Positions 1 to 64,000 of a DNA stretch of 64,000 nt are shown here, in pieces. Below the pieces are notes generated by a model, which saw only the letters and a list, made by a program, of their open reading frames with translations, searched no databases and was not told where the DNA came from. The stretch covers positions 3,718,001 to 3,782,000 of the forward strand of contig CAIIXF020000001.1 in the NCBI GenBank assembly GCA_903813345.2, written 5' to 3'. Numbering within the stretch: the stretch's first letter is position 1; every line of letters starts with the position of its first letter. This DNA comes from Owenia fusiformis. Taxonomy: Eukaryota > Annelida > Polychaeta > Sabellida > Oweniidae. The translations under genes and the position numbers were made by a program.

Positions 1-390
1 ACCAATATAAATATATTAAAATGTAATATATGAAATACTGAAGAAAAGATACGATTAAAATTATTTTCATGGAAAAGCACATAGGGCAATATTGACAAAA
101 TGCAAATGCTATTTTGGTAGGTTCTGGGCTAGCAATGGGTACATTTCAATTGTGACTGTAATGGATTACTATTGACTTTTATCAACATCACAGGGCAACA
201 TTTAAGCAACTTAAATACAAGGAAAATCAAAGATTTCCTCTCATTTCTAAAACAGGGAACAAAAGGATGAATTCAAGGAAAATAAATAATGGCCTGTGCC
301 AAAATATATAACATATGAGAAAGTTGTGGCACAGTAAAGGATATGTATAGGATATCATATGAATTTAAATGATTTTATCTTTATCTCCGA

Positions 391-449
391 GTTGATATCA
401 ATATCTTGCCAAGTTAGCATAGCGAATTAGCGCAGATATTGATATCAAT
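391..449. repeat. Short hairpin with GATATCAATATCT arms
   Basis: A 13-base arm at 394-406 (GATATCAATATCT) is repeated in perfect inverted form at 434-446, separated by 27 bases. The arms extend imperfectly by about three bases. It looks like a small foldback or MITE remnant; no function is implied. Confidence 0.6.
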
Positions 450-626
450 GAGTTGGATTAACACAATATCACGAAAATTCATAGGATGTTCTATTTTTCC
501 CATAGTTCACCTCTAAAACTAAACAAAGCATATCAAAACAACATCCATTCATTCATCCCCGTGATGTCATGAAATCATTATGTAACAAAACACATTATAT
601 TGGTGGTAGTTTTCAAATCCCTGCCA

Positions 627-675
627 AAAGGTGATATCTGTGAAATATTTTCCATATTCCACAGATATCACTTTT
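627..675. repeat. Short hairpin with GGTGATATCTGTG arms
   Basis: AAAAGGTGATATCTGTG (from 627) is answered by CACAGATATCACTTTTT (660-676 region) in inverted orientation with a short AT-rich loop. It is probably a degraded miniature inverted-repeat element. Confidence 0.6.
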
Positions 676-2307
676 TCCACGCATTTGCAAAATATCATAA
701 ATATGTTTTCATGTTACCTAACAGAGCGGAACAGAGTTCAACTATGGGATAGAGAATAAAAAATAGGTACATAATTGAATTACCACTCCAAAAATATTAA
801 ATATGAGGGTTTAAAGAAAGAATATTGAATATGAGATTCAAAAAGACAAGTGGCCTCATGTCTCACATTACCCAAACCCCAGATCCTCGATGTCATATAT
901 ACTTGTACACTGTATATCAATGTTATTTACTGGGAGGATTAAATATGGAGTGTATTAGCAATGGTCAATACGATATTTCCAGATGGATATTTTTTCCCTA
1001 GAAGCGGAACCCAAACTCAGTCATGACATAGAAGCTAACTTTTGCAATTAATAGAAACTTGTTTTTTATTATATTTTTGTGTTCTATATTTGAGATGAAA
1101 TAATATGAGGTTCATTTCTACAAGAGGATGGAACGAATGTGAAATTGTATATTGAACTATACTCCTTTTCTGAATAAACAGAACAACATTTTATCCAAGC
1201 CAATTAAGAAAACCAAGGCCAATGAGTGTAATTTATGCCCAGTTAAACTAACACAATAACAACTTTTTGTCTGGACTCACGTATTATGTAAGAATGAATT
1301 GTATTACTGTTTACTGCATTAAATGTCAATTATACTATCTGTATTTAATTTCAAATGCCTGTCTCACTTATTGAAGGTATACAAGAAATGTTATTTTGAA
1401 ACAAATTCAGCACAACCAAAACCATGTCCACATAATATGACAAATCCAAGATGGCTGCCACAATTTTAGATCCCTGCACATGTGAAGAAGTTAGAAATAC
1501 ACATGGTCCACAAGCTCCATCCCCAATAAAATGGGAAGTTTAAGGTTTTCACACATATCAACTCTATTCCTATATACTTTATATTTGTGGTAAGGCTTGT
1601 GATCTAGGTAAACTTAGCATGTTCATGTACCTCCTATCCTCTGAAGCTAAAAACAGAAATAGTGACTTCAATTGAGAAAAATGAATCTTATGGGCTCCAT
1701 ATACATTTTGAGTGGCTGTCCGGCTAAAGTTAGATACTACTGATAATCTGAGATTGAAAATTATGTCAAGTTTAGTCCTCAGCCTCTCATAACGGATAAC
1801 TTCGAGGTAATTGTGTTGTTAATGCAAAAACCTCTATTTCTTCATCACAAATCTACCATCTTTTGCATCTGTCAAAACCCTTCATTTCATGTTAATTTTC
1901 AGATTTTTGCTTGTGCCATCATTAAATATATATATTCAACTTGTTATTCGGAATATTTTAAGAACTTTTCATGAATTATTTTATTTTCACACTTTTGAAA
2001 AAATGACTAAGTCAGAGAATGGCCTCTTAATGGCATGTCCCCTTTGCTTGTTTGCGTGAAGTACTTCAGGGTGTTTGACTGAGTGGTCCGCAACTCGTAC
2101 AAAAAGGCTGTGGTGTGTACTTATATGTCTATGTATAAGTGCACATAAAAGAAAACAGGGCTCCTTCAAGGAGGGGTTTCTGGGTCTATCTTCCATGTTA
2201 ATTACGTAAATTACGACCGTATATAAACGGGACATACCCAAGAGGTATTGCTCACCTTCATTGGTGGTAAACAAACTACAATACAAATTATATTACATTA
2301 TTTTTAC

Positions 2308-5300
2308 CTGACTTTAGTTTTTTCATACGCTTTGCTTTCTTCCCCTCTATGATTTCCCATTTCCTATTCTGAATTTCCATCTTTCTATTTTCTAATTGAA
2401 GCTCTTTCTATAAAGTAAATTGATTGCAAAAATTAATTATATCACTGATACAGGACCTAGTATAGTTTAAGTAAATAAAATTATCATAAATAATATGCAG
2501 TAGTAATACAGTGAACAAGCCTTATTCTGACATTTCCTAATGAAAATACATGTTTAGTACAAATTCCACAGTGTTTCAATAATGTACTTTAATTCAAAAT
2601 GTAAAATTCCTTTCATGTACCTGTGCTTCATAACTTCTCTTCCTGGATTCATGGAATTTCTGCACATCTTCCTCAATAGGTGGCAGCATTGGTTTGTCAT
2701 CATTGAAAAGTATGGCGACACCTATCACAATAGAACTTAATTGATTAACATATACTGCATTAAAATATATTTGTCAAAGAATAAACATTTCTGTATCAAA
2801 GCCATATTGAAGTTGTAATAAAGAAAATTAAGCTAAAATTTGAAGCCTTGAAAACAGGCCTGTAGCCAGGGGCAGTGGCCAGAAATTCTTTCACAATCAT
2901 GCAGTTTTCACCATTCTGAGCACTTTTGCATGATTTTTAAGCTAAAACAGTCAATAAAGCTCCCCCTTGGCAAAAGCCTTCCCCCTTGATGAAACCGCTC
3001 CCTCTTGGTAAAAGCTGGCTACAGGCCTGGAACACAGATGCATTATGTATCATATGTACGATATATATGTAGAGAGTTAGCTTCACAGAAAAAGATCTGG
3101 GGCTAAATATTGGAAAACCAGTCTTTTTATAAAAAACTGAATCATTAATTAATTTCTCAGACTATTTAAAACAATAAATCATTTAATAATACATCAGACT
3201 ATTTAGAAAAGTGAACTGATGAGATAATAGTTCAGACTATTTTTGATTTAGCAATCACTATAGATGATGAGACAATTTATAAAAATGAATCATCATATAG
3301 TATATCAGATAACAGTGAATCATTACATAATAGATCAGGCAGATGGACAGAATCATGCTAAATGACAAACTGAGACTTAAGATAACAGAAACTATAAGAC
3401 ATGGAATTTCTGTATTCATAGTTGTGACCAAAAACTCAATATTACTATCTTGATCATAGTGATGTTTTCCAGGAGATATACAAATATTTTAGGCTAAGAC
3501 CAGACATCAGAATATATCATGTAAATACTGTGTGATTAATGATACCTTTTTCTACAAGTAGTGTTGTCTCCTCTGGTAGTAGCTGTAAAGGCAGGTGAAG
3601 CTGGTAGTTCTGTCTTGGGGCTTTAGGATGTGAACCTACTAGGTTACCTATGATGCGATACTCCTCCCTAATTGTGCATGCATCTGAAAAGCAAGATACA
3701 ATATACTGAGATAGATAATTTCATACCAACAGCATAACTATAGCCAGGGTGACTGTCAACAGTGAACACTTCTATTAGAGTAGCTCAAAATAATATTTTT
3801 TAAAAGTCATGCTCCAGGCATAAGCTTCCTTTTTGGGTAACTGATGTGTGATTTTGACAAATTGTTTTGTCATCTCTTACCTATCACAGCCCTTCAAGGC
3901 TTGAAGTTGCCCCGTAGGATAAAAAGTTAGTGGGTATCACCCATGTTTCATTTAATGTATCATTTTGGGTGCTTTATTTGAATTTCTTGTGATAACATTT
4001 ATTTTTGTCCATATATTATGGTGATGTTAAGATTACAAAATAAACTGCCATTTTTTCGCTTCAGCTTGAATAGCCAGTTTTGGTCTTATATCATCATGAT
4101 ATACCATGACATCTCATTTCTTCTCAGCCCTGAAACAGAAAGATGCTATGAGTATCAGAATGGTCTTATATGGGTATAAATCTTTTGATTTCTGATTATG
4201 AATGTATAGCCAGTTGTTATATCAGTAAATAATGACATTTTCAATGATGAAAAAGAGTGATTTACATCAGGGGATCCTAAGTATTTTGAGGTATGAGGTT
4301 TGAGTCAAATGCACTAAGTAAAGAGATCTCTTTACTTGGTGTATTTGACTCGATTTTTTTTATACATGTTCCTGGGCCACAGTAATTGGAAGTTCAATAC
4401 AATAAGTAATAAATATCAGGTTAGGAAAGGTAGAATTTCATTTCTACATGGATTTTGCGCATGCGTCCCACAATGTGATTGGTCATAAGGAGGAGCGCAG
4501 ATCATTTTACGAATTTTGCAGTGCTTACATTCGCATTATTATCTTGCCATACTAGCAAGATTGAAGTATGGAATATGTTTTCTAGATCCTTTAGGGTGTT
4601 ATCTTGGGCCTGTATGACTGCTAAATCTCAAAAATCATGATAAAATATGTATAATCATTTGAAAAACATCAATATTTTTGACAAAGGATTCCACACTTGT
4701 AGTTTTAAATGATAATAGGAAGAAGGAAATTCTGTTCACTGTGTCCAGTCACTGTGTCCCTATAGTAACATAAATGTTGCGCTCGACATATAGCATACTA
4801 TTGTAATGACCTGAGGGCGCCCCAGGGGAATGACTAACTAACAAGCATAGTGTAACAAGCCAGATAAAGAAATTGAAAGAAAGTGTGCTAAATTCAATGC
4901 CCCATGTGGGAATCGAACCTAGGACCCTTTGATCCAAAGACTGATGCTCTACCGACTGAGCTATAAAGGCTTAAGCCACTACAGAGGTACAGCTGGACTG
5001 TAGTAGCAACTTGCTATCAAGGGTCGTTACACTTTATCTAGTAGAGGTGTAACTCGCCAGAAAAATCCAACTCGAGTTCAACTTGCCAAATATTTCCAAA
5101 GCTCGAGTTAATTAATTTTGTTTAGTACATATTGTTAACCCGGGTACACAAAATTACTGTAACTTCTAGCGGCAAGTTTCTCTGGTTAAAGGAATATTCC
5201 TTGCCAAACCATCTCTCTCCTCATATGGCAGCTATAACCATATATATGCTTGCCATGTTTAGCAAAACACGCAAAAATGTTTTGATATGGTCAAATTTGA

Positions 5301-6784
5301 TCACTTAGAAATGTGATGCTCAATTCCAGTAAGCTGCCATCTTTAAAAGTTTCACACAGGAAGTGATGTCATCAACTCTCAACTTTGCATATAGCATTAG
5401 GTGAGGAGCTATTAAGAATTACAAAACCAGCTAAATATTCTTTTTCAACTTTGTATCTTATTTAATCCTTCTGAAAATCTCGTCTTTTATTCTAAGTTGA
5501 CAAGCCCTAAAAATATTTTTGCACAGAAAGTAATGATCACTTGTCTAGAAGTGATTTTGTGCTACTTTCCTATACTGTTATGGGCAAGGTTATAGTAGTT
5601 GAGAGTTGATGACATCACTTCCTGCAAGAAATCTTAAAAGATGGCAGCTCACTGGAAATAAGCACTCGATTTTTAAATGATCAATATTGACCATATTAAA
5701 ACATTTTCCCATGTTTTGCTAAATATGGAATCTATATATATGATTATAGCTACCATATCAAGAGAGAAAGGGTCTGGCAAGGAATATTCCTTTAAGTCGC
5801 TTCTAAAAGCTGTTTTACACGTTGGGGCCATAAGAAAGTGTGGTATTCATTGCAGTTATCTCATATTTCAATCAAAAACGATCTGGTATAGACGTTGCCG
5901 CATACGGTAAGGACTAGAGATCGCTAAAATGAACCAAGAATCTAAACAAACAATATTTTGGAAAACCTGGAAGGGCCCCTCAAATAATGAATGGTTTTCC
6001 CGGATTATCTTCATTATTTCTACTAAAGACTGCTGGATATCGATCTAAAGTTATGACTTATGATCTTAATTTAATGATAGATCATCTTTTTTATGTAAAA
6101 GTCATGTAAACGACGTGAGAATAAGGGGACCATTTTTATTCAATTTTAGTGACTACTCTTTTATCGCCCGCTTGAGTTCCTTCGATAGTAATTTTTCTGA
6201 ATTCTTGGTGTAACTTGTCATTCCTCGATATTTGTTGAACTTTGTGAAGCTTTGAGAGTGTTTTCCACGTGACGGGTGCTAAATATGGCGATCATTGGTA
6301 TATTTATTCTCTAGTGGTAGTGTTGCACGATCTCTGGGACCCGAATTCATTTTACATGCAAGAGAGTTTAACTCGAGTTATAACTAGCTCACGAGTTGAA
6401 ATAGATTGCGAGTTTCTAGAGGACAACTCGAGGTAATGTATAGGCAGATCTGACGAGCTGTACTCTAGTTACAGACTAGGGAGTTACACCTCTAATATCT
6501 AGTAATTATGTGCATGTGGTTATATCAAAATATAATTTCCCTATTTTTCAACTTCAACGTCACTGTAAGCATGCAGTTATGATTGGGGCAAGCCGAAATC
6601 ATGATCTTTACCTTGATGTTATTACCCGGGTGTTATTATGATTTTGGCTTGCCTTGATTTTGACTGTTGTCGAGTGGGCGATAATATATGTAAAATTAAG
6701 TATTCCATCAAATTATGACACATGAGACTTACCTTTGGAATTCCAAATATATGCCTTCTTGTTCTTTATATGTATTTCTATCAT
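2308..6784 (-). CDS. TSEN34: tRNA-splicing endonuclease subunit Sen34, N-terminal part (5' exons only)
   Basis: Four minus-strand exons: 6784-6733 (ATG at 6784), 3683-3546, 2721-2621 and 2407-2308, all with GT-AG borders and compatible phases, giving 130 residues in one open frame. The product starts MIEIHIKNKKAYIW. About residues 20-65 contain IIGNLVGSHPKAPRQN and LHLPLQLLPEETTLLVEKG, which match the signature of the metazoan TSEN34 N-terminal domain (a GALVGxxPRxPRQN / LPLxLxPEEAxLLxE pattern). A lysine/arginine/glutamate-rich helical linker follows (KELQLENRKMEIQNRKWEI). In the family, Sen34 is one of two catalytic subunits of the nuclear TSEN complex and cuts the 3' splice site of intron-containing pre-tRNAs. 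The catalytic C-terminal domain is not in the window, so the gene continues past the left edge. Intron 1 (3684-6732) is full of transposons. Confidence 0.85.
2855..3029. mobile_element. 175-bp MITE with 15-bp inverted ends, in TSEN34 intron 2
   Basis: CAGGCCTGTAGCCAG at 2855-2869 is exactly inverted at 3015-3029. The body contains an internal repeat of a CCCCCTTGGYAAAAGC-like motif. No target-site duplication is certain. The size and perfect termini are typical of a non-autonomous DNA transposon. Confidence 0.7.
4302..4351. repeat. 50-bp palindrome
   Basis: Two 25-base arms meet at an AGATCT centre and differ at only two positions. Such a palindrome would extrude a hairpin and may be a foldback remnant. 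Confidence 0.75.
4899..4970 (-). repeat. tRNA-like sequence (degenerate; SINE head or tRNA pseudogene)
   Basis: Read on the minus strand it has intact Pol III boxes: TAGCTCAGTCGGTAGAGCA (A box, D arm) and GGTTCGATTCC (B box, T arm), at normal tRNA spacing. The anticodon-loop position reads TTG, but the anticodon stem does not pair (TCAGT against TCAAA) and the acceptor stem pairs only partly. A functional tRNA is therefore unlikely. A tRNA-derived SINE head is the best reading, its body probably being the sequence down to about 4780. Confidence 0.6.
5042..6494. mobile_element. hAT-like non-autonomous transposon with nested inverted repeat
   Basis: Terminal inverted repeats begin TAGAGGTGTAACTC at both ends (5042 forward; 6494 reverse), fitting the hAT terminal pattern YARNG. 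Flanking 8-bp sequences ttatctag (5034-5041) and atatctag (6495-6502) match at seven of eight bases, the length expected of a hAT target-site duplication. Subterminal sequence is rich in ACTCGAGTT motifs. No transposase is readable. A long inverted repeat (about 5165-5805) sits inside and may be a second element. Confidence 0.8.
5165..5805. repeat. Long inverted repeat (arms about 215-235 bp) inside the hAT-like element
   Basis: The left arm (about 5165-5400) and right arm (about 5590-5805) are inverted copies. Landmarks are GGAATATTCC at 5191 and 5781, AGTGATGTCATCAACTCTCAA at the inner end of the left arm answered by its complement near 5597, and the GCAGCT/AGCTGCC motifs. The spacer is about 190 bp. 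Confidence 0.75.
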
Positions 6785-7706
6785 ATTGGTGGCTACTGAA
6801 GCAGTAACATCCCAGTAATATTGTGTCGTGTGCTATTTGATGACCGACACATTCGCTTTTGGTACTGTCTCGGAGCAGTTCGTTCAGTGCTATCGTGCCT
6901 CAATATGAATAATAGTGGACAATCTGCGCAAGGTTCGCTTTTTTCTAGTTCCCGTTTAGGAGCATGCGCTACAATGAATCAACTTCCTATGAATTTTATC
7001 GACCAATCAGCAATGATGCTGTACTCAGAGTAATGAAAATACAGACCAATCAAATTTAAGAAGCGCTAAAATTGTGCGCATAGAATCAAACAAAAACAAC
7101 GAGCCAGCTGCAGCATGCCCTTAGCAAGTCGGTTAAAAAGTTTATAACATTTAAAATGGATTAAAAGTAGAAGAACGGATGCAGTTCATGAAAACTAATG
7201 GTACGTATAGAAATATCAGGTCTTTGAATAAGTGCTTCAAAATTATTGAGATCGTATGCTCAGAGGTAGTACACTTTTTTCATGATTCTATTTTGATTTT
7301 TGAATATTTTTTTCCTGGTCAGCTTCTCATCTCTGCTCTGTTTTTTGAATATTTTTTCCTGGTTAGACTTTTAACTAAATTCTGTATCTCCGTAATCACT
7401 AACAAAGGTTATTCAAACATTCCTACATTATAAGAGTAAAAAATAAAGTAATTTCGTCCTCCAGGACTGAATGCTCCAAATATGAAGATTCTTGCATTGT
7501 TTTGAGGGGGCTTTTGATCAGTTTAGTGAATTGACCTTTGCGATCACAATTCAGGTATTTTGTTTATGGATACTGTTGTCATGTATTTCGTCTTATTGGT
7601 GTGACATCATATAGAAACGATATCAGACATGATGGAGTGACGAAATGGCGGACACGTGGCAATTTTGAGCTAAAAATGTTATTGTTTCTTTTTTGAAATG
7701 TAAAGG

Positions 7707-9196
7707 CTAGAGTGCCGACAATTGTCGGTACTCTAGACTTTGATGTAGTGGCACGCTAGAGGACCGACAAATAAATTGTCGGTACGGGAGATATGCTGTG
7801 TTTACACGCTAGAGGACCGACAAATATTGATTTTCGAATTTTCTGGCGCATGCGCAATGCGCGGGGGGATATTTCAGATATCATACGGATATTTTGGGAA
7901 CAAGTGCAAAACCCGGGGAGGGCATTAGCCCCGGTTACCCGGGGATTACCAAACCCAGTCAAAAAATGGTACCCCGGGAACAGGGAATGGTAGTAAACGT
8001 TGAAAACCCAATAAAAAGGAAGGGGCGTTTGCTACCCATTAGATAGAAGAAAATAGCTAGAATGTTTTTTAGAGCTTATCGTATGGTATGAGGTTCCATA
8101 TCCATCCGCCAAAAGGTATGACCCCTATATAGTCCATTTAAAAACCTGTGGTATCGTTCTAAATAACCCATAGTTGGCTTCTAGGGTACCTAGTATGCCA
8201 CTATTTGGTATCAAAATAAAGAGGAGTTCAACTTTTATTTGAATTACGAAAATAGCGATGTAGGTCAAAATAGCTCTGAATGTGAGCATGTTTACTACGC
8301 GTTTGCCTGTCATATCAGAATTGAGGAAGTGGTAGCAAACGCGAGTTACAATAAACGGACGCTGATATCTCAAAAAGTAACCTGACTCACTATAATTTGA
8401 TGTAGGTCAATCGAACCCCTATATGGACAGGTGCATTTTGATATATAACACTATGGGGGTAAGCGTTTCATAGTTGGTCACGAACGCCATATGTGCAAAG
8501 TATTGTTATGAATTTTCGAATTTGGTGTTGGATTACGGTACTCATACCTTATAGCACAATTTTTGATGGAAGTTGCATTTGGCTCCCTTAGTTAATAATG
8601 GCCACGATTCCATCTCGCATGAGAGAGCTACCAAACGCAAAGTAAACAGTGATATATTCCAAATGAGATATTTCTCCTGTGCTATGGTGTAGTAAGGGTA
8701 GAGGTCGACGGGGGCGAAAGCATCCCCTCCTAATTGTATATATCGACCCATTTATAGATAGAACAAGAAAAGAGCTTTAAAATGTTTTTTAATTGAAGCT
8801 TGTAGGACAATTTTGATGGAAGTTGAATCAATTTTTGTCGAAATAAATTATAGCTCACTACAAGTTAATGCCTGTACGATTCCATACTACAAAAGAAGCA
8901 CTACCCCCCCCTCAAAAGAAAAAAGTAGGTCCTGCCGGGATTCGAACTCGGGACCGAGTGTGTTTGAATCGTGCTCGCTAACCACTAGACTACCAGTGAT
9001 GAGGTTATTTCTAAAATAAAAGTAGTGAATTTATTTATGAAATTGTCGGCTCTCTAGCAAAAACACGTAGCAGCCACTTGCGTACCGACAATTGTCGGTT
9101 CTCTATCTGACACTACTAGGTGACGATAGAGTGCCGACAATTGTCGGTACCCCAGCAAATACCCCTGGACAGTCTCCAGTACCGACAATTGTTGGT
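7707..9196. mobile_element. Element with iterated ACCGACAATTGTCGGT palindromes at both ends
   Basis: Near the left end (7707-7823) and the right end (9041-9196), the half-unit CTAGAGKACCGACAA or its complement recurs in inverted pairs: a 30-bp palindrome at 7707-7736, further copies at about 7755-7785 and 7808-7823, then 9041-9050, 9084-9099, 9131-9150 and 9181-9196. The roughly 1.2 kb between the two clusters has none. This fits a transposon with multi-copy palindromic termini, but target duplications were not found. Confidence 0.6.
8925..9001 (-). repeat. tRNA-like sequence (Glu/Asp-type boxes, degenerate)
   Basis: On the minus strand it shows TGGTAGTCTAGTGGTTAG (A box, resembling tRNA-Glu or tRNA-Asp) and GAGTTCGAATCCCGG (B box). 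The acceptor stem and anticodon stem are badly mispaired. It is therefore a tRNA-derived SINE head or pseudogene, and it lies inside the ACCGACAA-flanked element. Confidence 0.55.
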
Positions 9197-9711
9197 CCTG
9201 GAGCCACTCCGTTTTTGAAAACCAGGGGTCAGATATTTACCAGCTATGCCTATTTGACATGATCTTGATAGTTTCTTTGTGTGAAGTTTCGGTGATATCC
9301 ATACCGTAAACATTGATGCCTATAAATGCCCCCTGTTTTTTCAAAATCGGGGGGCGCTTAACCGCTATTTATATCATGTCAGTAAGATCTTAGACTTGGC
9401 ATGTGCTTAGAATGAATGTTGATCTAGTCAAATCGAACATTTTTGTGAAAAATAAATCAATAAAGTACGGAATACAGAAGATAATCTCTCAAAATCAAAA
9501 ATCTATAGCAATGTGGCCTGATTGTGACGTCATTACAAGATAGAATTCATCCAGTGATCGCAAATCATTGATTGTGATGTCAGCCAGAGGAACAGAGATT
9601 TGTGAGATATTTTGTGTATTCAATCCCAGAGCAGGCAAAAAGTACATTTGCCACCGCACCCAATTTTACCTCATCAGGAGGAGGCAGTGTCATCCATACA
9701 GTACTGTCAAC

Positions 9712-10030
9712 CCCCAAAGATTTTCTCGCGGGACAGATTTTTTAGACCCAGTGCCAAAAATTCGCGGGATTTTGTGGGATATCCACCCAAATTCACGTGA
9801 TTTTGTGGGACATTTAGGGATTTGCGTGATTGCACTACTTGGCCAAATTTTGACCAAATTCGCGGGACTATTCGAGGGATAAACACGCTAATTGCGGGAG
9901 AGTTCACAGGGTAACCACCAAAGACTTCATAGAAGGACAGATTTTTTAGAGAGACTGCCCAAAATTCGCGGGACATCCACCTAAATTTGCGGGATGTCCC
10001 GGGACAATCAAGGGACATTTGCGTGATTGG
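9712..10030. repeat. Two-copy tandem duplication rich in TTCGCGGGA motifs
   Basis: A block starting AAAGATTTTCTCGCGGGACA (9716) is repeated about 205 bp later as AAAGACTTCATAGAAGGACA. Both copies go on through GACAGATTTTTTAGA and AAATTCGCGGGA to GCGTGATTG. The motif TTCGCGGGA recurs within each copy. The overlapping antisense ORF at 9707-10018 follows from this repeat and is not treated as a gene. Confidence 0.6.
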
Positions 10031-12248
10031 GACTTAATGTAAAAGTACTCAAATCAAACTCTCAGATACTGATTAATCAAATATAATGCACTTAACTTCA
10101 ACTTCAATAACTTCAATTAAACTTCGTTAACTTCAATAAACGTCAACACGATTTCACACAATACGCATAGGAATATTATTACATATTTTCTTACTTAGGT
10201 CCAAAGCCTTCTCTATATTCCGGCTTTAAGTGATTGTTACAGATTACATAATCCAATATTTGTATATCATGGTGACACACGCACAATTGTTACAGTATAA
10301 TTATATGAAACATTTCTTTATGCATACATTTGCACAATATCAGCTCACGTTTTTGACTTAATCGATTGTTATATATATTTTAATTTAGCTAAGTGGAGTT
10401 TCATTTAAAAATGGCCTCCATTTTTCTTCGAGTGAGCTGTATAAATGGCAGATCCTTGAGTTTGAGGTTCTTTCCAGAAAGAAATTTTGAAATATCTTGA
10501 TCCAGACAAGCAATGCTTCAGCTTAAATATGATTGATACTCTTATAAATATTTATATATATATGTAGCTTTTCAATTTCACCTGTATTCATGTTCGAAAT
10601 ATAGGCAAAAGATTTGTTACATTATTTTTCATGAGCATTAAAACCATCAAAATTAACTTTGAAGGAGATCGTTAGCTGTTGGGGGATGAAAATAACAGAA
10701 ATGCAAGAAAACATGAATAATTCGAAGAGATAATGTCATGAGGATTATTTGTTATTTCACAAACACCCTAGATATATTTAAGTGTGCAATTGGTCTTATT
10801 CAATTCTTATATTTAAGATGGAGTAAACAACATTTAGTTTTGCAATATTTTATAATATTTATTAAATGAAAGTATTGAGTGTCATGATTTGACTTTTATT
10901 GCTCATCAAAATTATGGATGCAGATGTTTCCTACAAACCTTTTTTTGTTGATAATTAGAAAAAAATATTTTGAAATATACCATATTTTGGATTAGAACCA
11001 TATACAAAGTAAGGTAATAAAGATATAGCTTGCCAATAAGTTCATTTAGGTAAATTTGCATTGATTAAAAATAGAAACAAGAAGGTTCACGAAACCAAAA
11101 CCTGATCCCAAACACATGTTAATAACTCAACATGGGTTTATTATGGTCACTGGTTATGGTCTCAAGCTTTTTTGTGAACTGTGTTTAGCAATTGGTTTAT
11201 GGCGTTCAACATCTGTAACAATTGGTAGGTGGTGACATTTTGCATGTTAATGCATGTTATCATATTTGGCACAATAATATCACATTCAATGCTCTTTTGT
11301 TCTTCCAATGGTTTATTTGGTCACGATTTTATGGCCATTATATAAAACATGCTGTAAAATACTAGCATTGTGAACTTGAACTTAGGGGGCATAGCCATAG
11401 CTGTTCAATATATGAGCACAGACATCTTTGTTTAGTGGTTGTCATCTTCCTTCTTATCTCTTGTTCAATGTTTCAAGGGTTGTTAATGTAGATATAAGCT
11501 CCAAAGATAAAAATCTGGTGGGATTTTGCATGTTTTGGCTCCAAGGTTTCGGCATTTGGAGCATGATTTGTAGATAGTTATACAATTGTGACCATTGGAG
11601 ACCAATGGAACTTTAAGGAAAGAACATTAAACAATTTTTAATTATGCCACATATGATTTGAAATCCATGCTGAATGAATGAGCTAGTAACATGCATTTGT
11701 TTGCTAATATTTTTTGAGTAAAACTTCTGAAATATTACCAAAATTCAATATGAATAGTGATGATTTATTTACAAATATAATTCAAGTGATAATGTTGTCA
11801 TACAACATATTTTATAGTTTGTATACCTCATTTAACAATTTTTTAGAATAGTCAACATATTCTGTGTAGGGCACTTTAGAATATTTGTCTCGTTTCCAAT
11901 ATGCATGTGAAATCTTGTACATGTGTATTTCTCTGTAGATATTGACGTAGTTGTGACTAATGGAGTCATGTTGTGATACACTATGTCAGTAAAAGTGATA
12001 AATACCATCTCAATTATATTACAAAATTCTCATCTTGGCAATCCAGGAGAAAATGAATGAACCCCTGCATAATATAGAAATACTTTTTAAATGCTAGTAT
12101 TTTCTCAAATTCACAAAATTTGAAAGATATTTTTCATCCATATCTCTGAAATTGCCCAGATGAGACGAGGCAAGAATTCACAAAATTGCTTGAGATAACA
12201 GTGTTTGAAACTTTTCTTATACTAATGTACTTTCAGGTATAACAAAAG

Positions 12249-30753
<18,505 letters not shown>

Positions 30754-30986
30754 TCAAAGGGATGATTGATATTTACCTGAAAGTAACCTGAAAAATGGAT
30801 ACTAATTAATAAAGCCTAATTTGCTGGTATACCTCTGTAAGATCTAAAGATAATCTTAAAATTGAGGTGCAAATTATGCTTACCTTATTCTTATGTGCCA
30901 AGGATGGGGATTGGTGGGATGGTCCAATTAAACTTCTCTTTCTCTAAGAGATGAATTGTAATATCAACGTAACCAATGTATAATAA

Positions 30987-31044
30987 GCGCATAACATGTA
31001 ACTACAATGCACATAGCGCATAACATGTAACTACAATGCACATA
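30987..31044. repeat. 29-bp tandem duplication in the PI3K 3' UTR
   Basis: Two exact head-to-tail copies of a 29-base unit beginning GCGCATAACATGTAAC and ending GCACATA (30987-31015 and 31016-31044). Its perfection suggests a recent event. Confidence 0.85.
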
Positions 31045-31815
31045 CAGAATATATGTTTTTACTTCGTATGCCTACTTGTATATATGTACATAATATTTAT
31101 ACACAGAATCAAAAGATTGGAGATTATCTATATCAGAATACTCTACCATTTTGATTCATCACAGCTCACAAATGGATATTTTTAACTCACATTGTGAAGT
31201 TAAACATGAAACACAATTTGGAGAAGGGACCTTGCACAAATAATTTGCTCAAATACTGTGCCTAAAAGTATGAATGGATGTTAGAATATGATGTAATTAT
31301 CATGCAACTTTGAATAAGTTGCATACTCGTACTATGCAATCTTGTATTACTTACTGTTGTGGCATATTTAGATTATAAGTCCAGTGCATGAATGCAATGT
31401 AATTGATCAATGTAATGTGAAATGTGAAAAAATGAAATTGTCACCTGGCTGTCTGATAAATTAACAAAAGAGTTTGTAAAGACATAAATGCTTACTATGA
31501 GTTGATTTTCATGGTTACAAAAAATGAATTACAATAATGAATTTTTATAAATAGTTTGCCTCTGTTTTAGTAAACATAGTCTGGCCATGTTATGGAATGC
31601 ATTTGCTCATCGATCATGCTCATATAAACACATCATCACACTATCACACATATATATTATATACAGATGAAGTGCGATGGAACAGCTGTAAATGGAGGCA
31701 CATAAAATATATATTTTGAGGCTGATTGCTGTATGATAATTCATCTTAGGAACCACAGCAATTGCCGTATATCAGTAAATTACTAAATTGTATTGTATAA
31801 AGCTATTATTTTTCG

Positions 31816-31821
31816 AATAAA
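31816..31821 (+). terminator. Candidate poly(A) signal of the PI3K gene
   Basis: AATAAA with a TG-rich downstream element about 20-40 bases later. It is the last good signal before the intergenic foldback element. Confidence 0.45.
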
Positions 31822-32401
31822 ATATATGGCAAAACAGACATGTGCTTAGTTTGTTTAATCTTTGACCAAATGTTTTTGTATAATCATTTATTTATATAAT
31901 TTGACATTTAACCCTTTAACGGTTGGGGGAAGGGGGCAGATATTTTCGTAGTTTGTCTTTTGCTCTGAAACTTCATGACTTATCTTAAAATTGAACTAGA
32001 AAATGGCAACTCCACGGAGTAGCAAATCCCAACAAATAATATATAAATCATGAATCTGTAGTCACAATGAAATATTTACCATCTTCTCTTCCCTCCAATA
32101 AATATTTGAGATCATTGTAGTATCATGTAACCATACTTTAAAGACCTTCAAGATTTTTGAATTTTCTGAGGCTCAAATCAGAAAAACAATACTATATTTT
32201 GATCTACTCAGGAATTCCTTCAATTTGAGTATAATATAGCCATACTTTTGAGACATGAGAAAATAATTGCGAAATACCACATAAGGCAGCCATTTTGAAT
32301 GTTACGAGTCCAGAATCAGAAAAATGATACAATATTTGCAATCTTCTCTAAATTGCCTTTCATTTGAGTATAATAAAGCTATACTTCAAAAAGGTTTCTA
32401 G

Positions 32402-33296
32402 ACAACTCATCCCAAGAGAAGTCATCCCAAGAAATCTCATCCCAAGACAACTCATCCCAAGACATCTCATCCCAAGACAACTCATCCCACTAGTATAATT
32501 TATAAATTATTTAATTAGTCCATTATATAATATATAATCCTTTTTCATTTTTGCGATTACAAAGTGACATTTGATTATACACTCAATCTTAATATTGATA
32601 ATTTTTAGCATTTTGAAATGGCACTTGAAAGTTATGTTCTACTTTTACGAACCGGTATTTTTTATTAATTCTGGGTTATTCTCAAATTCTCAATATATTT
32701 GAGAATATAGAATTGAAGATAAAAGTCAAATACATAATTTCCAAATTCAGTCATCATGATTCTGAAAGTTTAAAATTGGAAATCTTATTTAAGAATAAGC
32801 CAAATATGACATATTGGAATTAAGCAAAATATTTTAAAACAAAGACTGAATTAATCTGGGAGAATTATTCTGATAGTACCCCGGATAATACATTCTTATT
32901 GCATTAATCCTAATCTGACACCCTTGATGATATTTGATTTAATAATCAAAGTATATATCAATTTGAACACGTTTATCTTTATCCCAATCAATCAAAAAAC
33001 ATTAACTGAAACTAGAGTAAACTAACTACAAAATACAAAAGATATTCCATGGCCAAACACAGTGTGCTTACTGCTAAAATCTCTAAATATGTTTCAAATA
33101 TTCTTTCAAAAGTTGAAATTAATTGTATAAAATCATGTTATATTGCAAGTTGGGAAGAGTTGTCTTGGGGATGAGTTGTCTTGGGATGAGATGTCTTGGG
33201 ATGAGTTGTCTTGGGATGAGATGTCTTGGGATGAGATGTCTTGGGGATGACTTGTCTTGGGATGAGTTGTCTTAGGGATGATCGAGTTGTCCTGTT
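32402..33296. mobile_element. Foldback-type element with 15-bp iterated termini (unit ACAACTCATCCCAAG)
   Basis: The left array (32402-32491) has about six direct copies of ACAACTCATCCCAAG with variants ACATCTC and AGAAGTC. The right array (about 33150-33296) has about eight copies of the same unit in inverted orientation. About 660 bp of AT-rich sequence lies between them, with no ORF. Inverted termini made of direct tandem short repeats define foldback elements (Drosophila FB; sea urchin TU, whose outer domain also has a 15-bp unit). Confidence 0.8.
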
Positions 33297-35320
33297 ACCC
33301 TTCAAAAACATCTCAAAATGAACACGAATTCCTGTTTTCTCAACCCCCCATTCACGGCCCCTGGGGGTCAGGGTGAAAAACATGGGATTTATGTGAAATA
33401 GATAGATGTTTTGGCAAAAACATTGTGATTAATCCCCTTGGAGGAATGTTAGAGCTGATCAAAGTTACCGAAATACCCAAAGGGTCAGTAATTTTGACTT
33501 GAAACGATAAACCCCTATGTTCTTAGAAAATGAATTTCTTCATCAATATTGGCTCGATATAGTGATAAGTAAGCTCAAAATACTGGGAATTTAATAACCT
33601 TTCCAATGATACCTAATACAACCTCCTATAATTGTTCATTTCTGAGATCATAGGGGGCAGTGTTTAAGGATTAACTTACGCTTGTACAAGCACTGTAGAT
33701 TGCTAATCTGGGTTATCTTGAAAACTTGAGGAAATCAAAATTTTTCTTTATCTTTGTATCATTTCTTCATACCACTCAGTGCTGCCATCTTTATATCAGT
33801 TTTCATAACTATAATACTTCAACAATAACCAACAAAAACATGAAATACCATAATATAATATCATTGTATTTATATGCAGTCTCAAATGAATGAATAAGTG
33901 GGTGAAGTTCAATCCAACTTTCACTTAATGAGCTATTTAAATACTTGACTGTAATGAAGTAAAACCATCAGAACCCATGTTTAATATAGATATATTGTTA
34001 TTGTACTCATATTGTCTTATATTTTAATCCAGTAACAGATCCTAAAAGTCACTTCCAATTTTATAGAGTAATCTATGCTATGTACTTTACACTCTAAAGC
34101 TATGAAATAAGCATACAAACATACATCATTTTGAAAAATAAATATTTTGCGTACAACTACGTACAATGGAGACTTTAAGCTAGCAATGTGTTTCACAATG
34201 TAACAGTGAATGCATAGTCAATAAATCAATAAAGTAATGTGTATAGCGCGCAAACACAACAAGCGCTACTTAGTCTACTTCAGATACCCGACCAGCTTTA
34301 TGTTTAGAATTGGAGATTTGCAATTTTATGTTTGTGTCAACGGGAATTATTATACTCATGTCTATTGAATACTATGCTGGAAATTTTGATTTAATAATGC
34401 TTTCTGAAGAAAATGTTGTATGTCATACATGTTTTAGCTCCAAATATCTTAAGAAACGAGCTTATTTAAAATATGTATCATAGAAAACCAGCTGTATAAC
34501 CATTATTGGCATATTACATGATGATGTGTAAGTCTAAGTAACGGAATAAGTAAACAGTGTAACTGAACAATTATTTATGTGAGAAAACTACATGCTTTTG
34601 TATAAGGCAATTTATACGTACAGGTTGACGTTTCGACTTTATATGCCTTGCTTAAAGTCTCCTGTTATACATCTTTCCACCAAATATGAATAATTAGTAC
34701 ATTTATTTGAGTTATGCTCTGTATGAACAAATGGACAGACTGACAGATGGATGGACTAAGGCTTCACTATATCCCTATTTTATTTGTTGATTGCACAATA
34801 CCCTGAAACTAAACGTAGTAAACCCAATGGAATGTTTAGAGAATATTAAGCATTTATCTCTTCATCTACAGTTGGCATTTCTCTGTATTGCATTATATTG
34901 CATTATATTGCCTTCACCTTAATTCTCTAAGATATTGCCAAATTGACTATCCTTCACTCTTTACAAAATTGTATATTAAAAGCTGAGCACTTCACTAGCA
35001 CATTTGGCATATTTGAATCTAGTCTAATCCCATAACCGAGTAAAAAATGTCTAAAGGTATATACTACTTGTTACATTTAGAAAAATACAAACATACTGGA
35101 TTCTCTACATAATGTCTGTACAAAATTATTTAGCCTCTGTACTCCAATAAGGCATAAAATTGTAAACTGCATACATAATTCACCAAATGGACATTGTACA
35201 ACAAATGTGGCTTTCTCCATTGGTGGAATCTTTGATAAAATATACATGTAGTGTTTAATATCATTATCAATTTGAGATATTTCTGAATTTCTGTCAGTGA
35301 TACAATTTAATAATGGATTT

Positions 35321-35896
35321 TAATTCTCCATTTAGTGGTTCGCTCTTGAATCTAGAATGTACGAAAATATGAACTTAAAAAGGCCTCCAAAAAGGACAAA
35401 ATTTGATTGGTCGATATTGTCTCATGATGCATTTTTGCGTAGCTATTTGCGTGACCCGAAAGTACAATCAATAAAAGGTTGTATACAGTAATGATGAACA
35501 CTATTCTGGAAAGAGTGCTCTAGATTTGCTTGCGGATATTGCACCAATTGACCTATATAATAGCAACACGTCTTCTTTGGTCAACTGCTCAGTCGTTTGT
35601 TGGTTTTCAAAGTAACTCTATAATGTAATTTGAAGATGAGTACTATTATTCAATTGTTGCATTGATATTGCGGTTTGTAGTGTGTATAGGATGGAATGAA
35701 AGGGTGGAAAGTCGAACGAAATTATTTTTTCCAATATGGCGACTAGTCAACCGATCACATGAGCTTCTCTATCAGAAAATATTCCCTCTCTTCACACATA
35801 GTTTCCTCAACGATGTGAAACCTCATGTAATAGTTTGTCCATATAAGGGAAAACTTCTGTGTCTCCTCGATTGAAGAGCAAATCGCGAATGGGAGA
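35321..35896. mobile_element. Possible imperfect TIR element
   Basis: TAATTCTCCATTTAGTGGTT with CGCTCTTGAATC on the left resembles the inverted right end (AATTCTCCCATTCGCGATT, GCTCTTCAATC) with several mismatches and a small gap. No target-site duplication was identified. The interior has no convincing ORF. Confidence 0.35.
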
Positions 35897-36747
35897 ATTG
35901 TGAATTAAGACATACTGTAGGTAGATAGCAAGAATTTAGAAAGATTGCACCTAAAGAACTTTTTTTGTAATCTAGAGCTTGCATTTCTAGTCACTCTGGA
36001 TATTTCAATATTTTCAAAAAGGTTCATATTTATCTTTGTGAATAAAGGGCTATCCAACTGGGGCTATCACTAAACTTTTAATCTTGCAAATGTCACTCAG
36101 TTCATTCGTAGAAATCATAATTTTAATTTAGAGAAACTGGGAGGAGTGGACATTGTATTTGTCTATAAACTGACAAGTCCATAACCATCCTAGTCTGAAG
36201 TATGCAGTAAAGGTATTATTCCCAATCAATAGGTTTGTTTCCTCAACTGTCTTTGTATTCATCACTACGGCAACAGTATAGCACCATCTGTCCAATGGCA
36301 ATCATCATCAGAAGACAAGTTCCTGGAATGAATCATTTAATCCATATGTACATTTGCGAACAGTATAAGCTATTCAATACTTTAGATAAATTACAAAAAA
36401 ATAATGAGCTCAAGAAAGGTTGTTCATCTTTCGAGAGCATATAACATGTTCTGTGTTTTATGAGACATCATTGAATAATGTTATCTATTCAATGATATTT
36501 GGGATATATGGTATTTAAAAAATGATTATTCTGGGGTAGTCACTAAAATTTCCCACTAATTGCTCAGTATTATACTAATGCTAACAACTTCCAGGATCGA
36601 TCATATACTAGCTTACCCAAACACAGCCACCAGGACCAACTCAAAGGGAATGACAGCATTACTAAAATAAAACAACAGCAATGATATTTCTTTGATAATA
36701 AACTAAATCCTTGGGTTTGGGGGAAAAGGGGCTTGAACAGGGTGCAC

Positions 36748-37930
36748 CCCAGTTGTCCGAAACCCAGTTGTCCGAAACCCAGTTGTCCGAAACCCAGTTG
36801 TCCGAAACCCAGTTGTCCGAAACCCAATTGTCCGAAACCCATTACTCCGAAAAATATAGTCATAATTTACTAGAGAAAGGGGAGACGTACTTAAGGCCAG
36901 TTTCATGCCATGTATTTGGCCAAATTAATGGCATAGACGCATTCTGATGTTCATAGATGTCTCTCTCTCACTTTGAATTGCATCCATTGCACGCATTACC
37001 AGACTGGCAGGAACGGGGGATTTATTTTACATTGTGATTCTAAAAAAAAGGTTATCAAAATACAATATATATTAAGGAACAGTTTATCTTATCTTCTTCA
37101 ATCTCTTTTATATAGGCAAAATAAAATGAATCATTTTGAAACAGATAAAATAAGTTTACGCATATAGTACTTTAAGAATAAAACAGTATACATATTACGT
37201 TGTCAAAATATTTCGTCGCATTTAATTTCTTAGTCTCTGTATTTTATCAAATCGTAAAAGAACAAAACATTCTTAACTTAATCACTTGGGATCAACTGGA
37301 AACTAAGGCAGGCTGTCCTCGTATCAAAATGGATGTTCTCCCATTCGCAAGAAGTTTCATTTTCGCCATGTACTCACTTCATCCTTTTAATTTAATCTCT
37401 ATTTCTCGAACAGAGTACATGAGTGAAGAATAAGTTTTGGTTTCAAAATATGTACATGTCAACTCTACTAAATAAATGCGCACTGGTTCGGGAAAGCTAT
37501 TTTTCCTTTCATGAACGCCCATCACCCATTGGAAAATGTTGTTCCCTCTCAAAAAAGGCCCATGGGCCATAAAGATAATTGGTTTAAAAATTGTAGACCC
37601 CTATTGTATGTTGTGTAAACGCCATTTTACAATGGGAATAACATAATTTAACTTTGTTTGTTTGAACATCTATATCACCTGTATATGAACTTTCGTAGGC
37701 TAAACATTAAACAATTAACGTCTTGACTTAGCATATTTAGCCTAATTTTGCAATGATGTCAACGTTATTCCAATGTTATGTTGTGATTCGCAGAGGTTGC
37801 GACAACGAGATTCGTTTAAAAAAATTGTATTTTTCAAATAAGATCCCCCTAATTTTCAGAGAACTGGGTTTCGGACAACTGGGTTTCGGAAAACTGGGTT
37901 TCGGACAACTGGGTTTCGGACAACTGGGTT
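36748..37930. mobile_element. Foldback-type element with 15-bp iterated termini (unit CCCAGTTGTCCGAAA)
   Basis: The left array (36748-36852) has about seven direct copies of CCCAGTTGTCCGAAA, and the right array (37862-37930) about five inverted copies. Just outside, GGGTGCACCCC (left) and GGGTTGACCCCC (right) also look partly mirrored. About 1 kb of unrelated AT-rich DNA lies between the arrays. The architecture and period are the same as in the element at 32402-33296. Confidence 0.8.
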
Positions 37931-38255
37931 GACCCCCTTGAACAATATGTTAGTACCTTCCATTCAGAGCTAAATATACAGTATATCATTGAAATTTTTA
38001 GGTTTCAAAGTTTACATTTCCAAATATATGTTTCAAAATCCATTAAAATTCATTTGTCTATTTCTTGACTTTCTTAAACTTACCTTAAATATTTCAGTAT
38101 TCCTGTCTAGATAGTAGTATGCAATTATGTGATGGATACAATGTCTTGCCCTCCCCAAAACAATTTACTATGGTAATTATAAGTTTGAATCAATCAAATG
38201 AGATAAACAAAAAATTTCTGGAATAATGCTGAGATTCTTAAAAATTCAAGAGATA

Positions 38256-39807
38256 TTAAAACCTATTTGCACCTGGATACATGAGTATTGCATCCACTAG
38301 GAAAATCATGGGGAGAACACTGGTTATATATAAATAGAAGTGATGACATAACTTACCCAGGCAAGATGCAATGATATGGAAGAAAGTAACTGTGATGGCA
38401 TAGTCCCAGAGCCTGCTGGGGAGGAACACCACATAGAACAGGGTTGAGAAGAAATAGGCACTAAACATGGAGATGAGATTAGCTGAAACATACAAAATAA
38501 CATTTCATGACTGTGATGTAAAAAATTTGACATGCAAATTCTCTGATTAATTTTATCTCTGAATGATCTAATCTTTCACAAGCATTCCTGAGTCTTAAAG
38601 GGTTTAAACCCAGAATATTTTTCTAACCCAAACATTGACTCAGCTAATAAGAATTAAACATGTGAGTAGACTCAAAACTTGACAAGTTACCCCACCCAGT
38701 AATCAAAAAGTAGATATATTGTAATTAAATACATACCTAACTGCTGGGAAGAGTAGCTTGTACAACATAATGTAAAATCTATCCATGATTTAAAGTCAAA
38801 TGGAATTTTTCCATCAAAAATCTCCAATCTGAAAAGATAACATACATAATCACACCTGTAAAAATGACAAAATGCATGGAGGACCATAACAATTTTTTGA
38901 GAAAGTTAAAGAAATCTATAAGATTTTTCTTCATGAGAAAGTTTACAACCAATCACTAATGAATAAGTCCTAGGTTTGGTAAAATATGTGAGTGTTTGAA
39001 CCATGATGATGATCTGGTTATTCATGATATATACCAACCTGAAGGCACCAAAACATATACTTCCAGCTATGTAGTAGATACAGTAGAATGTGAAGAGGCA
39101 CTTTAATAAATTCACCACAATGTCCTGCAATGTAAAGTAAAATGTGAACAGATAAAAGCGAAGAATATAAATTTAGATAAAAGTCATTACAAAGGTTGTT
39201 TGTCTTAGCAGTTTTTCTAGTTCCTTAATCAGACAACACCTATTCCAAAATATTACTACCAGATTGTTATTTTTGCTAATTTTTATTTGTAAATGTTCTA
39301 TATACTGTACATGTATAATTGACATTTATTTAAAAAGTGACAGAGTGTTTGACACATACCAAATGTAGCATTCATTTGATATATGGTCTGCTGATGGTGA
39401 TATTGGGTGAACATTCTGGAATATTTTGAATGTAAAATCAAAGAGATTTACATCAGATCTATGTTCCTTATTTTCAAAGGTTACATTGTAAGTAGTAAGC
39501 TTCTATATAAAGTCGTTATTATATATACATAATCTTACTATTACATTGTACTTTTCCTAGGCCTATAGTACCTGTACATTGTATAACTGAATAGACACAA
39601 TTTCTCTCAAATGGTATTTCATGTTCTTCCTGATATAGCCCATGATTAGATCTACTTACAAGAGAAGTGATGTCTTTCATTGTTCATCATTCTTTCATTT
39701 TAGTTGTTTAGCTCAATTACATCATTCGTATTATTTATGTATTACAGCCGGGTAGCAGTAGTCAGGTTCACTAGACGGAAGGTCAGGAATGTAAAATCTT
39801 CACTCAT
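38256..39807 (-). CDS. TMEM244: TMEM244-like small multi-pass membrane protein
   Basis: Minus-strand exons 39807-39772 (tentative first exon, ATG at 39807), 39124-39039, 38828-38737, 38482-38357 and 38296-38256 (stop) join in frame to 126 codons, close to the roughly 128 aa of vertebrate TMEM244. Family-like stretches are FYCIYYIAGSICFGAF, IPFDFKSW (human APFDFKTNPSW), SAYFFSTLFYVVFLP and LWDYAITVTFFHII (human VWDYAISVTILHV). Three hydrophobic segments are evident. The function of TMEM244 is not established. The first exon has a weak donor (CTA before GTGAAC) and encodes only 12 residues, so it is the least certain part; the last exon rests on length agreement and an acceptor at 38297-38298. 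The gene is divergent from ATAD2. Confidence 0.75.
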
Positions 39808-40257
39808 CAAATCTATTTGATGTGGACTTCCGGATCTTTTCAATCTAAAGATATTTTATGTTTTCTCTAATAACTACTGCATTATTCCATCGTGTAACCT
39901 GAAACAAAGCAATATGGAACAAAACTTGTTTTGAATATGTAATATAAATCATGTATATATTTCATACAGCTGCACCTATGGCCACATTATGTTGATTTTA
40001 CCATTTTGAAATGTATTCCCGCCATCTTGGTGACCTAGTTCTAAATAGTGCGAAAAAGATTAATCCGCCTATGCATGTACCATGATTTTAAATGCAGCTG
40101 GACGAGCGTCATTTAATTTTTTCAGTGAAATCTTCATTTCATACCTTTGTTTGTCTTATACCATGAAACAATTCATCAGAAAAATATAAATATTGCCGTT
40201 GTTTGCCTCAATTTTTCACGTCGCCAACTTTTGTAAATTTTTTTTAACAAAGTCAAA
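39808..40257. promoter_or_regulatory. Divergent promoter region between TMEM244-like and ATAD2
   Basis: 450 bp separate the two proposed start codons on opposite strands, so a shared promoter is likely. GCCATCTTGG at 40021-40030 (preceded by CCC) resembles the YY1 core GCCATCTTG often found near animal promoters. There is no clear TATA box at a fixed distance. Transcription starts are not determinable from sequence alone. Confidence 0.4.
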
Positions 40258-43200
40258 ATGGTCAAAACGCGGCACAGTATAGGCATAGACGAGGAAGCGG
40301 TTTCTGCTTTTGACACAATTGGTAGTCGGAGTAGTCGTAGAAGGGCCAAAACTGACCGAGACATCAATGTAAGTATTGAAATAACCACTCAAACTGAAAA
40401 TTTTCATTGTGTAAATTGGCGCCCATTTTTATTTTTCAAAACAATTACCCGAGGACCGCTTTTAACTCCACCGTAGCACATGAAACAGCATTAGCATCTA
40501 ATATTCTTGTACGAGCTCCAAGTGATATTACATTTTCAATATTCTGGGACACCCCTTTTCCTTATATGGTGCCAACATAATTAGCCAATCGACAAGGCCA
40601 ACAAATCTCTGTCATTGAGTAAACATGTATTTCAAGTACATGTATTTAGACTATCAAACGTTGTCTCACCACTAGTTTAATAACATGAGTTGATTTTAGA
40701 AATCGAATCCAAGAAGCCTGTATTTCTTGGTGATAAATTTCAAGTACATGTTATTATTTAGGAGTATGTAAGTGATGCAAGTGGGCCGATTGAAGAAAAT
40801 CCACCCTTGAGGTCCATGCGGAGGAGAGCCCAACAGTCACATGTGAAGGAAGAACATGTGCATAATGCGAGTCCTGGCAGTGTCAAAGTCGAAACAAGGA
40901 GGATAACCAGGTAGGAATATCAACTGCTCTCATTGAAGAATGGAGATTCAAGACTTTTAAATGGTGAACTAAGTTGGTAAAACTGCTGAATCAGCAAAAT
41001 CATTTCCTAAACAGTGGATGAAATTTAGAATTATACCATAATTATGGATCTTTGAGTAAAAATAAAAGCCTGTATTATACTCTCTGTGCCCGTTTAAAAA
41101 AAATCTGCTGAGTAATTAATCATATTTATACCATAGATATTACATGTATGTCAAAAATGGTTAATTTGATCTGTGACCTCAATATGTGCCATTATGCAGT
41201 TGTTGTTAGGTTTATGCAACCTCACATGCAGGTACTTTATTCATTCTTATAGGAGATCAAAGGGAGTTGAGGAGCCTGTGTGTTTGGATGACGCTGAAGA
41301 ATATGTAGATGGTAAGTCAGTTACACAACTAAAGGTTTATTCCTAGTAAAGTTATCTAGGAGTCCTAGGGTTATTTTTACATTTTACACTCACAGTTTTC
41401 ATTTTGAATTATTTGGTTTGAATTTGCCAATTTGTCTTGCAATAATTTCAAATTCCCTCTATATTACTCAAAATATATTGTAGAAAATTGAAATATCATG
41501 CCTCTGTAATTTCTAAATCTAGTGAGTAATGGCCAAAATAGTGGTAGATAGCACATTGCAATTTTATCTAAATTCCTGTAAAAAGATTTTTACTGATTTT
41601 TTTTAAAAATTATGTTATTCAGAGGAGGTTGTCCTATCTCCACAAAGAAAACGAGTCAAGAGACGACGTTCCTCCAACGAACGTCACGATTCATACATCC
41701 GGCGTAGTGGGAGGCAAAGGAAGCTCCAGTATGAATCATTCAACACCACATTGATAGAACATCAGCAGATGGTAACTGGTATAAATTCAAGAACAGACTC
41801 CCCAAGGAAACTTAAGAGACGTTTAGAAGATGAAGCTGAACAAGGTGAAGGAGAGGAGGAAGAAGAAGAGGTAAAAACATATTCTTAAGTATTAAGGGTT
41901 GATCTTTAGTTACATTTCTTTGTACATGAAGTATGAGTCACATATATGATTTGTATAGCTGGGAATTATGTGAACTTAGCAATGTTTATGTGTATGAAAT
42001 AATTTTATACAAGATTCTGAACTGATTTTAGTTGTCTGGGTTCTTTGTAGTTTTGTATCTTCTGAGGGATTATTTTTCCTCCGAAAAAATCTGAAAATAC
42101 AAGTACATTGCTGTCAAGGAAACACTTTGTAAATACTTTTCAGAAACAATTTTGAAAAACTTAACACCTATAAATCACCTTTAATAAGTTCATACAACAC
42201 CTATAAATCACCTTTAATAAGTTCATACTCCTGCTTTTAACAAACAAAAAAATAAAGTATTTAAAAGTACATGTTTTGAAAACACATATTCCATAAATGG
42301 TCCTTTTTCTACTCAAATGTTGCACTTTCACAAAAGTCATGGTTGGTTGGTCTCCATTTTATTTTACCTCCAATGTTTGATTTTGCAGAAAGAGCCATCT
42401 ATGTACACAAGGGTAAAGAGAGTCAGGAAGCAAGTGAAGCGAGACATGTATGGTGTGCCTATAACTGAGAACTCCACAGAGGAAGATAGTGATGACAGTG
42501 AAACAGAAGGTAAATCTTCAACTGTATTATTACATTTTTAGTACATTTTTCAAAAAATGATAAGTAGAAATTAGATGATACGTATGCATTCAAAGCTACA
42601 TTGCCAGATTAAAATCATATTTTGGAATTAAAAATAAAAGATATTGTAATTTTTGAGACTGTTTACATTTTTATAGCACAATTGAGCTATATTGTAATCA
42701 GTTTATTCCTTTATTTAACGAATGAACAAATCCAAATGCTACTATTTGGAATGTGTATTATATTTCAGAGTCAAGCTCTTCAAGTGAGGAGGAAGAAGAA
42801 CAAGACCAAGGCAAGAAATACAACTTGCGGGAAAGTAGACAAAAAACACAACATTTTGAAATACCAATAGGTGAGTCTCTTATCTTGAAAGTAAAAACAG
42901 TACTGAAATGAACTTAGTCCAAACATAATGTTGACCTTTGTATTGTAAATGTATTTTTTAATTATCCCACAAAATGAAGTTTGGGAGGGATTAGAGGAGC
43001 TGTCGAGTGGTTTGCCTGTCCATCTGTTCTTTCATCTCTCTTGGGTTCAAATTTCATGTATTAATACCTTGGGAACAGAGGACTTTCAAGAAATTTTTTT
43101 CAAGGCAGCCTCAGATTTATAGGCTAATGTGTTATCGCAATAAAACTTCTACTTAAGATTGAATTTCCAATATGGCTGCTCATTCCAAAATGGCTGTCAT

Positions 43201-46200
43201 TTTTGTAATAAAATATAATGTTTGGTAAATCAAGTACCTGCTGTCAGATTTGATTAGATTTTACGTGCTGATGCCTTTTGGACAAAGGGCTAAGAAGGAT
43301 TTTTCAAGGTGGCTTTTAAATAGGGGTGAGACGACAACCCGATGAGTCGAGGACTCGCGGGTTTGGGGCTTCGAGTCGAGTCGAATCGAGTCGAAGTTGA
43401 TGAATCGAATCATTTTCGAGTTGAGAAAAAAATTCGAAAAAATAAAAAATTCAGAAAAATACTGTCAATATGCATGTTTTTACTCGATATTGCGTTGAAT
43501 ATATAAGTTTCAATGACTTGGATATGCTTGTATTAAATTATTATATTATATGTACACATAAATGAAAGAATATATGTAATAAAATCAGAATAAACTTACG
43601 ACAAATTGTGTTTGTTTATATTTCCGGCTTTCCACCATTGACGCATTAAAAATACGAACGGTCAAAAGCGATGTTGTTCGCACTTCGCGCGACTCGAAAC
43701 GGATTCGAAACTCGAATCGTCATTTTCTGACTCGAATCGGATTCGACTCGAATCGGATTTTTTCGACTCGTCTCACCCCTACTTTTAAATAAGTAATGGT
43801 CACATTTTTTAGAATGAATATAATTTCTGATTATTCTAAGTATTGATTTTGGTCCAAAACTGATGCCTTATGGGCATAGGAGCTCTCCCCTAGAACGTAT
43901 TTGTAATATTGTCAAATCACTTCATGGATGTAGATTTTGCCAAAAGGAGACAATACTTTTGTCTGGATATTTCTATCATAATGTTCAAAATGACTAGTGA
44001 TTTGAATAAAATGTTTCATCAGGTGGGATTTGCTACTCACTGGTGTTACTACAAGTATTTTTATTCTAGTTAATGTTTCTTCTTTGTGTAGAACCCCAAA
44101 GGCCAAGGATGCGTTCCAACACAATATTTGGTAGGTCCTCCACACCCCCACTGAGGAGACGCAGAACACAGCAGATAGCTCACCAGTCTCCCGCTCTCAG
44201 GAGCCCTTTCAAAAGAAGGTATTTCTTTTACTCTTTTTCCAGAAATGTCACAAGAGATAACCTATACCATTGACTATGGAACATTGTGAAGGATTTATCT
44301 AAGGATAAATGCTGTTTTGGTGGGAATTTTTATAAAATCACTGGAACTCTAGACAGCCACAAGTTACCTTTTGTATGGATGTATGTATCATTTATTTGCA
44401 TCTAAAATAAGACAGTTACAACAGTTTGCTTCACTTATCAAAGGGATATATAATAATATAATTAGGGAACAAGATCAAGATCCAAACATTGACCACCTAT
44501 TATATGCTATCCAATTAAAACTGCTGGTTGCCAAACTTATGGAGGAGAGTGGATTATTATATATTCAAGGTTAAGTAAATTAATTTAAAAATTGATTTCT
44601 ATATAGGAAGAAGAAACGTACAACATTCCACTCTCATGGCAGTGATTCTACTAGCAGTTCAAGCTCCAGTTCTAGCCCAGGAAATTCCAGTGATGATGAG
44701 AGGCGATTTGAGAAGAGAAAATCCAAGAGTATGGCAAAATCTAGACAGAGGTGAGCATGGTTAAATATTCAGACTTTGCCTGTTTTATCTGAGAGCCTGG
44801 TTATAAAGTTTTACCCATTTAAAGAAATATTTTGAACATTTATTTTGATTGAAATTTGAAACTGTGTAATGGAATATTTGTAGGTGCTTGCCTATGAACT
44901 TTGACAAAGATGACCTGACGCAGACAACACTAAGAGACAGAGCAAAGATTGGGGCCAGTATGGCGGACATTGACCCAATGAACGTAGATAGATCAGTAAG
45001 TAAAACATTGGTTATGGGTTAATATCACATGTTATTGTCCAAACAAAAAAGTTCAGTAGGTATAGTAAAGCCCTCCATTCATCCCTCAGTCTTCCCATCT
45101 GTATATATCACAAGATGCCCAGAAAATAAAATTCAAATACTCAAGACAAATTTTTCATCATATATATGATGGAGTGATGTTTGTTGATTAAAAGTTTTAC
45201 CCTTTTATTCCCTATCATGGGGGATGAAAATATTTTCTAACATTAAGTGATTTTTAGGCTTTTATGCATAACTATCTGAGCCACAGAAAAGTGTATTTGA
45301 TATATAAAACATTTAGTGTATTCATTGGTCATTTGATGTAATATACTTCATATTAAAATTTCTTTTTCCAGGTTGATTTTGCTTCAGTTGGTGGATTAGG
45401 GAAGCACATCAGATCATTGAAGGAGATGATAGTCTTCCCCCTGCTTTACCCTGAGGTGTTTGAGAGATTCAAGATTGCCCCTCCCAGAGGAGTTCTCTTT
45501 TATGGCCCTCCAGGTGAGAAATAATAAGACTTATAAATTATACAATAATGAGACCTTATTAATCATACAATAATCAGATCCCCTTCTACAATTATGCCAT
45601 AAAATTGAACTAACTGATGGAATTTTGATTTAGGTACTGGTAAAACTTTGGTGGCCCGAGCATTGGCCAATGAATGTAGCACTGGAAATCGTAAAGTTGC
45701 ATTCTTCATGCGTAAGGGAGCTGATTGCCTCAGTAAATGGGTCGGAGAATCTGAACGCCAGCTGAGACTGCTTTTTGACCAGGTATTTTTTCTTGAAGCT
45801 GTTTTTATCAAATCTTTTGTTCTACAGAAACATTTATCAAGAGATGTTTTTGTTATTCAAACAAACATCAAATTATTTGATTATGAAACCAACTTTTATT
45901 CAATTATCAACCATCAAATATTTTGGCCTGATTCCTGAGCTAGGATAATATTTTTGATAATATTAAATTTTAATTAATTTTGGTACATCTCTTACCTAAC
46001 TACATGTATTCTTCAATTTATAGTAATTAGAATATAATTAAAATACAGAATGTTTACATCAAAATTAATTTTTGGTTTAGATTAAAAATTGATTTATTTA
46101 CTTTTGGCAACTCATTTAATGGCACACCCTGTTCTTCAGTCCCACAGAATCTATCATAGAATAAAGTTTATTCAATTTTATTCAATAAACCCAAAATTCA

Positions 46201-49200
46201 ATTCCTCTGCTCGAAACATTGAAAACAAGTAATTCTGGCAAATTCTTCTTTGTAGGCCTATCAAGTTCGTCCATCCATAATCTTCTTTGATGAGATAGAT
46301 GGCCTTGCCCCTGTGAGATCCAGCAGACAGGACCAGATACACAGCTCAATCGTGTCCACTCTCCTTGCCCTCATGGATGGCCTGGACAGTCGTGGAGAAA
46401 TAGTTGTCATAGGAGCAACCAATAGAATTGATTCCATAGATCCTGCTCTCAGAAGGCCAGGAAGATTTGATCGAGAATTCTTATTCCCTTTGCCATCTTT
46501 AGAGGTAAGTTTGTTTTGAACTGGAAATACATGTATCTTAAAGGACACACTCAGTGTATGCTCTTGGTAAATCTTAATAGAGTTAATGTGATTTTAAGTG
46601 TTATTCTATTTTATTGTATGTATTCTTATAAACTGTTGAATTCTCTTAATTTTCAAGGCAAGAAAGCAGATCCTACAGATTCATACCAAAGAATGGAACC
46701 CAAAACTGTCTGATTGCTTTTTGAGTGAAGTTGCTGAGAGGACAGTAGGTAAGTAAATATGTCTTGCATTCTTGTTGTTACGCCTTGACAGTGCCTCAAT
46801 CTAGTTAATGATATTTCACTAAGCATACTTTTTGATTTAGTAGTTTCACTTATATCCTTCATATGTTTCTCATTACAGGTTATTGTGGAGCAGACATTAA
46901 ATCCTTATGCACAGAATCAGCCTTGCATGCTCTCAGGAGACGCTACCCTCAGATATATACCTCAAATGAGAAGCTCCAACTAGATGTTACCTCCATAGAT
47001 CTAACTGCCAAAGACTTCCATACATCTATGCTAAACATTGTACCCACAGCCCAGCGCTCTGTTACCTCTCCTGCCAGGGCCCTGTCCGTTACCATTGAAC
47101 CATTGCTCAGGGTTACATTTAATAAGACAATGGAGTCTCTCAGAAGGATGTTTCCACCAGCTCTTGCTAAACTTGCCAGTTTAGACACACCGGGTATGTA
47201 GCTTAGATGCAATCTCTATAAACTAGAAGTTAAATGTGAAAACAGCTTCTTAAGTGAAAGATTTGTACATGAAATTAAGACATTGATGATAACATCTGCT
47301 TCTCACATACATGACTACTCATCTTTTATAGCACCTAGTGGTTCAAAGGATGGAGAAGGGGATGCTGCTAATAACAGCAGTTCGGGCAGTGAAGATGATG
47401 AAGATGCGCCATCTATCTATGACGCATCCACCCAGGGAAAAGGACGTAAAAGACGCATTACTAATGAACTCACAGCTGGTCCATTTTTGGATTTCACAAA
47501 GTAAGTATTTAAAGTATATTGTATGTAACAAAATCATATACAAGTTATTGTATTGATCAATTCTATTATATTTTGAGATCTATGTAAGACGCAATAAATA
47601 GTTTAACTCCCAATTTGCAATGAGTGGTTATCTGCTTCCAGAGCTGCGTACAGCACTCCTACAACATACAGACCTCGGCTCTTGTGTACTGGCCTTCCAG
47701 GTCAAGGTCAGAGCAGCCATCTTGCCCCTGCCATCTTACATCAGTTTGAGAGACTTCCTGTCCATATCTTAGATCTGCCCTCTCTATATGCCAACAGTGC
47801 AAAGACACCAGAGGAGGCTTGTGCTCACGTATGTACTGTATTTATTATTTATTCAGTAGGAAGCTTGTGCTCACGTATGTACTGTATTTATTATTAATTT
47901 GGTAGGAGGCTTGTGCTCACATATGTACTGTATTTTTTTTTCTCATATGACTAACCAAGATACAGCCATCTTTACCCCATGCAAGATATTGCCATCTTTC
48001 ATCTTAAAAAGTCACACGTGTAAGATGAGATTTACTTGTGACATCACCGGTCTATAAACATCAACAACATAGCAACAAATACACCGTTGCTACTAGTATC
48101 CATGCTCATTCTACAAAACTAAGCTGTGACGTCATAACGATGGAGCTTTGTTGCCTCGTGTATCCATGTATTTTCTACAATATTGTTATGACGTCATAAC
48201 AATTGAAAGATGAAGTTCCATTAATCTGAAGCTATTTTGCACCCAGTTTTGTCATGAAGACGTGAAAATAAAGCATAATACAGAGTCATATGAGAAAAAC
48301 TTTCTTGTACTCGTACCTGTGCAATATCGTCCATTCTTGACTCGCTTTGATAATGTTTCTTTATCTCGTCTGCGACTCGATAAAGAAGAATTATCAAAGC
48401 TCATCAAGAATGGACGATCTTGCACAAGTACTCATATAAGAACCTCTATTTATTAATTTGGTAGGTTATGTATTGCCATTGCCATTAGGAAAGGATGTTT
48501 CAGAACAAAAATGTTGGCACATTTTGAGCCAAAATGTGAATTGTGTATGAATAGAATAGTATAGATGTTCAGTTTATAAGCAGACTTACCAAATAGCTAA
48601 AATATTAGTTGTTGGTTTTCAGATTTTTCAAGAAGCAAAGAGGACATCGCCAAGCATTATCTACCTACCTCATGTCAACCAGTGGTGGGATATAATACCA
48701 GAGACACTAAAGGCCACATTCTTGGCTCTCCTGCAGGACCTCAACCCTTCCTGCCCCATTCTACTACTGGCCACCAGCGAGGAACTCTTCCAACATCTAC
48801 CTCATCAAGTAAGATCATTTTTCAGGTTGTAAATTATCAGTAGCAAAAATTGCTTCAATAACCACAACTGGTTTAATGTGGCGTAAATAAAACTATAACT
48901 TGTACTTGAATATTACATACTCTTTGGGATATATGCTACGTCATGGGTGTAGATTTTGCAAAAACAATACTACTGCATAGTTATATCTATCACCAATTCA
49001 TGAGTTAATATGTTTTGTTTGCGGTTGGTTGGGATTGCAACCTTGAGCAGTTGCTGTTTCTCTAGAATAAAAATGACCACTTAAATATGTCGAGAAATTA
49101 TGAAAGTAAAAATTAAAAGTATCTGTTTATTCATACCAAAATGTTTTAAAAAATGTGCACTCTTGTGAAGTGAGACTCGTGTCACATAAGATTTATTATT

Positions 49201-52200
49201 TACTCATGCTTCAGATTCAACTGCTGTTCAGTGTTAACTCAGGGGAGGTCATTCACATGTACAATCCCAATGCTGATGAGAGAAGAGCATTCTTCCAGGA
49301 CCTATTGCTCAATCAGGCTTGCAAAACACCAAAACGAAAACTAAGAAAAAGTAAGTATTATCACAAATTAAGTTTGAAACACTACCGTACACATACATGG
49401 TCTTTCATGTCTCACTATTTTAATTATCAGGAATTTTTTTATAATCACAAATTGAAATTTGTGCAAATAAGTATGATAATATAGAACTGATTTGCACCTC
49501 TTGCCCAGGTTACCAAAATATTGAAATGTTTCTTCCAGCTAGTAGCCTAGAGGTCCTTCCCTTAGCTCCACCCCCTGAACCAAGGAAACTTTCCGAAAGA
49601 GAAATGAAACGCCTCCATAACCAAGAAGAGGCTACACTCCGTGAATTACGGCTCTTTATTCGTGACGTCATTAACAAGTTGGCCCGAGACAGAAGGTTTA
49701 ATATCTTTGCAAAACCTGTGGATCCAGAAGAAGTATGTTTTAGCACTTTCCATGAATTAAAGCTACACTGGTGTTATATTTATTGTTGCCTCTTCTTTTG
49801 CTAGTATTTTGGGGAGGCTGGGTACATTTTTGATTTTCTGACCTATAACCTTGTGTGTTAAGTCTTGTTCAAGCATTTTCAGCTCTACCGTTTTGCTCTT
49901 TAAAGTGCAATATTTATCATGGTGTGCTCTGTAATATATGTAAGGTTTCATTATGATATGAAACCACTCAAAACAACACAGACACCGTTTATTTGCTGAT
50001 TGATTCTCTAACTTTCCAGGTAGATGACTATTATGATGTGATCAAAACACCAATGGATTTATCCACGATGATGTCAAAGATTGACTTACACAAGTACCAA
50101 ACTGTCAAAGATTTCCTAGATGATATAGATCTGATCCGCAGCAATGCTTTAGAATACAACCCAGATAGACATCCTGAAGGTAAGTGAAATATGTAGTATT
50201 TAGTAATATTTTAGAGTACAACCTGGACAGACACAACTTACACAAGTGGGTGAAATATCCAGCATGCCCATTGCCCTAATTTAGCTATGGAAAATTTAAG
50301 GGAAGAACCATGTCTCTAAAAGTAAAGCATTTTAATTGAGAATTGGTTCCATTTCTTCCTATGAAAACCTAAAGCTGAATAGCTATTGTGGGGAGTTGCT
50401 GTTGTTCTAATTTCTGACTCTGACACAGTTGATTTTAAATTCAAATAGGCAAAACAAGCATTTGTTTGATTCTACAGTACTTGAGATTTATGTAAAAAGT
50501 GAAACAAACTAAACGACAGCAAAATGTTACCATATTTGATCTGTTTATTGCAGATAAGGCTGTGCGCCACAGGGCATGTGCACTCAGGGACCTTGCACAC
50601 TCCATAGTTGATGCAGATCTAGACAGGGACTTTGAACGACAATGTGAGGAGATCGCTGAATCAAGGGAAAAACGAGGTGTGCAGCCACTGTTTTTTCGTT
50701 TTTGTCATTATTACACATGTATTTACACATCACCTAAACGAATCATTTATTAGCTAACAAACAGAAATCTAAATCGTCAAGTTACAGATAATTATATTCA
50801 TAAAAAATTTGTCATGTATTAAATTCAGGTACATTTGTGAATTGATAAATTCAAAGTAATTGCTATTTTTTTTATAATGCATCCATTTAGGAATTGCCCC
50901 GAACCTAGTTAACTACATTGACTTAGTCTTCTCTTTACCCATAAATATATTTCTCTATTGTTTTCATGTAATACAACTTTCGAATGTACCAAAGGAATAA
51001 GATTTAATAAACCATGAAAACATTTCAGGTCCTTCTCTTCCTGAGACTGCCCCTGCTTTCTACCATGTAAAACCAATACAGAACCCCCAGGCCTCACAAG
51101 CCCCTAAACCACCCCCAACTATACCCCAGCCAGACAGATTCTCTCGTCGAACCCGGGGGTTGAACGCTATTCAGGAAGCCCAGGAAACCACTCCATCTAC
51201 CTCAACAGGTGGCGCTACTACTTCACATCAACGCTCACACCCAGCATCTGCCCCTGTAATACGATCTCGCATACATACCCCCGGTAAAACCCCACTGACT
51301 ATTCCAAAACCTAAAAAGCAAAAGAAATGCATATGGGCATCATCGAGTAGAAGAAATAAAAGGAGAACTCACTGGGCTAGTCGTTTTTGGGCAAAAAGAC
51401 GTGCAGAAATGGCTGAGAATGAACCAGAAGTAGACCAGGGTATAGAAATTGATGATGGCATGGATATTGATGAACAGGATGAAACCAAAGATTTGAACAC
51501 AACTGAAGAAATAGTCATTCTTGACAATGATCTCAATGAAACCATAAAGACTGCAGGTACATCTGAAACCACTGCTGATGTATTAAAACCATTACAAATA
51601 GACACCTCAAATAAAGCAACTGACATTAAAGAATCAGCATTAAATTCGCCAAGTACTCGATCTAAGGGACTATCCCCAGTAGCTCTTTCCCCAAATACAC
51701 GTTCCAGAGCTAAGTCCCCGATTGCTCAATCTCAAGGTTGTAAATCACCAGGAGGCCATTCTCCAATAACAAAGTCTCCCCGATCTCTGCGAGCCAAGTC
51801 ACCAATTGGGTCACAGAGAGTACAGACAATTATAGAGAGTGATCTATTAATAAAAGACTCTGAAGATTCCAATGATACCAAAGCAAGCTCAGGGACCACA
51901 ATTTCCAGGGATGACAGCGGTATTTGTAGTGCACAAGAGAGTAATGGAGAAGTCCTAGAAAAACCAAATGAACCACAGGTAGGTTGATGCATGCTTGACA
52001 TTTTTGCATATTCCCATGAACTGCTTCACTCCAGTAATTATAATAGCTGGCAACGAGTCATCTTTTCTAGATGTTGTGTTTCAGAATCAAAAGTATATTA
52101 AATAGAGATTTTCATTATAAAGACCATGGTCCTTTGATTGGATATTGTTTAGGTTTAATTCACAAAAAGTGATTTTGACTGAAGGTTATCAATCATCCTA

Positions 52201-53198
52201 TATTCCAGGAAGAAGTCAAGCAAAAGGAAGCTGAGGTGGACGTTGTCATGGCAACACCACAGACACATGAGACACCCAAGAAAAATAATGAAGTGACTGA
52301 AGTTTCATCTGAATCTAAAGGTAGTGTCTAAAGAACATGATTTGGGGAAAACTCCAAAATTTCTACTCACCAAAATATAATCTCTAACTTCTAACTTTTT
52401 CTTGCCACTTGATCAATTACCAAAAAACAATGTGTCGTGGATACACATACTTAATATGCAGAAGTAGCTTTAGTGCTTGTCTGTAACAGTAGATGTCAAA
52501 TGTTATTTGCAATATTATACAACAAATTGTACAGCCTTAAAATCAAGACCAACATTGAAACAAAGCAAAATACTGATTAGTTGAACAAAGGCCTGTAGAC
52601 ATTTGGGATTAACAGTTATATGTATACTCTTTATATTTCGAAACTTAGAAAAGCCAATTGTTAAAACTGAAATTGAATGTGATTATTGCTCTTTCTCAGA
52701 GTCCACACCAGCAATGAGGATGACACGAGGACGCCTGCACCAAAAGGAAGTTGAGAAGGCACATGAGCGGTTATACCTTCCTGCTCAACCTTTTGTCATT
52801 GATCGAGACAGACTGAGGTACATACTAGAGCAGACTGTACATATCACCAAGGACTTCATCATTGAAGACCTAGAGAGGGTTCACAGTAAATATAGCCAGT
52901 GTATATATCAACATAGGAAGGCTCATGATAGGACCCAGCTGTTAGTGGTAAGTAAATTGTAAACGTCGATGTTAAGGTCGTTTTGCACTTCCAGAAAATT
53001 GAAAAAAAAATTGGAGGAAATGTCAGTAACCAACACCAGAGTATAACAGCTAAATGTTGAATTCTCAAATGCTAAACTGACTTATCTGAATAAATATCTC
53101 TGTAATTTCATTTATTTATTATATGCAACACTAGATATGTCATTCTTGATTTTCTCTTCCAGGATCTGGAAGAAGCAATGAATATGTTTGCAAAATGA
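40258..53198 (+). CDS. ATAD2: ATAD2/ATAD2B: AAA+ ATPase with bromodomain (complete)
   Basis: 25 coding exons, 1539 aa: 40258-40368, 40762-40910, 41253-41311, 41623-41870, 42389-42509, 42769-42870, 44092-44218, 44607-44750, 44884-44995, 45372-45513, 45634-45782, 46256-46504, 46658-46748, 46879-47193, 47332-47500, 47642-47828, 48623-48808, 49215-49350, 49539-49732, 50020-50179, 50554-50676, 51029-51978, 52209-52320, 52700-52947, 53163-53198. It is a nuclear chromatin factor: an AAA ATPase with an acetyl-histone-reading bromodomain (ATAD2/Yta7/Abo1 family). Residues 1-390 are an acidic/basic, Ser-rich tail. AAA1 has Walker A GPPGTGKT 436-443, Walker B IIFFDEID 496-503 and [13 protein letters not shown]2 is degenerate ([16 protein letters not shown]). 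The bromodomain (about 940-1060) keeps [17 protein letters not shown] and the binding Asn in EYNPD (Asn1044). A long Ser-Pro-rich segment lies in exon 22. The exon 21 donor GTGTGC is weak. Confidence 0.95.
42163..42228. repeat. 33-bp tandem duplication in ATAD2 intron 4
   Basis: Two exact copies of a 33-base unit starting AACACCTATAAATCACC and ending GTTCATAC. Recent local duplication; not in coding sequence. Confidence 0.85.
43321..43781. mobile_element. hAT-like MITE with perfect 8-bp target duplication in ATAD2 intron 6
   Basis: The ends are TAGGGGTGAGACGA (43321) and its exact reverse complement ending at 43781. Both sides are flanked by cttttaaa (43313-43320 and 43782-43789), an exact 8-bp target duplication as made by hAT transposases. 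The subterminal regions are packed with GACTCGAATCGGATTCGA-type repeats. No ORF. Confidence 0.92.
47642..47926 (+). repeat. 46-bp triplication spanning the exon 16 / intron 16 junction of ATAD2
   Basis: The block GAGGCTTGTGCTCACGTATG followed by TACTGTATTTATTATT starts at 47814 (inside exon 16) and repeats at 47860 and 47906. Each copy carries the last 15 coding bases of exon 16 and the following donor. Copy 2 keeps an acceptor-like ATTCAGTAG and the donor GTATGT; copy 3 has the donor changed to ATATGT. The feature range includes exon 16. Confidence 0.85.
48307..48431. repeat. 125-bp hairpin MITE in ATAD2 intron 16
   Basis: The arms 48307-48367 and about 48373-48431 are inverted copies. Landmarks are ATCGTCCATTCTTGA answered by TCAAGAATGGACGAT, and CTTTGATAAT answered by ATTATCAAAG. 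The pair folds into one long hairpin with a loop of a few bases. Confidence 0.75.
52649..52699 (+). other. Possible alternative 5' extension of ATAD2 exon 24 (51 nt, in frame)
   Basis: An upstream acceptor (TTTCGAAACTTAG, ending at 52648) would add 51 in-frame bases encoding [17 protein letters not shown] before the default exon start at 52700 (acceptor CTCTTTCTCAG). Phase is preserved either way and no stop intervenes. The extra peptide contains VKTE, matching the SUMO consensus (hydrophobic-K-x-E). The default acceptor has the better pyrimidine tract. Confidence 0.4.
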
Positions 53199-54935
53199 GA
53201 CAACAACATCCAGGGATATCCTGATGGCATTTAAAGTTATTCTATGCAGGGATATTCATATAATATATTGCCTCAGAGAATCCTAAAATGCATTTACATG
53301 TAATCAACCATGACAATTGTAAATACTCAATGTTATCTTGTGATTCCTGTTTTTGTAAACCTGGTGTTATGAAATTTTAAACCATGATATGTGTGAAATG
53401 TGATCACTTTTCTAATATGTTCAGGGATTTTAACCAGTTACTGAGCATTACTGTACTTTTAATACAATTTTATAAGCTGCTTATTTTAAGCAGGAATTTG
53501 TTTTACAAATTACTGAATTTTAAAACAATTAATTACGATAATTATCTAATCTCGGAACAATCTTCAGGGAGATATAGAGAATGCCTTTGTTAGGCCTAAT
53601 CCATCTGGGCAATAACTCAAATACCTCTGGTCTGATTTTGTTAATATTTTATAGTGTATGGCCGATGTGATTTCATGTTCTGTTCCAAAGCTGATTTTGA
53701 AATTGGCTCCTTGTTTCAACATTTTAGTGCCAATTTTACAATATTTCATTATATTTCATCCTGCTCATTAACTTATATAATTATAATTTGAAATGATTTA
53801 TGGTGTTGATTTAGTCCGAAATCAAGTTTTTCCAAAAAGTGTCAGGTGGCCGGCCATCTTGGAAAATGTTGTTGATAAGATGTTAAATGGGATTTGCTAC
53901 ACCTTGGCATTGCTGTCATACAGTTTTTTTGATGTTTTATTTCTAGTGTGCAGTACCGTATTATGGATGCTGTGTGCTAAGATTAATTCTTGTTTGATGT
54001 TTTTGTAATCAAATTGTTTAGACATCAGGGATTTGATACAAATAGTCACGTCCATAGTCCCATCATGGGGATACACTCAACAGTATTGCATTTAAGAGTG
54101 TATAAAGAAAATGTGAGTCCTGATTCTGAACATGTATATTGTCGCTTGCAATGTCTTGTCTGTACACGTCAAAAGCAAATATACATGATATATCAGTCTG
54201 CATGCTTAATTCTTGTAGTTTCCATACATGCCTAGAAAAATACATTTTGTGAATCATTTAAAATGCAACAGGTATTAAACTAATGAAACATGTATTCCAT
54301 TACTCACTGCCATGTTCTCCACTCACTGAGCAAGTCTATGAGAAATTTTATTTAAGGTTTTGAGTAGAATTCACATATTTTCATGAGTTCCCATCTCTAT
54401 GTTGTCAAGTTTTCATGTATCAAATGTTCTAAATGTTTTGAAGTGAAGTGATATTTTGTATGTAAATAACTCAAATAAGTTCTTGCTCAATAAGACTTCA
54501 ATTTTAAAAAACAATAAAATCTTTTATCTATTATTTACTTTTTTGAGTGATTTTTTTATACTTCTATATGTGCAAATGACACATTGTTTTTGGTAAATCA
54601 TTGGCAAGTTTGAGAAATAATGACGTGCATTTTGTCTGATATTTACAATTTTCTTATTCGTAATAAACTATGTACATTTGATGAGTTGGAATCTCATTTT
54701 AAAGTGATTAAAACATGTGCATAAATTATCATTATGTTAAACTGTTAAAGGGGGAACTCAATACAGAAGAATGTAAACCGGTTTAAAATAAACATGTAAT
54801 TCTTACTATGTATATATTTGTGTGAATATTGTAATGTAAATATTGGTGATGTACAGTTTATATGTTATATTTATCATACTTGGATGTATTGAATCAACAA
54901 TTTGAGAATTCAAAATAAAGGTTATATATTGGTAT
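53199..54935 (+). other. ATAD2 3' UTR
   Basis: Follows the TGA at 53196-53198. Poly(A) signals AATAAA are at 54514-54519 and 54914-54919; the latter is followed by a TG-rich tract. Short ORFs here carry no homology signal. Confidence 0.5.
54914..54919 (+). terminator. Candidate distal poly(A) signal of ATAD2
   Basis: AATAAA within CAAAATAAAGG, followed by GGTATTTATGTGAG. A proximal candidate is at 54514-54519. Confidence 0.45.
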
Positions 54936-57900
54936 TTATGTGAGATTTGACTTTTTATACTGATGTTTCAAAGAAGTACGCTGTTCATGTTTGTAAAATG
55001 ATATCAACAAGTGCTTCAAACTGCCTCAAACAATCTGGTTGAAATAGGGGAGCATTTCAATAGTTCAATGTAGGATTAATAATTAATAACTCTTTTTCAG
55101 AGTTAATCTGTGTCCCCCTCCCCTGATAAATCTTTGAGAAATGTTGATAGTCACACTATATTTAACATAACATTAATATGGTAATATCTATTAACTAAAT
55201 GGAAATTGTGATATTGCTTCTAGAGTTGAATCTTAGTACACAAGGCTAGTGTTTAACAATGCAGATATCTGTTCCATGCTGCTGAATTTGCAGCTTTCCA
55301 ATGGTACCTCCATATCCAGAATGTGATTACTTTCTCTGCCTCTTGACGTACCTTCCCTGCGTTTGATCATGTGTTATAATTTAGCAACACCCAAGTGGCC
55401 CAATCTCTGGTAAAAGATTTTCTAAATAGAAATCATAAAATTATGACAAATGGATTAACAGAATATCCTTACTCTCGATAAATGTAGATTTACTTTTCAT
55501 AGACCAAACATATGACAAAGCATAATCAAATCTTGTATTAAAAATATTAAAATGTTGCATTTAGGGTTTAAATTTAAATTCATTAAAATCATTTAAATTA
55601 AATTTAAATCTCCATGAATTCATGTTTCAATAAATTATGTCTCAAAAGTGTAATTGAATTCAAATCATGGTTATATTTTGGGTGAAAACTGGGTGAACAC
55701 TTTCATGTATACAGGATGAGCCAAAAAACAAATGTTAAAAACTCAGCAATCCAGTATGAGTTCAAGGCCATGTTTTGCAGGATTGAACCTTGTTCAATGT
55801 TCTTCCATTCTGTAAAGTGTCTGTTTCATGCTTCAAATGCCAAAATCGCCCAATATGACCAGAAGAATTTCATCTTTGTGGCTATTTCAAAGATAATGGA
55901 GAGTTTAAGCTAGTATATAAAATCGAAATGGCGACATATACAGTCATATAAATTGCCCATATACATATAGCTTCCTCACCTAAATAGCTGTCGGGCTTCA
56001 GTGTTTGTTTAGACGACACCGCAGTGTCTGCTATGCATCATGTAATACACCATTGGTAGTTCTATAGCTGGTTTTCTGATACATCGAGCTCGTTTGGTAA
56101 GATAGTCCGAGCTAAAACATGCATGACATCATCTTCAGAAAGAATTCTACTTTGTATCGAAATCAAAATTACCAGCCAAGTATGGCAATAGACACCAGTG
56201 TAATGATTCCCGTTGAGACCAACGTGAAATTTGGAATCTCACGTTCTGAACACGAAACTCTGAAGCTGAACAGGTATCTGTAGTAGACTAATTAGCCCTT
56301 GTTTTGTATGTGCGCTATACATTGCTATATTGATTCATGTACTTTCCGTTCACTGTTGCGTTGTGAAAAACATTGCTTAAACTCTCCAGCATCTATATAA
56401 ACAACCCTAGAAGCATCTGAGAGTTGAAACAAGAGGTAAGAAGGAAAATGAGAGCTATTATGAAGATATCTGTGACCATATAGTCAAAACAACTTCACCT
56501 GACACGTTCAAGTTTGCCTCCAGAGATGAGACCAGCATTTTGAGCATGTTTTGTAAAATGGCCATGGAATCGTGACCATTTGAAGCAGACCAATGAAACT
56601 TGGTTGAATGAAAGAACATTGAACAAGGTTGTACTAAATATGACTTAAAACCCACAGTGGACAACTGATTTATTAACATTTATTGGGTTACCTTTTTTGG
56701 CTAACCGTGTATAACAACCCCTAACATGCATGTTCGCATTCCCATTACACATCTAATAATAAACAAAAATACATTTTGTTTTTTAATTAAAATTCTTTAT
56801 TCACAGGTACTATAGTTTACTATTACATAGTTTAGAAATCTAGATTCTATATATTGTTAAATAGTTCACAGTGTCTAAGACATTAGTTAGCTAAATGCAA
56901 AGCGTATTAAAATATACATCACTTCAACACAACCAATCTTCTTCATTAATGCACAGAGACATGAAAAATGCACCAAAAATAGATATTTACTGCTATAATG
57001 TTTCTCATTCTCTAACCAGGGAAAAGGGTATTTAAAAACTGTAAAAAATATTTGATCTTCATAACAAGGAACATATATGGTCTTCATTCTGGAGGAGGGA
57101 TATAAAATATGGAGTATTGGAAAATATTCATTTTTCAAATTGAGGCTCATGTATCTACCAATTAACAGTATGCATCACAGGGAAATATTACAGGATATAT
57201 TATGTATTCGAACATGACTGTATTCACGCTTTCTATAAACTGTGATCTAAGTCAATATTTCAACCAGGTTATATTCGCGAACAATAACCCTGGTAATACG
57301 AGTAATGTGTGATGTCATAACGACGGCCCGTAGTTATGGCAGACTATGATGAATATTCGAAACATTTTGGTGAGTTTTCATGTTCGCATCGTAATATAGA
57401 CCTCAGAGCAGGTGTCATATTGTCGAATATACCCCTTAGGGCTTTGGTCATTCGGGGAACATAAAACATTTGTGCCTAGCCCTGGGGTGCGTATTCGACA
57501 ATATTACCCCTACTCTTCAGTCTATTTTTCTTAACTATTATGTTATGTAATATCATGTCATGTGATGCCTGTTCAACCAATCACAGAATGAGAACCATGA
57601 TAGTGAGATAATAATACATAATATCATATGAAATTTCTCCAAAAATTGAGAAATACCTTCATGGTTGCGTTTATAGTATGCCTGATAACCTTATTGGACG
57701 TAGAACTGCACACTTAAGCATGCACTGCATTGTAATTGGAATGTTTTACACAAACTATACTAATATATAATAATATATTTGGAATCTTGTATAGCCTATA
57801 TGGATCTGGTATAATAAATAAGAAAATAAATACACACAATGGTCCCTTGGACAGTTAGTGTTATGGACATATCCTATACTTGATAAGAAATCTGAAAGTT

Positions 57901-58604
57901 AAAGTTTTGGTGATGCACCAAATCCACCAATAGAGTTTGCTGTCTCATCATATGCTCTATCCAGCTATAGAAAGGATGATAGATGACATTTTATACACAG
58001 ATAGATAGTCTAATAGTATCACCATCTTCCTAAAAGACATACAGCTTGTCATTTTGTCATTCTATGATAGCCTTACATCAATCAATGGGTGGTTACACTC
58101 CATACCTCTAACTTCAAACAATTTAACATTTTACCCTCTCTCATACAAGTACCACACATGGTACATGTGGTAAAATAGACTAATATAATACCAGCAGCAT
58201 GTTTTTACAGATTTTACTATGAAAACCTGCTGACTAGCTTGGCAATAGTGTTAGATTTTGCCAGAAAATTTAGCAAACCTACCTCATTTCAATAAAAATA
58301 GTTTAAACAATACTGTCATATGGCAGTTCTATAATATGACCAATTGTAAAATGGCAACTCCACAGTGACAAATCCAAATGAAATAAATACTTGTTTGTTT
58401 TCCATAATTGCTGAATCCTGTTGAGTCGCCCCTTTAAACTTGGACTAAATATATATGCCACTTGTATTATGACATCAACATTCAGAGTCATCAGTTCTTC
58501 AGTGATATAACATTACATTTCCAAAGTATACATGTACAGGAGTGTATATACTATATTTCCATCAAGTTTGATGACATGACTCCAAATATAGACCCATTGC
58601 TTAA
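54936..58604. other. Intergenic stretch between convergent ATAD2 and Death-TIR genes
   Basis: No gene was recognised. It holds a Tc1/mariner-like element (55712-56709). The right part may include more of the Death-TIR 3' UTR (minus strand). Confidence 0.6.
55712..56709. mobile_element. Tc1/mariner-like non-autonomous element (998 bp)
   Basis: Ends are CAGGATGAGCCAAAAAAC (55712) and, inverted, CACGGTTAGCCAAAAAAG (56709), flanked by TA on both sides. The interior shares CATGGAATCGTGACCATTTG and GAAAGAACATTGAACAAGG with the MITE at 22031-22487. A nested inverted pair (GGAGAGTTTAAGC about 55900; GCTTAAACTCTCC about 56373) suggests a second insertion or an internal fold. No transposase is readable. 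Confidence 0.75.
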
Positions 58605-58610
58605 TTTATT
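58605..58610 (-). terminator. Candidate poly(A) signal of the Death-TIR gene
   Basis: Minus-strand AATAAA about 125 bp downstream of the stop codon, just after the 33-bp minisatellite. Other AATAAA-like signals lie further on, so this is one candidate. Confidence 0.35.
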
Positions 58611-58622
58611 AATCACCCTAAT

Positions 58623-58754
58623 GTATCTCCATTCCACCAGAGTATTGTACACACTGTATCTCCATTCCACCAGAGTATTGTACACACTGTATCTCCATTC
58701 TACTAGAGTATTGTACACACTGTATCTCCACTCCACTAGAGTATTGTACACACT
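58623..58754. repeat. 33-bp minisatellite, four copies, overlapping the 3' end of the Death-TIR CDS
   Basis: The plus-strand unit starts GTATCTCCATTCCACCAG at 58623, 58656, 58689 and 58722, with small variants. On the minus strand, the copy at 58722-58754 carries the stop codon and last codons of the Death-TIR gene; the other three lie in its 3' UTR. The plus-strand ORF 58462-58839 is an artefact of this array. Confidence 0.9.
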
Positions 58755-61700
58755 GCACATTTCTGAACATGCACCTGTTGTACACCAGTCTGCCTGCTTC
58801 CCATACTCCCATGTGACATATTTCGATTTGTGGGATTAGTTCGTTGATCACGTCCAACGGCATAATCTGGTATAACTAGTGGTTCACTGTTTGAACTGTA
58901 TCTATCACCACTTGATAAAGTCGATTGAGAATGGTTGGAATTTTTAGCATTAAGTTGTGTAATCTGGGGAGTCATTTCAACAGATTTGCGAGGTGAAGGG
59001 ATAGCATATCGTGATAAGCGCTGGATAATCTCAGCATAACGCGATTCAAGATCTGCATGAATACCTGATCCTCCATGACCCCCTATACCTGCAAATATAA
59101 TCAATTATTGTGTTCAGAATATGTTAGTGTGTGTCTACAGAAAAACAGAAAATCGAGTAAAACCAGTGGATACTGAATATCCTTTGTGGAAATACTAAAT
59201 GAAAACACATTGCTCACATTCACTGAATAAATCAGACATAATTTTATTCCATTCGTATTTATTATTCAAAGTCACACATAACAAAATGTCAGCATAATAG
59301 GATGATGACATCACTCATATTGGCATTCATGCTAGTCAAACCCCAATTATCCATGTGTGTATGTGCAAAGTGATTCTTTAAGGAAGAAATTAGTTAAATA
59401 TGACACATTAACTCCACATATTTGGACATCCATTCCCAAACAAGGCATGAACATGACAAAATATCACCACCTAATTGGTCACAATATTGTGAGTTCAAAT
59501 CTGAAGTCAGATTTGAACATCTGAGAACTTTTAGATGAAGCAAGTCATTTTGAAGCAAGTTGAAAAACACTTTTTGACGTTTCTTTACCTTGGGAAGGTC
59601 ATCGAAGGTCATATTTGAATTTTTGAGAACTTGAAGATAATTTTGAAAAACATTGGTCAATTTTAAGCAAATTGAACAGAGACCTCTTTGACATTGAGAA
59701 GGTCATTGAAGGTCAAATCTGAAATCAATCTGACTTGTAGATGATTTTGAAAAAACAATTGGTCAAATTGAAGCAAGTTGAAGACCTTTTTTGACCTTGA
59801 GAAGGTCATTGAAGGTAAAATCTCAGATGTAAAGGCAGATTTGAACTTCTGAAAATTTGTGAATGATTTTGAAAAACACTGAATCAGTTAAACAGAGCTT
59901 GTTAAGTTATTGGAAGTTGTACGAATTTGTGACAGAAGCAAGATACCAGACGCCACCCAACGTCACAAAAAATGGAGACCATAACAATATGTCACCACTT
60001 TTGGTGCTGATATAAAAATGTAAAGTCATTTGCACAAATAGGTCAAATAATATCAAACTAACTGTATACTTCTAAAAATTACTCTTATTCACTCATTATG
60101 CACCTCATATATCTCCTTAGATCTTCTTATATACATGTATCTTTAACTATTGAGACCTTATACTATTGTCAGTGGTAGAATCAGACTAAATATAAAGTAG
60201 TATAGTGCATGTAACTTGGCCTACCTTTCATATCTACATAGACCAGCTGAGAAAAGACAAGGGACATGCCACCTGGTGGGGGCCAGGGGACTCTGTCAAA
60301 CATCACTGGAATGATAGCTTTATGTAGTAGATCTGCGAGACTCAGCTCTCTGTTGCAGTGATGGGACACTATGTACTTGGGGCTAACACATGCTATAACA
60401 ACCTAAAATAAAGTATAGAAAAATATTATTCAAAAGTTCCTCACAAAGAATTGCTAAAAAATGTTCTTGATTCGAAAAAATAGTAGTGTTTATAGACACT
60501 CTTATTCCTTAGAAATATTCTACCTTGTATGAATAAATATAACATTTTCAAATAAGAATATATGCATACATATAACGAAAATAGACATTTAATCAAGCAA
60601 CTGAAAAAAGTGATGCAAAATTAGTTCAACTTGTTTTGTGAGAGCAATTTTTTTATTTGCCAAGTGCACCAATAATTCATTATTTCAAATAAAAATCCTT
60701 GACTTCAATTAAAGACACATTTTACATGTAATCTACCTTTGCATTTCTTATGCCCTCATCAATTTTAGCGTTAAGTTGGTCTCCACCTCCCATTTGTCCA
60801 ATATCCATCCAGCAATTGTAGCCACTTTTCTCCAGTCGATCTCGCAATCCCGTCACCTCATCTTGGATGTCCCATTGGTAGCTGATAAACACCTGAGGGG
60901 GCTCAAGCTCTGCTTCTGCAACAAACCCAATGTTATTAGGGTATACAGTAAAACATATTATATCTGAACACCACTGGTGCCGGCAAAGAGTGTTCTGATT
61001 TTGATCCACACTACATTTAGTGCGAATAGTTTACACTTCCAATGAAAGTGGTTCTATACTTCTGGCTATTAAGGGACATAACCAATATAACACAATTATT
61101 AATAAAAAAAAAAAGTATATTTTATAAGTATATTTAGAAGAAAATCAGGAAATCAAATCTTCATTTACCTATTTTTGGGGATACTTTTAGGTTGTTAATG
61201 TTTCAAGAAATGTTGAATGTCTTACAATTGGTTAGGTTTGGGGCACAAATTAATAAAATCTCCTTAGAAACATATTGGACAAAATGAAAACTGGAATGAG
61301 AATAATGGGCCTAACCAACGTCAAAATGACTGTGATAACGTCAAAGCAATAATGACTGTCGTCAGAACAGTTCACAGTGTAATTTCAGGTCATTATCTCC
61401 AGAAATGAAAAGTTATATCTTATCCCCATTAACCAAAAGTTTTCAAAAGTTGATTGTATAATTTGTATATATTCATTGATTTCTTGAAATTGTCTTTTTA
61501 TTGTGTGTGTAGTTTTCTTCTTTACCAAACAGAGGAATGAGTGGGGGGTAATTGGAGACACATTAGATAAAACACATTTGAATTTTTAAACAACAAAATT
61601 TGGACTTTTTTATTTACTTTTAAATATATTCAGACTTTGTAGAGCTCAGAAAATGAGCCTTGTCTGTAAATTTCCTGAACTACTCTATTAGTAACTTATA

Positions 61701-61928
61701 AAAAAATTATACATATACAAATGTATTACAAATATTTTCTTAAAATCTAATTACCTCTTCCTTTTTGAATAATCTCCACGATGTCATCGCGAAACATTTG
61801 CTCCAAGTAGGAAACCATCATATCAATGGAAAGTGATGTGTTTCCACTAGTTATTATCCAATCAGCAAGCAGCATTAGACCAGGGTTGAGATCATCGTTA
61901 AACTTGTCGATTTTGAACTTTTTATATC
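58736..61928 (-). CDS. Death-domain / TIR-domain protein, C-terminal part
   Basis: Minus-strand exons 61928-61755, 60915-60737, 60402-60225 and 59088-58736 (stop TAG 58738-58736) join in frame to about 294 residues; the 5' end is outside the window or unseen. Exon 1 encodes the end of a Death fold (NPGLMLLADWIITSGNTSLS and LEQMFRDDIVEIIQKG). Exons 2-3 encode a TIR domain: PPQVFISYQWDIQDEV, GYNCWMDIGQMGGGDQL, VVIACVSPKYIVSHHC, NRELSLADLLHKAIIPVMF and PWPPPGGM. The Glu in NREL lies where NAD-cleaving TIRs of the SARM1 type carry their catalytic Glu. The last exon is a Ser/Asn-rich tail ending KCAVCTIL, a CaaX-like prenylation motif. Death plus TIR suggests innate-immune or cell-death signalling (MyD88-like layout), but the TIR is not the MyD88 type. 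Confidence 0.88.
59490..59885. repeat. ~104-bp tandem repeat (3-4 diverged copies) in Death-TIR intron
   Basis: The motif GAGAAGGTCATTGAAGGTCA recurs at about 59590, 59694 and 59799, each time with GATTTTGAAAAACA and GAAGCAAGTTGAA nearby. Copies diverge by small gaps. It lies in the intron between exons 60225-60402 and 58736-59088. Confidence 0.7.
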
Positions 61929-63530
61929 CTAAAAAATAACATTCTTTTTAAACTGTATTTTAAAGACACCTTCTTGAGTGAACTCATTAATAATAGAAAA
62001 GAAGATCAAGTGGACAGTTTTATACAAAATTATGACTTATGAAAGTGACTAATTAGTTAAACACATGCACATGTATAATTATGAGGTACAGGGGATAGTT
62101 GACGTATAATCCTTATAAGGTAAAATTCATTAATTTGATTATATTGAACAGAACGTAAACCCGCCATGTCATCTATAACAATTAATATTTATGTGTCACA
62201 TATACAAGATGTCCATAAAAAATCACACTGGTCCAGTTTCATACTTTTACATCTATCTACCAATTATCCTCATATTTGCAAACAACACATGATAGAGTCA
62301 TTATATTAGAATCTGCCACCAGAGATGATTGCTCAAGTATACATATACAATTTAATAAGGACTTCATTCATAAATCTTATATGGTCATTTTGATTTTGAT
62401 TTTGAATTTCTATCAGATTTGATCATACAGATAACATAATATATCAACTTTCCCAGACCCTTGTAATCTGATGGTTTAAGTGACTTTCTGTGAAAATGGC
62501 AATACAGAACTTGATATATTTAGGTTCTGGGAATTTCCAAGGACCAGGTATGAGGAAAACAATTAAGAAACCATCAAGTTACTTTATAAATATAAAACAA
62601 CATCTGACAACCCATTATTGAATAAATGGAAAAAAAATCATAATACTTTGCATTTAATGAAATTGATTCCTAAAGTAGAAATTAAGTAACTCATCTTTCT
62701 AAACAATACCTAGAAACATCATTTCGGTTTTGGAGGTAATACTAAGTTAATTGTAGACAGTAGAGAGTTCTTGAACACTCTGTACTTGAACATCAATGCA
62801 ATCATAATCCTAATTTGGCTGTAATCACGACGAGAAAATGTACGCTATTGATGCTATTGATGACGGTTGATAAATCAACTATTAACAACCTCAAACTAAT
62901 CTGCGTAATTATCTATCACAACCTGTCATTCATAATCATATGCAGTTTATTTAAAGCGAAAGAATTTATATATAGACCAAGGAACTAAAAATAATATTTC
63001 TCCATTTCAAGCGAGTTATTAGTATATGCGATGGTTGAAGACATGACTCACTTACAATAAATCATCTAATAATTGGGAACATAGCATACAATAATTAGGA
63101 CTCTTAAAAATGGTACTGAAGTAAGCAAGTCAACCTCCACATTGGAAAGTTGATTTTAAACTCCAGATATTTTAGGCTTAAGAAACTGAGATTTTATCTA
63201 AGTGTTGATCTATAACATTGAATTTCTCAAACTAACCTTCATATTATTAGTTATTATTATATCAAATTATTTAGGTCAACTAAAACAGCTTTAATTCAAA
63301 CTTGATTAAAAAGGATTGGAAAAACTCTTTTTTCTAATTGAAGGTCAACTGCAAGTTAAAATTAGAAGAAATATGATAACTTTATTTAGTGGGATAACTA
63401 ACAGACAGATGGCCTCTTATACAGAGACATAAAGATTAAATCAACAATGAAAATGCTCAATTTAACATGGACTTTAAATGTACATTGTAGTATAATCCCC
63501 CTTCTTCTCTTTTTTAATACATTTGTGGGG
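61929..63530. other. Non-coding stretch upstream of the visible Death-TIR exons
   Basis: Because the exon at 61755-61928 begins with an acceptor in mid-codon, this is most likely intron of the same gene. No upstream Death-domain exon was recognised. Nothing else is supported. Confidence 0.5.
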
Positions 63531-63536
63531 CTATTA

Positions 63537-64000
63537 TGACCCTTGGTGACTCATGAATAGGTGACCTGAGGTCAAGGTCATTCCTAGGTCAAAAGTTAAT
63601 ATTTAGGTATTTGGTGATTTAAGGACTTTGGGGCTGCAGAGAAGCTTGGCTACACATGATTAGGTGACCTGAGGTCAAGGTCAATGTTCATGGTCAAGGT
63701 CATCTCAAGATCAAAGGTCAATATCTAAGTATTTGGCTTTTTAACGACCTTGAGGGCTGCTGTGACCCTTGGCGACCAATGATTTGGTGACCTGGGGTAA
63801 AGGTCTTTCCAAGGTCAAACGTCAATATCTAGATATTTGGCATTTGAAGACCCTTGAGACTTATGTGACCTTGAAGACCAATGATTGGGTGACCTGCGGT
63901 CAAGGTCATTCCAAGGTCAAAGGTCAATATCTAGGTATTTGGCATTTGAAGACACTGGAGGCTGCTGTGTCCTTGGTGACCCATGATTAGATGACCTGAG
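63537..64000. repeat. ~102-bp tandem repeat with many AGGTCA motifs, running off the right edge
   Basis: GTGACCTGAGGTCAAGGTCA (63561) recurs with changes near 63664, 63787 and 63889 and starts again at the window end. Units also share CAATATCTAGGTATTTGGC and TGACCCTTGGTGACC. The array is continuous to the edge, so its full length is unknown. Confidence 0.8.

Follow-up and report, generated by a model that had tools for sequence, protein, structure and literature searches.

The four minus-strand exons at the end of the analysed window (64,000 nt of Owenia fusiformis DNA, C1:3718001-3782000) almost certainly form the 3' end of a single gene with Neuralized (NHR), Roc, COR, Death and TIR domains. 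This architecture is already known in invertebrates and is not new, because domain descriptions in PMC5094078 and PMC9334734 imply or list such sets and, at the level of those descriptions, match the class. The Death-TIR arrangement that an earlier note had called unusual is thus a partial view of an architecture implied by the domain combinations of PMC5094078. The gene adds a member to a class that is known but uncharacterised, and a lipid-modified tail is a testable, unproven extra.

The assembly that contains the window has 525 contigs and totals 498,259,871 bases; its contigs C1-C12 measure 32 to 62 Mb each. Positions called extended continue the window numbering into 30 kb beyond the window edge. 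Exons were joined by splice sites and phase, with sites picked by score and by eye. The following features were located at the 3' end of the gene:

61755-61928, minus strand: exon for the second Death half; borders GT-AG, phase 1 at either end, 12.7 bits alone

60737-60915, minus strand: exon with the first TIR half (VFISYQW ... WMDIGQMGGGD); GT-AG borders, TIR_2 at 90.6 bits together with the next exon, own-genome TIR_2 match

60225-60402, minus strand: exon with the second TIR half, including the Glu (NREL) and a His at the aligned Trp place; GT-AG borders, TIR_2 match, alignment with AbTIR

58736-59088, minus strand: last exon, with Gly-rich junction, low-complexity tail, KCAVCTIL and stop codon TAG (58738-58736); GT-AG border and frame

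Extended 65115-64957, minus strand, outside the window: exon with the first half of the Death domain; joined Death 29.9 bits

58622-58755, no strand assigned: 33-bp minisatellite, 4.1 copies; the final codons V-C-T-I-L-stop fall in its first unit, and the remainder is 3' UTR

The four window exons show GT-AG borders, agree in phase, and splice into one frame that stays open as far as KCAVCTIL-TAG. Another 14 exons of the model lie upstream on that strand and supply NHR, Roc, COR and the first half of Death. All 18 GT-AG exons join in phase, giving an uninterrupted frame of 1254 codons from extended position 74873 down to 58736. Within this model the linker exon 72041-71851 (extended) is a guess, the Roc1 acceptor site is weak, and the start codon is simply the first in-frame ATG of its exon. 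Between two Roc exons, at extended 71851-72188, lies an open frame that repeats the words GTAEALEEEYHRAIA and from which the doubtful linker exon may derive. At extended ~85-94 kb, minus-strand exons matched methyltransferases (PrmA 29.3 bits; PRMT5 22.3 bits, just under cut-off) and presumably belong to a CARM1-like gene. Because these exons stand further upstream on the same strand, the 5' end of the Neuralized-Roco-Death-TIR gene is probably near 74.9 kb (extended). Elsewhere in the window, the only frame of at least 150 codons within positions 1-58000 was a Ser/Pro-rich frame of 328 codons at 51001-51987 (plus strand), for which no Pfam match was obtained at E 0.01.

In the joined 1254-aa protein the domain order is Neuralized(NHR)-Roc-COR-Death-TIR-tail, and all domains exceeded their Pfam cut-offs (Neuralized 143 bits; Roc 57.3, cut-off 27; COR-A 70.8, cut-off 35.3; Death 29.9; TIR_2 88). 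Roc followed by COR, both past cut-off, places the protein among Roco proteins. The GTPase motifs G1, G3 and G4 (GQDRVGKT, DFAG and THRNSLD) looked intact when judged by eye in the predicted protein. For the portion N-terminal to the TIR, the solved relatives were Neuralized (1.1e-37), bacterial Roco proteins (from 1.7e-19), LRRK2 Roc (from 2.6e-8) and the p75NTR Death domain (4.6e-6).

The earlier note had read the window exons as a bare Death-TIR protein with a low-complexity tail. The exons, the frame and the KCAVCTIL end were recovered, as were NREL, the WMDIGQMGGGD loop and CTIL, and TIR_2 reached 90.6 bits in the window exons alone (cut-off 28). The Death part of that reading was only the second half of the domain (12.7 bits, cut-off 22.6), which passes at 29.9 bits once it is joined to the first half, ~3 kb upstream across the intron that divides it. 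With the 14 upstream exons included, the predicted protein is no bare Death-TIR protein.

Genome-wide, Neuralized gave at least 19 matches at no fewer than four places and COR at least 22 matches; among the matches listed, only the Neuralized domain of this gene adjoins a COR match. COR was also found beside TIR_2 at the following loci:

C1:6.79-6.81 Mb, C2:22.93 Mb, C5:8.31 Mb and C12:0.21-0.24 Mb: COR and TIR_2 on the same strand, TIR reading FISYCW(S/A)NS

These pairs at first looked like paralogues of the window gene and were set aside on account of this TIR motif and of the lack of an adjoining Death match, the latter a weak point, as the same search missed the exon-split Death domain of the window gene. 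The four loci probably represent a second Roco-TIR family.

The account that we favour, with moderate confidence, is that the NHR-Roc-COR-Death-TIR gene encodes a GTP-set switch that assembles a MyD88-like Death-TIR complex; switching, assembly, lipid attachment and enzyme activity are all read from the domains. The N-terminal Neuralized domain would bind a partner or signal, and the Roc-COR GTPase, to judge by its domains, would act as a dimer switch set by GTP. The C-terminal Death-TIR pair would then build the signalling complex, in which Death might recruit Death-domain kinases or adaptors and TIR might recruit other TIRs. A geranylgeranyl group on the C-terminal CTIL, if the protein carries one, may in turn hold this complex at a membrane.

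CaaX boxes follow the PROSITE pattern C-{DENQ}-[LIVM]-x, and the C-terminus CTIL, which the earlier note had read as a CaaX box, fits it; that note had missed the overlap with the minisatellite. The array covers the V-C-T-I-L-stop codons and two bases of the Ala codon, and its coding-strand frame runs from VCTIL into a stop in units 1 and 2 but into Trp in units 3 and 4. An AATAAA starts 126 nt past the stop, just beyond the minisatellite, which fits 58736 as the coding end. From the positions of array and AATAAA, the array is likely to make up most of the 3' UTR, with the last codons in its first unit. No splice donor above threshold was found within the low-complexity tail of the last exon. 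Either the array expanded from the coding end, or the coding end came to lie within an array. Arrays of another kind, with units of ~100-136 bp rich in AAGGTCA/GACCTT-like words, were observed at window positions 59576-59823 (an intron of the gene) and 63692-63998 (the window end) and at the unlinked L011:590-1078; by inspection they look like one dispersed repeat family.

The position of V-C-T-I-L-stop inside the minisatellite suggests that the CaaX end arose by chance, the stop having fallen into the array, and that the protein is not prenylated. We regard this as the probable explanation of the CTIL end. It is in keeping with the Trp in place of the stop in array units 3 and 4, and with a background of 12/1687 random ORF ends that match the general CaaX pattern (5/1687 for its L/F form). 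The minisatellite was at one stage taken as a full dismissal of the CaaX box, and this was withdrawn in part once the gene with the most similar TIR proved to end in CVLL. That TIR, the nearest to the window TIR in the rest of the genome (63% across 78 residues), is the first TIR of the first of two genes:

C7 ~12.867-12.873 Mb (L004:2657-9204), minus strand: coiled-coil-like exons, Death (55.5 bits), TIR, TIR and a long tail of low complexity that closes with KPSKTCVLL-stop; its status as one gene with two TIRs is a reading of neighbouring exons

C7:1.7145 Mb (L011, C7:1712001-1715000), minus strand: TIR_2 gene ending SRSCTML-stop, in which SAM scored only weakly (15 bits, under the cut-off of 23)

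Neither the CVLL nor the CTML ending lies within a tandem array. AATAAA and ATTAAA were absent within 700 nt of the stop of the CVLL gene, and one such polyadenylation-type signal was present in the CTML gene, at 664 nt from the stop.

CaaL ends were thus found in 2/6 other related-TIR genes with a readable end (from a related set of 8 other genes, leaving out C5:8.318 Mb and C9:13.943 Mb, where the end could not be read). Among the other TIR ends, CaaX-fitting ends numbered 0/50 (10 ends, a mixed set of 20 and a TLR-like set of 20; the ends of L015-L024 were read by eye, those of L025-L044 were taken mechanically from the ORFs, so that introns may cut them short, and at least L030 and L032 of the mixed set also look like TLRs). 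Fisher's test of 2/6 against 0/50 gave p 0.0097; the comparison is post hoc, having been devised after CVLL came to light, and the relatives come from the same genome. Against the random ORF ends, the binomial for 2/6 was 7.4e-4 (general pattern) or 1.3e-4 (L/F). Over all 56 TIR ends it was only 0.06 (general) or 0.012 (L/F), in favour of chance. A literature search combining TIR with CAAX or prenylation, judged by titles and abstract openings, gave no prenylated TIR protein among the matches listed.

That the window gene has a functional prenylated tail, with CTIL geranylgeranylated and holding the protein at the membrane, is on this sequence evidence doubtful. A broader and rather unlikely reading is that several TIR proteins of this animal, all cytosolic and none a receptor (Neuralized-Roco-Death-TIR, coiled-coil-Death-TIR-TIR and TIR-SAM-like), are held at membranes by a C-terminal geranylgeranyl on a CaaL box, the first two via a long flexible tail. 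The window gene would then encode a Death-TIR platform that is prenylated, switched by GTP and equipped with an enzyme-type TIR. Were the lipid tail real, invertebrates would have a further way, besides transmembrane receptors, to place TIR signalling at membranes, and this placement would occur in a protein whose GTP switch is akin to the one in LRRK2. If the tail is a product of chance, the gene is an ordinary member of its class. Roco-Death-TIR proteins appear only as domain listings in the relevant passages of the literature cited here.

A second alternative concerns the TIR, which could be an active NADase and make the protein a GTP-switched, NAD-consuming death effector like SARM1. The alignments bear out the position that the earlier note had assigned to the Glu: NREL aligns with the catalytic position of AbTIR by single sequence and with that of SARM1 via a profile. 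The nearest solved chains by single sequence were bacterial TIRs, including the NADase AbTIR, with Glu on Glu and, four residues earlier, His on Trp. A profile built from seven of the genome's own TIRs (with five X in one row) matched Cat1 (4.2e-10), SARM1 (2.4e-8) and bacterial TIRs ahead of a Hydra Toll-related receptor (5.9e-5) and TLR1 (4.5e-4), and no chain named MyD88 was among its 49 matches. In the SARM1 profile alignment the Glu was matched and the Trp fell in an insertion. Because the profile is nearer to the TIRs of Cat1, SARM1 and bacterial NADases than to TLR1, it leans towards an enzyme-type TIR; by this result and the absence of MyD88, the TIR may be an enzyme and not a pure scaffold.

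The Glu itself, which the earlier note had taken as a pointer to NADase activity, was rejected as a sign of it: it was present in 20/20 TLR-like control genes of the same genome (Trp in 19/20; L045-L064, picked by long open frames and by look, without an LRR test) and so says little on activity. The 12 related TIR segments carried Glu in 11/12, Asp in 1/12 (C1:44.81) and Trp in 0/12 (segments typed by eye and including the COR+TIR genes, with C9:13.943 left out). The absence of Trp, with His aligned to it in the window gene, also speaks against the NADase reading, as Trp (W71) and Glu are both described as ligand contacts in SARM1 in PMC7075850. That paper reports Glu in >70% of all TIRs and no strict tie between it and activity, and in an account given in PMC13142454 two amoeba TIRs keep the Glu, yet showed no NAD processing or NADase activity. 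A Glu at the catalytic position is therefore not diagnostic. NADase activity of this TIR is possible, to judge from its sequence, but unlikely and less likely than scaffolding, and the same holds for the SARM1-like effector as a whole.

A shorter transcript with an internal start, encoding a bare Death-TIR adaptor and conceivable from an internal promoter as the 3-kb intron divides the Death domain, was rejected as highly improbable, since the Death half alone stays under cut-off, its exon starts mid-codon (phase 1), and the upstream exons complete both codon and domain and add NHR, Roc and COR.

The GTP-set switch carrying a Death-TIR pair can be compared with several known systems. MyD88, a Death-intermediate-TIR adaptor, has Death followed by TIR, as does this protein, which has further domains upstream; MyD88 is not known to contain Roc-COR or NHR. 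The upstream domains and the absence of MyD88 from the profile matches set the protein apart from MyD88. SARM1 and bacterial NADase TIRs such as AbTIR share the TIR sequence and the Glu position with it and differ in the Trp partner, which is His here; SARM1 is not known to have an NHR, Roc-COR or Death domain. TRAM/TICAM2 is a myristoylated TIR adaptor and as such a precedent for the idea of a lipid-held TIR adaptor, although with another lipid at the other protein end. In the figures given in PMC7075850, TIRs of MyD88 proteins rarely have the Glu (<10%), whereas it is present in this TIR.

The closest likenesses are those drawn from domain descriptions. In Aplysia, LOC101861518 is described in PMC9334734 as a MyD88-like protein with ROCO domains, and by this description it combines Death, TIR and Roc/COR in one protein, as here; the legend of Fig. 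6 in that paper lists NHR, ROC, COR, Death and TIR, and the NHR bearer is not named in the legend. Sea-anemone (actiniarian) Novel Gene 3 carries Roc/COR, Death and TIR according to the passages on it in PMC5094078, with Roc/COR followed by C-terminal Death and TIR as here, and with kinase and SH3 where this protein has Neuralized. The same passages name, as the combination most like Novel Gene 3, proteins of Strigamia maritima and Crassostrea gigas in which neuralized replaces kinase and SH3, as in the Owenia protein, and which have Death and TIR_2; Roc/COR is implied there by the comparison with Novel Gene 3, and the likeness is one of domain content as described. For Novel Gene 3, which is related, PMC5094078 suggests a possible role of the Death and TIR domains at the C-terminus in pathways of the MyD88 type.
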